NCBI RefSeq assembly: GCF_004766055.1
Contig: NZ_SPQR01000002.1
Span: 186,001-250,000 of the forward strand
DNA from: Desulfosporosinus sp. Sb-LF
GTDB lineage: Bacteria; Bacillota; Desulfitobacteriia; Desulfitobacteriales; Desulfitobacteriaceae
Direction: 5' to 3'
Length of the DNA: 64,000 nucleotides
Within the stretch, counting starts at the first letter, position 1. Each line of letters starts with the position of its first letter. The notes under the pieces are model-generated. The model saw only the letters and a program-made list of their open reading frames with translations, did no database searches and was not told where the DNA came from. Below are positions 1 through 64,000 of this stretch, one piece after another. The translations under genes were made by a program, and so were the position numbers.

Positions 1-533
1 AAACCATTGTAATCTAAGACAGCGGTAACATTATCTAGTTTATAGTGCGCAGATGCCATGGCTGCTTCCCAAATTTGCCCCTCTGCCATTTCACCGTCAC
101 CGAGTAAAGCGAACACGCGATAATCCTTGCCATCCAACTTGCCCGCTAGTGCCATTCCATTGGCAGCTGAAAGACCTTGCCCTAAGGAACCCGTCGACAT
201 ATCCACGCCAGGTGTCTTCTTCATGTCAGGATGCCCCTGGAGCATGTGGCCGGTTTGCCGTAGGCCCTGCAACTCGCTTTTAGGAAAATACCCCTTCTCC
301 GCGAGAGCGGAGTAAAGCACAGGAGCCGCATGTCCTTTTGAAAGAACAAAGCGATCTCGGTCTGTCCATTGTGGCTCTTCTGGATTGATTCGCATTTCAC
401 GAAAAAATAACGTGGTTACAATATCAGCGGCAGATAAACTCCCTCCGGGGTGTCCAGATTTTGAAGTTACCAGCATGGAAATAATATCTTGACGAATAAC
501 ATTGGCTATTCGCTTTAGGTCAATGGTAGTCAA
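1..533 (-). CDS. Transketolase, N-terminal subunit (partial)
   Basis: The reverse strand reads as the start of a split-type transketolase N-terminal (thiamine diphosphate binding) subunit, which with a C-terminal partner moves two-carbon ketol units in the pentose phosphate pathway. The visible part holds the substrate-side SKSGHPGGSLSAAD motif near residue 25 and the TPP-binding GDGEMAEGQIWEA motif near residue 140. The reading frame runs off the left edge, so the C-terminus is missing. I place the start at a TTG (533-531) behind GGAGGG, because no ATG lies in a suitable place. It begins 31 bases after the prfB stop, so it is probably in the secA-prfB transcript. Function is confident; the split-subunit assignment rests on the family look of the N-terminus. 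Confidence 0.85.
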   Translation of the reverse strand, partial: MTTIDLKRIANVIRQDIISMLVTSKSGHPGGSLSAADIVTTLFFREMRINPEEPQWTDRDRFVLSKGHAAPVLYSALAEKGYFPKSELQGLRQTGHMLQGHPDMKKTPGVDMSTGSLGQGLSAANGMALAGKLDGKDYRVFALLGDGEMAEGQIWEAAMASAHYKLDNVTAVLDYNG

Positions 534-563
534 GTAATTCCCTCCTTCAGCTATGTCATTTTT

Positions 564-1668
564 TTATTGCACAGTTTTAGTCTTCTGCAGAAATGATGCT
601 ATAAACGCATCAATCTCGCCATCCATAACTGCCCACACATTTCCTGTTTCCTCGTTGGTACGATGATCTTTGACTAGGCTATAAGGATGGAAAACATACG
701 AACGGATTTGACTTCCCCAAGCAATCTCTTGCTGTTCACCACGGATTTCAGAAATCTCGTTTTCCTGTTCCTTACGCTTTAATTCTAGCAACTTCGCCTG
801 TAAAACGCGCATGGCTGCAGCTTTGTTTTGGGTCTGTGAGCGTTCACTCTGACACTGAACAACGACCCCGGACGGCAAGTGTGTAATTCGAATAGCAGAA
901 TCCGTCTTATTTACGTGTTGTCCACCCGCCCCACCAGAACGGTAGGTATCCACCCGCAGATCTTCCGTATCAATCGTTATTTCATTGTCCTCCGTCACTT
1001 CAGGGATAACATCCACAGAAGCAAATGATGTATGACGACGTCCTGATGCGTCAAACGGCGAAATTCGCACTAACCGATGCACACCTTTTTCAGATTTTGC
1101 ATACCCGTACGCATTTTCCCCATTGAAGGATAGAGTAGCGCTTTTGACACCCGCCTCATCTCCAGCCAAGAAATCCAGAGTCTCCACTTTATACCCGTGT
1201 CGCTCTCCCCAACGTATATATAACCGATAGAGCATTTGCACCCAATCCTGGGCTTCTGTACCCCCGGCCCCCGCATGGAGAGTTAAAATAGCATTATTTC
1301 TGTCATAAGGACCACTAAGCAGTATTTCTAGTTCCAATGCTTCAAATCTCGAGTGAAGTGCCTTTATCCCTTGCTCAATCTCCGGCTCAAGACTCACATC
1401 ATCTTCCTCAGAAGCTAGTTGCCATAGGGTCGTAGTATCCTCGATTTGATGCTCTAGTTCTTCGTAAATCTTGATCTTCCCCTGATGAAAAGCCAACTCC
1501 TGCATGGTTTTTTGAGCAACGTCAGGGTTATCCCACAAATCTGGCCGCTGAAATTCTCTCTCCAGAGCACTAATCTTTTCTATACGTTGAGCGACGTCAA
1601 AGAGAAACCCTCAAATCTGCCAAGCTCAATGTTAACGTTTCCAATTCTTTTTTCCAATCAGAAAGCAC
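564..1668 (-). CDS. prfB: Peptide chain release factor 2 (programmed +1 frameshift)
   Basis: Release factor 2 recognises UGA and UAA stop codons and triggers peptide release on the ribosome. The SPF stop-codon recognition motif (RISPFDASGRRHTSF) and the catalytic GGQ loop (GGAGGQHVN) are both present. The gene is in two frames. A GTG start at 1668 (upstream GGAAGGG) opens a 23-codon segment that stops at TGA 1599-1597; the main frame continues from the overlapping GAC. Joined, the product is about 367 residues, the normal RF2 length. It directly follows secA (22 bases), the same order as in Bacillus. Expression should be autoregulated: scarce RF2 lets the ribosome pause and shift. The start codon is the least certain part. 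Confidence 0.95.
1596..1612 (-). promoter_or_regulatory. prfB programmed +1 frameshift site
   Basis: On the minus strand the codons AGG GTT TCT CTT TGA are followed by C. This matches the classic RF2 site: slippery CTT, a UGA stop followed by C, and an internal Shine-Dalgarno-like AGGG placed the same six bases before CTT as in Escherichia coli. Shifting by +1 joins the 23-codon leader to the main RF2 frame. Confidence 0.95.
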
Positions 1669-1689
1669 TTATATTCACCCTTCCAAAAC

Positions 1690-4194
1690 CTACTTCTTAG
1701 TCTCTACTCCACAACACTTCTTATATTTTTTACCACTGCCACACGAGCAAAGATCGTTGCGTCCGATCTGGTCCCCGACATGTACTGGTTCGCTGGGTTC
1801 CCCTTCATAGCGGTTTTCTGTCACATTTCGCGGTTGTTCAGGAACTTCTTCCCGAACTTGAGGGGTAACGCGCATCACATAACGGATAATATCGTCCTGA
1901 ATCGAATCAATCATTGCTTGGAACATTTCGAATCCTTCACGCCTGTATTCAACGAGCGGATCTTTCTGCCCATAGGCACGCAAGCTAATTCCTTCACGCA
2001 ACATATCCATCGCATCCAGATGATCCATCCATTTGTTGTCCACAACTTGAAGCATCACAGCACGTTCAATCTCTCGCATTAGATCAGAACCGAACTGTTC
2101 TTCACGACTGTCGTAGAGAGCTTTCGCTTTGTCCAGTAACATTTCTTCAATTTCTTCTTTTGAAAGATCGATTAACTGTTCAGTCGCCAAATGGATTCCT
2201 GGCAGGAAGAAACCTTCGATATAATCAGCCAAAGCCTCTAAATCCCAGTCTTCTGGGAATGTGCTTTCCCCACTAAACATACTTATGCTGTCCGTCACTA
2301 CTTTTTCTAACATATCCATGATGTTACCGCGTAGGTTTTCTCCCATCAGCACCGCACGGCGCTGGGCATAGATCACCTCACGTTGTTGATTCATGACATC
2401 ATCATAATCAAGGACGTGTTTACGAATATCAAAGTTACGGTTCTCCACGCGTCGTTGAGCAGTTTCAATAGAACGGGAAATCATCCTGGACGTAATCGGC
2501 ATAGAATCATCCATACCTAGTTTGTCCATGATGCCCATGATATTTTCCGCACCGAACAGGCGCATGAGGTCATCTTCTAATGAAATAAAGAATTGGGTTG
2601 ATCCGGGGTCTCCTTGGCGACCTGCACGTCCGCGCAACTGATTGTCAATTCGTCGGGATTCATGACGTTCTGTGCCAATAATATGCAAACCGCCAAGTTC
2701 AGGCACGCCCTCACCCAAAATAATATCTGTTCCCCGGCCTGCCATGTTCGTAGCAATGGTGACCATCCCGCGCTGTCCAGCTTGTGAGACAATTTGCGCC
2801 TCTTTTTCATGGAATTTTGCATTAAGGACTTGGTGAGGAACACCACGCTGCCCCAACATATCACTCAAATGTTCCGATTTCTCGACAGAAACCGTCCCCA
2901 CAAGAAGCGGCTGTCCTTGGGCATGGCGTTCAATGACACTTTCTACGACCGCTAGAAACTTACCTTCTTCCGAACGGTAAATCACATCTGAGTCATCGAC
3001 CCTGATCATGGGTTTATTTGTAGGGATTTCCACAACATCGAGCTTATAAATTTTTCTAAACTCTGGCTCTTCTGTCATGGCCGTTCCGGTCATTCCAGAA
3101 AGTTTGTTATACATTCGGAAATAATTCTGAAACGTGATAGTAGCCAGGGTTTGTGATTCTTTTTCGATCTTAACGCCCTCTTTGGCTTCAATGGCCTGGT
3201 GCAGACCTTCACTGTAGCGACGTCCGAACATCAGGCGTCCGGTAAATTCGTCGACAATAATGACTTCTCCATCCTTAACCACGTAGTCGCGGTCCCGTTT
3301 GAAGAGGGTCTGTGCTTTCAATGCCTGGTTTACATGGTGGGCCAACTCTGTATGAATATCCTCATAAAGGTTATCAACACCCAACATGCTCTCCACTCGG
3401 CTAACTCCTTGTTCGGTAAGAGTGACAACCCGCTCTTTTTCAATGACTTTATAATCATCTTCAGGTTTCAATCGGGGAATAATCATGGCCACACGAAAAT
3501 ATAATTCCGTGGGCTTGTCCGCTTCTCCTGAGATAATAAGAGGAGTTCGTGCCTCGTCAACGAGGATCGAGTCCACTTCGTCGACAATAGCATAATTAAG
3601 GACACGTTGAACCAAAGCATCTGGTCGAGTAACCATGTTATCCCGCAGATAGTCAAAGCCGAATTCGTTATTGGTCCCATACGTAATATCTGCGGCATAG
3701 CTATTCCGACGTTCCTCATAGTTTAAGCCATGCACCACTAGGCCTACGGAAAGACCAAGAAACTGGTGAATTAGTCCCATCCCTTCACTGTCCCGACGGG
3801 CTAGATAATCATTGACTGTCACAATATGAACCCCTTGACCTGTTAGGGCATTCAAATAGGCCGGCAAGGTGGACACGAGGGTTTTCCCTTCCCCTGTGCG
3901 CATCTCAGCAATCCGGCCATCGTGCAGTACCATACCTCCAATTAATTGCACATCATAGTGCCGCAGACCTATAACTCTTCGGCTGGCCTCTCGAACAACT
4001 GCAAAAGCCTCTGGCAACAGAGAATCTAGGCTTTCTCCCTGCTCCAAACGTCCTCGGAATTCAGCGGTCTTGCCACGCAATTCATCATCGCCAAGGGCTT
4101 GGATCGCCGGTTCAAAGCTATTAATCACTTCAACGCGCTTTTGATATTTACGTATTTCTCGCGCATTATCATCAAATATACTTAAAAAACCCAT
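1690..4194 (-). CDS. secA: Preprotein translocase ATPase SecA
   Basis: SecA is the motor ATPase that drives unfolded proteins through the SecYEG channel. The 834-residue product has the Walker A motif RTGEGKT near residue 100, the DEVDS Walker B/DEAD motif near 210, the second nucleotide-binding domain with [10 protein letters not shown] and the [13 protein letters not shown] arginine-finger region near 490-560, and the C-terminal zinc-binding SEC-C tail [14 protein letters not shown] start at ATG 4194 (MGFLSIFDD), behind AAGGTGG, rather than 18 bases upstream, because both the ribosome site and homologues favour it. It is followed by prfB. The intact zinc tail suggests an ordinary SecB/ribosome-contacting housekeeping SecA1. 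Confidence 0.97.
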
Positions 4195-4443
4195 TATGTC
4201 CACCTTTCTCAATCCTTATGTTCACTAATTTTAACATCCTTGAGAACCGACTGCAACCAAGCCAGGCTAATTACCCATGGGATATTTATCCTATACGATG
4301 GCAAACCTTCCGAGGCATTCCAAACAGCACCCCTGACGTAAGATTAAATACCAACATCTCATGCACTTTCAGTGATCCTATCGATGTATTGCCTAGGTCA
4401 AACTATACGATCTGAAAACTTCTGACTTCTGAATATGTATATT
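4195..4443. other. Gene-free secA upstream region
   Basis: No convincing gene lies in these 249 bases; the short open frames lack ribosome sites and family resemblance. On the minus strand there is a weak sigma-A-like pair (TTGACC at about 4398-4403 and TAGGAT 15 bases downstream) that could drive secA, leaving a leader of roughly 170 bases. I see no riboswitch or arrest-peptide pattern. Confidence 0.3.
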
Positions 4444-4469
4444 GAAAGGCCCGCAAATGCGGGCCTTTC
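4444..4469 (-). terminator. Terminator after hpf
   Basis: A perfect hairpin with arms AAAGGCCCGC (4445-4454) and GCGGGCCTTT (4459-4468) and a four-base loop lies 66 bases after the hpf stop. On the minus strand it is followed by a U-poor but AT-rich tail, so termination efficiency is uncertain. Confidence 0.7.
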
Positions 4470-4535
4470 GCTTGATTTATTAAAAGCGACTATTTTGTCC
4501 GAGTATGACACACGACTTACCCGGCACATGGCTGT

Positions 4536-5066
4536 TTAAGTCTGAGGTTGAAGCAACCCATAGTCCCCATTGTTGCGAAGATATACCACATTCATTTCTT
4601 GGCTTTCTGCATTTGTAAACACAAAGAAATTATGTCCCACAAGATTCATCTGCATGATTGCTTCCTCTACAGACATAGGCTTCGCTGGAAATTTCTTATT
4701 CCGAACAACTTCCTCATGGGGTTCATCATTCGCAATGACGGGTTGTTTAGGTTCATGATCCTTCAAGACCTTCGAGCGCATCCGCTTATTTATTCGTGTC
4801 CGATATTTATCGATTTGGCGTTCCAACTTCTCAACGACCATATCAATGGAAGAATACATATCTTCAGTTTCTTCTTCCCCGCGTAATATCATACCATGGA
4901 TTGGGGCTGTTACCTCTACCCGATGTCGATCGCGCTCGACAAGCAAGGTGACCTGAACGTCCATGAACTCATCAGAGTATTTTGCCAACTTGCCTACCCG
5001 TTTCATAACATACTCTTTAAGTGCATCCGTCAGTTCGATATGTTTACCACGAATAATAATGTTCAT
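4536..5066 (-). CDS. hpf: Ribosome hibernation promoting factor, long form
   Basis: Long HPF binds the 30S decoding region through its N-terminal domain and joins two 70S ribosomes into inactive 100S dimers through its C-terminal domain. The 176-residue product shows the N-terminal beta-alpha fold (MNIIIRGKHIELTDAL), a charged linker near residues 95-120, and the C-terminal dimerisation domain with FPAKPMSVEEAIMQM and HNFFVFTNAES. The length is typical of the Firmicute long form. ATG follows AAAAGGGGG. A sigma-H-like promoter lies upstream (5103-5129) and a hairpin terminator downstream, so it is probably monocistronic and induced on entry to stationary phase. Confidence 0.96.
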   Translation of the reverse strand: MNIIIRGKHIELTDALKEYVMKRVGKLAKYSDEFMDVQVTLLVERDRHRVEVTAPIHGMILRGEEETEDMYSSIDMVVEKLERQIDKYRTRINKRMRSKVLKDHEPKQPVIANDEPHEEVVRNKKFPAKPMSVEEAIMQMNLVGHNFFVFTNAESQEMNVVYLRNNGDYGLLQPQT

Positions 5067-5102
5067 TAATTCAACCCCCTTTTAAGATGGTATACATCTA
5101 CT

Positions 5103-5129
5103 ATTCCCGATTTACACAAAAAATCCTGC
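5103..5129 (-). promoter_or_regulatory. Candidate sigma-H promoter of hpf
   Basis: On the minus strand GCAGGATTT (5129-5121) fits the sigma-H -35 consensus RNAGGAWWW, and 11 bases later CGGGAAT fits the -10 consensus RNNGAAT except at its first base. The Bacillus hpf orthologue is known to have a sigma-H promoter, which supports the reading. The call rests on pattern match only. Confidence 0.45.
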
Positions 5130-5171
5130 TATTTAAAATTTGATCCTAATATTTTTTCTTGTTAAAGCAAA

Positions 5172-5204
5172 AGAGAATCGTTGTCATTATCTCAACGGTT
5201 CTCT
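5172..5204 (-). terminator. Hairpin terminator after csp
   Basis: Arms of 12 bases (5172-5183 and 5193-5204) enclose a nine-base loop. On the minus strand the right arm runs into TCTTTTGCTTT, fitting termination of csp. The one imperfect pair is A-C on the minus strand but G-U on the plus strand, so direction is not fully settled. Confidence 0.55.
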
Positions 5205-5229
5205 TGCCAGGCATTTCATAAAAACCTCG

Positions 5230-5430
5230 TTAACGGACCATCACGTTAGAAGCTTGCACACCGCGTGGACCTTGCGTAACGTCAAACTCAACGGATTGTC
5301 CCTCTTCAAGAGTACGAAATCCATCTCCAATAACTGATTGAAAATGAACAAAAACATCTTGTCCATTCTCCTCCTGCTCGATAAATCCATATCCTTTTTG
5401 TTTGCTGAACCATTTGACTTTACCTAACAC
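5230..5430 (-). CDS. Cold-shock protein (CspA/CspB family)
   Basis: This 66-residue single cold-shock domain binds single-stranded RNA and DNA and acts as an RNA chaperone. RNP1 (KGYGFI, residues 12-17) and RNP2 (DVFVHF, residues 25-30) are both intact, as is the N-terminal GKVKWF strand. The length matches the family exactly. Start is GTG (5430) behind GGAGGGTG. It stands alone, with a large fold-back repeat upstream and a hairpin downstream. Bacterial csp genes are often controlled through structured leaders, but whether the upstream repeat is transcribed with this gene cannot be seen. Confidence 0.95.
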
Positions 5431-5487
5431 CTGGCTACACCCTCCTTGAATTTGTTCATACCATTAGGAGGATACCCAGCATAGGCG

Positions 5488-5870
5488 AACTCTAAACAAC
5501 GGACTTGTGTGTCAAGCGCTCAGTCTTACGACGCAGAGCAAACTAATCGTTCAAGCTCAGCTATACTCATGCAGAAAACGCTCCGGGACCCAAGTCCAGG
5601 AGCGCCTTTCTACATAGCGTTTACATTTATCCCCTACAACCCAACCCCAGACGAGCGCAGACGGTTCGCTCCCCGTCAGCACGCCACTGGGACTTGTCCA
5701 TGGATGGACTGATGCCGCAGTGACAAGGATGGCATGGAGCGGTGCACATGCATTCTGCCCATAGGTTTGGCAAGCCAGCGAACCGTCCAGCTCGTCAGCG
5801 GCGTAACGTGCAGACGTGTGCATAAAACGCTCCCGGACCAGCCTACCCAAGAATCGCGTGTACAACAAGC
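5488..5870. repeat. Structured intergenic repeat, copy A
   Basis: This 380-base stretch between the glutamine-type importer and csp has no credible gene but folds back on itself repeatedly. The hairpin at 5580-5605 has outer arms CGCTCC/GGAGCG and inner arms GGAC/GTCC. A long-range stem pairs GACGAGC and ACGGTTCGCT (about 5651-5670) with AGCGAACCGT and GCTCGTC (about 5776-5794), and ATGCC/GGCAT and GTCCAT/ATGGAC hairpins lie inside. It shares GACCCAAGTCCAG (5587-5599) and CAAGGATGGCA (5724-5734) exactly with copy B, and a stretch near 5502-5558 with copy D in inverse orientation. The frames that cross it are probably accidental. Confidence 0.75.
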
Positions 5871-5875
5871 TCCTT

Positions 5876-6595
5876 CTATAGAATTTTACTCAAGAACGCC
5901 TGTGTCCGCGGATTCTTAGGATGAGCAAACACCTCGTTAGGTTCCCCTTCTTCCATGATGATCCCTTCATCCATGAAAATTACCCGGTCGCCCACTTCAC
6001 GGGCAAAGCCCATCTCATGTGTCACCACAACCATGGTCATCCCTTCTCGTGCTAAGTCTTTCATAACTGCTAGAACCTCTCCCACCATTTCTGGATCAAG
6101 AGCAGAAGTAGTCTCATCAAAAAGCATAATCTTCGGTTTCATGGCTAAGGCTCGCGCAATCGCTACCCGTTGTTGTTGACCACCTGAAAGGCGATCCGGA
6201 TATTCGTTCGCTTTATCAGATAGACCAACTTTGGCCAAAAGCTCTAAACCAATCTTTTCTATTTCCGCTTTATTCATTTTGCGAACAATTACTGGAGCCA
6301 GCACAACATTCTGGAGGGCTGTCATATGGGGAAAGAGATTAAAGCGTTGAAACACCATGCCCACTTCTCTACGAATCGCATTGACATTAACCTCGGAGTT
6401 AAGAGGAATTCCATAGACGGTAATTTCCCCACTGGTCGGCTCCTCGAGTTTATTTAAGCAACGCAAGAAGGTGCTCTTTCCCGAACCACTTGGGCCTATT
6501 ACAACAACCACTTCTTTTTCGCGTATATGGCAATCAATGCCTTTCAGTACTTCAAGTTTACCATAGGATTTATGCAAGTTCTTAACGTAGATCAT
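5876..6595 (-). CDS. Polar amino-acid ABC transporter, ATPase
   Basis: This is the ATP-hydrolysing subunit of a glutamine/cystine-type amino-acid importer at the cytoplasmic face of the membrane. Walker [10 protein letters not shown] is near residue 35, the Q-loop lies in [11 protein letters not shown], the ABC signature is LSGGQQQR near 135 and Walker B is [15 protein letters not shown] replaces the commoner P after DE, a known variant. The D-loop and H-loop (VTHEMGFA) follow. I start at ATG 6595 behind AGGAGG, ten codons inside the longest frame. It overlaps the permease gene by 14 bases, so the two are co-translated. The true substrate is not shown by sequence. Confidence 0.92.
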
Positions 6596-7259
6596 TCTTA
6601 CCCAGCCTCCTCTCCATATAGGCAACCCACTGGGAAATCAACTGAGTCATTAAAAGATAATAAAAAGCAACGGCTATATACATAGGAATGGGTTGGAAGG
6701 TCCGTCCAGCAATAATCTTACCACTATAGAAAAGTTCTTGAATCGCGATGATAGATAATAAAGATGAGTCTTTCAGCAAGGCAATAAATTCATTGCCCAG
6801 AGGAGGAACCACTCTTTTAAAGGCTTGAGGAAGGATTACATAACGCATAGACTGACTATGAGTCATCCCTAAAGAGCGGGCTGCTTCTGATTGCCCACGA
6901 TCAATCGACTGAATCCCTGCTCTGAATATCTCGGCAATATAAGCGCCTGAATTAAATCCCATTGCCAAGACTCCAGCAAAATACTGATAATTGTCAGGCA
7001 GTGTTTCCCAATGAAGGAATTTAGGAATTAGAAAGTAAACTAAAAAGATTTGAACGAGCAACGGGGTGCCTCTAAAAAAGTCAATATAAGCGATAGCAAC
7101 CGCCCTTAAGATCTTTGTCTTTGACAACCTCGCCAAGGCCATAATGAGGCCGATAACAACTCCGATAGCAACTGCACCTGCAGTCAGCTCCAAAGTGAGT
7201 AGCGCTGCTTTATTCAGTATAGGGATACTGTCAATCGCGGCCTGCCAGTTTAATCCCAC
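6582..7259 (-). CDS. Polar amino-acid ABC transporter, permease
   Basis: This inner-membrane channel subunit belongs to the HisMQ/GlnP family. The 225-residue product has about five hydrophobic segments and the EAA loop ([24 protein letters not shown], residues about 123-146) that docks with the ATPase. [10 protein letters not shown] is the usual N-terminal family motif. Start is GTG 7259 behind AAAGGAGG. It follows the binding-protein gene across a 237-base gap that contains a terminator, and overlaps the ATPase gene. A single permease gene implies a homodimeric channel. Confidence 0.93.
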
Positions 7260-7395
7260 AGAAAATCCTCCTTTTTCTTTAATTTTTCGTTCTTAGTTTT
7301 AGTGAAAATAGATAAAATTAGTCCAAACGCAAGTATTTCCGTTTTTATCTTAACGCCGATTAGAATTATACATTTTAGCGCAAATTTATACAAGT

Positions 7396-7426
7396 AAAAA
7401 AGCGTTCCAGAAGAATTCTGAAACGC
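7396..7426 (-). terminator. Terminator/attenuator after the binding-protein gene
   Basis: Arms GCGTTCCAGAA (7402-7412) and TTCTGAAACGC (7416-7426) pair over 11 bases with a G-U pair on the minus strand, and six U residues follow on that strand. It lies between the binding protein and its permease. Partial read-through would give more binding protein than membrane components, a usual arrangement. Confidence 0.85.
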
Positions 7427-7496
7427 AATTAAAACGTAAATTTCAAATCTTATAATGAGCCTAATCCAAGGCTATTAGAAATTTTGCGTGGTTTAC

Positions 7497-8285
7497 TTAA
7501 AATTTCGGTGCATCCTTTTTGAACCACTTTTTATAAATATTATTGTATTGTCCGTTATCCATTAATTTTTTTAACGAAGCATTCATTTTTCCTGCCAATT
7601 CTGTATTTCCTGATTTCATGGCTATTCCATAATACTCTAAGCCAGAATCTGCATCCACTGAGTCAATCTGGGCATTAGCATTTTGCGCTTGGAACCACAA
7701 TACTACCGGCGCATCAGCCACAACCGCATCCACTCCGCCGTTTAGAAGATCGTTGAGAGCGTCTGGTGTTGTGTCATATTTTTTTGTTTCTACACCAATT
7801 TTTTCGACTGCAAATTGCCCTGTCGTATTGAGTTGAACCCCAACCTTTTTGCCCTTTAAATCTGCCAGTGTTTTAAAGTTAGCCCCTTTTTTCATGGCTA
7901 TATACTGACTACTTTTAAAATACTTGTCACTAAATTGGACAGTTTTAGCGCGATCATCCGTGATTGTCATGGCTGAAATTATTGCATCATATTTTCCTGC
8001 TTGTAAAGCCGCAATCAAACCATCAAACGCGGACGTCTCTATTTTGACCTTATATCCCATATCAGCCCCCAGAGCATTAATGAGTTCAATGTCAAACCCC
8101 GTTGGTTGTTGCTTTTCATCCATAAATTCAAACGGAGCGTAGGCGATATCAGACCCAACCTTCAGAATCTTTTCAGCAGGAGCTGGTGTTGGTGCTGGGG
8201 CGCTGGTGCTTCCGCAGCCAGCAAGTGTCAAGAGACTTAGGCTAAGCAATCCGGTTAAAACAAGACGAACCTTCGATTTAAACAT
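7497..8285 (-). CDS. Amino-acid-binding lipoprotein of ABC transporter
   Basis: This 262-residue extracellular receptor captures a polar amino acid for the importer encoded just downstream. The lipoprotein signal ends in LTLAGC (Cys 25), followed by an Ala/Pro/Thr linker. The family-3 binding-protein fold shows the usual YAPFEFMDEKQQPTGFDIEL and YDAIISAMTITDDRA motifs and a second lobe with VDAVVADAPV. Length is normal. ATG 8285 follows AGAGGGG. The promoter is at 8368-8396 and a terminator follows the stop. The exact ligand (glutamine, cystine, arginine and so on) cannot be read from the sequence. Confidence 0.92.
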   Translation of the reverse strand: MFKSKVRLVLTGLLSLSLLTLAGCGSTSAPAPTPAPAEKILKVGSDIAYAPFEFMDEKQQPTGFDIELINALGADMGYKVKIETSAFDGLIAALQAGKYDAIISAMTITDDRAKTVQFSDKYFKSSQYIAMKKGANFKTLADLKGKKVGVQLNTTGQFAVEKIGVETKKYDTTPDALNDLLNGGVDAVVADAPVVLWFQAQNANAQIDSVDADSGLEYYGIAMKSGNTELAGKMNASLKKLMDNGQYNNIYKKWFKKDAPKF

Positions 8286-8367
8286 TTTTATTCCCCTCTC
8301 TTTCAGCTGTGTTAATAACTTCCCTGACAGACTATTGTGTTATACACAGCTCATCCTTGTGGTTCCA

Positions 8368-8396
8368 ATTATACATACTTATGAATTTTTATTCAA
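8368..8396 (-). promoter_or_regulatory. Sigma-A promoter of the amino-acid importer operon
   Basis: TTGAAT (8396-8391) and a perfect TATAAT (8373-8368) are separated by 17 bases on the minus strand, about 80 bases upstream of the binding-protein start. Confidence 0.75.
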
Positions 8397-8433
8397 TACC
8401 TTTTTTTTCTATCCTTTTTAGACATCTTTATTC

Positions 8434-9321
8434 TTATTTTTTCAAGCGAGGATCTAAAATATCCCTCAAACCATCTCCAAAAAGGTTCAGCCCTAGAACA
8501 GTTAACGAAATTGCAATTCCGGGAAAGTAGATCATATATGACGCGTTATTAATAAACCGACGACCATGAGCAATCATGTCGCCCCATTCTGCCTGTGGAG
8601 GTTGAACTCCTAAACCCAAGAACCCCAGCGAAGCTGCTTCTAAAATGGCGGTCGACATTCCTAAGGAAACTTGTACAATTAGCGGGGCTAAAACATTGGG
8701 AAGAATATGGCGTAGAACTTGACGCACAGATCCAGCTCCGATCGATTTTGCTGCTTCCACATATTCTTGAGAACGTACGGCAAGTACTTGTCCACGCACG
8801 ATACGAGCATAAACAGGGATTCCCACAATCCCAATAGCAATCATAGCGTTTCCTACACCACGTCCCAGTCCGGTCATGATCGCAATAGCCAAAAGTATCG
8901 ATGGGAAGGCTAAGAGAATATCGGTAAAGCGCATGATGACATCATCCCAAACTCCTCCAATGTAACCGGCGATCAATCCCAACATTGTCCCGACAGTAAA
9001 AGAAATTCCAACGGCGATGACCCCTACCATAAGGGAGACTCTCGCCCCAAAAAGAATCCTAGATAAAATATCGCGCCCAAATTCATCTGTTCCGAACCAA
9101 TGAGCTGCAGACGGTGTTTGTAAGCTCACACTTAAATCTGTCTGAAGATGATCGTACGGCGCTAGTAATGGGGCGAATATGGCGATAAAAATCATAAAAA
9201 GGAAAACGAAAAGCCCAAGAACTGCCATTTTATTACGAAAGAATCGACGCAAGAGAAACTGCGAGGTTTCTGCCTTGTCCTCTTGTACGAGTTGAGTTGT
9301 TGGTGATTCTGATGAAGACAT
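8434..9321 (-). CDS. Dipeptide/oligopeptide ABC transporter, permease C
   Basis: This is the second membrane subunit of a DppC/OppC/NikC-type importer. The 295-residue product has a cytoplasmic N-terminus, about six hydrophobic segments, the HWFGTDEFGRDILSRIL motif near residue 70 that marks DppC/OppC proteins, and the EAA loop EAAKSIGAGSVRQVLRHILPN near 190. It lies 13 bases behind the permease B gene. It is the last gene of the operon: no DppD or DppF ATPase gene follows, and the next gene belongs to another transporter. Substrate could be a peptide or a metal complex. Confidence 0.92.
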   Translation of the reverse strand: MSSSESPTTQLVQEDKAETSQFLLRRFFRNKMAVLGLFVFLFMIFIAIFAPLLAPYDHLQTDLSVSLQTPSAAHWFGTDEFGRDILSRILFGARVSLMVGVIAVGISFTVGTMLGLIAGYIGGVWDDVIMRFTDILLAFPSILLAIAIMTGLGRGVGNAMIAIGIVGIPVYARIVRGQVLAVRSQEYVEAAKSIGAGSVRQVLRHILPNVLAPLIVQVSLGMSTAILEAASLGFLGLGVQPPQAEWGDMIAHGRRFINNASYMIYFPGIAISLTVLGLNLFGDGLRDILDPRLKK

Positions 9322-9334
9322 AGGTTATCCCTCC

Positions 9335-10351
9335 TTAAGCGTAGTGAATCCGCGGATCAATGAACGCATAAAGGAGATCCACGACCAAATTTACCACAAC
9401 ATAGACTGCTGCACTAAGAAGCACTGTTCCCTGTACTAGGGGGAAATCTGAGTGATCAATCGCCATGAACGTTAACGATCCTACACCTGGCCAGGAAAAG
9501 ATCGTCTCTGTAAGGACTGCTCCACCCAGCAGGCTTCCAAACTGTAACCCGATTACCGTGATAATTGGGATCATAGCATTTTTTAAGGTATGTTTCAGGA
9601 TTACAGCCCGCTCACTTAGCCCTTTGGCCCTCGCTGTTCGGACATAGTCCTGACGGATCACTTCGAGCATACTTGAACGTGTCATTCGGGCAATGACTGC
9701 TGTCGAGGATGCCCCAAGAACAACTGCAGGCATAATAATGTGACGAACAGTGTCTCCCAACGCACCCCAATCTCCCGTCTTAAAGCCATGTATGACACTG
9801 TCAATGAGAAAGAACTTCGTATAAACTACCATATCAACTGATGAGCTCAACCGATTACTGGTGGGAAGCCAACCCAAGCGAACTGCAAAAATATCGATGA
9901 AAAGGAGCCCCAGCCAGAAAATTGGCATTGATACGCCAAGCAGGGCTCCTAACATACTCATATAATCCAACGCTGAGTATTGTTTAACCGCTGAGATGAT
10001 CCCTACTGAGATTCCCATGATAGAGGCCAATAACAAAGCTACAACGGTTAGCTCAATCGTTGCTGGAAAGCGTGACGTGATCTCTTTGGTGACAGGCTCC
10101 TTAGTAAACAATGACCTTCCCAAATCCCCAGTCACTGCACCACCGATAAAGTGTCCAAACTGAACATAAAGGGGATCATTTAATCCGAGTTCTTGCCGAA
10201 GTGCTTCTTGTTTTTCCGCCGTGGCATGTTGTCCCAAGATGACTGAAGTGGGGTCGACCGTAAACACATGCAAAACGAGGAAAACTAATAGTGATACTCC
10301 AAAAAGGACTGGGAATAATAGAAATATTCGGCGTATAATGTACCTCAGCAC
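9335..10351 (-). CDS. Dipeptide/oligopeptide ABC transporter, permease B
   Basis: This is the first membrane subunit of a DppB/OppB-type importer. The product begins LRYIIRRIFLLFPVLFGVS, the standard N-terminal membrane segment, continues with HVFTVDPTSVILGQ, and has an EAA loop RTARAKGLSERAVILKHTLKN near residue 225. Six hydrophobic segments are visible. I start at GTG 10351 behind GGAGG rather than 33 bases upstream, which would put a hydrophilic leader before the membrane anchor. It is separated from the binding-protein gene by a perfect hairpin and followed closely by permease C. Confidence 0.92.
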   Translation of the reverse strand: MLRYIIRRIFLLFPVLFGVSLLVFLVLHVFTVDPTSVILGQHATAEKQEALRQELGLNDPLYVQFGHFIGGAVTGDLGRSLFTKEPVTKEITSRFPATIELTVVALLLASIMGISVGIISAVKQYSALDYMSMLGALLGVSMPIFWLGLLFIDIFAVRLGWLPTSNRLSSSVDMVVYTKFFLIDSVIHGFKTGDWGALGDTVRHIIMPAVVLGASSTAVIARMTRSSMLEVIRQDYVRTARAKGLSERAVILKHTLKNAMIPIITVIGLQFGSLLGGAVLTETIFSWPGVGSLTFMAIDHSDFPLVQGTVLLSAAVYVVVNLVVDLLYAFIDPRIHYA

Positions 10352-10370
10352 AATTTTTCCTCCAAACACA

Positions 10371-10396
10371 CTTACCAAGGGCAAGCCCTTGGTAAG
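10371..10396 (-). other. Intercistronic hairpin between dppA-like and dppB-like genes
   Basis: A perfect 12-base stem (10371-10382 with 10385-10396) with a minimal loop lies 24 bases after the binding-protein stop. On the minus strand it is followed by TGTGTTTGGAGG rather than a U-run, so it looks more like an mRNA-stabilising block that protects the upstream message than a full terminator. Confidence 0.7.
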
Positions 10397-10420
10397 TCAG
10401 TAGCATATTTAGATAACCAA

Positions 10421-12007
10421 TTATTTAGTTGCTTTGTCTAACGACTTTAGGAAGTAAACCCCTGTCGGATGGATTTTGAACCCTGTGATACTTTTGCTTG
10501 CAGCAGCCATATCCATTGAGCTACTTATGAATACCCATGGTGCATCTTTGACGAGAATCTCTTGGGCTGCGGTGTAATCCTTGATTCGCTCATTTTTATC
10601 GGAGCTTTGTTGTGCCTTCATGAGTAATTCATCATATTGAGGATTATTGTATTTCGCATCGTTTAAACGGCCATTGCCAATTTGACTAGAGTGGAGTAAG
10701 GCATACAAGAAGTTATCAGGGTCTCCATTATCTCCTGTCCAACCATACAGATAAGCTTCTGCTTTGCCGTTCTTTACATTTTCTTTGTGTTCTTTCCAAG
10801 CCGCAGAGGTGATTTTCACGGTGACCCCAACTTGTTTCAAGTATCCCTGAATCGCCGTGGCCAAGCTATCTCCTCCAACTGAATTGTAAGGGCGTGGATT
10901 TGGATAGCTGATGAGTTCGAAGCTTAAGTTATTATCGTAACCAGCTTCTTTTAAAAGTTGTTTGGCTTTCGCCTGATCAAAGGGGTAAGGTTGCAGATCT
11001 TTGTCATAACCGAAAAGAATTGAAGGCAAGGGTCCGTTAGCTAATGCAGCATTGCCCTTGTAAAGGCTTTTCACCATTTCTTCTCGATTAATAGCCATGG
11101 AAATTGCTTCACGAACTTTAGGATCATTAAAGGGTTTACGGTCTGTGCGCAATCCCATATAGTTGATATTCATTCCCGGAGAAGTGCTAAAGTTAAGTTT
11201 TGTATCAGCTTTTAATTTTTCAACATCATTCGGATCGATGCCATCAATGATATCCACTTCGCCAGCCAAGAGTTTATTGGCTCGTACGGAGTTTTCTTTG
11301 ACCACTTCAAAGACTAGTTTGTCGATTTTCGGCTTGCCATCCCAATAGTCTTTATTGGCTGTGAGAGTGATCTTAGAATCCTTTTCCCAACCAGCAAAAA
11401 CAAATGGGCCTGTGCCAACAGGGTTTGAACCAAAGTCTTTACCGAATTTCTTAATAGCTGTCGGAGAACCCATAGGAGCACTCAACGACATTGCAAGGTT
11501 CAAGAGAAATGGGGCATATGGATTCTTTAGGACAAATTTAACGGTGTTCTCATCCACAGCAACGACTTTGTCCACCATGCCAAGCGTAAAGTCAGCATAA
11601 GGCATGTCAGCCGTTGGATTCGGTGGGAGTTGTCGTTCTACATTAAACTTTACCGCTTCGGCATTAAAGGGCGTTCCGTCGTGGAATTTAACCCCCTTGC
11701 GAAGTTTGAACGTCCACTCTTTTCCATCTGCAGACGTGCTCCATTCTGTTGCTAGAGAAGGTTCTACCTCAGTGGAACCTTCTTTGTATCGTACCAAGGT
11801 GTCAAAAATATTAGCCACAACTTTTGCCGATTCGCCATCCTCAATCATGACTGGGTCTAGGCTGATTGAGTCTGCTCCACGTGCCAAAATCACCGTTTTG
11901 GCTCCTGCGGCCTGGCCTGATCCTGTGGTGGTGGTCCCGCCGCATCCAGTGAGCAAGGTGCTCACTAGAAAAAGGGAGGCGAGAACCCCTGCCAATCTTC
12001 TTCTCAT
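10421..12007 (-). CDS. Peptide-type substrate-binding lipoprotein (family 5)
   Basis: This 528-residue receptor belongs to the DppA/OppA/NikA family. The signal peptide ends in LLTGC (Cys 22). The family motifs SISLDPVMIEDGES, WTFKLRKGVKFHDGTPFNAEAVKFN near residue 95 and the C-terminal IQGYLKQVGV region are visible. ATG 12007 follows AGGAGG and a sigma-A-like promoter lies at 12056-12084. The following two genes encode its permeases, so it is the receptor of that importer. DPDNFLY near residue 435 is common in dipeptide and heme-binding members, but the ligand is not certain. Confidence 0.92.
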   Translation of the reverse strand: MRRRLAGVLASLFLVSTLLTGCGGTTTTGSGQAAGAKTVILARGADSISLDPVMIEDGESAKVVANIFDTLVRYKEGSTEVEPSLATEWSTSADGKEWTFKLRKGVKFHDGTPFNAEAVKFNVERQLPPNPTADMPYADFTLGMVDKVVAVDENTVKFVLKNPYAPFLLNLAMSLSAPMGSPTAIKKFGKDFGSNPVGTGPFVFAGWEKDSKITLTANKDYWDGKPKIDKLVFEVVKENSVRANKLLAGEVDIIDGIDPNDVEKLKADTKLNFSTSPGMNINYMGLRTDRKPFNDPKVREAISMAINREEMVKSLYKGNAALANGPLPSILFGYDKDLQPYPFDQAKAKQLLKEAGYDNNLSFELISYPNPRPYNSVGGDSLATAIQGYLKQVGVTVKITSAAWKEHKENVKNGKAEAYLYGWTGDNGDPDNFLYALLHSSQIGNGRLNDAKYNNPQYDELLMKAQQSSDKNERIKDYTAAQEILVKDAPWVFISSSMDMAAASKSITGFKIHPTGVYFLKSLDKATK

Positions 12008-12055
12008 TCCTTTTCCTCCTTCTGTTAATGGACTATTAAGATCCTGTTAAGATGT

Positions 12056-12084
12056 AATCTATGTATTCTATATACTTAAGTCAA
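12056..12084 (-). promoter_or_regulatory. Promoter of the dpp-like operon
   Basis: TTGACT (12084-12079) and TAGATT (12061-12056) are 17 bases apart on the minus strand, about 50 bases upstream of the binding-protein start. The -35 matches five of six and the -10 four of six consensus bases. Confidence 0.55.
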
Positions 12085-12105
12085 TTCCTGCTTTAAGAAG
12101 CTAGG

Positions 12106-12377
12106 TTATCCTCAAAAATCGTACTTTTTTGTTTTAATTTACGATTATTATACAAATAATCTCATTTGTTATGGTTAATACTAGATTTTAAATGTATCGA
12201 TTATGTCTATATGATAGCACAACATCCTTTTGACCAACTGCTACCGAATCGAGAAATGAAGACTATAAATCATCTAAAGTATAATTAATTTATCCCCCGA
12301 AGTTACACACAGGTAGGTGTGTATAATGTGGATAAGTGTTGTGGATACCCTTAATTAGCTTGAAGATCTGTGGATAA
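12106..12377. promoter_or_regulatory. Cluster of DnaA boxes
   Basis: The plus strand carries TGTGGATAA at 12327-12335 and 12369-12377, exact inverses of the DnaA box TTATCCACA, and TGTGGATAC (one mismatch) at 12340-12348, all in the same orientation within 51 bases. A further TTATCCTCA (one mismatch) lies at 12106-12114 in the opposite orientation, and ATCCACA at 12430-12436. The surroundings are AT-rich. No dnaA, dnaN or rpmH is near, so this is probably an ectopic DnaA-binding cluster rather than the chromosome origin. The rest of the 12085-12477 gap holds no gene I can support. Confidence 0.65.
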
Positions 12378-12477
12378 CGGTGTTGAAAACACATCAACTT
12401 TCTCTGTCTTTGTTAGATGATCAACCGAGATCCACAATAACTCCGTAATACAAGGTACTCAAGGTTAATACAATAAA

Positions 12478-12510
12478 AAGCATTGATCAACTAAACGTCA
12501 ACCAATGCTT
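12478..12510 (-). terminator. Terminator after zinc-ribbon gene
   Basis: Arms AAGCATTG (12478-12485) and CAATGCTT (12503-12510) enclose a 17-base loop; five U residues follow on the minus strand. It ends the fabZ-comF-zinc-ribbon gene group. Confidence 0.65.
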
Positions 12511-12559
12511 GTCAATTCATAATAATTTAATTCAATATACTTATACTTTAGTACTTGAA

Positions 12560-12862
12560 TTAATATTGTTCGCGAGCTGGGCGGTGGTGCTGATAGCACT
12601 CACGGCAGTATACTGGACGATCGGATGTCGGTTGGAAAGGAACTTGAGTTTCTACTCCACAGTCCGCACATACGACGGTAAACATTTCGCGTGATCTTCC
12701 TTCTTGAGAGTTACGGCTTGCTTTGCGTGCGTTACGGCATTCGCGGCAACGTTGTGGTTCATTTTCGAAACCCTTTTCAGCATAGAACTCTTGTTCGCCA
12801 GTTGTAAAAATAAAAGTCGCTCCGCAGTCTTTACATACTAGATCTTTGTCTTCAAAGGCCAT
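12560..12862 (-). CDS. Zinc-ribbon domain protein
   Basis: The 100-residue product carries two zinc-ribbon-like modules: CKDCGATF with CRECRNARK in the N-terminal half (about residues 10-46), and CADCGVETQVPFQPTSDRPV with YCRECY in the C-terminal half. This two-part architecture is a conserved small protein of Firmicutes often labelled a zinc-binding or CxxC protein; I know of no established function. ATG 12862 follows AAGGGG. It lies 63 bases after comFC and before a terminator, and TTATAAT-like sequence in that gap may give it its own promoter. The Cys spacing excludes heme binding (no CxxCH). Confidence 0.8.
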   Translation of the reverse strand: MAFEDKDLVCKDCGATFIFTTGEQEFYAEKGFENEPQRCRECRNARKASRNSQEGRSREMFTVVCADCGVETQVPFQPTSDRPVYCRECYQHHRPAREQY

Positions 12863-12925
12863 GAAAGATATTCCCCTTACGTAAAAAAATGTAATAGGCT
12901 GTGCCCATCCACTGATATTATAACT

Positions 12926-13666
12926 CTATTCACACGAAGGCACAAGTTTTTTTTCTAACCCAGCGGCTAAGCACAAGCCATAAATTTCATGTGCTCCGCT
13001 TTCTCGCAATACTTCTGCCACGGCCTCAAGCGTTGCCCCCGTGGTAGTTACATCATCGACAAGCCACATATTTTGCCCTTTAATATTCCCGGGTTTCCGT
13101 ACTATGAATGCACCTTTTAAGTTGAGCAGACGTTCCTGGCGGGAAAGAAGAACTTGAGATGATGTTGGCTCTATTCTCTCAACTCCTGGGATTATCGGCA
13201 ATCCCAATTCCCAGTGCAACATCGAAGCAATAACTTCTGCCTGATTAAAGCCTCGTTCCATTAAACGAGCTGCGTGCATTGGCACAGCCACTACCCCTTC
13301 GACGGGAGGTAGCTGATTAATGGCCCAATTTGAAAAAGGCCGAGCAATTTCAAGCAAGCGTCGAGGCTGTGCTTTGAATTTGACAGCATGAATAAACTCC
13401 CTTAATCCTCCGGAGTAATGTCCCCAGGCCACAATTCGATCAAGCTGTTTCGGCCCCTTTCCAGCTCCACAGTCGAGACAAAGAATATCCTCTGACATAA
13501 TTAATTTCCCGCACCCCCTACACCGACCGAGTTCGGGGTGAAGATAGTTTATCGTGCAAGATGGGCAAATTGGTCCGCGCTCCACGCCACAAAATGCGCA
13601 AGCTCGTTCGTCCGCATACCAAAGAGCACGGGTGATTTTGGTTGCTTCCTTCCAAAACCTCTTCAA
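12926..13666 (-). CDS. comFC: ComFC-like phosphoribosyltransferase-domain protein
   Basis: ComFC is needed for natural DNA uptake in Bacillus and has a phosphoribosyltransferase-like fold. The 246-residue protein starts with a Cys-rich zinc segment (CAFCGVERGPICPSC, then CRGCGKLIM and CLDCG) and ends with the PRPP-binding-like loop WLVDDVTTTGATLEA near residue 205. GHYSGGLREFIHAVKF is the family signature. Start is TTG 13666 behind AAAGGAG, five bases after comFA, so the two are translationally linked. Presence of the pair suggests a DNA uptake machine, though comE genes are not in the window. Confidence 0.9.
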   Translation of the reverse strand: MKRFWKEATKITRALWYADERACAFCGVERGPICPSCTINYLHPELGRCRGCGKLIMSEDILCLDCGAGKGPKQLDRIVAWGHYSGGLREFIHAVKFKAQPRRLLEIARPFSNWAINQLPPVEGVVAVPMHAARLMERGFNQAEVIASMLHWELGLPIIPGVERIEPTSSQVLLSRQERLLNLKGAFIVRKPGNIKGQNMWLVDDVTTTGATLEAVAEVLRESGAHEIYGLCLAAGLEKKLVPSCE

Positions 13667-13671
13667 GTCGC

Positions 13672-15405
13672 CTAGCTCCTTTCTTCTCCCGTATCAATGA
13701 GCCCCAACTCTAAGGCGCGCTTATTTTGCTCCTCAATCCATCGAATCGCTGTACGCATGGCTGGTGTCATACTTTTAGACATAAATATGACCTTTCCTTG
13801 AGGGTTTTCTCGGGTTCGACCTACCCTTCCTGCCATTTGCACTAAAGCGCGTTCATCGAAAACAGTATGATCTGCGGCGAGAACGACCACTTGAATTCCT
13901 GATAACGTAATACCTCGTTCCAAAATAGTTGTGCTCACAAAAAGATCATATTCACCCTGACGCAACTGCTCAATTTTGTTCAAACGTCCAGGGTCTGCAC
14001 TGTAGCTGCCGTCAACACACCAATGCTGAAATCGTCGTTGAAAGCATTTAATCCAAGAGTCGATCCAAGAAATCTTCGGGACGAAGACCATCACCGGCCC
14101 TTGTATCCTCAATGCTTCGATTTGAACTGCTAATTCTCCTGTACACTCATTAGGCTCTAAAGCATGACGAATTCTTTTCCATATCGGAACTGGCAAAGGG
14201 TTGCGATGATGACGTGCCGGTAGACGGATAAGCCGCATTTTACCTTGTTGAACCTTCTTTAACCCTTCAGGTGAGGGGGTCGCCGTTAAGTAGAGTATCT
14301 TTCCGCCTTGGCGCAAAGCATAGTGTAATCCCCACTCTAGAGCACGATTTCCATGATAGGGAAAGGCATCCATCTCATCCATAAAAATTACATCAAAGGC
14401 CTTCCAAAACCTTAATACTTGGTGTGTGGTCGCTAACACTAGCCCCCCAATTTGATACTTTACCGGGGTTGTCCCTGTTAAAACTTGAAACGGATAATCT
14501 GGAAAGTCTCGTAGAAATCTCGGTACAACGTCATGAATGACATCCTGGCGAGGCGCTGCAAAAAGCACAGATTTACCCTGCTGCAATGCCCATGCAGCAG
14601 ACGGAAAACATACCTCGGTTTTTCCTGCTCCACACGCAGCCCAGAGAAGTGCCATTTCTTCAGTTGGATGTTTTATAAATTCAAACACTTGGTCACTCGC
14701 CAAACTCTGGGCTGACGTTAATTTCCAGTGTGGCTGGAAAAACACCTCAGATGGGCCATCCAAGAGTGAGCGATGATCGCGATAAAGCACGTCCAAAGAA
14801 GAGCTTGCTCCGATACTCTCACAGCTACGACACGTTGCGGCCATCCCGTAAAGACTTGGCCACTCTTCCACATCCTTCTCCCCACATCGTTGACACTGCC
14901 AACTTCTTCCCTGCGCTTTCACAGATGGAACCCACTGCGCCCTTCCCTGTTGCACATTAAGGTGAGCGAATTTGGTAATCTCTTCATTATCAATTTTAAG
15001 TTCTCGGGCGATTCCGTGAAGATCCCCGTTTGAAAGTTGCCGTCCTAAGACAAGTTGATTGAACGCCTTTCTAACCTGGTTATCTTGATAACCATTTCGA
15101 TCCTTATTCAATAATTCTTGAGGGATCAGCGTTGGCCGACTGATTTCCTCCCAGGCAAAGTCCAGTGTATTCCAGCCAAATACTTTAAGTATCTTGAGAA
15201 TTTCTGTCTGTGTTTCCCTCCGGGTAGACCTATGCCAAAAACTAAAGTGTTTCCCCCTATTTAGCCGCTCCTGGACGACCTGAATGGCTGCCAAAGGAAG
15301 AGGGGTATTCAGAACACTTATCACACCCAAATCCAGCTTGTCCCTCTCTAAAAACGGAGAAAAACTGACGTCACCGTTTTCATTCAACGTCAGGAAAAAG
15401 TTCAT
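13672..15405 (-). CDS. comFA: ComFA-like DNA translocation helicase
   Basis: ComFA is a superfamily 2 ATPase that powers inward movement of transforming single-stranded DNA. The 577-residue product has a zinc finger (CQRCG ... CRSCES, about residues 172-198), Walker A AACGAGKTEVC near 260, Walker B FMDEMDAFP near 345, motif III YLTATPSP and motif VI QMAGRVGRTRENPQG near 530. An N-terminal extension of about 170 residues before the zinc finger is longer and less familiar. ATG 15405 follows AGGGAGG and overlaps the upstream small gene by 26 bases. DEMD replaces the commoner DEVD. Confidence 0.92.
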   Translation of the reverse strand: MNFFLTLNENGDVSFSPFLERDKLDLGVISVLNTPLPLAAIQVVQERLNRGKHFSFWHRSTRRETQTEILKILKVFGWNTLDFAWEEISRPTLIPQELLNKDRNGYQDNQVRKAFNQLVLGRQLSNGDLHGIARELKIDNEEITKFAHLNVQQGRAQWVPSVKAQGRSWQCQRCGEKDVEEWPSLYGMAATCRSCESIGASSSLDVLYRDHRSLLDGPSEVFFQPHWKLTSAQSLASDQVFEFIKHPTEEMALLWAACGAGKTEVCFPSAAWALQQGKSVLFAAPRQDVIHDVVPRFLRDFPDYPFQVLTGTTPVKYQIGGLVLATTHQVLRFWKAFDVIFMDEMDAFPYHGNRALEWGLHYALRQGGKILYLTATPSPEGLKKVQQGKMRLIRLPARHHRNPLPVPIWKRIRHALEPNECTGELAVQIEALRIQGPVMVFVPKISWIDSWIKCFQRRFQHWCVDGSYSADPGRLNKIEQLRQGEYDLFVSTTILERGITLSGIQVVVLAADHTVFDERALVQMAGRVGRTRENPQGKVIFMSKSMTPAMRTAIRWIEEQNKRALELGLIDTGEERS

Positions 15406-15844
15406 ACGCTTCTCCCTCCCTGTGGTTACTCCCGCTCAAGGGAGTTATCTCGCCTTCCACATCGCAATTAACGTAAAGCGAGGATTCGTAAATTTCCATT
15501 TCCGGGAATCGACGTTGGAGACAAGATATGTAAATCTCATTTGATTGAGATACCATGCCTTGATGAACACAAACACTGATCCACAATGGGACCCTCAATT
15601 TTCTACTCAGCCTAGGTAATTCCTTTTGCAGATGCAAAAATTGCTTCTCCAAATCGCTATTTCCTAAGTTCAAGTCCGATTCACGGTAATAAACATAGTT
15701 TAAATTATGCGTTCGACTGCCAAGTCCTTCTTTCCATGTTTTAAGGAAAACTTGCCATTTGTACGGGATATTCCATTCAAGGGGTGAATCCATGATCCAC
15801 AAAAGAATGCCCAAAATCAACACAACTCCCGGTAAAAACGTCAT
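15380..15844 (-). CDS. Hypothetical protein with N-terminal membrane segment
   Basis: I do not recognise this 154-residue protein. One hydrophobic segment at residues 3-17 would anchor it with most of the chain outside or inside the membrane. The rest is mixed, with a segment LEKQFLHLQKELPRLSRKL that could form a helix and LRVPLWISVCVHQG that looks like a core strand. ATG 15844 follows GGAGG and the gene overlaps comFA, so it is probably real and co-transcribed with the competence genes. It might be an accessory membrane protein of the cluster; that is inference from position only. Confidence 0.65.
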   Translation of the reverse strand: MTFLPGVVLILGILLWIMDSPLEWNIPYKWQVFLKTWKEGLGSRTHNLNYVYYRESDLNLGNSDLEKQFLHLQKELPRLSRKLRVPLWISVCVHQGMVSQSNEIYISCLQRRFPEMEIYESSLYVNCDVEGEITPLSGSNHREGEAYELFPDVE

Positions 15845-15867
15845 AAAACTCGCCTCCTACTCCCAAC

Positions 15868-17688
15868 CTATGTTTTTGCTAGGGGTTGCGTGAGTTGTCT
15901 TTGGCGGGCATATTCAGCTAGGAGCCTGATATGTTGAGAGGGTTTAAAATCTCGGTAACCTTGCCACAGCAACCGATCAGTTGAAGAGAGGATGACCACT
16001 CTCCCTTCAATTCTTCGCGGAACATCTTCAACCCAGTGATAGAGACTATTGGCTGTTTCGGGGTGTGTTCGCCTCTGTACCTCCGCAGCCTCCCAAACAA
16101 CTGATTGTGCCCATTCGTATGCTGCCAGGTCAAGCGGTTGCCAGCTTAGCACCTCCTCTACAGCCTTCAATCCAATCTCCGTCTTTCCCCACCGAAGTAA
16201 GAATTCAGCTTGCTCTCGCCGCGGTCTGATTTGCGTCTGATCCCAGGATAAACTCGTATTCCAAAGTTCAATACTTCGTCCAGGATCCTTTTCACCCAAT
16301 TCAACAGCCTTCGTATTCCAGGACCGTTCTCTCTCTAAGAGTGTTGGATTCAAAAGGACGCTTCCACAAAACAAACACATGATTAGACTTAAAAGAAGCA
16401 TCCCTCTGTTCCAAATATCCGAAACTAAGGTATTCGTCATAAAGAGATAGCGAGGATGTTTAACTCTTTTTCGGATGCTCCCGAAAATCATCCAAAATAA
16501 AAAGCCCAGCGAGCTAAACGAAAAATCCGCATCTACCAAACTATGTAGTACCAAAAACGCCAAAGCACTCCACGCCCGAGCCTGTGCCTTAATTTCTTTG
16601 AGTTCCACCTCTGATTTCCATAGTACACGGTTCCCCCAAGTCTTCAAGATCTGAATTAACGTGAAAACACCCCAGATCACCGCACATATGATTCCGGGAG
16701 CACCCTGGTTTAGAAGGACATTGATTAAACTCGAATGTGGATCTGCCGTCCAATAAGGAAAGCGTTGAATCGTGGGAAAAGCCAGCCACCCTCCTGCTTG
16801 AGGCAGACCCTTAGCGTTCCAGGCTAAACTAAGCCCATCCTTATAATAGACCAACCGTTCCTGCCAACTCGTCGAAGTAAGGCCCCATGACATTAGGTTC
16901 TCCCAGGCCGTTCTATTAAAGAAAACGATGAAAACCATTCCGGCAATTCCCAGAGAAATCACCCATAGCCTTCCTAAATAGACACCTAATAGCTTCTTCT
17001 TCACATGAAATCTCTGATTCAAGGCCAGCGAAAAAGGCTTGTGGCTCGTTCGAATCCACAGGAGAAGCTGTTGGCCCGTCAAAACGGCTAAAAACAAGCC
17101 GACTCCAGCTCTCGAGCCTGTTCCCAGTAGAGAAATCCCCAGGAATATTTGAGCTGGCTTCCTACGTGAGTAAACCAAAAGCACTGCTCCTAAAAAAGCG
17201 GCTGTAGCATTGGGGTATCCAAAGACAGAACTTAATCTTCCCGCTACTTTACTCACCCAAGGAACCCACCCAAGGATAGCGACAACAATCGCCACCCATT
17301 CCACACGTTGTGCTAAAAGTTTCTTAGCTAATTCATCCGAGGAGATCTGAACCCCAAGCCGATAAATGAACCAGAAAATCCCCCAACGTAAGGCTTCAAG
17401 TAATCCGTCCTTAACCCTGACGGGGTGAATTACCCCTAATACAGAAAAAAGTATCATCCCTAGAAGCAAAAAATCGGTCAGGCCAAACGCAGAATTCTTT
17501 TCCGCAATAAAAACGAATTTATGATTTAGGTGAGATAGCAACACGTAACTCGACAAAGCAAATCCAAAAATCATTAATTCCTGCGGAAAATATAGACCAT
17601 GGATGACACTCAGGGCAAGAAAAAGAGCTAGGAGATCTGCTGTTTTGCTCCTAGCTCTGCTGACTTGATGTAACGTTGATTCAATCAC
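15868..17688 (-). CDS. O-antigen ligase/polymerase-like membrane protein
   Basis: This 606-residue protein has about ten hydrophobic segments in its first 440 residues, followed by a soluble, helix-rich tail that resembles tetratricopeptide repeats (AEFLLRWGKTEIGLKAVEEV). The motif RLSSVFGYPNATAAFLG near residue 150 and GTGSRAGVGLFLAVL near 190 are typical of the Wzy_C/O-antigen ligase family, which joins or polymerises surface glycans. Start is GTG 17688, sharing one base with the fabZ stop (TAGTG). A divergent glycosyltransferase lies just beyond fabZ, consistent with a role in surface polysaccharide. The acceptor and donor are unknown. Confidence 0.8.
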   Translation of the reverse strand: MIESTLHQVSRARSKTADLLALFLALSVIHGLYFPQELMIFGFALSSYVLLSHLNHKFVFIAEKNSAFGLTDFLLLGMILFSVLGVIHPVRVKDGLLEALRWGIFWFIYRLGVQISSDELAKKLLAQRVEWVAIVVAILGWVPWVSKVAGRLSSVFGYPNATAAFLGAVLLVYSRRKPAQIFLGISLLGTGSRAGVGLFLAVLTGQQLLLWIRTSHKPFSLALNQRFHVKKKLLGVYLGRLWVISLGIAGMVFIVFFNRTAWENLMSWGLTSTSWQERLVYYKDGLSLAWNAKGLPQAGGWLAFPTIQRFPYWTADPHSSLINVLLNQGAPGIICAVIWGVFTLIQILKTWGNRVLWKSEVELKEIKAQARAWSALAFLVLHSLVDADFSFSSLGFLFWMIFGSIRKRVKHPRYLFMTNTLVSDIWNRGMLLLSLIMCLFCGSVLLNPTLLERERSWNTKAVELGEKDPGRSIELWNTSLSWDQTQIRPRREQAEFLLRWGKTEIGLKAVEEVLSWQPLDLAAYEWAQSVVWEAAEVQRRTHPETANSLYHWVEDVPRRIEGRVVILSSTDRLLWQGYRDFKPSQHIRLLAEYARQRQLTQPLAKT

Positions 17689-18125
17689 TACGCAAGGGTC
17701 TTTCGCTCTAGGAAGAATTTAAGGGTACCTTCTGCGACTAAGGCATCCCCAACATACGCTTTGCCCTGAGCGACAGCAAACGATTTGCGTAGTTTTACAA
17801 GATCCAATTCCAAGCGAAGCTGATCTCCGGGAATCACTTGCCGTTTAAATTTAACGTCGTCTAAACCAGCAAATAAACCCAAGAAGCCCGCATACTCCGG
17901 CAATTTAAGGATAGCTACTGCCCCAACCTGGGCTAGTGCTTCCATGATCAGAACCCCTGGCATAATAGGGTGCCCTGGAAAGTGCCCTTGAAAAAAAGGT
18001 TCATTGATGGTGACATTCTTGATTCCGACCGCCCTTTTTCCTTCTTCCAATTCTATGATACGATCTACCAGAAGAAAAGGATAACGATGAGGAACAATCT
18101 CCTGAATTTCTTGGCTCTGAAGCAT
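17688..18125 (-). CDS. fabZ: 3-hydroxyacyl-ACP dehydratase FabZ
   Basis: FabZ removes water from 3-hydroxyacyl-ACP in each round of fatty-acid synthesis. The 145-residue hot-dog-fold protein shows the family motif [12 protein letters not shown] (residues 11-22), the catalytic His in [16 protein letters not shown] near 47 and the catalytic Glu in MEALAQVG near 61. I start at ATG 18125 behind AAGGAGG; the longer frame upstream has no resemblance to the family. It heads an operon with the O-antigen-ligase-like gene rather than with other fab genes, which is unusual, and is divergent from a glycosyltransferase gene. Confidence 0.95.
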
Positions 18126-18256
18126 AAAACTCCTCCTTAAATCTATCCATCTGCGACTTGCAGATAGGTACCCGTTTGTCTTATGATTGGAGATAGGTAT
18201 TTTCCTACTCGCACATAGTATAACCAAGTTTAAGTCTGAAGGGAAGATAGCATTGC

Positions 18257-19399
18257 ATGAAAACCCACAGAATTTTACATATCATAGGTGGCGGAGAAAT
18301 CGGCGGGGCAGAGCAGCATGTGTTATCCCTCCTCAAAGGTTTGAACCGAACTCATTTCGCCCCACATCTTATCTGCCTTACCCATGGTCCTTTCGCAGGC
18401 CTTGCGCTCGATCATCAGATTCCTACTCAGACCTTTCCAATGCGCTTCCCCCTTGACCTGTCTCCTCTTCCTAGCCTCATTCGTTGGACTCGACAACAAG
18501 GGATAACCCTTATTCATACCCACGGTTCTCGGGCCAATCTCCTCGGACGTTTGAGTGCAAAATGGATGGGTATCCCCTGTCTATCCACTGTACATAGCTC
18601 CCTGGCCCATGATTATAGTTCTACTTGGTCTGCTCGTATGGCTTTAGGACTCGACCGCTTAACCCTGCCTTTGACTTCTGGGATTATCGCCGTATCTGAA
18701 TATTTAGCAGAGGAAGTTGCTTTGAGAGGCGGCCGAAATATTGACACTATTTATAACGGCCAAAACCGCTTACTCATTAAGGATCCACATTCTGCTCGAC
18801 AACACTTCCGCGAGCAATGGGGAATTCCAACCGAAGCGCTCGTCCTCGGAACGATTGGTCGACTCCATCCCACTAAAGGACAAACTTATCTTATTAAAGC
18901 CGCTATGCGAATGCGTTTAACCTTTCCAAGCCTTCATCTTTTGTTAATCGGAGAAGGTCCACTCCATCAAGACCTAGAACTCGAGCTTGAACGCAATTCC
19001 ATTCCCTACACCCTAACCGGATACCTTTCCAATGCTTATGAAGCCCTACCTGCCATGGACCTTTTTGTTCTACCGTCTATTAGTGAAGGTATGGGGTTAG
19101 TCCTCCTCGAAGCGATGCAGGCCGGAGTTCCGATTGTTGCCAGTGCTGTCGGAGGAATCCCAGAAGTTGTCCGCTCTGGAAAAGATGGACTACTTGTTCC
19201 TCCCCGTGATGTAACAGGTTTTTCCGAAGCGTGCACTTCCATTCTCAAAAATCCCGATTTATCGAAATCCCTTGTTCGTTCCGGCCAAAGCCGCTGGTCC
19301 ATGTTTTCTATTGAAAATATGATCTTAAAAACCGAACAAGTCTACACTCGTTTACTTACTAAAGCTATTCCGCCTGCCAAAAAAATATCCAACATTTAA
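18257..19399 (+). CDS. GT4-family glycosyltransferase
   Basis: This is the only plus-strand gene seen. The 380-residue product is a GT-B glycosyltransferase of family 4, which transfers a sugar from a nucleotide sugar. [14 protein letters not shown] near residue 16 is the N-terminal acceptor-side motif; [16 protein letters not shown] near 210 and the EX7E-type site [20 protein letters not shown] near 275-295 form the donor site. ATG 18257 follows GAAGGGAAG. It is divergent from fabZ and convergent with tagA-like gene, with a shared terminator between. The neighbours suggest a lipid-linked or surface glycan, but the sugar is unknown. Confidence 0.88.
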
Positions 19400-19432
19400 C
19401 AAAGGTTTTCTCCACATTCGAGGAATTCCCAA

Positions 19433-19471
19433 AAAGAGGATTATTCACCATTTAGGCGAATAATCCTCTTT
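19433..19471. terminator. Bidirectional terminator between convergent genes
   Basis: Perfect 14-base arms (19433-19446 and 19458-19471) enclose an 11-base loop. The plus side runs into TTTGTCTTT and the minus side into TTTTT, so it can end both the glycosyltransferase and the tagA-like gene. Confidence 0.9.
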
Positions 19472-19508
19472 GTCTTTACTGTGCTTCTTTATGCAACAGC
19501 TTTGGTCT

Positions 19509-20249
19509 TCATCCTTCACTCTTGCAACTATTCTTTAAATTAACTTGATGCCAAAGTACCTTTAAAACAAAACGTGGTAACACGGTTTGGCGTTTCCAGC
19601 GCCAGGGTTCTTTCCACAAGCGATAGAGCCACTCCACATGAAGTTCTTGAATGCGTTTTGGCGCGCGAATAACTGTCCCGGCGAGCGCATCGAAACTTCC
19701 ACCTACCCCTATACTGACCGTTGCTAATCCTGGATGCTCCTCAATCCAATATTCCTGATGTGGAGCCCCCATTCCAACAAGCAACACATCAGGTTGAAAA
19801 CTCCGAATCTTTTCTAACACGAAAGGCTCTTCAGCCAAACTAAAGTATCCGTGAAGGGCTTCTAAAATAATCCCAGAGTGTTCCCGGCAAACTCGATTCG
19901 CCGCCTGTTCGGCAACGCCTGGTTTCCCACCCAGAAATAAAATCCGCCATTTCCCCGCATCAGCCGCTGGGAAGAGGGCCTGAACTAGATCAATCCCGGT
20001 CACTCGCTCTTGAACTGAAGTACCTAACCGTCGGGCAGCCCAAACCACCCCAATACCATCCGCGGTAACTATATCTGCAGAATTAATAAGCTTTTTTAGC
20101 CGTTGGTTACGATCTGAGGCATAGATCATTTCTGGATTAGCGGTGACCACCCGCATTGGAGCCCGATTTTCTACTGCTTGACGAATCTGCTCTACTGTTT
20201 CCTGCATAGAATATGTGTCTATGGTAACTCCAAGAATGTTGGCTTTCAT
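19509..20249 (-). CDS. WecG/TagA/CpsF-family glycosyltransferase (GT26)
   Basis: Members transfer N-acetylmannosamine(-uronate) to a lipid-linked GlcNAc, a committed step in wall teichoic acid or enterobacterial common antigen. The 246-residue product has the family motifs ANPEMIYASDRNQRLKKLI near residue 37, DGIGVVWAARRLG with the catalytic Asp region near 64, and GMGAPHQEYWIEEH near 160. A basic C-terminal tail (WRWKRQTVLPRFVLKVLW) fits membrane association. ATG 20249 lies 27 bases after mbl. UDP-GlcNAc 2-epimerase, the source of UDP-ManNAc, is in the same window (33611-34738), which supports a ManNAc donor. Confidence 0.9.
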   Translation of the reverse strand: MKANILGVTIDTYSMQETVEQIRQAVENRAPMRVVTANPEMIYASDRNQRLKKLINSADIVTADGIGVVWAARRLGTSVQERVTGIDLVQALFPAADAGKWRILFLGGKPGVAEQAANRVCREHSGIILEALHGYFSLAEEPFVLEKIRSFQPDVLLVGMGAPHQEYWIEEHPGLATVSIGVGGSFDALAGTVIRAPKRIQELHVEWLYRLWKEPWRWKRQTVLPRFVLKVLWHQVNLKNSCKSEG

Positions 20250-20275
20250 AGATGATCCTCTCTAATTCTCTAATG

Positions 20276-21259
20276 CTAAAAACCAGCATCCAATACCTTA
20301 CCCGTACCAAGAGCCACGCAAGAAATCGGATCCTCGGCTAGACTAACCGGTAAACCTGTCTCGCGAGACAGACGAATGTCAAAGCCGTACATTAAAGCGC
20401 CCCCTCCTGTCATAACAATTCCTTTGTCGAGTATGTCAGAGGATAATTCTGGTGGAGTTCTTTCGAGAACTTCTTTAACTCCAACGACGATCGCCTCAAC
20501 GGATTCCTCAAGCGCAACATAACACTCTTGAGAATTGACCTTGATAGTTTTGGGCAAGCCTGTAATCAAATCACGCCCGCGTATATCTATCTCCGCTGAT
20601 GGACGGCCCTCTGGAATTGCCGAACCGACTGCCATCTTAATTTCTTCAGCGGTACGTTCTCCAATCATGAGATTATGCTCCCGTCGAATATATCTACTAA
20701 TCGCCTCATCAAATTTATCCCCGCCTACCCGAAGACTTCGTTTTGCCACTATACCATTTAGCGAGAGGACTGCAATATCCGTTGTTCCCCCACCAATATC
20801 TACGACGAGATTTCCATTCGGCCCAAAAATATCCAGTCCTGCCCCGAGTGCCGCAGCATACGGTTCTTCTACTACCTTGACATCCCTAGCTCCTGCCTGA
20901 TAAGCCGCCTGTTTAACTGCCCGTTGTTCAACTTCTGTTACTCCGGACGGAATACAAACTACGACACGCGTTTTGAAAAAGGGCCAGCGCTTAGCACCTG
21001 CTTTCTCAAGAAAATATTTAAGCATTAGTTCTGTGGTCTGATAATCCGCGATTACTCCATCACGCATCGGGCGCACAGCCACGATATTCCCCGGAGTCCT
21101 GCCAATCATTAACCTTGCTTCTTCTCCCACAGCAATTCGTTTATTTGTATTGCGATCAAACGCAATAACAGAGGGCTCATGTAACACAATTCCCTTTCCT
21201 TTGGCATAAACCAAGACACTTGCTGTACCCAAATCTATTCCTAATTCAATTCCAAACAT
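20276..21259 (-). CDS. mbl: Actin-like cell-shape protein Mbl/MreB
   Basis: This bacterial actin forms membrane-bound filaments that steer peptidoglycan synthesis along the cell cylinder. The 327-residue product shows phosphate 1 motif GIDLGTASVLVY, phosphate 2 motif VVDIGGGTTDIAVLS near residue 155 and the adenosine motif VMTGGGALMYGFD near 285. I start at ATG 21259 (MFGIELGIDLG); the upstream codons do not belong to the family. The gene order spoIIID-mbl is the Bacillus order, so I use mbl rather than mreB. No mreC or mreD is adjacent, also as for mbl. Confidence 0.92.
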   Translation of the reverse strand: MFGIELGIDLGTASVLVYAKGKGIVLHEPSVIAFDRNTNKRIAVGEEARLMIGRTPGNIVAVRPMRDGVIADYQTTELMLKYFLEKAGAKRWPFFKTRVVVCIPSGVTEVEQRAVKQAAYQAGARDVKVVEEPYAAALGAGLDIFGPNGNLVVDIGGGTTDIAVLSLNGIVAKRSLRVGGDKFDEAISRYIRREHNLMIGERTAEEIKMAVGSAIPEGRPSAEIDIRGRDLITGLPKTIKVNSQECYVALEESVEAIVVGVKEVLERTPPELSSDILDKGIVMTGGGALMYGFDIRLSRETGLPVSLAEDPISCVALGTGKVLDAGF

Positions 21260-21318
21260 TAGTGGAGGTACCCCTTTCGTCATCATAGCTTGTCCATCTT
21301 GATATTAATATATAAACA

Positions 21319-21353
21319 AATAGCATAATCTCCCTTACGGGAGATTCGCTATT
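21319..21353 (-). terminator. Hairpin between spoIIID and mbl
   Basis: Nested arms AATAGC/GCTATT (21319-21324, 21348-21353) and AATCTCCC/GGGAGATT (21327-21334, 21339-21346) close on a four-base loop; TTTGTTTATATA follows on the minus strand. It is likely a partial terminator of spoIIID. Confidence 0.65.
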
Positions 21354-21469
21354 AAAGTTTGGTACTAAATTTCATTCGTGATTTAATCGCTAATCCCTTT
21401 TGTAGATACAAATTTTTTCGCATATTTTCTTGCAAATTTTTTGGTTACTTTTAATTAGTATCTTAACTT

Positions 21470-21718
21470 CTAATTTTCCTGGTATTTTTTCCGAGTTGCC
21501 TCTCCTCCCCGAATATGTCGTTCTGCCTTGTTAGTCTCCAAAATATGCTTTACTTCCATGGATAGCTTCTCATTGACCAAGGGTAAGCGTTCCGTTACAT
21601 CTTTATGTACAGTACTCTTGCTAACACCGAAAACATCAGCCGTTTGCCGGACCGTTGCACTCGATTCCAAAATGTAAGTCCCAATATCAAGCACCCGTTT
21701 TCGTATATATTCTTGCAC
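21470..21718 (-). CDS. spoIIID: Sporulation transcription factor SpoIIID
   Basis: SpoIIID is the small DNA-binding protein that switches mother-cell genes on and off during the sigma-E to sigma-K phase of sporulation. The 82-residue product has the helix-turn-helix TVRQTADVFGVSKSTVHKDV (about residues 22-41) and a basic C-terminal tail (RHIRGGEATRKKYQEN) that makes additional DNA contacts. I start at GTG 21718 behind GGAGGG; codons upstream of it are not family-like. It lies between the spoIIQ-like gene and mbl, as in Bacillus, with two terminators upstream and one downstream. Confidence 0.95.
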   Translation of the reverse strand: MQEYIRKRVLDIGTYILESSATVRQTADVFGVSKSTVHKDVTERLPLVNEKLSMEVKHILETNKAERHIRGGEATRKKYQEN

Positions 21719-21769
21719 GTCAGAGCCCTCCTTCGTCCACAAGTGTAGTACATTTATATGCGTGCTCAA

Positions 21770-21797
21770 TAAAAAAAGACATCCATAAAGAATGTCC
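21770..21797 (-). terminator. Second terminator upstream of spoIIID
   Basis: On the minus strand GACATTC (21796-21790) pairs with GGATGTC (21784-21778) with a G-U pair, followed by a run of seven U. It lies 50 bases upstream of the spoIIID start and repeats the AAAGACATCC motif of the neighbouring terminator, as if duplicated. Confidence 0.65.
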
Positions 21798-21846
21798 CCT
21801 AATTGGTAAATGCTGTGTATTAATTTAGCTGATTGTCATGGTTCAA

Positions 21847-21871
21847 AAAGACATCCTCAAAGGATGTCTTT
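21847..21871 (-). terminator. Terminator after the spoIIQ-like gene
   Basis: Perfect 11-base arms AAAGACATCCT and AGGATGTCTTT enclose a three-base loop; the minus strand continues with U residues. It lies 23 bases after the stop codon of the spoIIQ-like gene. Confidence 0.85.
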
Positions 21872-21893
21872 ACACGGAAAACTATTGTGCGCT

Positions 21894-22604
21894 TTAGTTT
21901 TTAAGTTCTAGCCCCTGTACCTTGTCACCATGCCAAACCTCGTAATGAAGTTGGGGTTGATCGCTTAACCCCTCTGCTCCAGGAAAAAATCCGACTTGTC
22001 CGATCCTTTCCAAGGTCTCTATTGTCTCACCATTGTTGACACTGAGGTTATCTAAACCTCCGTACGTGACCAGCCATCCACCGCCACAGTCTAGGGTCAC
22101 CTTCTGCCCTAGAATGGGATCCTGCCCCGCAAAAATAACTTTTCCTCCGTGAGTAGCTCTGATTATCGTTCCTTCCGGTTCAGCGTAATCCATTCCCCCA
22201 TGAAAAAGATAGTTATCAAGGACTTCGAAATAATAATTTCCTATGCCCCGAAATACCTTCCCCTTCACCGGGCTGGGAAAGTCTTTAATAGACAATTCTG
22301 ATTCGACTAAGTCCGCCTTGAGTGATAATTTCTTTTCTTCACTGCTACCTTGACTCATATTGTCAGCAATTGTCTGTTCTTCTGTCTGTGTCGAAAGCTC
22401 GGTTTTTTTTCCGTCCCTCGTTTCTCCTTGTACACTCACTGGCACTTTTGCTGAAACCGTTCGCACTGTTTCCACTGTTTGAACTTTCTCTTGGGCAGAC
22501 TCGTATAAGACACTTTGATACCCAATGCAAAGGATTAACCCTCCTACTAAAAAGGAACTCGTCCAAACTAAAATCCAGCTTTTATCCCATTTTCGTATGT
22601 TCAT
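21894..22604 (-). CDS. SpoIIQ-like M23-family protein
   Basis: The position (spoIID, this gene, spoIIID, mbl) is that of Bacillus spoIIQ, the forespore membrane protein that forms the SpoIIQ-SpoIIIA channel across the septum. One membrane segment lies near residues 10-30, followed by a variable linker and a LytM/M23 domain from about 105. The zinc-ligand motif HGGMD is present, but the usual HxH is QLH (PQLHYEV), so the catalytic first His is lost while the likely zinc ligand remains. The start is GTG 22613 or ATG 22604; I prefer ATG behind AGAGGTGA. A sigma-F-like promoter lies upstream. Confidence 0.85.
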   Translation of the reverse strand: MNIRKWDKSWILVWTSSFLVGGLILCIGYQSVLYESAQEKVQTVETVRTVSAKVPVSVQGETRDGKKTELSTQTEEQTIADNMSQGSSEEKKLSLKADLVESELSIKDFPSPVKGKVFRGIGNYYFEVLDNYLFHGGMDYAEPEGTIIRATHGGKVIFAGQDPILGQKVTLDCGGGWLVTYGGLDNLSVNNGETIETLERIGQVGFFPGAEGLSDQPQLHYEVWHGDKVQGLELKN

Positions 22605-22623
22605 TCGACTCACCTCTAACCTC

Positions 22624-22653
22624 TAGCCTTGCCGAATGATGCAGCTTTTAGAC
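22624..22653 (-). promoter_or_regulatory. Candidate sigma-F promoter of spoIIQ-like gene
   Basis: GTCTA (22653-22649), a 15-base spacer and GGCAAGGCTA (22633-22624) on the minus strand fit the forespore consensus GYWTA-N15-GGNRANANTR with one mismatch in each half. Bacillus spoIIQ is transcribed by sigma-F, which agrees. Confidence 0.4.
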
Positions 22654-22683
22654 TCTTCGAGCACACTGAAATTAACTCCTTGC

Positions 22684-23625
22684 TTATTGCTTATGCCCCA
22701 ACAACATAAGCTTCGTGCCTGGGTAATAATGATCAAGAATCTCTTCCACTTTCTTATTCCCTTTTGCCAAATCATTGGCTCCCCATTGCGACATTCCTAC
22801 AGCATGCCCATTACCATACGTCGTTATAGTAATGTGCTCCGGTTGGACTACCCATTCGATATCCGTTGAAGAAAGTCCTAGCAATTTTCGCAGTTGAGTT
22901 GCAGGATACACATTGCCCAGCACTCGAACATTCTTGGCCCTTCCCACCGCGGTTCTTTCTAAAATCATAAAATCCCCTAATGTAAATGAACTCGCTGGTC
23001 TCACGATCCCCAACTTTTTATAGATCTCTTGAGGAGTAAATGAAACGCTTTTAATATAGCGTTGTAAGTTTTCTTCGCCCGAACTTACGTTTAGCAAATA
23101 TGGACGAGGAGAACTCCACACTTCCTCTGACCGCTCTGTTGGCTTTCTTCCGCTACTACTATGGTAATATGCCTCAATATATTCCCCGTTGGTCACAAGG
23201 ACCTTCCCGTATGTTTCTGTCACGGCCTTTTGTATCTTTCCTCGATAACGCCAGTAATTTAGCCATCCCCAATTGTTCCTCATTTGCGCCTCAGAAAACC
23301 AAGCCTGCGTTTGCACGGTAGTATCCACATCATATCCGCCCTCTTGCAAATTACCTAAACTTAATCGTCTAGCTGCATAGGTCCGTGCAGCTATAGCCTG
23401 AGCCTTTAGGGCCTCCACCTCGAATTCTGCTGGCATTTCAGCTGCCACAACCCCCAACAAATAGTCTTCAAGTGGAAACTTCTTAACTTCCCCATTTGGC
23501 ATCAGAACACGGATTTGCACATCTTCACTCATGACCTTCTCCTTTTGCCAACGCAAAACGCTCCATGGAATTATCAAAGCAATACTAATGGATAACACAA
23601 TGAGCCATACCCACTCTTTTTTCAT
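22684..23625 (-). CDS. spoIID: Stage II sporulation protein D
   Basis: SpoIID is a lytic transglycosylase that, with SpoIIM and SpoIIP, thins septal peptidoglycan and drives forespore engulfment from the mother cell. The 313-residue product has one N-terminal membrane segment (residues 5-23), the DYLLGVVAAEMPAEFEVEALKAQAIAARTYA signature near 53-83 that includes the catalytic Glu (AAEMP), and the C-terminal GHAVGMSQWGANDLAKG motif near 275. ATG 23625 lies behind GGAGGG. It sits after murA and before the spoIIQ-like gene as in Bacillus, with a sigma-E-like promoter in front. Confidence 0.96.
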   Translation of the reverse strand: MKKEWVWLIVLSISIALIIPWSVLRWQKEKVMSEDVQIRVLMPNGEVKKFPLEDYLLGVVAAEMPAEFEVEALKAQAIAARTYAARRLSLGNLQEGGYDVDTTVQTQAWFSEAQMRNNWGWLNYWRYRGKIQKAVTETYGKVLVTNGEYIEAYYHSSSGRKPTERSEEVWSSPRPYLLNVSSGEENLQRYIKSVSFTPQEIYKKLGIVRPASSFTLGDFMILERTAVGRAKNVRVLGNVYPATQLRKLLGLSSTDIEWVVQPEHITITTYGNGHAVGMSQWGANDLAKGNKKVEEILDHYYPGTKLMLLGHKQ

Positions 23626-23655
23626 GAACCCTCCTGCGGTACGAGCTTTTTCTAA

Positions 23656-23684
23656 AATCTATGCAGAAGGGATTTAGATTATGA
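23656..23684 (-). promoter_or_regulatory. Candidate sigma-E promoter of spoIID
   Basis: TCATAAT (23684-23678), 14 bases, then CATAGATT (23663-23656) on the minus strand resemble the mother-cell sigma-E elements (-35 ATA-rich, -10 CATANANT). Bacillus spoIID is sigma-E dependent. The -35 half is weak. Confidence 0.4.
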
Positions 23685-23690
23685 AATACA

Positions 23691-23731
23691 AAAAGGAACA
23701 AGGAGTAGTTAATCTACTTCTTGTTCCTTTT
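23691..23731. terminator. Bidirectional terminator upstream of spoIID
   Basis: Eighteen-base arms (23691-23708 and 23714-23731) around a five-base loop end in U-runs on both strands (TTTTTGTATTT on the minus strand). The single imperfect pair is G-U on the plus strand and A-C on the minus strand. On the minus strand it would end the murA transcript after repeat copy B. Confidence 0.75.
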
Positions 23732-23773
23732 CTATCCCATAGAAATCTCAAGAACACTGCACAATGTAGCAAA

Positions 23774-23815
23774 AGGACGTTCTTGGCTAGCGATTATGCT
23801 AGTTAAGAACGTCCT
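23774..23815. other. Long isolated hairpin between murA and spoIID
   Basis: Eighteen-base arms (23774-23791, 23798-23815) enclose a six-base loop. The two imperfect positions are G-U pairs if transcribed on the plus strand and A-C mismatches on the minus strand. No U-run follows on either side, so this is not a simple terminator. Confidence 0.6.
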
Positions 23816-23829
23816 ACTCAAACCAACTT

Positions 23830-24075
23830 TGCTTTAGCGCTTACGCAACAGCCCCCGAGCGCCTATCGTCGTTCCAAGCCCCCGTCGACCCAAGTCCAGA
23901 GGAAGTTTCTTAGCTTAGATAGGCACGTGAGCGGAATCGCGTCAATGAGCGCAAACGATAAAGCGTAAAGAAACACCGCCAAGGATGGCAAGGGACGGCG
24001 CACACGCAGAACTACCTGGAAGTTTTGTGTTTTAGCGTCAAGCGAATACATAGAGCGAGTACGAACGCGCTAAGA
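23830..24075. repeat. Structured intergenic repeat, copy B
   Basis: About 245 bases between murA and spoIID with no credible gene. It contains GACCCAAGTCCAG (23887-23899) and CAAGGATGGCA (23980-23990), identical to copy A, and CCCCCGTCGACCC (23879-23891), AAGTTTCT and GCTTAGATAG (23913-23922), identical to copy C read on the other strand. Fold-back arms include GCCTATC/GATAGGC (about 23861-23923) and an 11-base stem GTGTTTTAGCG/CGCTAAGACAC (about 24027-24080) with one G-U pair. The order of the shared cores is the same in all copies. Confidence 0.75.
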
Positions 24076-24089
24076 CACTGACTCTCTCT

Positions 24090-25340
24090 CTAATCACCGC
24101 GAACTATATTAGCCCCTAAGCGAGAAAGTTTCTCCTCCACCTTCTCATAACCACGATCTATGTGATGAATCCCTCGAATATCCGTTGTCCCCTCAGCTGT
24201 CAATGCCGCTAGTATTAAAGCGGCTCCAGCTCGTAAGTCTGTCGCTGTTACAGGAGCCGCATTAAGTTGCTGTATCCCATGAACTATGGCACTCCGTCCT
24301 TCAATCTTGATGTCCGCTCCCATGCGTTTTAGCTCATCTACGTGCATAAAGCGGTTTTCAAAGACCGTCTCTGTGATTAAACCGGTGCCACCCGATCGTG
24401 TGAGAAACGCCATAAAGGGTGCCTGTAGATCCGTAGGAAATCCAGGATGAACCTGAGTTTTGATATCCACCGCATTATAGGCACCATCTCTCCTAATGCG
24501 GATCCCGTCCCCTTCTTCCACCATGTGTATTCCAGCCTCTTCCATCTTGGCAATCAAGGGTTTCAAATGGTCGGCAATAATATTTTGAACCAAGACATCG
24601 CCGCCCGTTGCTGCTACCATTAGTAAATAGCTTCCTGCCTCGATACGATCTGGGATCACAGTGTGAGTGGTGCCGTGAAACTCTCGAACTCCTTCAATAT
24701 GAATAATGCTTGTGCCCGCGCCACGCACTTTTCCTCCCATCTCGTTCAGAAAGGTTGCCAGGTCGACAATTTCTGGCTCTTGGGCTGCATTTTCTATGAG
24801 CGTAGTCCCTTGGGCCATTGCAGCAGCCATCATTATATTTTCTGTGGCTCCAACACTTGGATAATCGAGGTATATTCGGGCTCCCTTTAGACCCTTTGAG
24901 GATACATCTAAAAATCCATGATCCATTTTGACTTCGGCCCCTAAGGCTTCCAAACCCTTCAAATGCCAATTAATGGGACGCGAACCTATGGCACATCCCC
25001 CTGGATGGCAAATACGAACATGTCCCTTGCGGGCCAGTAACGGTCCCATTGTGACAATCGACGCTCTCATCTGAGAAACAAGGTCATACGGAGCCTCAAT
25101 ACTATCTATCTCACGGGCATGGATTTTTAGAGTTGAACCGCTACGCTCAACCGTTGCACCCAAAGCCGAAATAACCTGATTCATCACATTGACATCCAAT
25201 AGATCTGGAGCGTCATCTAGTTGAACGGGTTCGGCACATAGCAAACTTGCCGCTATAATGGGAAGTACGGCATTCTTTGCCCCACTTACTGTGATCGTCC
25301 CTTCCAGTGCTTTTCCACCTGTAATTGAAAGCTTACTCAA
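24090..25340 (-). CDS. murA: UDP-N-acetylglucosamine 1-carboxyvinyltransferase
   Basis: MurA adds enolpyruvate to UDP-GlcNAc, the first committed step of peptidoglycan synthesis in the cytoplasm and the target of fosfomycin. The 416-residue product has the substrate-binding KNAVLPI motif (Lys 22) and the catalytic, fosfomycin-sensitive Cys 116 within CHPGGCAIGSRP. TDLRAGAALILAAL near 365 is the family C-terminal motif. Length is normal. It follows the ywmB-like gene by 113 bases and precedes spoIID, the Bacillus order for murAA. No second murA is in the window. Confidence 0.97.
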   Translation of the reverse strand: MSKLSITGGKALEGTITVSGAKNAVLPIIAASLLCAEPVQLDDAPDLLDVNVMNQVISALGATVERSGSTLKIHAREIDSIEAPYDLVSQMRASIVTMGPLLARKGHVRICHPGGCAIGSRPINWHLKGLEALGAEVKMDHGFLDVSSKGLKGARIYLDYPSVGATENIMMAAAMAQGTTLIENAAQEPEIVDLATFLNEMGGKVRGAGTSIIHIEGVREFHGTTHTVIPDRIEAGSYLLMVAATGGDVLVQNIIADHLKPLIAKMEEAGIHMVEEGDGIRIRRDGAYNAVDIKTQVHPGFPTDLQAPFMAFLTRSGGTGLITETVFENRFMHVDELKRMGADIKIEGRSAIVHGIQQLNAAPVTATDLRAGAALILAALTAEGTTDIRGIHHIDRGYEKVEEKLSRLGANIVRGD

Positions 25341-25453
25341 ATTCTGAAGACACCCCCTGTCCTAGTCTTAATTATTTGTTCCAGACTAGCTACTATTCTC
25401 TTTGCATAGTCAATATTCCTGCTTAATTTCGACTTTTTTCCTGAAATAGTACG

Positions 25454-26116
25454 CTAGAACTCTTCCAACAATGCAGGAATGGCTAAGACAGTTTGCCCGT
25501 TAGTGCTCTTCCCACGACTAAGTAGTTGTATGTTAATCCGGTCTTGACCGGCCATGACACTCGTTTTCAAATTGCTTTGATAGGCAGCTATAGAAACCAT
25601 GTTATCTGAGAGTGTCCATTGAACCGGAAGAGCATTGGTCTGGCTGAAATAAGCAGATATATCCATTGCCTGCGAAACCCGCTCATCTAAATAGAGCCGT
25701 CCACCTTGTTTATCAAGCTGTTGAGCCATAGTAGTATACCACGAATACAGATTTCGTTCTTGTTTTTTATCTATAAGATGATGCCCTGAGAGAGTCACTG
25801 CTACATTTCCACTGGTGGTCTGTAGCTCTTTGTAGACCCATTTCCAACCTGGCATCGGTCGTTGTGTCAAAATTTCAAGTGGTACATTTCCATTTTCAAA
25901 CCATAAAGTAATACTAACCTCAGCGTCCTTCGCAAGAATGGACCCCGAATTCAGGAGCAAAGGCACTGCCGAAAGTGAGAGCTTTGCATCGTCTTTTGAC
26001 GACATCCACCCCCCTTGTGTACAAGCCCCCAAACCACTAAGTAGTAAACTAGCAATCAATGTTATCCAAAGAATTCTATAGAAACCGGATTTTGGCACTA
26101 CTAAGCCAGTAAGCAT
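25454..26116 (-). CDS. YwmB-like putative lipoprotein
   Basis: The 220-residue product starts with a hydrophobic signal ending in LLSGLGAC, which may be a lipoprotein site or an ordinary signal peptide. The rest is a soluble alpha/beta domain with alternating strands (AEVSITLWFENGN, GNVAVTLSGHHL). The position between the ATP synthase operon and murA, and the size, match Bacillus ywmB, whose family has a TATA-box-binding-protein-like fold and no firm function. I start at ATG 26116 behind AGAGG; the longer frame would place 37 hydrophilic residues before the signal. Family assignment rests mainly on position. Confidence 0.7.
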   Translation of the reverse strand: MLTGLVVPKSGFYRILWITLIASLLLSGLGACTQGGWMSSKDDAKLSLSAVPLLLNSGSILAKDAEVSITLWFENGNVPLEILTQRPMPGWKWVYKELQTTSGNVAVTLSGHHLIDKKQERNLYSWYTTMAQQLDKQGGRLYLDERVSQAMDISAYFSQTNALPVQWTLSDNMVSIAAYQSNLKTSVMAGQDRINIQLLSRGKSTNGQTVLAIPALLEEF

Positions 26117-26304
26117 GTCGAAAACCTCTTTCTCAATCTCTATGGGCTTAGCTGTAGCATTACCAAATAGTGAGAAAGCTAACATACTTACCTCAGGAAA
26201 GTTTAAGGAATTTCCATGAAACAGCAATTTATACTCAAAGGAAAAGTACTAGTTGCTATACAACAATTGTTACCAGACTATTATAAGTCTTCTCGTATAA
26301 AAAG

Positions 26305-26334
26305 AAAAAAGGCCTTGACAAAAGGGCCTTTTTT
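26305..26334 (-). terminator. Terminator of the ATP synthase operon
   Basis: AAAAAAGGCC (26305-26314) and GGCCTTTTTT (26325-26334) pair fully around a ten-base loop, 30 bases after the atpC stop, with U-runs on both strands. Confidence 0.88.
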
Positions 26335-26363
26335 CTCAGTATAAAAATACGCCTAAAATGTGC

Positions 26364-26768
26364 CTATTTTTCTGCAGCACTTATACGGGCCGTTGCTTTT
26401 CGCAAAGCATACTCGGCACGTCGCACGTCAATTTCATTAGAACGTGATGTCAAACGATTTGTAGCTCGTTCTTTAGCCTTTACTGCACGAGTAAGATCGA
26501 CTTCTTCACCTAACTCAGCACTTTCTGCAAGAACTGTCGCAGAGTTATCAGCGACTTCGACAAACCCTCCCGCAATCGCCACTCGTTTAATAGTGCCGCC
26601 GTTTAGGGTATATCGTGCTACGCCAACATCAAGTGCCGCAATCAAGGGTGCGTGGTTCGGCAATATCCCTAATTCACCTGACCCGCCGGGAAGTACAACA
26701 AACTCAACATCTTCGTTTAGTACGTCACCCACAGGAGAGACAATGCGCAGTGCGAATGTTCCTGCCAT
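26364..26768 (-). CDS. atpC: ATP synthase F1, epsilon subunit
   Basis: Epsilon belongs to the central stalk of F1 and can inhibit ATP hydrolysis. The 134-residue product has the N-terminal beta sandwich (FALRIVSPVGDVLNEDVEFVVLPGGSGELGILPNHAPLIA) and the C-terminal helical hairpin from about residue 88 (DLTRAVKAKERATNRL to KATARISAAEK). ATG 26768 is four bases after atpD. It is the last gene of the operon before the terminator. Confidence 0.97.
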   Translation of the reverse strand: MAGTFALRIVSPVGDVLNEDVEFVVLPGGSGELGILPNHAPLIAALDVGVARYTLNGGTIKRVAIAGGFVEVADNSATVLAESAELGEEVDLTRAVKAKERATNRLTSRSNEIDVRRAEYALRKATARISAAEK

Positions 26769-26771
26769 GGC

Positions 26772-28184
<1,413 letters not shown>

Positions 28185-28205
28185 TTATTGGGTTTTTCCG
28201 ACAGC

Positions 28206-29060
28206 TTAATTTAAGGCAGCTGCTCCACCGACAATTTCAGATATTTCCTTGGTAATCGCCGCCTGTCGGGCTCTGTTCATAACCAGCGACAATCGGTCAA
28301 TCATATCCTTGGCGTTATCTGTTGCGGAACTCATGGCTGTCATCCTAGCCCCTTGCTCGCTTGCTTTTCCTTCAAGAATAGACCGGAAGATCTGTGTCTC
28401 AACATACTTCGGTAACAGACTTGCAAGGATCTCATCAGGCGACGGCTCAAAAATATATTGTTTACCTTGTTTGCCTTCCGGCTTTTCGATCGGAAGTAGT
28501 TTGATTTGCGTGGGTCTCGCGTTAATTGCGCTTACGAATTCAGTATACATGAGATAAACCTCATCCGCTTCGCCCTGCTCATAAAGTCGTACCACTTCCT
28601 GGGCTATTTCTTTCGCTTGATTATAACTTGGTTCATCCCCAAGCGCTACAAACTCAGCCAAAAACTCAATTTTACCGCGTCGGAAGAAATCCCGACCCTT
28701 GCGGCCCACCGTTACCAACTTAACGTTTTGCGACGTTTCGGCAATCAAGCCAGCGGTCTTCCGAATGAGGTTCGCATTGTACCCTCCGCAGAGACCGCGG
28801 TCTGACGTTATCACCACATAAACCACCTTTTCCACAGGCCGCTTGATCAAGAGCGGGTGAACTGTATCCACTGGAGCCTGGGCTAGGCGTTCTAGAACCC
28901 CCTGCAATTGGTGGGCATAGGGGCGGGCAGCGTTAAGTTTTTGTTGGGCTTTCCTGAGTTTGGCCGCGGAAACCATTTTCATCGCCTTAGTGATCTGCTG
29001 CATGTTGCGGACGCTGCGGATCCGGCGACGAATATCGCGTACTCCTGCCACCTCATTCAC
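28206..29060 (-). CDS. atpG: ATP synthase F1, gamma subunit
   Basis: Gamma is the rotating shaft that couples the c-ring to catalysis. The 284-residue product has the N-terminal helix MQQITKAMKMVSAAKLRKAQ, a central Rossmann-like part with ITSDRGLCGGYN near residue 85, and the C-terminal helix ending RARQAAITKEISEIVGGAAAL. Start is GTG 29060 behind AAAGGAG; a second GTG at 29051 would give MAGVRDIRRRI, closer to most homologues, and cannot be excluded. Confidence 0.97.
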   Translation of the reverse strand: MNEVAGVRDIRRRIRSVRNMQQITKAMKMVSAAKLRKAQQKLNAARPYAHQLQGVLERLAQAPVDTVHPLLIKRPVEKVVYVVITSDRGLCGGYNANLIRKTAGLIAETSQNVKLVTVGRKGRDFFRRGKIEFLAEFVALGDEPSYNQAKEIAQEVVRLYEQGEADEVYLMYTEFVSAINARPTQIKLLPIEKPEGKQGKQYIFEPSPDEILASLLPKYVETQIFRSILEGKASEQGARMTAMSSATDNAKDMIDRLSLVMNRARQAAITKEISEIVGGAAALN

Positions 29061-29075
29061 CTACTCCTTTTTAAT

Positions 29076-31151
<2,076 letters not shown>

Positions 31152-31155
<4 letters not shown>

Positions 31156-31649
31156 TGCATATCCCCTACTTCTTGAATGAATTGCTCAATGAGCTGTCCT
31201 TGGCTCTTCATGTCAAGCTTTTGTCGAATAATCTTTTCAGCAACTAAGACTGACAAATCAGCCACTTGAGCTTTAACCTCAGAAATTGCCCGATCGCGTT
31301 CGCGTTCAATATCCACAAGGGCAGATTTCTTGATTTTTTCAGCTTCGACATGGGATTCAGCTAAAATTTCAGCCGCACGCGCTTCACTAACTTTGGTCGC
31401 CTTAGCAATTACTTCTTGGGCTTCCTGACGAGCTTTGCGCATTTCTTCTTGATATTCATGTTTTATTTGCTCAGCCTGTTGTCGTTCATTTTCTGCCTGA
31501 GAAAGCATGGATTCAATGTGAGTCCGACGTTCTTCCATCATTTTCATTAACGGACCCCATGCCTTTTTACTAAGCAACCAAACGAGCAACAGGAAAGATA
31601 AGACCGTAGCCACTACCGTATAGTCAAATTGAATAGGATTCCCACCCAA
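31152..31649 (-). CDS. atpF: ATP synthase F0, b subunit
   Basis: Subunit b forms the peripheral stalk. The 165-residue product has one N-terminal membrane segment (about residues 7-26) followed by a long charged helix rich in Glu, Ala, Lys and Arg (residues 30-130) that dimerises as a right-handed coiled coil. Start is TTG 31649 behind AGGGGGG. It is separated from atpE by a strong intercistronic hairpin. Confidence 0.95.
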
Positions 31650-31696
31650 TGGTCTACCCCCCTCTCGAGTCTAATTGACGTCGGGATGATTTTTTT

Positions 31697-31722
31697 CAAG
31701 GGGGAACTCACGTTCCCCCTTG
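31697..31722 (-). other. Intercistronic GNRA-capped hairpin between atpE and atpF
   Basis: A perfect 11-base stem (31697-31707 with 31712-31722) is capped on the minus strand by GUGA, a GNRA tetraloop. It is followed by A residues, not U, so it is not a terminator. It lies 40 bases after the atpE stop and could protect the atpE message end or mark a processing site. Confidence 0.75.
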
Positions 31723-31761
31723 AATTAAGATGGGCCGTATTCCTTAGCCCAATACGCGAAC

Positions 31762-32031
<270 letters not shown>

Positions 32032-32086
32032 TTATTCCCTCAGTGAGCGTCAGCATCACTGAAAACTAACCTGAGAACGAAGATAC

Positions 32087-32842
32087 TTAATGATCTGAAG
32101 GCGTAACTGCCTGAGATACGTAAGCTGTTGTCAATACTGTGAACACATAAGATTGAATGGCTCCCACAAAAATACTAAAGGCTAGCCAAATTGTCATCGG
32201 AAGAATACCTGGCAAGACCCATATTCCCGGAAGCATAAGTATTACTTTAAGTAGAATTTCACCAGCAAAGATATTTCCGAAAAGACGGAAGGCGAGTGTC
32301 AATGGCTTCGCGAGCAGGTCGACAATGTGAATGATCGCGAACACCGGGTATGGTTCTATAAAGTGATGAAAATAATGGAGCCCTTTAGTCTTAATACCCA
32401 AGAAAACAACCATGAAGATAGTTAACAAGGCTAAAGACATCGTTGTGTTAACATCTGATGTAGGCGACATCAGAGATGGTCCCTCAAAAATCCTGTTCAA
32501 ATGGGCGAACTCGATGTGGGAATGTTCTAATAAATTGAACGTGAAATTCGGGATGAGTCCAAGCATATTGGAAAAGAAAACAAACAAGATCAACGTTACT
32601 AAGTAACCTAGCAGCGGACGCCCCTGTTCATAGTTCATATTATCAGATACGAGATTCTTAACAAAATCAACGATCCATTCTAAGACGTTTTGCATTTTGC
32701 CAGGTTTACCACTGGTTAAATGCCTGACACCCATAAGACAGAATACTAAAATAGCGGCCATCACAATCCAGGTCATGATCAATGTTTTACCGTGAAAGGT
32801 CATGTTTCCTAAATGCCATAAGACCAATTCTTCTTTTTCCAC
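32087..32842 (-). CDS. atpB: ATP synthase F0, a subunit
   Basis: Subunit a provides the two half-channels for protons. The 251-residue product has about six hydrophobic segments, the motif FFSNMLGLIPNF near residue 90 and the essential Arg in KPLTLAFRLFGNIFAGEILL near 180. Start is GTG 32842, directly behind atpI. Length is normal. Confidence 0.97.
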   Translation of the reverse strand: MEKEELVLWHLGNMTFHGKTLIMTWIVMAAILVFCLMGVRHLTSGKPGKMQNVLEWIVDFVKNLVSDNMNYEQGRPLLGYLVTLILFVFFSNMLGLIPNFTFNLLEHSHIEFAHLNRIFEGPSLMSPTSDVNTTMSLALLTIFMVVFLGIKTKGLHYFHHFIEPYPVFAIIHIVDLLAKPLTLAFRLFGNIFAGEILLKVILMLPGIWVLPGILPMTIWLAFSIFVGAIQSYVFTVLTTAYVSQAVTPSDH

Positions 32843-32843
32843 T

Positions 32844-33206
32844 TCATTTTTCCCCCCTTTCTCCTTGAGTTTTTAGTATTGCCACAATGATAAAGGATAT
32901 AATCACCCCTGTAACAATCCCTATTGCCAAACTGAAAAGCCAGCTTCCTCGAAAGCGAGCAACAGCAACAACAACGAGAGTAACCATGCCTAGTCGGGCC
33001 AAAAAGTTTCTGCGCATACGGTTAAGCGCCAATCGAATTTCGAGTTCAGAACTTCGCAGTGCTTCACGATGAAACCACAAGGTGTAAGTGAAACCCACCC
33101 AGTACCCAATCAGTCCGCCAAGAAACGTTAGATTACCCGTTACGGCAATGGCCAGTAAAATGAAAGCGGTCCCAATCCATAAGGATATAAAGCTACTTCT
33201 AATCAT
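32844..33206 (-). CDS. atpI: ATP synthase subunit I
   Basis: AtpI is a small membrane protein that helps assemble the c-ring in some bacteria. The product (about 120 residues) has four hydrophobic segments with a polar middle (HREALRSSELEIRLALNRMRRN). I choose ATG 33206 behind GGAG, which overlaps the atpZ stop by eight bases; a TTG at 33218 is an alternative. It precedes atpB as usual. Confidence 0.85.
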   Translation of the reverse strand: MIRSSFISLWIGTAFILLAIAVTGNLTFLGGLIGYWVGFTYTLWFHREALRSSELEIRLALNRMRRNFLARLGMVTLVVVAVARFRGSWLFSLAIGIVTGVIISFIIVAILKTQGERGEK

Positions 33207-33423
33207 CGGACGCTCCAAATTCCTTTAAAGTAACTACAAGATAACTAGCCCCCAGCGCCAGACCAAGTAACATCATACTAATCGTTAACCATGGATGAGT
33301 TCCCCAGTGGGCATCCAAATAACGTCCCGAGAAGAATCCCCCTCCGACTAACCCCGCAAGCATTGTTGCAATAGTCGACCCAGTCGCGACTGCTTTCTGC
33401 CACGATTTTTGGTTACTCGCCAT
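33199..33423 (-). CDS. atpZ: AtpZ/AtpI-family small membrane protein
   Basis: This 74-residue protein has two membrane segments (about residues 15-33 and 46-66) joined by a loop SGRYLDAHWGTHPW, the pattern of the AtpZ family that sits at the head of atp operons and may help import magnesium or calcium or assemble F0. ATG 33423 lies behind AAGAAGGGCG. A short open frame ends across its start codon. It is the first gene of the atp operon. Confidence 0.85.
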   Translation of the reverse strand: MASNQKSWQKAVATGSTIATMLAGLVGGGFFSGRYLDAHWGTHPWLTISMMLLGLALGASYLVVTLKEFGASDD

Positions 33424-33547
33424 ATTTTTCGCCCTTCTTGAATTTCTTATGAGTATATTCGCGAGGCAAATCTAAAACTCCTGCTTCGTTTGTACCTAAT
33501 TTAACAAATTCGTCATAACATTTTCTTGAGCGAATTTCAATTACCAT
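33413..33547 (-). CDS. Possible leader ORF overlapping the atpZ start
   Basis: A 44-codon open frame from ATG 33547 to TAA 33415-33413 ends inside the atpZ start region, one frame away. It is rich in Lys, Glu and Arg. The predicted atp promoter would start transcription at or after this ATG, so a shorter version from TTG 33469, with AGGAG seven bases before it (18 codons), is the more likely translated form. Translational coupling to atpZ is possible. I do not recognise the peptide. Confidence 0.3.
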   Translation of the reverse strand: MVIEIRSRKCYDEFVKLGTNEAGVLDLPREYTHKKFKKGEKYGE

Positions 33548-33576
33548 AATATAAATATATTAACACACTTTAGCAA
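33548..33576 (-). promoter_or_regulatory. Promoter of the ATP synthase operon
   Basis: TTGCTA (33576-33571), 17 bases, and TATATT (33553-33548) on the minus strand lie about 120 bases upstream of atpZ in an AT-rich stretch. Spacing and match are those of a sigma-A promoter. Confidence 0.6.
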
Positions 33577-33610
33577 TACTTTGTGATTAATTATACAGCA
33601 TTGATGATTT

Positions 33611-34738
33611 TTATCTCCACACTTTTTTTCCTGCAATAATTTGCGCAATCTGATTAGCCGCTTGGCCGTCTCCATAAGGATTACTGGTCGTAGCCATTGT
33701 GTTATAGGCCTCCTCGTCGCCTAGAAGACGCTTAAGTTCCGAAAAGACACCTTGAAATTCTGTCCCCACGAGTGAGACTGTCCCTGCTGCTACTGCTTCG
33801 GGGCGTTCGGTAGTGTCCCGGACGACTAGAACTGGTTTGCCAAGGGACGGGGCTTCTTCTTGGATTCCTCCCGAGTCGGTTAAGATCAAATGCGAACGTG
33901 CCATCAGATTTACAAATGGTTCATAGTCCATCGGTTCCACTAAATTAACTCTAGGATGCGATCCCAATATCTCAGTGACAACTTTCCGTACCTTAGGATT
34001 TTTATGGACAGGGAAAATAACATAGGTGTCTGGAAACATTTCCAGTGTGCTCTGCAAAGCTTGATATATCTGGCGCATCGGTTCGCCAAGATTCTCTCTT
34101 CGATGAGTCGTAACTAGAATCATCCTGGAATTTTTCCTATCTCTAATGATCGTTTGAATGTCATTTTCAAAACTGTATTCAGATTTCACGGTGGCTAACA
34201 GAGCATCAATGACTGTGTTTCCTGTCACAAAGATCTTATCTAAGGGTACACCTTCGAGTAAGAGATTATTTTTTGCCGTTTCAGTTGGGGCGAAGTGGAA
34301 ATCCGTCAAAACACTTGCTAACTTTCGATTCATTTCTTCTGGAAAGGGGGAATATTTATTTCCGGTACGCAGTCCAGCTTCAACATGTCCAACCGGGATT
34401 TGCGCATAAAAGGCTGCAAGTGCAGCAACAAATGTGGTCGTCGTGTCACCATGTACCAAAACAAGGTCGGGAAGTGCACGTTGGATAACCTCCCGGAGCC
34501 CGCTAAGTGCCCGAGTTGTGATTTCCGTTAACGTTTGCCCCTGCCTCATTAGGTTAAGATCAAAATCGGGGACCACTTTGAACAACTTCAAAACCTGATC
34601 TAACATCTCACGGTGCTGAGCTGTCACAGTAACCTGACAGAGAATTGAGTCCTGCTGTCGCAGTGCTTGGATTACCGGAGCCATTTTTATTGCTTCCGGG
34701 CGTGTACCAAACACCACCATCACCTTTTTTTGATTCAT
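33611..34738 (-). CDS. wecB: UDP-N-acetylglucosamine 2-epimerase (non-hydrolysing)
   Basis: The enzyme interconverts UDP-GlcNAc and UDP-ManNAc for surface glycan synthesis. The 375-residue product begins VMVVFGTRPEAIKMAPVI, has HGDTTTTFVAALAAFY near residue 95, GHVEAGLRTGNKYSPFPEEMNR near 117-138 and the substrate loop LTDSGGIQEEAPSLGKPVLVVRDTTERPE near 290-318. All are family signatures. In Bacillus the orthologue (mnaA) feeds teichoic acid linkage units; the tagA-like enzyme at 19509-20249 could be the consumer. It closes the glyA-upp gene run before the atp promoter. Confidence 0.95.
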   Translation of the reverse strand: MNQKKVMVVFGTRPEAIKMAPVIQALRQQDSILCQVTVTAQHREMLDQVLKLFKVVPDFDLNLMRQGQTLTEITTRALSGLREVIQRALPDLVLVHGDTTTTFVAALAAFYAQIPVGHVEAGLRTGNKYSPFPEEMNRKLASVLTDFHFAPTETAKNNLLLEGVPLDKIFVTGNTVIDALLATVKSEYSFENDIQTIIRDRKNSRMILVTTHRRENLGEPMRQIYQALQSTLEMFPDTYVIFPVHKNPKVRKVVTEILGSHPRVNLVEPMDYEPFVNLMARSHLILTDSGGIQEEAPSLGKPVLVVRDTTERPEAVAAGTVSLVGTEFQGVFSELKRLLGDEEAYNTMATTSNPYGDGQAANQIAQIIAGKKVWR

Positions 34739-34803
34739 CCGCTTTGACTCCCTTCAATTGAATGTCAATCGCTTGATAGGAAGGGCCAAGGACATGTCAC
34801 ATT

Positions 34804-35271
34804 TTATGGCTGCTCCTCCGCAAGTTGCACAAGCACTAATCCCGCTTCTTGTGCCATTGCTAACGCGAACTGATCCGGATAAGAATGTGTATAAATCACA
34901 CGTTTAATTCCTACATTAATCAGCAATTTTGTGCACAGTACACAAGGTTGGTGTGTCGTGTAGATATCCGCACCTATAATGGAAACTCCGTGCTTCGCCG
35001 CCTGTACCAACGCATTTTGTTCCGCATGTACAGCACGGCAGATCTCATGACGTTCCCCAGAAGGAACATTTAAGTTCTGCCGTAAGCAACCGATTTCTTC
35101 ACAATGTAGGAGTCCTGACGGACTCCCGTTATACCCTGTACTCAAAATTTGTCTGTCCTTAACCATTACAGCTCCAACTTGGCGGCGCAGGCACGTTGAG
35201 CGCCCGGCCACCACTTGTGCCATCTGCATAAAGTAACTATCCCAACTTGGTCGTTTCCCCGTTGTCATCAT
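34804..35271 (-). CDS. Deoxycytidylate (dCMP) deaminase
   Basis: This zinc enzyme turns dCMP into dUMP, a source of dTMP. The 155-residue product has the catalytic HAEQNAL motif and the zinc-binding PCVLCTKLL motif, and the [16 protein letters not shown] substrate strand. It resembles ComEB, a name historically linked with competence though the protein is a dCMP deaminase. It overlaps upp by four bases (ATGA), consistent with a pyrimidine salvage pair. Confidence 0.93.
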
Positions 35272-35897
35272 TTTGTCCCAAACAACCGGTCCCCTGCATC
35301 TCCGAGTCCCGGTACAATATATCCATGTTCGTTTAAACGCTCATCAACTGCCGCAACAAAAATATCCACATCAGTATGTGCATTTTGTACAGCTTTAATT
35401 CCCTCTGGTGCGGCGATTAGGCACATTAATTTTATGTTTTTAGCGCCACGCTCTTTTAGAAACGTAATTGCCGCCGACGCTGACCCACCAGTTGCCAACA
35501 TGGGATCGATCACTATAAGATCCCGCTCCACAATGTCTGAAGGTAGCTTACAATAGTATTCCACTGGCATAAGGGTCTCTGGATCCCTATATAGGCCGAC
35601 ATGTCCAACTTTTGCCGCAGGAATTAAGCGCAACATTCCATCGACCATACCTAATCCTGCGCGCAAGATCGGTACTAAGCCGACTTTACGACCAGAAAGT
35701 ACTTTTGATTTTGCTAATGCAACGGGTGTTTTTACTTCTATTTCTTGAAGGGGGAAATCACGGGTTACCTCATAGGCCATTAACATCGCGACTTCCTCTA
35801 CTAGTTCTCTGAATTCCTTTGAGCCTGTCTCCTCATCACGAATTAAGGACAACTTATGTTGAATTAGAGGATGATCAAGAACTTGAAGTTTTGCCAT
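35268..35897 (-). CDS. upp: Uracil phosphoribosyltransferase
   Basis: Upp makes UMP from uracil and PRPP. The 209-residue product has the PRPP-binding loop [14 protein letters not shown] near residue 131, the uracil-side C-terminal [16 protein letters not shown] and the conserved [13 protein letters not shown] near 75. Length is normal. It follows glyA by 17 bases, the Bacillus order glyA-upp. Confidence 0.97.
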
Positions 35898-35914
35898 TTT
35901 TTGGGTTTCAACTC

Positions 35915-37171
35915 CTAATCTAAATTTGCGTATAAGGGATACTCAGCACATAACGTATTGACAATCTCCCGCGCTTTCGACAGTTTATCAGTTTCATGCT
36001 GTGCGGTCAAGGCGAGGTCTATTGCCTCCGCTATTTGCTTCATTGCTTTTACATCCATGCCACGTGTCGTGACTGCAGGGGTTCCAAGACGAATACCGCT
36101 TGTTACGAAAGGACTCTCAGTTTCAAAAGGTATCGTATTCTTGTTTACCGTAATACCCACTTCATCCAGAATTGTCTCCGCAGCCTTCCCTGTAACCCCT
36201 TTGGTTCGAACATCCACAAGGATAAGGTGGTTGTCCGTTCCGCCGGAAACTATGCGAAATCCTCGATCCAGAAGTGCTTGAGCGAGGGCTTGTGCATTCT
36301 CTACAATACGAGTTTGATATGCTTTAAAGTTTGGTTGTAGGGCTTCACCAAAAGCAACTGCTTTGGCTGCAATAACATGCATCAGAGGTCCTCCCTGGAT
36401 TCCAGGGAAAATGGCCTTATCAATCGCTTGCGCATACTCGGCTTTACAGAGAATCAACCCACCGCGCGGGCCTCTAAGTGTCTTATGAGTGGTTGAAGTT
36501 ACGAAGTGTGCATATGGGACTGGTGATGGATGCAATCCCGCAGCTACCAGGCCAGCAAAGTGCGCCATATCTACCATTAATAAGGCACCTACTTCATCCG
36601 CAATCTCACGCATTTTAATAAAGTCGATAACCCGTGGATAGGCACTTGCCCCAGCAACCAACATCTTAGGATGATGCTCGTGAGCCAATCTTCGAACTTC
36701 ATCATAATCAATACACTCAGTTTTCTGATCAACCCCGTAAGGAACGAACTTAAAATACACCCCTGAAATATTGACCGGGCTCCCATGGGTCAGGTGTCCG
36801 CCGTGGGATAAATTCATCCCAAGTACCGTATCTCCAGGTTTAAGCATTGCAAAATAGACTGCCATATTAGCCTGCGAGCCAGAATGTGGCTGGACATTAG
36901 CATGTTCTGCCCCAAAGATTTGCTTAACTCGTTCACGAGCCAAGTTTTCTACCACATCGACATACTCGCAGCCGCCATAGTAACGTTTACCAGGATACCC
37001 TTCAGCATACTTATTGGTCAATACAGACCCTTGAGCTGCCATAACTGCCCGACTGACAAAGTTCTCCGAAGCAATCAACTCAATTTTGTTGCTTTGTCGG
37101 TTCTCTTCTAGTTCTATAGCTTTTGCGACCTCAGGATCTTGAGATTCTACCCACTGACGAATATAATCCAT
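35915..37171 (-). CDS. glyA: Serine hydroxymethyltransferase
   Basis: GlyA converts serine and tetrahydrofolate to glycine and methylene-tetrahydrofolate using pyridoxal phosphate. The 418-residue product has the PLP lysine 230 in [14 protein letters not shown], the [13 protein letters not shown] motif near residue 95 and the N-terminal [10 protein letters not shown]. Length is normal. ATG 37171 follows AGGAG. It is placed between ywlG and upp as in Bacillus. Confidence 0.98.
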
Positions 37172-37187
37172 CTCTAATTCACTCCTA

Positions 37188-37748
37188 TCAATTGTATATG
37201 GCCCGAGGTCCGCCGATGAGGCGGGGACGGGTGTAGGCTAGGGTAAGATGCGCTTCCCCTAGTTCTTTAACATGGATGCGGATGGGAATGGCTACCGGTT
37301 GGAGGTGCATGCCAATAAAGGTATCTCCGATGTCTATGCCAGCATGCCCTTGAATTTTTTCAACCATGATTGGGGAAGAGAAATTCTCCCACGCTTTCAC
37401 TGTCATAGCACCTCCGGCATGTAATGCCGGCAACACTGTAACTACCTCTAAATTATAGCGTTCTACACAGGCTTCTTCCACGACTAGGGCCCGGTTGATA
37501 TGTTCGCATCCCTGAACTGCCAAGTAAATTCCCTGCTGGTGTACCCTTTCTAGCAAAGGGGGGAGCAACATCTCGGCAATTTCCAAGCTACTTCCTTGTC
37601 CAATTCGTTTGCCGATAACTTCACTAGTGCTACACCCTAAGACGAGGATTTGTCCTTGTTTCAAATTTACTTTAGGGAAGAAGGCATCTAGTACGCTATC
37701 CCAAATGTTGGCCATTTCCTGTAAAGTGTCTGCGATAACTTTTTCCAC
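37188..37748 (-). CDS. UPF0340/YwlG family protein
   Basis: The 186-residue product belongs to the conserved YwlG (DUF436) family, recognised from its size, the [21 protein letters not shown] motif near residue 35 and [13 protein letters not shown] near 80. No biochemical role is established. It lies between rpiB and glyA as in Bacillus. Start is GTG 37748 with GAGG some distance upstream. A His-rich segment [16 protein letters not shown] near 135 may bind metal or ligand; that is speculation. Confidence 0.88.
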
Positions 37749-37778
37749 GAGTTGGGGTTTCCTCCTCTCTTTCGTCGG

Positions 37779-38228
37779 CTAGATTTCCTCGCCACGTTCG
37801 ATGTTGGAAATCAGGTTCACTCGAAGAGCATGCCTGCCCCCTGAAAATTCCGTTTTCAAAAAGATATCCACAATGTCAAGCGCAAGCCCGGTGCCGGTCA
37901 CACGACCGCCCAGTGTTAAAACATTGGCATTATTATGTTCTCTGGCCATCCGTGCGGAAAAGGTTTCGGTACAGAGCGCTGCACGGATCCCTGGCATTTT
38001 ATTTGCAGCCATAGAGATCCCTTGCCCCGTTCCACAGATTGCAATTCCTAAATCTGCCTCACCCTTGAGGATCGCATCACCCACTGCAAAACCATACTTT
38101 GGATAATCCACAGAGTCCGTCGAATAAGTTCCCATATCCTTAACTTCGAATCCCTGTGCTTCCAAATGCTTACGAATGGCTTCCTTTAGTTCGTACCCGC
38201 CATGATCAGCTCCAAGAACAATTCTCAC
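37779..38228 (-). CDS. rpiB: Ribose 5-phosphate isomerase B
   Basis: RpiB interconverts ribose 5-phosphate and ribulose 5-phosphate. The 149-residue product has the N-terminal GADHGGYELKEAI, the catalytic Cys in GIAICGTGQGISMAANK near residue 66 and RAALCTETFSARMAREHNNAN with the His of the phosphate site near 90-100. Start is GTG 38228 behind AAGGTGG. The ywlE-rpiB-ywlG-glyA order is conserved with Bacillus (ywlF). Confidence 0.95.
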   Translation of the reverse strand: MRIVLGADHGGYELKEAIRKHLEAQGFEVKDMGTYSTDSVDYPKYGFAVGDAILKGEADLGIAICGTGQGISMAANKMPGIRAALCTETFSARMAREHNNANVLTLGGRVTGTGLALDIVDIFLKTEFSGGRHALRVNLISNIERGEEI

Positions 38229-38437
38229 GTTAATTTCTCCACCTTTTCTTAGTTTCAGTTCTACATTAAAGTTACAAATCCCTGCAAAAACACAAAATTA
38301 AGCGACGTTTTACGCCGCTAGTGTAGACATCTTTCGCCAATCTTATTCTTAACCCTATACATCTAGTTCTTGGACGCCTACCCCTTATGGACAATATACA
38401 ATTTCAAACCACTAACCTCAAACCACAATCATTGTGC

Positions 38438-38881
38438 TCAAACATTAGGAAACTGACTTTTTAAAACTTTGATCAACTCATTAATTTCCTGTGCTGTCTG
38501 ACGGTAAATCTCAATAGAACCTCCCCACGGATCGCGAACATCTTGTTTTTGATTTCCCCAATCCCCTAAACACCGGATTTTATGTACATGTCGGGGAAAG
38601 AAACGCTTCAAGGCTTCTTCTTGTGCTTGGGTCATTGGGATAATCCAATCTGCGTCGGCCATTAGTTCATCATTAATCCTTCGAGCACGGTGATTGGATA
38701 TATCGACATTTTGTTCTTTTAGAATATCAAGTGCATGGGGACTGGCATTTTTCCCTTCCCACGCTTCCATCCCTGCCGAACTCACCTGAATCGTATTTCC
38801 AAACATTGCCCGAGCTAGTCCCTCTGCCATTGGGCTTCGGCATGTGTTTCCGGTGCAAATGAATAAAAGTTTCAAACCCAT
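38438..38881 (-). CDS. ywlE: Protein arginine phosphatase YwlE-like
   Basis: The product (about 147 residues) is a low-molecular-weight phosphatase fold with P-loop CTGNTCRS (Cys 9 to Ser 16) and the general-acid Asp in DVRDPWGG near residue 117. Thr 13 in the P-loop, where tyrosine phosphatases usually have Ile, is the signature known to select phosphoarginine, so it probably reverses McsB-type arginine phosphorylation. No mcsB is in the window. ATG 38881 (MGLKLLFICTG) is chosen over an upstream GTG because of spacing. It lies 20 bases after mntP. Confidence 0.88.
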   Translation of the reverse strand: MGLKLLFICTGNTCRSPMAEGLARAMFGNTIQVSSAGMEAWEGKNASPHALDILKEQNVDISNHRARRINDELMADADWIIPMTQAQEEALKRFFPRHVHKIRCLGDWGNQKQDVRDPWGGSIEIYRQTAQEINELIKVLKSQFPNV

Positions 38882-38901
38882 TAAAAACCTCACCTCAATC
38901 G

Positions 38902-39486
38902 TTAAAAGAGCAATTTGACTCCTATTAGAAACAATGCTAGTCCACCGAGTATTTCAGCTTTATCTCCTAAGCGCGTTCCCATGATACGACCCAAAATCAA
39001 GCCTAGCCCAGTCATAAGCCCTGCAATCATGCCTATGATTATGACGGTTAGAAAGATATCTGCTCTAATCGTTCCTAATGAAAATCCTACACTTAGCGCA
39101 TCCAAACTTACACTGGCTGCTAACACAAAGATTCCAAATCCATTCAAAGAGAGCGACGCGGAAAAGTTTTTATGAAAAAGCATTTCCCTAGCTTCCCCGA
39201 AAGAAAACTGTTCAACGGTTGGTCTATAAACCTTATAAAGCATCCGCCCTCCTAACCCAATAAGCACCAGGGCCCCTAGCCCACTTGCGTAACGACCAAG
39301 GAAGGAGCCTAGTGTCTGTCCTAGCATCATCCCACCAAGCGGCATGACCACATGGAAAGCAGCCACGACTAACGACAAACGCAACATCATGCGTTTCTTA
39401 ATTCCTGACAAACCGATCGCTAAGGACAAGGAAAAGGCATCTGCTCCTAAGGCAATTGCCACAGCCACCACCCATGCTAAATTCAA
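38902..39486 (-). CDS. mntP: Manganese efflux pump MntP-like
   Basis: MntP exports excess manganese. The product (about 194 residues) has six membrane segments in two related halves and the paired acidic motifs GADAFSLS near residue 15 and SLDALSVGFSLG near 125. It holds the position of Bacillus ywlD. I place the start at TTG 39486, directly behind GGAGGGAAGG; the ATG 15 bases upstream would lie within that ribosome site. No manganese riboswitch fits in the 60-base gap before it. Confidence 0.88.
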   Translation of the reverse strand: MNLAWVVAVAIALGADAFSLSLAIGLSGIKKRMMLRLSLVVAAFHVVMPLGGMMLGQTLGSFLGRYASGLGALVLIGLGGRMLYKVYRPTVEQFSFGEAREMLFHKNFSASLSLNGFGIFVLAASVSLDALSVGFSLGTIRADIFLTVIIIGMIAGLMTGLGLILGRIMGTRLGDKAEILGGLALFLIGVKLLF

Positions 39487-39548
39487 TATCCTTCCCTCCA
39501 TTCACATATGTATATGCATAGGGAAGGGTTGATTAGACGGATCAGTGA

Positions 39549-40595
39549 CTAGATGTGCAGAATTCGATGGCCGGCGGCTTTTTGCAAACGATTCATGATT
39601 GCCGTCCCCAAGCCCCGTTCTGCGATTCCTTCTGCTAAAATCAAGTCCATTCCTCTTTCATCACATAGTCGTAACCCCTCAAACAAGTTACTGGCGACTT
39701 CTTCTGGTCGATCCTTTGAACCTAAAACAAACAAAAGATCAGGAAACCAATTGTGCAACAACGGCGCGCTCTCTAGTGAGCAAAGAACTCCGACCTTCTT
39801 TAACCTTGCATGCCCTCTCCGAATTTCGTGTCCCAATCGTTGTACGACGCGCTCATGGGGACCGCTCAGCAGAATCATTTCTCCCCGAGGAGCATAGTGC
39901 CTGTATTTCATGCCTGGTGCTCTGGGAGCTTGATTATCCGTTGGAGCATCCACCTGAACTTCGCCCAATACTGCTTCCAACTGTTCCTTAGAAATTCCGC
40001 CAGGACGAAGGATGGTAGGAACTTCCCCACTCACATCGAGCACGGTTGATTCCACCCCAACCAAACATGCTCCCGCGTCAAGAATCAGTGGAATTTTACC
40101 TCTCATATCACGCCAAACATGGCTTCCAATTGTCGGACTGGGTTTCCCTGATAGGTTCGCGCTTGGTGCAGCAATCGGAAGCCCAGCTTTTTCGATAAGG
40201 CGAAGGGCAACCAGATGACTGGGCATACGGATCGCCACGTTATCAAGCCCCGCAGTTACAATATCAGGAACATTAACTGTTTTTGGCAAGACCAATGTTA
40301 ACGGACCCGGCCAAAAATGTTGAACACAAAGCTCTGCCACCGGCGTCCAGACCTCCACCAAATTGTTTGCCATAGCACGGTCGCAAACATGCACAATTAA
40401 GGGATTATCTTGGGGCCGACCCTTTGCCTCAAAGATTTTGGCACATGCCGAAGCATCAAGTGCATTACCTCCTAAGCCATAGACCGTCTCCGTTGGAAAA
40501 GCAACCAGTTCCCCTGCTTGCAACCACTTTGCTCCCTCATTAATTAGTTCCTCTTCTGGGTTAACTCCATCAATAAAACTTCGTTTTGTCTCCAT
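39549..40595 (-). CDS. Threonylcarbamoyl-AMP synthase (Sua5/YwlC type)
   Basis: The enzyme makes threonylcarbamoyl-AMP from threonine, bicarbonate and ATP for the t6A modification of tRNA. The product (about 348 residues) has the YrdC core with FPTETVYGLGGNA near residue 33, KGRPQDNPLIVHV near 59 and GLPIAAPSANLSGKPSPT near 140, and the extra C-terminal Sua5 domain after the linker with APGMKYRHYAP near 240. I choose ATG 40595 behind GAGGTG; GTG 40604 would overlap prmC by four bases. The prmC-ywlC order is conserved. Confidence 0.95.
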   Translation of the reverse strand: METKRSFIDGVNPEEELINEGAKWLQAGELVAFPTETVYGLGGNALDASACAKIFEAKGRPQDNPLIVHVCDRAMANNLVEVWTPVAELCVQHFWPGPLTLVLPKTVNVPDIVTAGLDNVAIRMPSHLVALRLIEKAGLPIAAPSANLSGKPSPTIGSHVWRDMRGKIPLILDAGACLVGVESTVLDVSGEVPTILRPGGISKEQLEAVLGEVQVDAPTDNQAPRAPGMKYRHYAPRGEMILLSGPHERVVQRLGHEIRRGHARLKKVGVLCSLESAPLLHNWFPDLLFVLGSKDRPEEVASNLFEGLRLCDERGMDLILAEGIAERGLGTAIMNRLQKAAGHRILHI

Positions 40596-40600
40596 TGTGT

Positions 40601-41446
40601 TCACCTCGCTAAGATCACTCGGTCACGCCCTGCTAAGTCCGGAAAAACTTGAGTCTTGTAACCCTTCTTCCGGAAAATTTCACACACCGCCTCAGCCTGA
40701 TTCCAACCGATTTCCATTAGTAGTTTCCCCTGAGGATTTAATAACGATCTAATTTCTTCCCCTAAAAGGTGATAGAAATCCAAACCATCTTGTCCCCCTA
40801 AAAATGCCATAGAGGGCTCACGAAAGATCTCAGGAGCACACTGACTATAGTCCTCCGCGGAAACATAAGGCGGATTGGTGACAATAAAGTCCCAAAGTTC
40901 ACCCCGAATAGGACCCACAAAGTTTCCCTGACGCCACTCCACTGAAACACCCAAACGTTGCGCATTCTGTCGAGCTACATCAAGAGCGTCTTGTGAAAGG
41001 TCGATTCCTACCATCTCTGCCTTGGGATAATAATACCGCATTGATATTGCAAGAGCGCCACTTCCTGTACAAAGATCCGCAACCTTGATTAAGTTGTCCT
41101 GCCCTTGTCTTTCTTCCTGCTTGACAATATCCAGCCAGGTCTCGACCAGAGTCTCGCTATCCGCACGCGGGATGAGCACCCTCTCATCAACGTAGAAAGA
41201 TAGGCCCATAAACTCCTGCCTTTTTAAGATGTATTGGAGAGGTTCGTGCTCACCGCGACGAGTAATGACCCTTCGATAGTCTTCTTCTTCTTCTTCGGAC
41301 AAGACTTGGTCCCTATCAAGGTAGAGCCGATCTCGCGACACATTCAGAACTCCGGCTAATAATAAATCTGCGTCGAAACGGGCGTTTTCAATCCCTTTAT
41401 CCAAGAGCTGCGCCTCACCCCAAAGCATTCCGTCAATTCCCTTCAA
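40601..41446 (-). CDS. prmC: Release factor glutamine methyltransferase
   Basis: PrmC methylates the Gln of the GGQ motif in release factors 1 and 2. The product (about 281 residues) has an N-terminal helical domain (WGEAQLLDKGIENARFDADLLL), the SAM-binding VADLCTGSGALAISMRY near residue 120 and the catalytic NPPYVSAEDY near 190. The open frame extends 25 codons further but that part is not family-like and lies in an odd intergenic stretch, so I start at TTG 41446 behind AGGGGG. It follows prfA, its substrate, after a 188-base gap. Confidence 0.93.
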   Translation of the reverse strand: MKGIDGMLWGEAQLLDKGIENARFDADLLLAGVLNVSRDRLYLDRDQVLSEEEEEDYRRVITRRGEHEPLQYILKRQEFMGLSFYVDERVLIPRADSETLVETWLDIVKQEERQGQDNLIKVADLCTGSGALAISMRYYYPKAEMVGIDLSQDALDVARQNAQRLGVSVEWRQGNFVGPIRGELWDFIVTNPPYVSAEDYSQCAPEIFREPSMAFLGGQDGLDFYHLLGEEIRSLLNPQGKLLMEIGWNQAEAVCEIFRKKGYKTQVFPDLAGRDRVILAR

Positions 41447-41634
41447 ATCGCTAAGCCCCCTACTTGAAGTTCGATACGCGATATTCGAAGCCCGAAAATC
41501 GCTTAGGTGGAGCAACTCCACTCGATGTTATTTATGCGTGTAGCTTTATCGACAAAGCGTGTAGCAAATCCGACTGCATGTGCGAACGTTCAGTAGTACA
41601 TAACCTGCAATTCGAGGCTCGGTCGGTAGACCTA
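41447..41634. other. Unusual intergenic stretch between prfA and prmC
   Basis: No gene is seen. The stretch has a direct repeat of GCGTGTAGC (about 41531 and 41557), a perfect GTGGAG-caa-CTCCAC hairpin (about 41503-41517) and the string CATGTGCGAACG, which resembles part of repeat copy C. It may be a decayed member of the intergenic repeat family, but the match is too short to be sure. Confidence 0.35.
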
Positions 41635-42705
41635 CTATTTGATTTCAGCCTTTAATCGTTCTGCTTGGTCAGAGGTAATCAGGGCTTGAATGATCTCTTC
41701 TAAATCTCCCGTGAGAATCGTCTCTAAGCGATGCAACGTTAAGTTGATGCGATGGTCAGTAACCCTTCCTTGAGGGAAGTTAAACGTTCTAATTCGCTCG
41801 CTCCTATCCCCCGTACCCACTTGGCTACGGCGCTCAGATGCCTGTTCTCCACTTGCTTCTTCTTGAGCCTTTTCCAATATGCGGGCGCGCAGGACACGCA
41901 AGGCCTTTTCTTTGTTCTTAAGCTGAGATTTTTCATCCTGACACGATGCAATGATTCCTGTGGGTAGATGGGTCACGCGTACTGCCGATTGTGTGGTATT
42001 TACGCACTGCCCGCCTGGTCCGCTAGAACAATAAACATCAATTCGCAAGTCATTAGGATTAATAGAGACTTCCACTTCCTCCGCCTCTGGAAGAACGGCA
42101 ACCGTTGCCGTAGATGTATGAATTCTTCCCCCAGATTCTGTAGTCGGAATGCGCTGAACCCTGTGCACGCCACTTTCAAATTTTAGCTTGCTATAGGCCC
42201 CGTTTCCTTCTATGAGTGTAATAATTTCCTTGTAGCCACCAATGTCTGAATAGCTGGCACTAAGAACTTCTGTTTTCCACCCTTGCCCTTCAGCATAGCG
42301 AGTATACATCCTATAAAGATCCCCTGCAAACAAGGCCGCCTCGTCTCCGCCTGCCCCTGCCCGAATTTCCATAATAACGTTCTTCTCATCCAATGGATCT
42401 TTAGGCAAAAGCAAAATACGGATCTTTTCTTCTAGATCCTGTGATTGGCTTCGCAACTCATCTCGCTCTTGCTCTGCCATCTCCTGCATATCCGGGTCGA
42501 GCTTTTCCGAGAGTAAGCTCTCTGTCGCCTCAAGTTCATGGAGTACTTCCTGATATTCCCTAAATGTTGTAACAAGGTTTGTCATACCAGCCTGAGCTTT
42601 GGCATATTTTTGCCACTCACTCTGATTAGCGATTATCTCTGGGTCGCTAAGAAGCTCCGTAAATTCGTCATATTTTCGTTCAATCTCGTATAATTTCTCT
42701 AACAT
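41635..42705 (-). CDS. prfA: Peptide chain release factor 1
   Basis: RF1 recognises UAA and UAG. The 356-residue product has the PxT recognition motif ([15 protein letters not shown], near residue 185), which separates it from RF2, and the catalytic GGQ loop [15 protein letters not shown] near 230. [18 protein letters not shown] near 115 is a further family signature. No frameshift is needed. It follows the DUF1385 gene by 17 bases and is the substrate of the next gene, prmC. Confidence 0.98.
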
Positions 42706-42722
42706 CTTTCACACCTCAAAAT

Positions 42723-43604
42723 TTACGTAAGTTCTTGACCTGAATCCAAAACGCCTTTTAAGGCTGCTAAAGCGACCTCAAGCTGAGCATCATCTGGTTC
42801 CCGAGTGGTCAATTTCTGCAATAATAAGCCAGGAACAATGAGCCAACGCAACCACGACGATTCCAAATGCCGCGACGAGAATTTTAGGATTTCATATGCA
42901 ATCCCTGCCACCAAAGGCATGAGCAGCATTCGGGAAATAATACGCCACCATAAGGGATGTAAGCCCACAAAGGCGAAAACAAAGATGCTGACAATAACCA
43001 CAATCAGGAGGAAACTTGTTCCGCAACGCGGATGCAACCTCGAGAATGGACGCGCATTCTCTACCGTGAGCTCCGCCCCAGACTCGTAGGTAAAAATAGC
43101 TTTGTGTTCAGCCCCATGATATTGGAAAACCCTTTGAATGTCTTTGAGTCGAGAAATTAACAAAATATAGAGGAAAAATATGATAAGGCGTATTGCTCCC
43201 TCCAATAGATTCTGCCACACGACCCCCGTAATCCTTCCCTGTAGCAAGTGAGCCATTCCCGTTGGCAATCCGACAAACAGCAGGAGACCCAAACCAAAAG
43301 CAAACCCAAGGGTTAAGGCTAATTCCCAAAAACCTAGTTCTTCTCCGCCTTCTTCTTCCCCCATCGAACGGTTAGCCGAAAAAGTTAATGCTTTTGTTCC
43401 CACAATCAGAGAATCTACGAGCGCAACAAACCCACGAATCAGTGGTAGTTTTAAGACAGGACTTCTTGCCCATGTATTAAGCTCTACGCGCGTAACCTCG
43501 ATCTCGCCATCCGGTAGCCTGACCGCTATAGCGCTCTCACGAGGTCCCCTCATCATGACCCCTTCTATGACCGCTTGCCCGCCATATTGGACTGGTCTAC
43601 CCAT
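42723..43604 (-). CDS. DUF1385 membrane protein
   Basis: The 293-residue product starts with the DUF1385 signature QYGGQAVIEGVMMRGP and has about five membrane segments (near residues 50-65, 95-115, 130-148, 195-218 and 225-245). YHGAEHKAIFTYE near 165 and HPRCGTSFLL near 190 are conserved polar motifs that resemble metal or quinone sites, but the role is unknown. It lies between rpmE and prfA, the common Clostridial order (Bacillus has tdk there). Confidence 0.9.
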   Translation of the reverse strand: MGRPVQYGGQAVIEGVMMRGPRESAIAVRLPDGEIEVTRVELNTWARSPVLKLPLIRGFVALVDSLIVGTKALTFSANRSMGEEEGGEELGFWELALTLGFAFGLGLLLFVGLPTGMAHLLQGRITGVVWQNLLEGAIRLIIFFLYILLISRLKDIQRVFQYHGAEHKAIFTYESGAELTVENARPFSRLHPRCGTSFLLIVVIVSIFVFAFVGLHPLWWRIISRMLLMPLVAGIAYEILKFSSRHLESSWLRWLIVPGLLLQKLTTREPDDAQLEVALAALKGVLDSGQELT

Positions 43605-43818
43605 CCAAAGTCCTCCTCATTTCCTTTTAGCGAAGTCCGTGATTGAACTTCTAATTTTTAACGATATTCTAGATCAGATTAAGTCTATAAATAACATTTT
43701 AATGCTCCATGCCAATAAATTTTCTGATGCGCCATAATAGCCTATGACATTTGCTGGATATTCGTGCAACTTCGTTTTCGTAGATATCTATTACTTTGTC
43801 TACACTATCTTTTACGCA

Positions 43819-43844
43819 AAAAGCAGAGCTTGCGCTCTGCTTTT
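43819..43844 (-). terminator. Terminator after rpmE
   Basis: Perfect 11-base arms AAAAGCAGAGC and GCTCTGCTTTT enclose four bases; on the minus strand the right arm ends in a five-U run. It lies 28 bases after the rpmE stop. The remaining 43605-43818 gap holds no gene I can support. Confidence 0.88.
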
Positions 43845-43871
43845 CCACCAGCAACGACCGCAGGCCGTTGT

Positions 43872-44069
43872 TTACATCCCGTATTTCTTCTTAAACCGAT
43901 CAACCCGTCCGCCGGCATCGACAAAACGCTGTACCCCGGTGTAGAAGGGATGGCATTTCGAACAAATTTCCACTTTGATGTCTTTTCTTGTGCTAGCAGT
44001 GGGAATGATTTCTCCACAAGCACATGTCACTGTGGTTTGTTCGTATTTTGGGTGAATTTTTTCTTTCAT
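43872..44069 (-). CDS. rpmE: 50S ribosomal protein L31
   Basis: L31 bridges the ribosomal subunits. The 65-residue product starts MKEKIHPKY and carries the zinc-type Cys set CAC ... CSKC, followed by [20 protein letters not shown], the family C-terminal half. This is the zinc-containing form (C+), not the zinc-free paralogue used in zinc starvation. A promoter at 44151-44180 and a terminator at 43819-43844 make it a single-gene unit. Confidence 0.97.
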
Positions 44070-44150
44070 GTCTTCACCTTCTTTCCCATTTGGATCGAGG
44101 CGCTTTTTTGCCGCACCTGCTCAGGACACAATTTCCAGTCAACTCTTACT

Positions 44151-44180
44151 ATTTTAGCACAAATAACCTTAACTGGTCAA
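44151..44180 (-). promoter_or_regulatory. Promoter of rpmE
   Basis: TTGACC (44180-44175), 18 bases, and TAAAAT (44156-44151) on the minus strand, about 80 bases before the rpmE start, fit a sigma-A promoter. Confidence 0.6.
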
Positions 44181-44192
44181 GGTATGATTACC

Positions 44193-44921
44193 TTACATTC
44201 TGACATTTAGCTTATTAATAGTTGTTATAGATCCCATCCCAATTTTAGGTAAATAACCCTCTGGATCCACAGTTTTTCCATTAAGCCGAATTTCGAAATG
44301 AAGGTGCGGGCCTGTCGAATTTCCGGTGTTTCCTGAAATAGAGATCTCATCCCCTGCAACAACTTGATCTCCGATCTTAACTGAGATCTTGCTGTTATGG
44401 GCGTATAGTGTTTGAACTCCGTCTCCATGCTCAACTAAAACCATCAAACCGTACACCCCGAGCCAACCAGTCTTAACAACCTTGCCCGCCCGAGCGGCTC
44501 GAACAATGCTTCCACTCGGAATGGCGATATCCAAACCATGATGGAATTTTCCATTACGCCAGCCGTAATCAGATGATTTTACCCCAATGATCGGCCAATT
44601 CCAGGAAGTTTTACTCCCACGCGAAATTCCTTTACCTTCTACGACATTTTCCTGGATCGTCATAGTACCTCCGGGTCGCCGATTAGGAGCTAAATTCTGT
44701 TTTTGAATTTCCGGCACAGTCGTATGGTATCTTTCCGCAAGCGCTTTTAGATCAGCTCCGGATTCTACAGTAACCACAGAATAACAGACAACCGTCCTTG
44801 ATGCAACTTGCGAATAGACCGAAGATACAGGGAAAAGAAAAAGACTCAAACTCATGAGGAAAGCGACGCCTCCGGTAATTACCTTAACGCGCCGCCTTCC
44901 TTCATCTTCCAATAAATCCAT
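44193..44921 (-). CDS. M23-family peptidoglycan endopeptidase
   Basis: The 242-residue protein has an N-terminal membrane or signal segment (residues 13-35), a LysM-like part (LKALAERYHTTVPEIQKQN, about 60-78) and a C-terminal LytM domain. The zinc and catalytic motifs HHGLDIA and GPHLHFEI are complete, unlike the spoIIQ-like protein of this window, so it is probably an active wall peptidase outside the cell. It sits between glpX and rpmE, where Bacillus has rho; no rho is seen. ATG 44921 follows AAGGTGG. Confidence 0.9.
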   Translation of the reverse strand: MDLLEDEGRRRVKVITGGVAFLMSLSLFLFPVSSVYSQVASRTVVCYSVVTVESGADLKALAERYHTTVPEIQKQNLAPNRRPGGTMTIQENVVEGKGISRGSKTSWNWPIIGVKSSDYGWRNGKFHHGLDIAIPSGSIVRAARAGKVVKTGWLGVYGLMVLVEHGDGVQTLYAHNSKISVKIGDQVVAGDEISISGNTGNSTGPHLHFEIRLNGKTVDPEGYLPKIGMGSITTINKLNVRM

Positions 44922-44997
44922 TAAAGCGAAACCACCTTAGCATTTGAAGAAATTTAGGTATGGCATACCTAGGTACTTTCTCCATACTTTGGATAAT

Positions 44998-45987
44998 TTA
45001 TACTTCAGGCGAACCTACGCAGCCTTTCATGGCATATAAAGGTTTTTTGTCAAAACAATGCCGTGCTTCGATAAAACGGACCGTCCCTGTTTTTCCCCGA
45101 ATGACAACAGTATGAGTCAATGCCCCTTTTGAGGTAAAGGTAACCCCGCGCAACAAGGGACCCTCTGTAATTCCAGTAGCTGCAAAAAAGACATCATCAC
45201 TACTTACCAAGTCGTCCATCATTAATAACTTCTTAACGTCCCCGATCCCTAAGGCCTTAGCTCGGGCAACATCCTCTTCATTCTCTGGCCAAAGTCGACC
45301 TTGCATCTCTCCCCCCATGCAACGGAGGGCTGCTGCAGCGAGTACGCCCTCGGGCGCCCCACCAACTCCCATCATCATATCTACTCCTGTATCGTCAAAA
45401 GCGCAGGCTACGGCAGGAGAAACATCCCCATCAGTAATGAGCCGAATTCTTGCTCCACAATCACGCACTTCCTGTATCAATTTCATATGTCGAGGACGAT
45501 CCAAAATCACAACCGTCATGTCTTCAATACTTTTTCCTAACGCCCTAGCTACATTCGAAATATTTTCAGACACAGGGGCATCCAGGCTAATCCGCCCAAC
45601 AGCGGCGGGTCCCACTGCAATTTTATCCATGTACATATCCGGAGCATGAAGTAGACAGCCCTTCTTGGCAATGGCCACCACTGCAATCGCCCCAGCCACC
45701 CCTTTAGCGACAATGTTCGTTCCTTCAAGCGGATCAACAGCAACGTCTAATTCCGGGCTTTCTCCATTCCCCACACGTTCCCCAATATAGAGCATCGGAG
45801 CCTCATCCATTTCTCCTTCTCCGATCACTACTGTACCGTCCATGTGAATTGTATCGAAAACCGCTCGCATTGCTTCAACAGCTGCATTGTCTGCCGCATC
45901 CTTCTGTCCCAGTCCTACCCAGCGTGCTGACGCCAGCGCTGCAGCTTCTGTCACTCTGGCAAATTCCATCGTAAGTTCTCTTTCCAA
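44998..45987 (-). CDS. glpX: Fructose-1,6-bisphosphatase class II
   Basis: GlpX removes phosphate from fructose 1,6-bisphosphate in gluconeogenesis. The 329-residue product has the metal-binding [15 protein letters not shown] near residue 50, [11 protein letters not shown] near 78 and [17 protein letters not shown] near 180. I start at TTG 45987, behind AGGGGG and giving [17 protein letters not shown], the normal family N-terminus. Fba and the transaldolase-like gene lie just upstream, so the three share the hexose phosphate node. Confidence 0.95.
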
Positions 45988-46187
45988 TTTGCAACCCCCT
46001 AATTCCTCTTTACACAATTACTTTCACCTGGTCATCGATATCATCTGGAAATAAGCGCATCGAAATTGAGTATATATATGGTATTATGTCATTACATTAA
46101 CCACCAACATTATCATTGTGACATACTTTTGGATCATTTTCAACCATTATAAAGATCTTAGATAACTTCCACATTTACAAAAAGGTT

Positions 46188-46223
46188 GGCATCAGCTTAT
46201 CTGTTTTCAGATAGGCAGATGCC
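46188..46223 (-). terminator. Hairpin between fsa and glpX
   Basis: Sixteen-base arms (46188-46203, 46208-46223) with two imperfect pairs and a four-base loop; AACCTTTTTG follows on the minus strand. It is a probable attenuator 20 bases after the fsa stop. Confidence 0.65.
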
Positions 46224-46241
46224 AAAATATCGCATAACTTT

Positions 46242-46880
46242 TTAAAGTTTCTTCCAATCAGCTAAAAACTTTTCAATTCCAGCATCTGTCAAAGGGTGGC
46301 GGAAAAGCTGCCGCAAGACACTAAAAGGGACTGTTGCGTAATCTGCTCCTATCTTGGCTGCTTCTGTAACATGAACTGGATTCCGAATACTGGCGGCAAT
46401 AATCTTGGTTTCGATGCCATGAACTTGGAAAATCTCACACATATCCGCTAACGCATTGAGTCCATTTTCCCCGATGTCATCCAACCGTCCCAAAAATGGA
46501 CTAACATAGGTTGCACCTGCTCGGGCTGCCAATAACGCTTGATTCGATGTAAATACAAGTGTAACATTAGTTTTAATTCCCTCTGTATTCAATAGCCTTA
46601 CAGTTTTGAGGCCGTCTTCAGTCATTGGAATCTTAATCACGATATTCGGGTGAATACCCGCTAACGTGTACGCTTCCTGTAGCATCCCCTTATGATCTAG
46701 GGCAATTACCTCCGCGCTAATAGGACCATTGACAATCCCAGTCACCGTATTAAGTAGTTCGTGGAAGTCCTTTCCTTCCTTGGCTACTAAGCTGGGATTC
46801 GTAGTGAGACCGGAAATAACTCCCATATCCCAGGCTTGTTTGATTTCATCAATATTTGCAGAGTCCAAGAAAAACTGCAT
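46242..46880 (-). CDS. Transaldolase / fructose-6-phosphate aldolase family
   Basis: The 212-residue product is the small, single-domain transaldolase type (Bacillus ywjH). Schiff-base Lys 83 lies in [10 protein letters not shown], and GLTTNPSLV near residue 24 and the C-terminal [18 protein letters not shown] are family motifs. It links the pentose phosphate pathway to glycolysis. Whether it acts as transaldolase or as fructose-6-phosphate aldolase cannot be told with certainty; the Bacillus orthologue is a transaldolase. It lies between fba and glpX. Confidence 0.92.
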
Positions 46881-46902
46881 ATCGTTGCCCTCTTTCTATT
46901 CT

Positions 46903-47757
46903 TTACGCCTTTCCATTACTACCAAAGACACGTATTTTCTCTCGAATTATTGCGGTTGCTGCTTCACGGGCAGGGCCCAACATTTTACGCGGGTCGATTT
47001 CTTTGGAGTTTCCTTCAAGCGCCAGGCGTGCAGCTCGTACAAACGCTTCGCGGATATTGGTGTCTATGTTAACTTTACAAACACCCCTTGAAATCGCCTC
47101 TCGAAGTGCGTCATCGGGTACTCCTGAAGAACCATGTAATACAAGCGGAGTTGAAATTCGCTCACGTATCTTTGTTAAACGTTCAAAATCAAGCTTCGGA
47201 ATCCCTACGTATTGACCATGTGCAGTTCCTATAGCAATCGCTAAAGCGTCCACCTTCGTTGCTTGAACAAAGTGCACAGCTTCGGCCGGATCTGTAAATA
47301 GTGCTTCTCGTTCACTTACAGTTATATCATCCTCTGTCCCGCCAATTTTGCCCAGTTCGGCCTCTACTGAAAGTCCTAATAATCGAACCGCTTCTATAAC
47401 TTTGTTAGTCAATAAAATGTTCTCTTCCAAAGGGAGCTTGGATCCATCAATCATCACAGAAGAAAATCCGTTGCGCGCACACTGCATGACCTGTGTAAAA
47501 CTTGTTCCATGGTCCAAGTGAAGAGCGATAGGTACATTTGCTTTTTCAGCAGCTATTTTCGTCAAGGTCGAAATATACTCAATTCCGGCATATTTTAATG
47601 CACCTTGGCTCGCTTGAATAATCACGGGAGCATTCTCGGCCTCTGCTGCAGCCACAATGGCCTGAACGATCTCCATATTGTTGCAGTTAAAAGCCCCTAC
47701 CGCATAATGTTCCTTCTGAGCCTTTTCCAATAGCCCAGTCATCGACACTAACGCCAT
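46903..47757 (-). CDS. fba: Fructose-1,6-bisphosphate aldolase class II
   Basis: This zinc enzyme cleaves or makes fructose 1,6-bisphosphate. The 284-residue product has IALHLDHGTSF with the catalytic Asp and zinc His near residue 80, the zinc site EAELGKIGGTEDD near 132 and VLHGSSGVPDD near 205 with the phosphate loop. ATG 47757 follows AGGAGGG and the gene overlaps the preceding Cys-rich gene by ten bases. Order spo0F-fba is as in Bacillus. Confidence 0.97.
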   Translation of the reverse strand: MALVSMTGLLEKAQKEHYAVGAFNCNNMEIVQAIVAAAEAENAPVIIQASQGALKYAGIEYISTLTKIAAEKANVPIALHLDHGTSFTQVMQCARNGFSSVMIDGSKLPLEENILLTNKVIEAVRLLGLSVEAELGKIGGTEDDITVSEREALFTDPAEAVHFVQATKVDALAIAIGTAHGQYVGIPKLDFERLTKIRERISTPLVLHGSSGVPDDALREAISRGVCKVNIDTNIREAFVRAARLALEGNSKEIDPRKMLGPAREAATAIIREKIRVFGSNGKA

Positions 47758-48434
47758 TTTTTTCCCTCCTCATTCGACTTCGAAAGATGCTGACCTCGCA
47801 ATGGATTATTGATAAGCCAAGTCTTATTTTCTTCCAAATACATCGAATTTATTCCTTCAACTTGTCGAACATTATCTGCACTGTCCGCGTATATAACTCC
47901 CACGGCCTCACAACACTCACAATATAGTTCAATGCGATCTGGTAACAGTTCAAAGGATAATTGATGGTTTCCACATGCGCATCCTAAATCTCCTTGTCTA
48001 GACAAGCGATGAAGATGATCTAAAATCCGTAACATCACTTCGGGATTCTCGAACTCTTCCTCATAACCCAACTCTACTGCCAATTCCCCCATGGATTTTT
48101 CACGCTCATGACAGGCCTGGGTGACTTTCTGTTTAGACCCGATGTATCCAACCGAAGCTCCAACGGCAGGACAAGAAAGGGGTAAAGCTTCTTTTCCCCA
48201 AATGGCATGGCGGTTTAATCTTAAATAATGGGTCTCCCCACAGTAAGCACAAGCATAAGCGACGTTGAACTGCTGACGGTTTCGGCTGGTAACCGACATA
48301 AGCTGAAGGCCGCATCCACAACGCAGGTTCTTGCGTCCTTGCTTAGAAAATGCAAAGAGGGAGAGGGCATGGAATTCTAGCTCCCCGCATTGGGAACATT
48401 GAATGGCGATCGTCGTGTTTGTCGTTAGAATCAT
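47748..48434 (-). CDS. Cys-rich protein of unknown function with three related modules
   Basis: I do not recognise a named family. The product (about 228 residues) seems to hold three similar Cys modules: one near residues 12-45 (CSQCG with CGCG), one near 65-100 (CAYCG with a single later Cys) and one near 150-190 (CACG with CECC). Each has a CG pair, a stretch of strand-like residues and a second Cys group, suggesting zinc-ribbon-like folds, with the middle one degenerate. No enzyme motif is seen. ATG 48434 follows AGAGGTGG. It is inserted between spo0F and fba and overlaps fba by ten bases, so it is co-translated with a glycolytic gene. Confidence 0.8.
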   Translation of the reverse strand: MILTTNTTIAIQCSQCGELEFHALSLFAFSKQGRKNLRCGCGLQLMSVTSRNRQQFNVAYACAYCGETHYLRLNRHAIWGKEALPLSCPAVGASVGYIGSKQKVTQACHEREKSMGELAVELGYEEEFENPEVMLRILDHLHRLSRQGDLGCACGNHQLSFELLPDRIELYCECCEAVGVIYADSADNVRQVEGINSMYLEENKTWLINNPLRGQHLSKSNEEGKKWR

Positions 48435-48536
48435 AATTCCCACCTCTTCCTACTGCTATACTTCGTCATGCAAGAAGATTTTCCTGCCTTTTAGGCAACA
48501 AAAAGTACACAGCATTGGCGAGAACCACAGGCCAAG

Positions 48537-48899
48537 TTAAGTCGACGATAATATCTCCTTCACTCGTTTTCTCAGTTCGAATAAATCAAAGGGCTTACCC
48601 ATATAATGCAGAATTCCGAGGTCCTTAGCTTGCTCCATATTTTGAGCATCACCGTAGGCCGTCATCATGATCACGCCGACCCTATGATCTAAGTCACGCA
48701 TTTTTCTTAAAGTTTCTATACCATTCATTCCGGGCATTTTCATGTCCATTAATACAAGGTCAGGCTCAAAGGTTTTGAGTAACTGAAGGGCTTCTGCACC
48801 ATCTGCCGCCATTTCAACCTCATGTTGATCCTCCTGAAAAGTTTCAAAGAGTAGACAACGTACTCCAAGCTGGTCATCTACGATAAGGATTTTAGCCAC
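48537..48899 (-). CDS. spo0F: Single-domain response regulator Spo0F
   Basis: Spo0F passes phosphate from sensor kinases to Spo0B or directly toward Spo0A in the sporulation decision. The 120-residue receiver domain has the acidic pocket VDD (Asp 8 and 9), phospho-acceptor Asp 52 in LMDMKMPGMNG, Thr 80 and Lys 102 in MGKPFD. There is no output domain. Start is GTG 48899 behind AAGGG. It is 17 bases after alr. Many Clostridia lack a full phosphorelay, so the partner here is uncertain. Confidence 0.9.
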   Translation of the reverse strand: MAKILIVDDQLGVRCLLFETFQEDQHEVEMAADGAEALQLLKTFEPDLVLMDMKMPGMNGIETLRKMRDLDHRVGVIMMTAYGDAQNMEQAKDLGILHYMGKPFDLFELRKRVKEILSST

Positions 48900-48916
48900 T
48901 TACTACATCCCTTCCC

Positions 48917-50122
48917 TCAGGTTTCTCTTAGAGGTGAATATTCTGTATAGACTGGTAAAACTCCTTCTTCCATAACCCTTTCTGATGATATTTGTTCCTT
49001 TTGTCTATATGTCCTGCGGATCCGAGGATTTGCTACTGTCCTTCGCAAAGGAATTTCGACCTCATCCCCTAAAGTGCAATTCTGTAATCCCACGTCAATT
49101 ACAGTTAGCTGCATACCGATTTTTCCAGCAACCCGCACCGTCCGATTCTTCAAAAGTATCCGTTCTTGCCCAAGGAAAATACCAAACAAAGCAGCAAGAT
49201 TTTTGATCACAATTTTGAGGAAATCTAACCATCCTTGGGGTATAAAATTTGGCGCTACACCAAACCCATCTGCATACCCTACGGGGATCACAGCTAGTTG
49301 AGTTTCGGCCTTTGTACGATAAATACTTTGATATCCCACGTCCGTTCCTTTTGGAACCTTCCGCAGGTGAACGATCCGACTTTTAGCTACCCAAGGGTCC
49401 TTCAAAGGCATGGCCCCTGTAAAACCCTGTGCTGGATAATGACCAATCAGCAGTGTGCCAATACGCACGAAATCATGATGCCATTCGGGGTAATCGAGAA
49501 ATGCTGCGCTGTTGCAAACATGTTGCCAAGTTGGACGAATTTCAAGTTCTCCCAAACGGGCCATGAAAGCCCTAAAACGATTGTATTGCCCCAATGTATA
49601 TTGCCGATCTCTTTGAGCCGCCCGTGCAAAGTGGGTATAAGCTCCTGCAACATGAATATAGGGAGCCTTTGCCAAGGCCAAAGCAATTGCTTCCAATTCA
49701 GTAAACTGAAACCCCGTTCTCCCCATGCCCGTCTCCAACTTAAGGTGGACTTGAACTGATTCATGAGGATCCAGTTCCGAGCAAACCTCATTCAACTCCG
49801 AAATCCAGGAAAGTTCAGCAATCGTTAAGTGCAATTGTGCAGTGATCGCCTTCGCCCACTCTTCTCGTGTGGTAGGCCCCAAAACTAGAATAAGTCCCTT
49901 AATTCCATGCTCGCGCAAGATTAGCCCTTCATCAACCCTTGTGACCGCAAACGCTTCACATCCGTCCCTTTCCAAGGCTTGCGCAACCTCGACTGCACCT
50001 AGCCCATAGGCATCGGCTTTAACAACAGCCATACACCTCGCTTTAGGACGGAGGTGCTTTACAATTTCTCGATAATTTCCTACGACCGCATCAAGGTCCA
50101 CTTCAATCCAGGTATCAGCCAT
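48917..50122 (-). CDS. alr: Alanine racemase
   Basis: Alr makes D-alanine for the peptidoglycan stem using pyridoxal phosphate. The 401-residue product has PLP Lys 35 in AVVKADAYGLGA, the opposite-face Tyr in DVGYQSIYRTK near residue 275 and PVGYADGF near 290. Length is slightly above average because of a segment near 305-330 (GWLDFLKIVIKNLAALFGIF) not typical of the family. It lies four bases after a FemX-like gene; both concern the peptide part of the wall. Confidence 0.92.
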   Translation of the reverse strand: MADTWIEVDLDAVVGNYREIVKHLRPKARCMAVVKADAYGLGAVEVAQALERDGCEAFAVTRVDEGLILREHGIKGLILVLGPTTREEWAKAITAQLHLTIAELSWISELNEVCSELDPHESVQVHLKLETGMGRTGFQFTELEAIALALAKAPYIHVAGAYTHFARAAQRDRQYTLGQYNRFRAFMARLGELEIRPTWQHVCNSAAFLDYPEWHHDFVRIGTLLIGHYPAQGFTGAMPLKDPWVAKSRIVHLRKVPKGTDVGYQSIYRTKAETQLAVIPVGYADGFGVAPNFIPQGWLDFLKIVIKNLAALFGIFLGQERILLKNRTVRVAGKIGMQLTVIDVGLQNCTLGDEVEIPLRRTVANPRIRRTYRQKEQISSERVMEEGVLPVYTEYSPLRET

Positions 50123-50125
50123 GCC

Positions 50126-51208
50126 CTATCCCCTCCGCGCTCGCCGCAACTTGCCGATGATACCCTTTATAACGTCCGAATAGATCGGTTCTAAATGGTT
50201 CCAGAGAAAGTAAATTACTGGACGATACACTAAATCCCATTCTCCGATGAACTCTGTGTATTCTCCATTAAAGCCTTTCTTAAAGCGATAAAGTCCGTAA
50301 AGAGGATTATCTTCTGTCAAATGCCCAGGAACCCCTCGGAAATCATAGAGAGTGCACCCTAGTGACTTTGCCCAGCGAATCATTTCCCACTGAATTAAGT
50401 AGTTGGGCATGACATTTCGATGAGCATTAGACGACGCACCATAGATATACCATGCTTTATCTCCTATAACGAATGCCAATGTACCGGCAACAACCTTGCC
50501 TTCATACTCGGCAATAAATAACTCTCCCAACCCTTTTGGAACCAAAGAATCATAAAGGTCTTCAAAATAAGAATAAGCCCGCACTAAGAAGCGGTCACGC
50601 TCTGTCGTTTCTGTTAAGACCCGATAAAACTCTGGTAAATCCTCCCGAGTTCCCCGGCGTATCCGGACTCCCTTTTTCTGAGCTAGACGAATGTTATAAC
50701 GTGTTTTTTGCTGCATGTTAGCTAATAGTACTTCCTCATCGGGTGAAATATCTAAACGAAACACGTACTTTGGTTGTACGCCTTCAAAGCCCTTGCCACT
50801 CTCGGCCGAGCTAAATCCCTTGGAAAGCAAATACTGCTCCAGCTCTTTTTCAGAAGATGTAACATCTGGATCAATCTTAAGGAAAATCGCTCCTCGAGAT
50901 TTTGCCAACTTTCGAATTTCCGCTAGCACGAAATCAAAGAGTTCAACATTCTTCCAGTCTACTATAGGGCCTCGAGAAGCGTAAAAAATCGGAATTCCCA
51001 CAACTGGGATTTTGCGTTCAAGAATTGAGGCTACTGCCACAATTTCTCCGTTTTCTTCAACAACCAAGCGCCAAGGAATCCAACCTGTCCGGCTCTTGAT
51101 CTCTCCCCATTCCCAGGACTGGAGAACATGGCCTTTCAAATCCTTGGCCAAAAAAGCATTAAACTTTGTATGTTCACTTTTATCGATCCACCTTGCAACA
51201 TAGGCCAT
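50126..51208 (-). CDS. FemX/FemAB-like lipid II aminoacyltransferase
   Basis: FemABX enzymes add amino acids from aminoacyl-tRNA to lipid II peptides to build interpeptide bridges. The 360-residue product has two GNAT-like lobes; HVLQSWEWGEIKSRTGW near residue 28, GVQPKYVFRLDISPDEE near 145 and DFRGVPGHLTEDNPLYGLYRFKKGF near 300-325 are family signatures. A predicted helical arm is short. ATG 51208 follows AAGGGG. Pairing with alr suggests an Ala- or D-Ala-related crosslink, but the amino acid added is unknown. Confidence 0.88.
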   Translation of the reverse strand: MAYVARWIDKSEHTKFNAFLAKDLKGHVLQSWEWGEIKSRTGWIPWRLVVEENGEIVAVASILERKIPVVGIPIFYASRGPIVDWKNVELFDFVLAEIRKLAKSRGAIFLKIDPDVTSSEKELEQYLLSKGFSSAESGKGFEGVQPKYVFRLDISPDEEVLLANMQQKTRYNIRLAQKKGVRIRRGTREDLPEFYRVLTETTERDRFLVRAYSYFEDLYDSLVPKGLGELFIAEYEGKVVAGTLAFVIGDKAWYIYGASSNAHRNVMPNYLIQWEMIRWAKSLGCTLYDFRGVPGHLTEDNPLYGLYRFKKGFNGEYTEFIGEWDLVYRPVIYFLWNHLEPIYSDVIKGIIGKLRRARRG

Positions 51209-51402
51209 TAGCTCAGTCCCCTTCCTCTTCCATTCTTACCATGGTCATGCTCCTCTAATCAACAACTCATTATAACAGGAAGAGTTCGTGCTATACCCTT
51301 TGTCCAAGGTTTAGCAGAACTCTCCTAAATCAACCTATACGTCGAGGTTCGTGCATCCCACGAATTCTCAACTATCTCCTTTTTCGGGCACCCCGCTCCC
51401 CA

Positions 51403-51466
51403 TAGTAGGAGCTTGATCGGTTAGTTTGCTATGCGTGGTAAGACGAGCATTGTGTGACACAAGTCT
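51403..51466. repeat. Structured intergenic repeat, copy D (partial)
   Basis: Between femX and pyrG, a 36-base segment starting GAGCTTGA (51409-51416), through TTAGTTTGCT (51421-51430) and ending GTAAGAC matches copy A read on the opposite strand at 32 of 36 positions; ACAAGTC follows in both. It ends six bases before the pyrG stop. A hairpin TTCGTG/CACGAA lies just upstream (about 51348-51364). The other cores of the family are missing or degraded here. Confidence 0.65.
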
Positions 51467-51471
51467 AACCC

Positions 51472-53082
<1,611 letters not shown>

Positions 53083-53172
53083 TCAGATCTTTAAATGATT
53101 AAATAAGTGCTCTTTCTATTTTCCAGCAGTCGACATATCCATCATTGGGATTATCTCTGCAACAAAACACAT

Positions 53173-53209
53173 AAATAAAGCTAGTCCGCCAACCGCACTA
53201 GCTTTATTT
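53173..53209 (-). terminator. Terminator or attenuator upstream of pyrG
   Basis: Perfect 13-base arms AAATAAAGCTAGT (53173-53185) and ACTAGCTTTATTT (53197-53209) enclose an 11-base loop; TTTATTTATG follows on the minus strand. It can end rpoE transcription or act as a leader attenuator of pyrG. Confidence 0.8.
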
Positions 53210-53350
53210 TAGAAGTCAAGAATACTATATTTTGGGTATTCTGGGTACAAGGCAACGACTCACAAGGAGTCTGATCAAATGTCGAATGTGCCAAACAGCT
53301 TGGACAAACGAAAACTATATTTATCCCATTGCTCTATTTTAGCCAGACTT

Positions 53351-53382
53351 CTAAAGGATGTCAAGACATCGACATCCTTTAG
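53351..53382 (-). other. Hairpin after rpoE
   Basis: Perfect 12-base arms CTAAAGGATGTC and GACATCCTTTAG enclose an eight-base loop that itself contains GATGTC-like symmetry. No good U-run follows. The AAAGGATGTC arm also occurs in the terminators near spoIIID (21770-21871). Confidence 0.55.
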
Positions 53383-53435
53383 CATAGTATCGTGCATTCA
53401 TCTGAGCAAGTATTTCCCTTATGATACTGAGCTTA

Positions 53436-53843
53436 TTACCACTTTTCTCCGCGCCGACCCTCATCCGCCTCATCAAAGGCTTCGTCTGTTTCTGAGGCAT
53501 CCTCATCTAAAACATCCTCATCTAGCTCTTCTAGATCTCCCCTGTCCTCTTCATCACCAGAAGCTTTGTTCGTCAAGGATATAGGGTGATTTCGCTTGGG
53601 GACCTTTGCAGGCTCCCAAACCTTCAAACCCCATTCACCCCGCCCAAGAAACGTAAACCTAGTGTCTAAATTGATCTGCGTGAGTGCCGCTGCAATCCTA
53701 ATGGCCTCAGGAGAGATTCCTAAGCGCAAGAGTACTTTTTCAATTAAATTCTGATAATGCATAGGGTTACCTTGGGATTTTAGTACCTCATAAGCTATAT
53801 CTGCTTCCGTTACCTTGTCCTTTTTACTTAAAGAGTGGGTCAA
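53436..53843 (-). CDS. rpoE: RNA polymerase delta subunit
   Basis: Delta speeds recycling of Firmicute RNA polymerase and lowers nonspecific binding. The product (about 135 residues) has the HARE-HTH domain in the first 80 residues (ADIAYEVLKSQGNPMHYQNLIEKVLLRL) and a disordered, highly acidic C-terminal tail (residues 95-130) rich in Glu and Asp, the hallmark of this subunit. I start at TTG 53843 behind GGTGGAG. It lies between argS and pyrG, the Bacillus position. Confidence 0.92.
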   Translation of the reverse strand: MTHSLSKKDKVTEADIAYEVLKSQGNPMHYQNLIEKVLLRLGISPEAIRIAAALTQINLDTRFTFLGRGEWGLKVWEPAKVPKRNHPISLTNKASGDEEDRGDLEELDEDVLDEDASETDEAFDEADEGRRGEKW

Positions 53844-53947
53844 AACTCCACCGCCCTTCGTCGTTTTGAATATCAATATATTCGGCCCACCCCTAAATAT
53901 TTCCTGCTTATCGTTTATTTAAACATAAATTTAATAATCTTGATACT

Positions 53948-55630
53948 TTACATTTTCTCTGGAGCTGTCACGCCTAGAATTCCCAGTACATTACTAATAA
54001 TTTGTTTCACGGACCTCACTAGACCCAAACGAGCCCGACGCAAGCCCACATCATCAATAAGTACGCGCTGGCTGTTATAGAAAGTATGAAAAAGCCCCGC
54101 CAAGTCGAGTACATATCGTGCTAAGCGATGGGGTTCCATGAGACGTGCAGCAACCATAATTTCGCTCGGAAGGTCAGCCATCTTCTTGAGCAGGTCCCGC
54201 TCTTCCGTACTATCCAGACGTATAAGGTCTTCTTCGAGAGGGAGAATTCCCGTATCGCCCAGTTCTTCAGCCTGACGCAAAATGCTACATAAACGGGCAT
54301 GCGCGTATTGTACATAATAAACTGGGTTATCAGATGACTGAGCTCTTGCCAGATCCATATCAAAATCTACCGTGGAGTCCGGGTCTCGCAAGTTAAAGAA
54401 GAAACGAGCAGCATCCTTTCCAACTTCATCCATCAACTCACGTAATGTGATGTACTGACCAGAACGTTTAGACATTTTTACTACTTCGCCGTTTTGTATG
54501 AGGCGCACGAGCTGCATTAAAATAATTTGTAGATTGTCTGCATCATACCCCAAGGCAGACATCGCCCCTTTCATTCGAGCGACATGTCCGTGATGATCTG
54601 CACCCCAAATATTGACAACCCTATCAAATCCTCTGTCAAATTTGTTACGATGGTACGCAATATCTGCAGCGAAATAAGTTGGAGTACCATTGCTCCTGAC
54701 TACTACCTCGTCTTTTTCGTCTCCAAACAATGAGGATTTAAGCCAAAGAGCGCCTTCTTTTTCATAAATGTACCCTTTTTTCTGGAGTTCCTCTAGGGAA
54801 GAGCGAACTTCACCTGAATCGTGTAGAGATTGTTCGTTAAACCAAACATCATATTCAACGCCAAAATCTCGAAGCGTTTCCCTGATGTTACTCATTTTCT
54901 CCCCTAAAGCATACCGAACCAGGAACTCACGTCTTAATCCGGGTTCAACCGCAAGATACTTGTTCCCCACTTTTACAATAAGACCTTTTACAGTTTCTAT
55001 TAAGTCTTCACCATGATAACCCCCCTCAGGGAAGGGAGCATCCTGTCCTAGTAGTTGTAAATATCTTGCTTCCAATGATAAGGCAAAATTATGGATTTGA
55101 TTCCCGGCATCATTGATGTAAAATTCACGAGATACTTCATACCCTGCCATTGAAAGTAATGACGCAAGACTGTCTCCAAGTGCAGCCCCTCGAGCATTAC
55201 CCATGTGTAATAGGCCCGTGGGGTTTGCACTTACGAATTCAACTTGAATCCTTTGGCCTTTTCCGATATCAACTTGGCCATAGCTATTCCCCGCCTTTAG
55301 TACTTCATTTATGACGTTCGTTAGCCATAACGGATTTAGATGAAAGTTAATAAAACCAGCCCCTGCAATTTCAGACGACTGTATCCAGGTCCCCGCCGTA
55401 TCAAGGTGCTTAATAAGTATTGTGGCTATTTCCCTGGGTGAACGTTTCGCTTGTTTGGCCAATACCATCGCTAGATTCGTTGCCAAATCTCCATGCTGCC
55501 TATCTCTTGGTTCTTCTAAAACATAATTCGGCAATTCCTCAAACATTAATTCCCCAGACGTTTGCGCTGCTTTTGCGGCTTGTACTAAGTGATTTGTAAT
55601 TTGTGTTTTTATATTCTCGTAGAGACTCAT
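53948..55630 (-). CDS. argS: Arginyl-tRNA synthetase
   Basis: ArgS charges tRNA-Arg. The 560-residue product has an N-terminal additional domain, the class I motif SANPTGLLHMGNARG (HIGH equivalent HMGN, near residue 128), the KMSKRSG motif near 385 and a C-terminal anticodon-binding helical domain ending with ILGVTAPEKM. It overlaps the DUF1934 gene by four bases (ATGA). No T-box leader is seen upstream. Confidence 0.97.
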   Translation of the reverse strand: MSLYENIKTQITNHLVQAAKAAQTSGELMFEELPNYVLEEPRDRQHGDLATNLAMVLAKQAKRSPREIATILIKHLDTAGTWIQSSEIAGAGFINFHLNPLWLTNVINEVLKAGNSYGQVDIGKGQRIQVEFVSANPTGLLHMGNARGAALGDSLASLLSMAGYEVSREFYINDAGNQIHNFALSLEARYLQLLGQDAPFPEGGYHGEDLIETVKGLIVKVGNKYLAVEPGLRREFLVRYALGEKMSNIRETLRDFGVEYDVWFNEQSLHDSGEVRSSLEELQKKGYIYEKEGALWLKSSLFGDEKDEVVVRSNGTPTYFAADIAYHRNKFDRGFDRVVNIWGADHHGHVARMKGAMSALGYDADNLQIILMQLVRLIQNGEVVKMSKRSGQYITLRELMDEVGKDAARFFFNLRDPDSTVDFDMDLARAQSSDNPVYYVQYAHARLCSILRQAEELGDTGILPLEEDLIRLDSTEERDLLKKMADLPSEIMVAARLMEPHRLARYVLDLAGLFHTFYNSQRVLIDDVGLRRARLGLVRSVKQIISNVLGILGVTAPEKM

Positions 55631-56064
55631 TGGGGGAGATCCTCCTTTATATTTAGCAACAGTACATTATGGCTTACTAAATTATCATCGACAAAAAGGT
55701 CATATTCTAGACTAATACGTCCCCCGTGTACTGTCAAGTCACACTCTACCTTGTCGGGCATAACGCTAAGCTGAATTTTTCCATAGCAGGTGGTATAGAT
55801 ACTACGGTTAAGCACACCCTTCTTGTACTCTTGGGCTAGATCGACCGCTCCTTTACGATTCAAGGTAACTGAGTCTTCTTTAATACTTAAAAATGTTGTC
55901 ACCTCTTCGAGGCCAGTACTTTCACTACCGGATTCTCTATATAGCACATAGAAAACGCCTTTTCGTTCATAGAACGTCCCCTCGGTGATCAATTCCTGCT
56001 GGTCTTCGTGTCCTTCCGGATATTTTTGTTTTCCATTCACATGGATTGTTACTTTTTTCTGCAA
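55627..56064 (-). CDS. DUF1934 beta-barrel protein
   Basis: The product (about 145 residues) belongs to the DUF1934 (YwiB) family, a calycin-like beta-barrel with no proven role. LITEGTFYERKGVFYVLYRES near residue 27 and VTLNRKG are family features. I start at TTG 56064 (LQKKVTIHVNG) behind AAAGGAG; the frame extends 16 codons further into a repeat but without resemblance. The order DUF1934-argS is the same as in Bacillus. The ribosome site lies within the edge of repeat copy C. Confidence 0.85.
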   Translation of the reverse strand: MQKKVTIHVNGKQKYPEGHEDQQELITEGTFYERKGVFYVLYRESGSESTGLEEVTTFLSIKEDSVTLNRKGAVDLAQEYKKGVLNRSIYTTCYGKIQLSVMPDKVECDLTVHGGRISLEYDLFVDDNLVSHNVLLLNIKEDLPQ

Positions 56065-56065
56065 T

Positions 56066-56260
56066 GGGTTCGCTCCTTTCGAGAGGGAGTGAGTGTCTCT
56101 GCCCGTTCGCACACGCCCTTGCTATTCGCTGGGACGCAATTCTGCTCTCCCTGCTATCTAAGCAGAGAAACTTCTCTGGCTTTGGGGTCGACGGGGGGTG
56201 AGAGACGCTCTGAGGCTGTTTGCTTCTTCGGCGCAAAGGCGCTGTGTATGTTGGAGACCG
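56066..56260. repeat. Structured intergenic repeat, copy C
   Basis: Upstream of DUF1934. GGGTCGACGGGGG (56185-56197), AGAAACTT (56166-56173) and CTATCTAAGC (56154-56163) are exact inverses of strings in copy B, in the same order. GGTTCGCT (56068-56075) also occurs in copy A, and GTTTGCTTCTTCGGCG (about 56218-56233) resembles the GTTTGCT region of copies A and D. Fold-back pairs include GCTTAG/CTAAGC-type arms around AGAGAAACTTCTCT. The left edge contains the DUF1934 ribosome binding site. Confidence 0.72.
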
Positions 56261-56465
56261 TTCCTGTTGCATGTTAGCATTTTAGCGTCTGAGAAGCAAT
56301 TCAACTTTACATGTTCTTTATACACACTCAAATCATTGGGGCACAAAGAGGCTCCTCTTGTTTTGGTTTATGAGACAATTGAATAATGGTTAATGTGCCT
56401 ATTCTCGCTAATCCGGATAAACTCCTTTATTATTCTCGATTATTTTATCTCTATATGTATACAAC

Positions 56466-56494
56466 AGCGAGAGGAAAACTCATTTCCTCTCGCT
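56466..56494 (-). terminator. Hairpin after ypeB
   Basis: Perfect 12-base arms AGCGAGAGGAAA (56466-56477) and TTTCCTCTCGCT (56483-56494) with a five-base loop lie 82 bases after ypeB. The following bases are only mildly U-rich. Between this and repeat copy C (56261-56465) I see no gene. Confidence 0.6.
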
Positions 56495-56576
56495 CATCTT
56501 TACCAGTCTAAAGTATCACTTTCTTCCGGTAGCATAATTGTGCCCAATGTTGGCGATTAAATAGCTTTGTGCCTTT

Positions 56577-57941
56577 TTACTGCAAGAATTCTCCGCGTGG
56601 GGTTTTAATGATTCGTTGAATCTTCTCTTCGGCACCTGTTGCTGCATTTAGGTATATGAGATATTCCTCTCCCTGATACCGTCCGCGAAATTCATAGCTG
56701 TAGACTTCTTTATTCCCGCTTTTGGCGATGACCGCCAAACGACTCTCTAGGACCTGAAATTTTTGGCGCAATTTGCGTACTGCCTGATCTAGGGAAATTT
56801 TGGCAGGGAAGGTGCGTGTTTGATGAAACGAGTAATAGGGTGCTGCGTCCAAGCCAACGATCTGGCCGTTGTCTAAGGCGAGCATTACACGTACTTTGTC
56901 TGAGTAAATTCTCACCCCATCTTTTTCTGCTACGAAATCGAATTGAAAATAGGAGCCGAAGTCTTCACTTGAAGTTAACACTAGTTGCCAGCCTAGTGAT
57001 TGCAAAGCCGTCTTGGCTTTGCTCACGGCTTGCTCTGCACTCAGGGTTCGAGGTTCGATGGAGCGCTGATCTCTGTAGAGTGTTACCACTCCTCCTTGGC
57101 GGCTGACTTCTAGATAAGCATCTTTATACTTCCATTTGTATCCACCCATGGTGCCCTGTGATTCTCCGGCAGATTCAGGAATTATGTTGGCATAGCCCAC
57201 CTTATTCAAGAAGTCCCGTGCCACGACTTGGGCTTGATCACGTGTGACTTCTCCAGAAGGGAGCCCCAACGGCTTTGGAACGTCACGTGTGGCATATTCT
57301 CCGGTGTACGTGAATGGTGGGAGCTTTTGCAGACTCGCATCTAATTGGTCTAGCCCAGATCTTACTGATTTCGCAGGGGCTTCAGATCCATCCGCGGCCG
57401 CTTCAGCAACCTGAGGTCCACCGAAACCCAGTCGTTGCCTTATAGATGGGTTAGGATCTGTCCAGACTAGATTTTCCGTGTCTATTCTGGTCAACATATC
57501 TTGAACCTTTTGATTGACGGGTACAAGGCGTTCATGCATGTCTCTTAATGTCTTATCCTCTTCAGCAGAGGTTGTCCCTCCACCAGCGATTTTTTGGGCC
57601 AAGGTCCTAGAAAAATCGCCCGATTGCGTTAAGAACTGACCCATATAACTGAGCCCTGCCTGATCAGCTGGGATTTGGGCGAAATCCTTGAGCGCAGCAT
57701 CGCTTTTACTTGAGACTTGGCTCAAGTAAAGAATTTTTTGGGTGGAGTTGCTTGCCACATCTCCTTTGGACATATCTGTTTCCAGCTGGTCGAGATGACT
57801 TGCAAAGTCGGCCAAAGCGCGGCGGTTATTATTTTCTGCGGCGAGACGATAATCTCCCGCAAGGCGGTATTCCGTGAATCCCCATCCCAGGGAGAATACG
57901 AAAGCTGCTGCTAAAGCACCAATCCAAAGTTTTCTATGCAT
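56577..57941 (-). CDS. ypeB: Germination protein YpeB
   Basis: YpeB is needed to place and stabilise the cortex-lytic enzyme SleB in the spore and to inhibit it until germination. The product (about 454 residues) has one N-terminal membrane segment (about 6-22), a helical region with long coiled stretches to about 190, and three PepSY-like domains in the C-terminal half (for example TRDQAQVVARDFLNKVGY, LSAEQAVSKAKTALQSLGW, ISLDQAVRKLRQKFQ). I start at ATG 57941 behind AGGGGG. It follows sleB by ten bases; the sleB-ypeB pair is conserved. Confidence 0.94.
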   Translation of the reverse strand: MHRKLWIGALAAAFVFSLGWGFTEYRLAGDYRLAAENNNRRALADFASHLDQLETDMSKGDVASNSTQKILYLSQVSSKSDAALKDFAQIPADQAGLSYMGQFLTQSGDFSRTLAQKIAGGGTTSAEEDKTLRDMHERLVPVNQKVQDMLTRIDTENLVWTDPNPSIRQRLGFGGPQVAEAAADGSEAPAKSVRSGLDQLDASLQKLPPFTYTGEYATRDVPKPLGLPSGEVTRDQAQVVARDFLNKVGYANIIPESAGESQGTMGGYKWKYKDAYLEVSRQGGVVTLYRDQRSIEPRTLSAEQAVSKAKTALQSLGWQLVLTSSEDFGSYFQFDFVAEKDGVRIYSDKVRVMLALDNGQIVGLDAAPYYSFHQTRTFPAKISLDQAVRKLRQKFQVLESRLAVIAKSGNKEVYSYEFRGRYQGEEYLIYLNAATGAEEKIQRIIKTPRGEFLQ

Positions 57942-57951
57942 TCCGATCCCC

Positions 57952-58644
57952 CTACTTCGTAAAGATATGATTCCCAATCTGAATAATTTGTGGTCGAGAC
58001 CAAATGTATTTATTTTTTGTCTTGGCTGGATTAAAAAAGAAGACAGCTCCCTTAGAGGGGTCTACTCCGCTTGCAGCCTCTTGGGCAGCACGTATGGCAG
58101 TTGCCGAAGGGGTTAAATTGATTTGTCCGTCATTTACACTTGAAAACGCCTGAGGCTGATAGATGATATCGGCAATCGTTTTAGGAAACGCCGGATCCGA
58201 AATTCGATTCAGAATTACAGCAGCAACTGCGACTTGGCCCAAGTAGGGTTCCCCTCGCGCCTCTGCATTCACCGCGCGGGCTAAGAGGTTGGTATCAATG
58301 TTTTTATTACCAACAGCCTTTCCTGACGCATTCGTGCTTTGTCCAGTCAAACGTTTTATTTCTTTGATTGTTTGCGTTCCGGCCAAACCATCAACCCGCA
58401 GCCCGTGGTCCTTTTGAAACTTCCGAATTGCAGCCTCTGTTTTCGACCCAAACTTTCCATCTGCCGTTCCGACCCCATATCCTAGCTGTGTCAATTTAGT
58501 TTGTAGTTCTTTGACTTCTGGACCTTTGCTCCCTCTCCCAAGCAGCCGATCCCCCAAAGCGGCATAGGCAATGCCAGATAGGGCAATGCTGAGAATTAAA
58601 CCGATAATCAAGACAACCCCCCAGGGTCTAACGCGTACTTTCAT
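57952..58644 (-). CDS. sleB: Spore cortex-lytic enzyme SleB
   Basis: SleB is a lytic transglycosylase that breaks spore cortex at germination. The 230-residue product has a signal segment (residues 8-29), a peptidoglycan-binding domain (GPEVKELQTKLTQLGYGVGTADGKFG ... AIRKFQKDHGL, about 40-85) and the catalytic Hydrolase_2 domain from about 118 with LARAVNAEARGEPYLGQVAVAAVILNRI (catalytic Glu in AEARGE). ATG 58644 lies behind GAGGTGAGG. A sigma-G-like promoter is upstream. Confidence 0.95.
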   Translation of the reverse strand: MKVRVRPWGVVLIIGLILSIALSGIAYAALGDRLLGRGSKGPEVKELQTKLTQLGYGVGTADGKFGSKTEAAIRKFQKDHGLRVDGLAGTQTIKEIKRLTGQSTNASGKAVGNKNIDTNLLARAVNAEARGEPYLGQVAVAAVILNRISDPAFPKTIADIIYQPQAFSSVNDGQINLTPSATAIRAAQEAASGVDPSKGAVFFFNPAKTKNKYIWSRPQIIQIGNHIFTK

Positions 58645-58673
58645 ACCCTCACCTCACTTTGTTAATGCTTACT

Positions 58674-58704
58674 TAGTGTGGCAAAAGTTGAAGGAAATTA
58701 TCCA
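58674..58704 (-). promoter_or_regulatory. Candidate sigma-G promoter of sleB
   Basis: TGGATA (58704-58699), an 18-base spacer and CACACTA (58680-58674) on the minus strand resemble forespore sigma-G elements (-35 TGMATA, -10 CATNNTA) with one mismatch each. Bacillus sleB is sigma-G dependent. Confidence 0.35.
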
Positions 58705-58750
58705 ACATTATTCCATTGGACATAATAATTTATTTAATTTAAGCAAAACA

Positions 58751-58773
58751 AAAAAACCCCAAATTTTCGGGGT
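58751..58773 (-). terminator. Terminator of the pst-phoU operon
   Basis: ACCCC (58756-58760) pairs with GGGGT (58769-58773); on the minus strand seven U residues follow. It lies 93 bases after the phoU stop. Confidence 0.75.
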
Positions 58774-58865
58774 CTTCGAAAGAGAAACCTATTATTCAAT
58801 CCATACCACAAGAATGCGACAACGATAACCGTTATCGAAGATAATACAGGCTAGTAAAATCTAGC

Positions 58866-59525
58866 CTATTCGTTTAAATCTACTCTCTTCCCACGGCATA
58901 AATATACTATTTCTTCAGAAATATTTGTACAGTAATCCCCTAGGCGCTCGAGGAATCGACAGGCAAAGAGCAGATAATTCGCTTGTGTTACCTTCTGTGG
59001 ATCTTCCATCATTATGGCCCGCAATTCTCCAAAGACATTGGCATAAATTCCGTCAATTTGATCATCCATCAAAGCCATTAGAGCGGCGGCCTCACAATCT
59101 TCTTGAATATATGCTTTGAGGCCCTTATTGATCATTTCTTGTACCAAAGCCGACATACGTGGAATGTCAACAAGAGGTTTTATTAATTCTTCTTGACCTA
59201 TCCTAATCGTCAGCTTTGCTAGATCAACGGACAAATCACCCATTCTTTCTAAGTAGATGGAAATTTTAAAGCCAGCTACAAGTTTGCGTAAATCACGGGC
59301 AAAAGGCTGCTGAGTGGCGATTAAAAGAATGCATTTTTCCTCAATGATTGCCTGAAGTTCATTGACGGCTAAGTCCCCCACTACAACGGTATTAGCTAAT
59401 TCTAAATCCTGGCTAATCATAGACCTAACAGCCTGACCGATGCGTTGTTCTACCATGTTCCCCAGGTCCAAAATATTCATGCGCAGTTCCTCAAGGTCAT
59501 TATCAAATCCTTGGCGAGTCGGCAT
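58866..59525 (-). CDS. phoU: Phosphate uptake regulator PhoU
   Basis: PhoU links the Pst transporter to the PhoR/PhoP sensor and limits phosphate uptake. The 219-residue product is all-helical with two repeats of a three-helix bundle; the metal-site motif ERMGDLSVDLAKL near residue 95 and its second copy ERLGDYCTNISEEIVYL near 190 are plain. ATG 59525 lies behind GGAGAGGGG. It ends the pst operon. Confidence 0.96.
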   Translation of the reverse strand: MPTRQGFDNDLEELRMNILDLGNMVEQRIGQAVRSMISQDLELANTVVVGDLAVNELQAIIEEKCILLIATQQPFARDLRKLVAGFKISIYLERMGDLSVDLAKLTIRIGQEELIKPLVDIPRMSALVQEMINKGLKAYIQEDCEAAALMALMDDQIDGIYANVFGELRAIMMEDPQKVTQANYLLFACRFLERLGDYCTNISEEIVYLCRGKRVDLNE

Positions 59526-59664
59526 CTCTAGCCCCCCCTCTCCCTAACAAAAATCATCACACTACCTTATTGAATTACAAATTAAATTAACTGTTTTGTA
59601 GCAAAATCTCCCCCCTGTTCGAAGACCACACAGAAAACGGATTTAAACAATAGGGTAAACGAAA

Positions 59665-60417
59665 TCAACCGAATCGACCGGTTATATAATCCTCTGTTTT
59701 TTTCATAGCTGGTCGGGTAAAGAGAGTACTTGTTACATCGTCTTCAATTAGTTCACCACTTAAGAAAAACGCAGTTCGATCTGATATTCGTGACGCTTGA
59801 TACATATTATGCGTAACAATAATTATTGTGTATTTGTCTTTCAAATCAGCAATCAGCTCTTCAATTTTCATGGTTGAAATGGGATCGAGGGCCGATGTCG
59901 GTTCATCCATTAACAAAATTTCAGGTTCCACTGCTAGCAAGCGAGCTATGCAGAGTCGCTGTTGCTGACCACCTGACAGTCCCAACGCTGATTTGTGTAA
60001 GCGGTCCTTGACTTCGTTCCATAAAGCTGCACCCCGGAGACTCGTTTCGACTAGCTCGTTTAGACGTTTCTTGTCCGTCTCTCCGTGGATACGAGGACCG
60101 TATGCCACATTTTCAAACACAGATTTTGGAAAGGGATTGGGATTCTGGAAAACCATGCCAACCCTCTTCCTCAATAACACTACATCGGTGTCAGCAGCAA
60201 AGATATCCTCTCCATCAATTCTAACCTGGCCTTCGATCTTCACGCTGGGTATCAAATCTTGCATCCGATTGAGCGCTCGCAAAAAGGTAGACTTGCCGCA
60301 ACCTGAAGGACCAATTAGGGCTGTCACGCTCTTTTCCGTCACTGTAATGTTTATATTTTTCAAGGCCTGCTGTTCACCATAAAAAAGGTTTAGGTTACTG
60401 ACCACGATCTTGTCCAT
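59665..60417 (-). CDS. pstB: Phosphate ABC transporter ATPase PstB
   Basis: PstB powers phosphate import. The product (250 residues) has Walker [13 protein letters not shown] near residue 32, signature [13 protein letters not shown] near 145 and Walker [15 protein letters not shown] near 165. The [20 protein letters not shown]-loop region is typical of PstB. I start at ATG 60417 ([11 protein letters not shown]) behind AAGGAG. It follows pstA by 33 bases. Confidence 0.97.
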
Positions 60418-60450
60418 TTCACTTCTCCTTAACACGAACATAATTATAGG

Positions 60451-61296
60451 TTACTTCTTGTCTTTTCCCAAAAGGCGATGTTGAAGCCAGCGACTGGGAA
60501 GTGTCAAACAAAGATTAAAGACTATGACCATAATAATGAGCAGCGCTGCTGTTCCATCTGCAATTTGATCAGCATTTGTCCCTGGTAATGGATTTGATTT
60601 GGCGGCAAACAGATGTACAGCTAGCGTTTCTCCTGCCGCTAATGGATTAACGTCAAATAGTTTGCGTGAAACATTCATTCCAGCAGTGAAGATTAAAATA
60701 GCAGTCTCCCCTAAAGCTCTGCCAGCGACAAGGGTTACTCCAGTAATCAGCCCAGGTAAAGCCGTGGGTAAAATGACTTTACGCAAAGTCTGCCACATTG
60801 TAGCCCCTAATGCCAGGCTTGCTTCCCGATAACTTCTAGGAACTGTCCGTAGAGATTCTTCGGTTACACGCACTAAGATGGGTAGATTTAGCAATGCCAG
60901 AGTAGCAGATCCTCCTAGGATCGTGAATCCCACACCCAGTTTATTCACAAAAATAATCATACCAAAGAGACCGAAGACGATGGAAGGAACCGTGGCGAGA
61001 CTTTCTGTACTCAAACGAATTAGGTCTGTTAACTTGTTTTGTGGGGCGTATTCTGCCAAGTAGATTCCAGCACCTAACCCCACGGGCAGAGAAAAAATCA
61101 ACGAAAGAGCTAAAATGTAGAAGGAATTAAATAATTGCCCTCTTACACCGTCCGAACCATTAAAAAATTCAGGGTTCAGGTAAGGAAGGCCCCGTCCTAA
61201 AATTAAACCTAAAAAGGCGACCAATAAAGCGACAATGGCTATGGACACCAGCCAAAACATCATACTTGCAAAACGGTCCGATTGGCGAGCTTTCAA
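60451..61296 (-). CDS. pstA: Phosphate ABC transporter permease PstA
   Basis: PstA is one of the two membrane subunits of the phosphate importer. The 281-residue product has about six hydrophobic segments and the EAA-type loop YREASLALGATMWQTLRKVILPTALPG near residue 160-187. Start is TTG 61296, overlapping the pstC stop by four bases (TTGA), behind GGGGG. Confidence 0.95.
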   Translation of the reverse strand: MKARQSDRFASMMFWLVSIAIVALLVAFLGLILGRGLPYLNPEFFNGSDGVRGQLFNSFYILALSLIFSLPVGLGAGIYLAEYAPQNKLTDLIRLSTESLATVPSIVFGLFGMIIFVNKLGVGFTILGGSATLALLNLPILVRVTEESLRTVPRSYREASLALGATMWQTLRKVILPTALPGLITGVTLVAGRALGETAILIFTAGMNVSRKLFDVNPLAAGETLAVHLFAAKSNPLPGTNADQIADGTAALLIIMVIVFNLCLTLPSRWLQHRLLGKDKK

Positions 61297-62174
61297 CGTG
61301 CCGCCCCCTTTCGCACGGCTGTACGAACAAGAATAATCAGAACGAGGGCAATGATCAAAAGAATCAAAGACATCATAAATAAAGCGTTATTCCAGGTTGA
61401 GCCAAACGGAGTATTACCCATTTCCATAACAATGTTACTAGTCAATGTCGAAGTCGGACTGACTAAGGAACTTGGAAAGCGCGGCGAATTACCAATGACC
61501 ATCTGTACCGCCATAGTCTCACCAATGGCCCTAGCCATCGCTAATATTAGAGCGGTTAAAATCCCTGGTGAAGCGGCTGGCACAAGAACCCTCCTAATAG
61601 TTTGCCAACGAGTTGCCCCTAAGGCGAGAGACGCTTCTTTATAAGTCTTCGGTAAAGAGCGTAAAGCATCTTCGGAAAGGCTTATGACCGTTGGCAAAAT
61701 CATGATTGCTAATACAATACCCCCAGCCAAAACTCCATAACCTGTTGGTGAGTTGGTCAGTTTCCTTGTCAGTCCAACAATAACTGTAATGCCAACATAT
61801 CCGTAAACAACCGATGGGATTCCTGCAAAAAGATCTGTAGCTGGACGCATAAAAGCGCGTACCCATGGCGGGGCAATCTCGGCTAAAAATACTGCCCCAG
61901 CCAGTCCAATTGGTCCTCCGAGTAGTATCGCGATCAACGTCGTTCCAAGCGAACTGGCTATAAACGTGAGGGCTCCAAACTGACCACTGTCAGGGCTCCA
62001 TTTACTACTCGTAAAAAACTCAATCGCGCTAGCTTGTCGAAACGTGGAGAGACCCTGCATTCCCACGAACCAAATAATGCATAAGATGATTAACGAGACC
62101 AAAACTGCGCTACTAATGAATAGATAACGCGACAAGCGATCATTGAAATACACCCAGGACTTACGGTGAGGCAA
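61293..62174 (-). CDS. pstC: Phosphate ABC transporter permease PstC
   Basis: PstC is the partner membrane subunit. The 293-residue product has about six hydrophobic segments, the periplasmic-side FFTSSKWSPDSGQFGALTFI near residue 50 and the EAA loop YKEASLALGATRWQTIRRVLVPAASPG near 190-216. Start is TTG 62174 behind GGAGGTG. A PHO box and a terminator separate it from pstS, so the membrane genes have their own regulated promoter. Confidence 0.95.
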   Translation of the reverse strand: MPHRKSWVYFNDRLSRYLFISSAVLVSLIILCIIWFVGMQGLSTFRQASAIEFFTSSKWSPDSGQFGALTFIASSLGTTLIAILLGGPIGLAGAVFLAEIAPPWVRAFMRPATDLFAGIPSVVYGYVGITVIVGLTRKLTNSPTGYGVLAGGIVLAIMILPTVISLSEDALRSLPKTYKEASLALGATRWQTIRRVLVPAASPGILTALILAMARAIGETMAVQMVIGNSPRFPSSLVSPTSTLTSNIVMEMGNTPFGSTWNNALFMMSLILLIIALVLIILVRTAVRKGAAR

Positions 62175-62268
62175 CCTGCTACACCTCCAAATCTTTTATA
62201 ATTTTTGATTTTTATCCCTAGCTAAATTCTAACTTGAAGAACTCCTATTAACTATTTACACCACTATT

Positions 62269-62322
62269 AGTTTAGCGCATTTGTGTAAATTCTCGATTAA
62301 GGGATTGTAAAGTTTAGGTTAA
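62269..62322 (-). promoter_or_regulatory. PHO box and promoter of pstC
   Basis: On the minus strand four units resembling TT(A/T)ACA lie exactly 11 bases apart: TTAACC (62322-62317), TTTACA (62311-62306), TTAATC (62300-62295) and TTTACA (62289-62284). A -10-like TAAACT follows nine bases after the last unit (62274-62269). The 11-base periodicity is that of PhoP-binding sites. Confidence 0.75.
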
Positions 62323-62411
62323 AAAACAGCAACTAAAAATCACCTTCCCATGGGTGTTAATTAGGTTCTTGCCGATACCTTTACTCCGACCGTCTGATTT
62401 ACACTTACTAG

Positions 62412-62449
62412 TAGAAAAAATAGGAGCAAGGCTTATCCTTGCTCCTATT
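62412..62449 (-). terminator. Terminator after pstS
   Basis: Perfect 13-base arms AATAGGAGCAAGG (62419-62431) and CCTTGCTCCTATT (62437-62449) enclose five bases; six U residues follow on the minus strand. It lies 64 bases after the pstS stop. Confidence 0.9.
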
Positions 62450-62512
62450 GTGCGTCTTTATATGATGTCTAATACCCATGTATCGGCATTTTTAGGGATC
62501 TCTCGCATCATG

Positions 62513-63382
62513 TTATTTCTTGATCTTACTGATCGCTATAAACCCACTTTTCTCAACACTTTTACTTTGGAATTCTGGGCTTACTATATAGTCTAAGAAG
62601 GCTTTTACCGTACCTGTTGCTTCCCCTTTGGTATACATATGTTCAATGGCATAGATTGGGTACTGTCCGCTAGCCACAGTATCTGCACTGTACGCTACCC
62701 CATTGTACTTTATGGCTTTGACTGTGTCTTTAAGATATGCTGCGTCGATATAGCCAATTGCACCCGGGGTTTGAGCAACACCTGTGAGTAAATTACCCGT
62801 GGAATCCTGGGCAGCGGCCGTATCAGTGAACTCTTTACCATCCAATATGATTTTAACTATTGTCGCACGAGTACCAGAAGATTTTGCTCGTCCGATGATC
62901 GATATCTTAGCATCTTTTCCCCCAACATCTTTCCAATTGGTAATCTTTCCGGTGAAGATATCCGATAATTGAGCTTTAGTTAAGTTATCAACAGTCACAT
63001 CTTTGTTAACAATGATTAGGAAAGGAGCCACCGCAACTTCGTGATCGATCAAACCTTTATCTTTTAGTTCCGGTGTGACAACTACGTCGGAATTGCCAAT
63101 ATCCACAGCGCCGCTGGCCACATTGTTCAGACCGGTCATCGAGCCACCGCCGCTTAAGTTTACTTGTACCCCAGCGTTTTTGCCCATGAAATCATCGGCA
63201 GCTAATTTAACTAATGGTTGGAGGGCTGTCGAACCTGCAGCTGAAATAGTTTTCTTGTCAACGGTTGTCGTGGCGTTTGGAGTCGTTGGAGTTGGTGCAG
63301 CAGTTTGGCCACATCCCACCAGAGCCAGTAGAGCAATTAAGGTCGTGCTAACAAGAGCAATTTTTGATTTCGCTTTAAACAA
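62513..63382 (-). CDS. pstS: Phosphate-binding lipoprotein PstS
   Basis: PstS captures phosphate outside the cell for PstCAB. The product (about 289 residues) has a lipoprotein signal ending in LALVGC, a Thr/Pro-rich linker, the phosphate loop AAGSTALQPLVKLAAD and the second phosphate motif GRAKSSGTRATIVKI near residue 165. I start at TTG 63382 behind AAGGAGG rather than 33 bases upstream. It has its own PHO box and terminator. Confidence 0.95.
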   Translation of the reverse strand: MFKAKSKIALVSTTLIALLALVGCGQTAAPTPTTPNATTTVDKKTISAAGSTALQPLVKLAADDFMGKNAGVQVNLSGGGSMTGLNNVASGAVDIGNSDVVVTPELKDKGLIDHEVAVAPFLIIVNKDVTVDNLTKAQLSDIFTGKITNWKDVGGKDAKISIIGRAKSSGTRATIVKIILDGKEFTDTAAAQDSTGNLLTGVAQTPGAIGYIDAAYLKDTVKAIKYNGVAYSADTVASGQYPIYAIEHMYTKGEATGTVKAFLDYIVSPEFQSKSVEKSGFIAISKIKK

Positions 63383-63419
63383 TCTTGTTTCCTCCTTAAA
63401 ATTCCTTAAGTTCAAATTG

Positions 63420-63473
63420 ATTATACTTTAAGTTTGTAAAGTCTTAATGAACTCCATGTAAAGTTTGAGTTAA
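63420..63473 (-). promoter_or_regulatory. PHO box and promoter of pstS
   Basis: On the minus strand TTAACT (63473-63468), TTTACA (63462-63457), TTCATT (63451-63446) and TTTACA (63440-63435) are spaced exactly 11 bases, followed after nine bases by TATAAT (63425-63420). There is no separate -35, as expected for a PhoP-activated promoter. The layout is the same as at pstC. Confidence 0.8.
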
Positions 63474-63485
63474 AATTTCATCGGT

Positions 63486-64000
63486 TTATTTCCGACGAGT
63501 AAAAACATATCCCACTCCCCTAACCGACTCAAACACGGGTCCTAGAGTCTTTAGCTTATTCCTCAAATGACTAATATGGACATCAAGCGCTCTAGTGCTC
63601 GTGCTAGAAAGGTTGCCCCAAAGCTTCTGTATTAGATATTCTCGACTGAAAACCTGGTAAGGATTGGCCACGAAGAGCACCAAAAGATCGAATTCTTTCA
63701 CCGTTAGGGTTAAAGGGTAATCAGATAGAGTAGCCATGTAACTTTCTTGCACTATCTCTAAATTTTCCCACCTCAAAGGAACGTTCGGTGTGTCAGTTTT
63801 CCGTTGCTCTTCCCTTAGTCTTGCCTTAATTCTTGAAGATAATTCTCTAGAGCTAAAAGGCTTAGTCATGTAGTCATCTGCTCCAAGTTCAAGTCCGATT
63901 ACTTTATCCGCTACATCGTTGCGGGCACTCAAAATTATGATAGGGATAATAGCGGTATCTCTTTGGGCCCGCAGTATTTTACACACATCATGCCCATCGA
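63486..64000 (-). CDS. OmpR/PhoB-family response regulator, PhoP-like (partial)
   Basis: The C-terminal part of a two-domain transcription factor; the N-terminus lies beyond the right edge. The remaining receiver part has the SARN switch Ser region and Lys in DDYMTKPFSSREL, and the winged-helix DNA-binding domain with LTVKEFDLLVLFVANPYQVFSREYLIQKLWG and the wing GVGYVFTRRK. Being directly upstream of a PHO-box-controlled pstS, it is probably the phosphate regulator PhoP. No histidine kinase lies between it and pstS; phoR, if linked, would be elsewhere. Confidence 0.85.
   Translation of the reverse strand, partial: DGHDVCKILRAQRDTAIIPIIILSARNDVADKVIGLELGADDYMTKPFSSRELSSRIKARLREEQRKTDTPNVPLRWENLEIVQESYMATLSDYPLTLTVKEFDLLVLFVANPYQVFSREYLIQKLWGNLSSTSTRALDVHISHLRNKLKTLGPVFESVRGVGYVFTRRK

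Follow-up and report, generated by a model that had tools for sequence, protein, structure and literature searches.

In Escherichia coli, datA is an intergenic group of DnaA boxes away from oriC that lowers initiation potential; its action depends on IHF and stimulates hydrolysis of the ATP bound to DnaA. DARS1 and DARS2 are small, fixed arrangements of DnaA boxes, also outside oriC, and DARS reactivates ADP-DnaA. Bacillus subtilis is without SeqA and, according to PMC13220808, without IHF and Hda. Deletion of six B. subtilis DnaA-box clusters (DBCs) leads to early initiation (PMC5295017, PMC13220808), and in these sources the evidence for extra-origin boxes in this species rests on that one six-cluster deletion strain. 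By the same account, no single extra-origin cluster of strong effect is known (PMC5295017) and about 10-fold overproduction of DnaA causes no over-initiation (PMC13220808), which together speak against a strong titration role. DnaA binds in vitro downstream of gcp (tsaD) and ydiF, with a Kd of 0.15 uM for ATP-DnaA, and 16-fold more of the gcp region is recovered with ATP-DnaA than with ADP-DnaA (PMC4447404).

Here we describe a cluster of DnaA boxes, cluster A, in a 64,000-nucleotide stretch of the Desulfosporosinus sp. Sb-LF genome (GCF_004766055.1, contig NZ_SPQR01000002.1, positions 186,001 to 250,000), referred to below as the window. Its kind, the extra-origin DnaA-box cluster, is already known. 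Like the B. subtilis DBC at gcp/ydiF it consists of dense TTATNCACA boxes in intergenic DNA outside oriC, and a sister cluster in the same genome (cluster B) also lies downstream of tsaD, which is gcp, a match made by gene; the cluster in the window sits in a comFC/zinc-ribbon-hpf neighbourhood. It resembles datA in having intergenic DnaA boxes away from oriC and DARS1/DARS2 in having a small fixed box arrangement outside oriC. As at the sda and ywlC promoters of B. subtilis, the boxes lie upstream of a gene, but the gene downstream of cluster A is not conserved. Rows 1-17 of Table 1 in PMC4447404, which list B. subtilis DnaA regions, do not include the comF-hpf site, and comF, yvyD and hpf are absent from the text; our searches of the open-licence literature, by title and abstract, turned up no report of this site, of the shared geometry or of its spread over at least 27 families. 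We consider it moderately probable, on the analysis below, that cluster A is an ancient group of DnaA boxes outside the origin which, like the B. subtilis DBCs, sequesters DnaA shortly after initiation.

Layout of the cluster

The cluster lies in the intergenic gap 12008-12559 (552 bp) between a zinc-ribbon gene and an SBP_bac_5 gene. The features, with offsets counted from box 2, are:

12369-12377, minus strand: DnaA box 1, TTATCCACA, exact; offset -42
12327-12335, minus strand: DnaA box 2, TTATCCACA, exact; offset 0
12318-12326, minus strand: DnaA box 3, TTATACACA, exact; abuts box 2 directly, offset +9
12303-12311, plus strand: DnaA box 4, inverted, TTACACACA, one mismatch; 6 bp past box 3, offset +24
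12290-12298, plus strand: inverted weak box-like sequence TTATCCCCC (GGGGGATAA on the minus strand)
12381-12389, minus strand: weak box-like sequence TTTTCAACA, 12 bp before box 1
12340-12348, minus strand: GTATCCACA, one mismatch; offset -13
12106-12114: outlying weak box TTATCCTCA, one mismatch
12428-12436: outlying weak box AGATCCACA, two mismatches
12475-12513, minus strand: terminator-like hairpin (by eye) between the zinc-ribbon gene and the cluster
12560-12862, minus strand: zinc-ribbon (treble-clef) protein gene, upstream of the cluster
12926-13666, minus strand: comFC-like gene, matching the ComF family model under its NCBIfam cut-off
10421-12007, minus strand: peptide-type substrate-binding protein gene (SBP_bac_5), downstream of the cluster, a variable neighbour
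4542-5066, minus strand: hpf (ribosome hibernation factor), next after the cluster where the transporter genes are missing

A sequence-only reading of the window had described two exact boxes (12327-12335 and 12369-12377) and one with a single mismatch (12340-12348), all in one orientation, in an AT-rich gap without a gene, and this description holds: the three boxes are on the minus strand, G+C is 31.0% in the gap versus 44.9% in the window, and the gap encloses no complete ORF of at least 80 aa. Rfam and tRNA scans of the window returned no matches. Correct for these boxes, that reading overlooked the abutting box at 12318-12326 and the inverted one at 12303-12311. The two weak boxes that it named further out, at 12106 and near 12430, exist with one and two mismatches, but they are unconserved, with equivalents at 3/25 and 2/25 loci of the genus (the window's own counted). 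The terminator-like hairpin that ends the zinc-ribbon gene is conserved among the genus loci listed (by eye).

Conservation within Desulfosporosinus

A full-length orthologue of the zinc-ribbon protein was obtained from 26 of 29 genus genomes; one locus (L036) ends early, leaving 25 for examination, the window's included and several of them from close relatives. We retrieved the loci by way of that gene, so this neighbour is constant by construction. The abutting pair (boxes 2 and 3) is present with 0-1 mismatches in 25/25 loci, and since the alignment is anchored on that pair, only the other elements count as independent evidence of conservation. Box 1 is found in all 25 loci, at -42 in 13, at -43 in 11 and at -44 in one, and it is exact in 16 and carries one mismatch in nine. 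The inverted TGTGNGTAA lies exactly 6 bp past the pair at every locus, each time with the same single mismatch, and GGGGATAA recurs at a gap of 19-21 throughout (20 exact, three with one mismatch, one with two and one with three). Within the weak sequence at 12381-12389, conservation of the TCAACA columns across the genus is 84-96%. One locus of the 25, the window itself, has a box where GTATCCACA lies, and no exact box lies outside the core between -150 and +300 in any of them.

The 90-bp cores of the 25 loci are all distinct sequences. Conservation is 100% in most of the columns that belong to boxes, and past about +47 column identity drops to 28-60%. Conservation in the same gap of relatives, the test that the sequence-only reading had named, thus gave a core kept at every locus amid drifting flanks. 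Beside the cluster, some genus genomes (L028, L029, L034, L037) carry insertions that look repetitive by eye, and their boxes are intact.

The gene downstream of the cluster varies across these loci: it encodes a peptide-type (dppA-type) binding protein, an amino-acid-type binding protein, or hpf, with a few ambiguous cases. The peptide transporter, which the sequence-only reading had named as a neighbour, is therefore incidental, and we dropped it as the cluster's target; the conserved linkage expected of a dedicated DnaA-regulated peptide-transporter promoter is not seen among the genus loci.

Conservation beyond the genus

How old is the arrangement? The site could be fetched for 14 of the 16 other genomes of the family. 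Within the same comFC/zinc-ribbon-hpf neighbourhood, the cluster is clear in six of these (G038-G042, G044), degenerate in one (G043) and absent from the same gap in seven (G029-G035; genera g2, g3 and g4). We then surveyed the surroundings of hpf in 80 outgroup genomes from 79 other families (one family twice), allowing up to two mismatches. Abutting boxes lie upstream of hpf in 27 of the 80 genomes, always with a pair on the hpf strand, and downstream of hpf in none of the 80, the search having covered 441 kb upstream versus 193 kb downstream, the latter probably mostly coding, with a few contigs ending early. The reversed motif is absent from both sides of hpf in all 80. No abutting pair was seen upstream of hpf in 53 of the outgroup genomes, some of which offer little upstream sequence. 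A comFC or zinc-ribbon match accompanies the abutting boxes at 19 of the 27 outgroup loci (our own count), and the boxes follow the zinc ribbon in named outgroups such as Caldicoprobacter algeriensis and HGW-Firmicutes-14.

Its presence in outgroups led us to abandon the view that the cluster is confined to Desulfosporosinus. Boxes near the same genes in many distant relatives suggest an old control site for the start of chromosome copying. At the same time, its absence from seven of the 14 family genomes, together with the 53 outgroup genomes in which it went unseen, indicates that the cluster is dispensable or replaceable. The idea of the sequence-only reading, a cluster outside oriC that may titrate or regulate DnaA, is supported as far as conservation goes, with boxes kept beyond their flanks at 25/25 genus loci and in 27/80 outgroups (absent in 7/14 of the family), but the outlying weak boxes do not share in this.

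Box density and sister clusters

Across the genome (4.27 Mb), exact TTATCCACA occurs 80 times, versus 16 for the reversed word. Seven pairs of neighbouring exact copies lie no more than 60 bp apart, where 0.09 were expected and at most two arose in 5000 trials, and these seven fall at four places: cluster A (comF), oriC, cluster B (C3:334 kb, tsaD/gcp) and cluster C (C5:267 kb, argH-pncB). The genome-wide count that the sequence-only reading had put forward as an outlier check thus singles out cluster A as one of four places with two exact TTATCCACA within 60 bp. On its contig, C2 (410,763 bp), cluster A scores 7.4 in 200 bp, second to oriC (13.4) alone, and random placement of the same boxes on this contig gave scores of at most 6.0 across 500 trials; several close boxes, above chance and outside oriC, are what characterizes an extra-oriC DnaA-box cluster. 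A further abutting pair at C4:40084 has no other boxes around it.

In cluster B, after tsaD (L133:8049-8222; C3:334048-334221), six exact copies of TTATCCACA fall within 174 bp, and its two abutting pairs lie at a distance of 97 bp. A box cluster follows tsaD in 16 of 20 genomes of the phylum, hand-picked and leaning to close tsaD relatives. Cluster C lies between argH and pncB (L134:7313-7427; C5:267312-267426) and also occurs in the family genera g2 and g3.

When sites are aligned on the pair, a box at -12 (TTATYAACA type) with at most one mismatch appears in 22/30 outgroup A sites and 21/36 B pairs, and one at -42/-43, at the same threshold, in 10/30 and 15/36, respectively. In Desulfosporosinus, the boxes of cluster C stand at -44, -12, 0 and +9. 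Searched with up to two mismatches, the array TTATNAACANNNTTATCCACATTATCCACA gave 104 matches in 71 of 149 genomes, and the reversed array gave none in the 149. Of these matches, 44 follow tsaD within 3 kb and run opposite to it without exception. Another 43 precede hpf within a limit of 6 kb, at distances of 131 to 3320 bp, and share its strand in every case. The other 17 comprise three beside comFC, four beside the zinc ribbon, two beside the gene for 5-formyltetrahydrofolate cyclo-ligase (a tsaD neighbour here) and eight elsewhere, for totals of 50 near hpf, comFC or the zinc ribbon and 46 near tsaD or its neighbour. These locus counts are not fully independent, because A and B sites from part of the genomes searched went into building TTATNAACANNNTTATCCACATTATCCACA; the independent evidence lies in the reversed control and the fixed orientation. 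The window's own copy differs from TTATNAACANNNTTATCCACATTATCCACA by six mismatches at best and so is not a match: it keeps -42, 0 and +9, but the -12 box is missing, with GTATCCACA at -13 instead.

At least three of the zinc-ribbon-side arrays (L390, L391, L402, L403) lie near FliS- or FliD-like proteins (by eye). The eight arrays away from comF/zinc ribbon/hpf and from tsaD (L388, L389, L392-L397) are possibly lineage-specific clusters.

Two gene-linked modules of similar geometry in at least 27 families point to clusters kept by selection. We offer tentatively, as a possibility, that these two ancient modules (boxes at about -43, -12, 0 and +9, in the comFC/zinc-ribbon-hpf neighbourhood and after tsaD) jointly form a general DnaA buffer in many families of the phylum, a Gram-positive counterpart of datA working through box geometry, not IHF. 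The geometry amounts to a spacing rule open to test with purified DnaA; the two modules provide a defined deletion pair for a clean test of DnaA titration.

Alternative explanations

The foremost alternative is a DnaA-responsive transcription site that represses or activates the downstream gene, be it the transporter or hpf, and so couples it to replication status, as at sda and ywlC. A start codon does follow the cluster, the arrays near hpf share its strand in 43/43 cases, and several B. subtilis genes are regulated by DnaA (PMC4447404). We nevertheless consider this explanation unlikely, in that the downstream gene is exchanged while the cluster stays, which argues against one dedicated promoter target, the distance to hpf is spread from 131 to 3320 bp, and the sister module, located beyond the tsaD 3' end, runs opposite to that gene.

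A site like DARS or datA, which would change the nucleotide state of DnaA and not merely hold it, seems improbable: the fixed multi-box geometry is what a defined DnaA complex would need, but B. subtilis has no homologues of IHF and Hda, according to PMC13220808. Nor do we give much credence to binding by a protein other than DnaA. DnaA binding is predicted here, and the fixed 12-9 spacing could fit another oligomer; against this, the DnaA box has the sequence TTATNCACA (PMC4447404), this genome carries that word in its oriC as well, and the sister locus matches by gene position a B. subtilis locus that DnaA binds, which makes another binder very improbable. A second or relic replication origin, as DnaA boxes in AT-rich DNA close to the main origin might indicate, is scarcely credible, since GC skew on contig C2 switches sign at dnaA alone, by which the cluster was ruled out as an alternative origin, and the trio-like repeats sit at dnaA-dnaN, with none seen by eye in the cluster sequence.

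Position relative to oriC

The sequence-only reading had placed the boxes far from dnaA, which is misleading: dnaA is at C2:318.9 kb, cluster A lies about 120 kb to the left of oriC on the same contig, and the skew flips from the 310-320 kb bin to the 320-330 kb bin. Four genomes of the genus have dnaA close to base 1 of a long contig, and in these the abutting pair precedes dnaA by about 105, 121, 124 and 138 kb, distances calculated from the coordinates on the assumption that the contigs are closed circles (the contig of the ~105 kb genome is the largest of three). This check of oriC proximity covers Desulfosporosinus. Of the marks of oriC (a GC-skew switch, an adjacent dnaA and an unwinding element with DnaA-trios), cluster A shows none, the trios as judged by eye.

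Between dnaA and dnaN, at about C2 320030-320080, a trio-like TACTACTATAACTACTA lies beside DnaA boxes. The DnaA-trio of C. difficile oriC2 resembles TACTACTATAACTACTA (PMC7561715), and the trio-like sequence points to a bipartite oriC like those of B. subtilis and C. difficile.

How sequestration might work

If cluster A does sequester DnaA, the following sequence of events may be envisaged. DnaA would bind the abutting pair and box 1 cooperatively. Lying about 120 kb from oriC, the cluster would be doubled very soon after initiation, and the extra sites could then take up active DnaA, helping to delay the next initiation. Cluster A would probably act together with its sister clusters at tsaD and argH-pncB, and an added effect on transcription of whichever gene follows it is conceivable.

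Flanking genes

Among named organisms, the top five relatives of the zinc-ribbon protein (12560-12862) are all from Desulfosporosinus, and this genome encodes four further homologues of the treble-clef protein.
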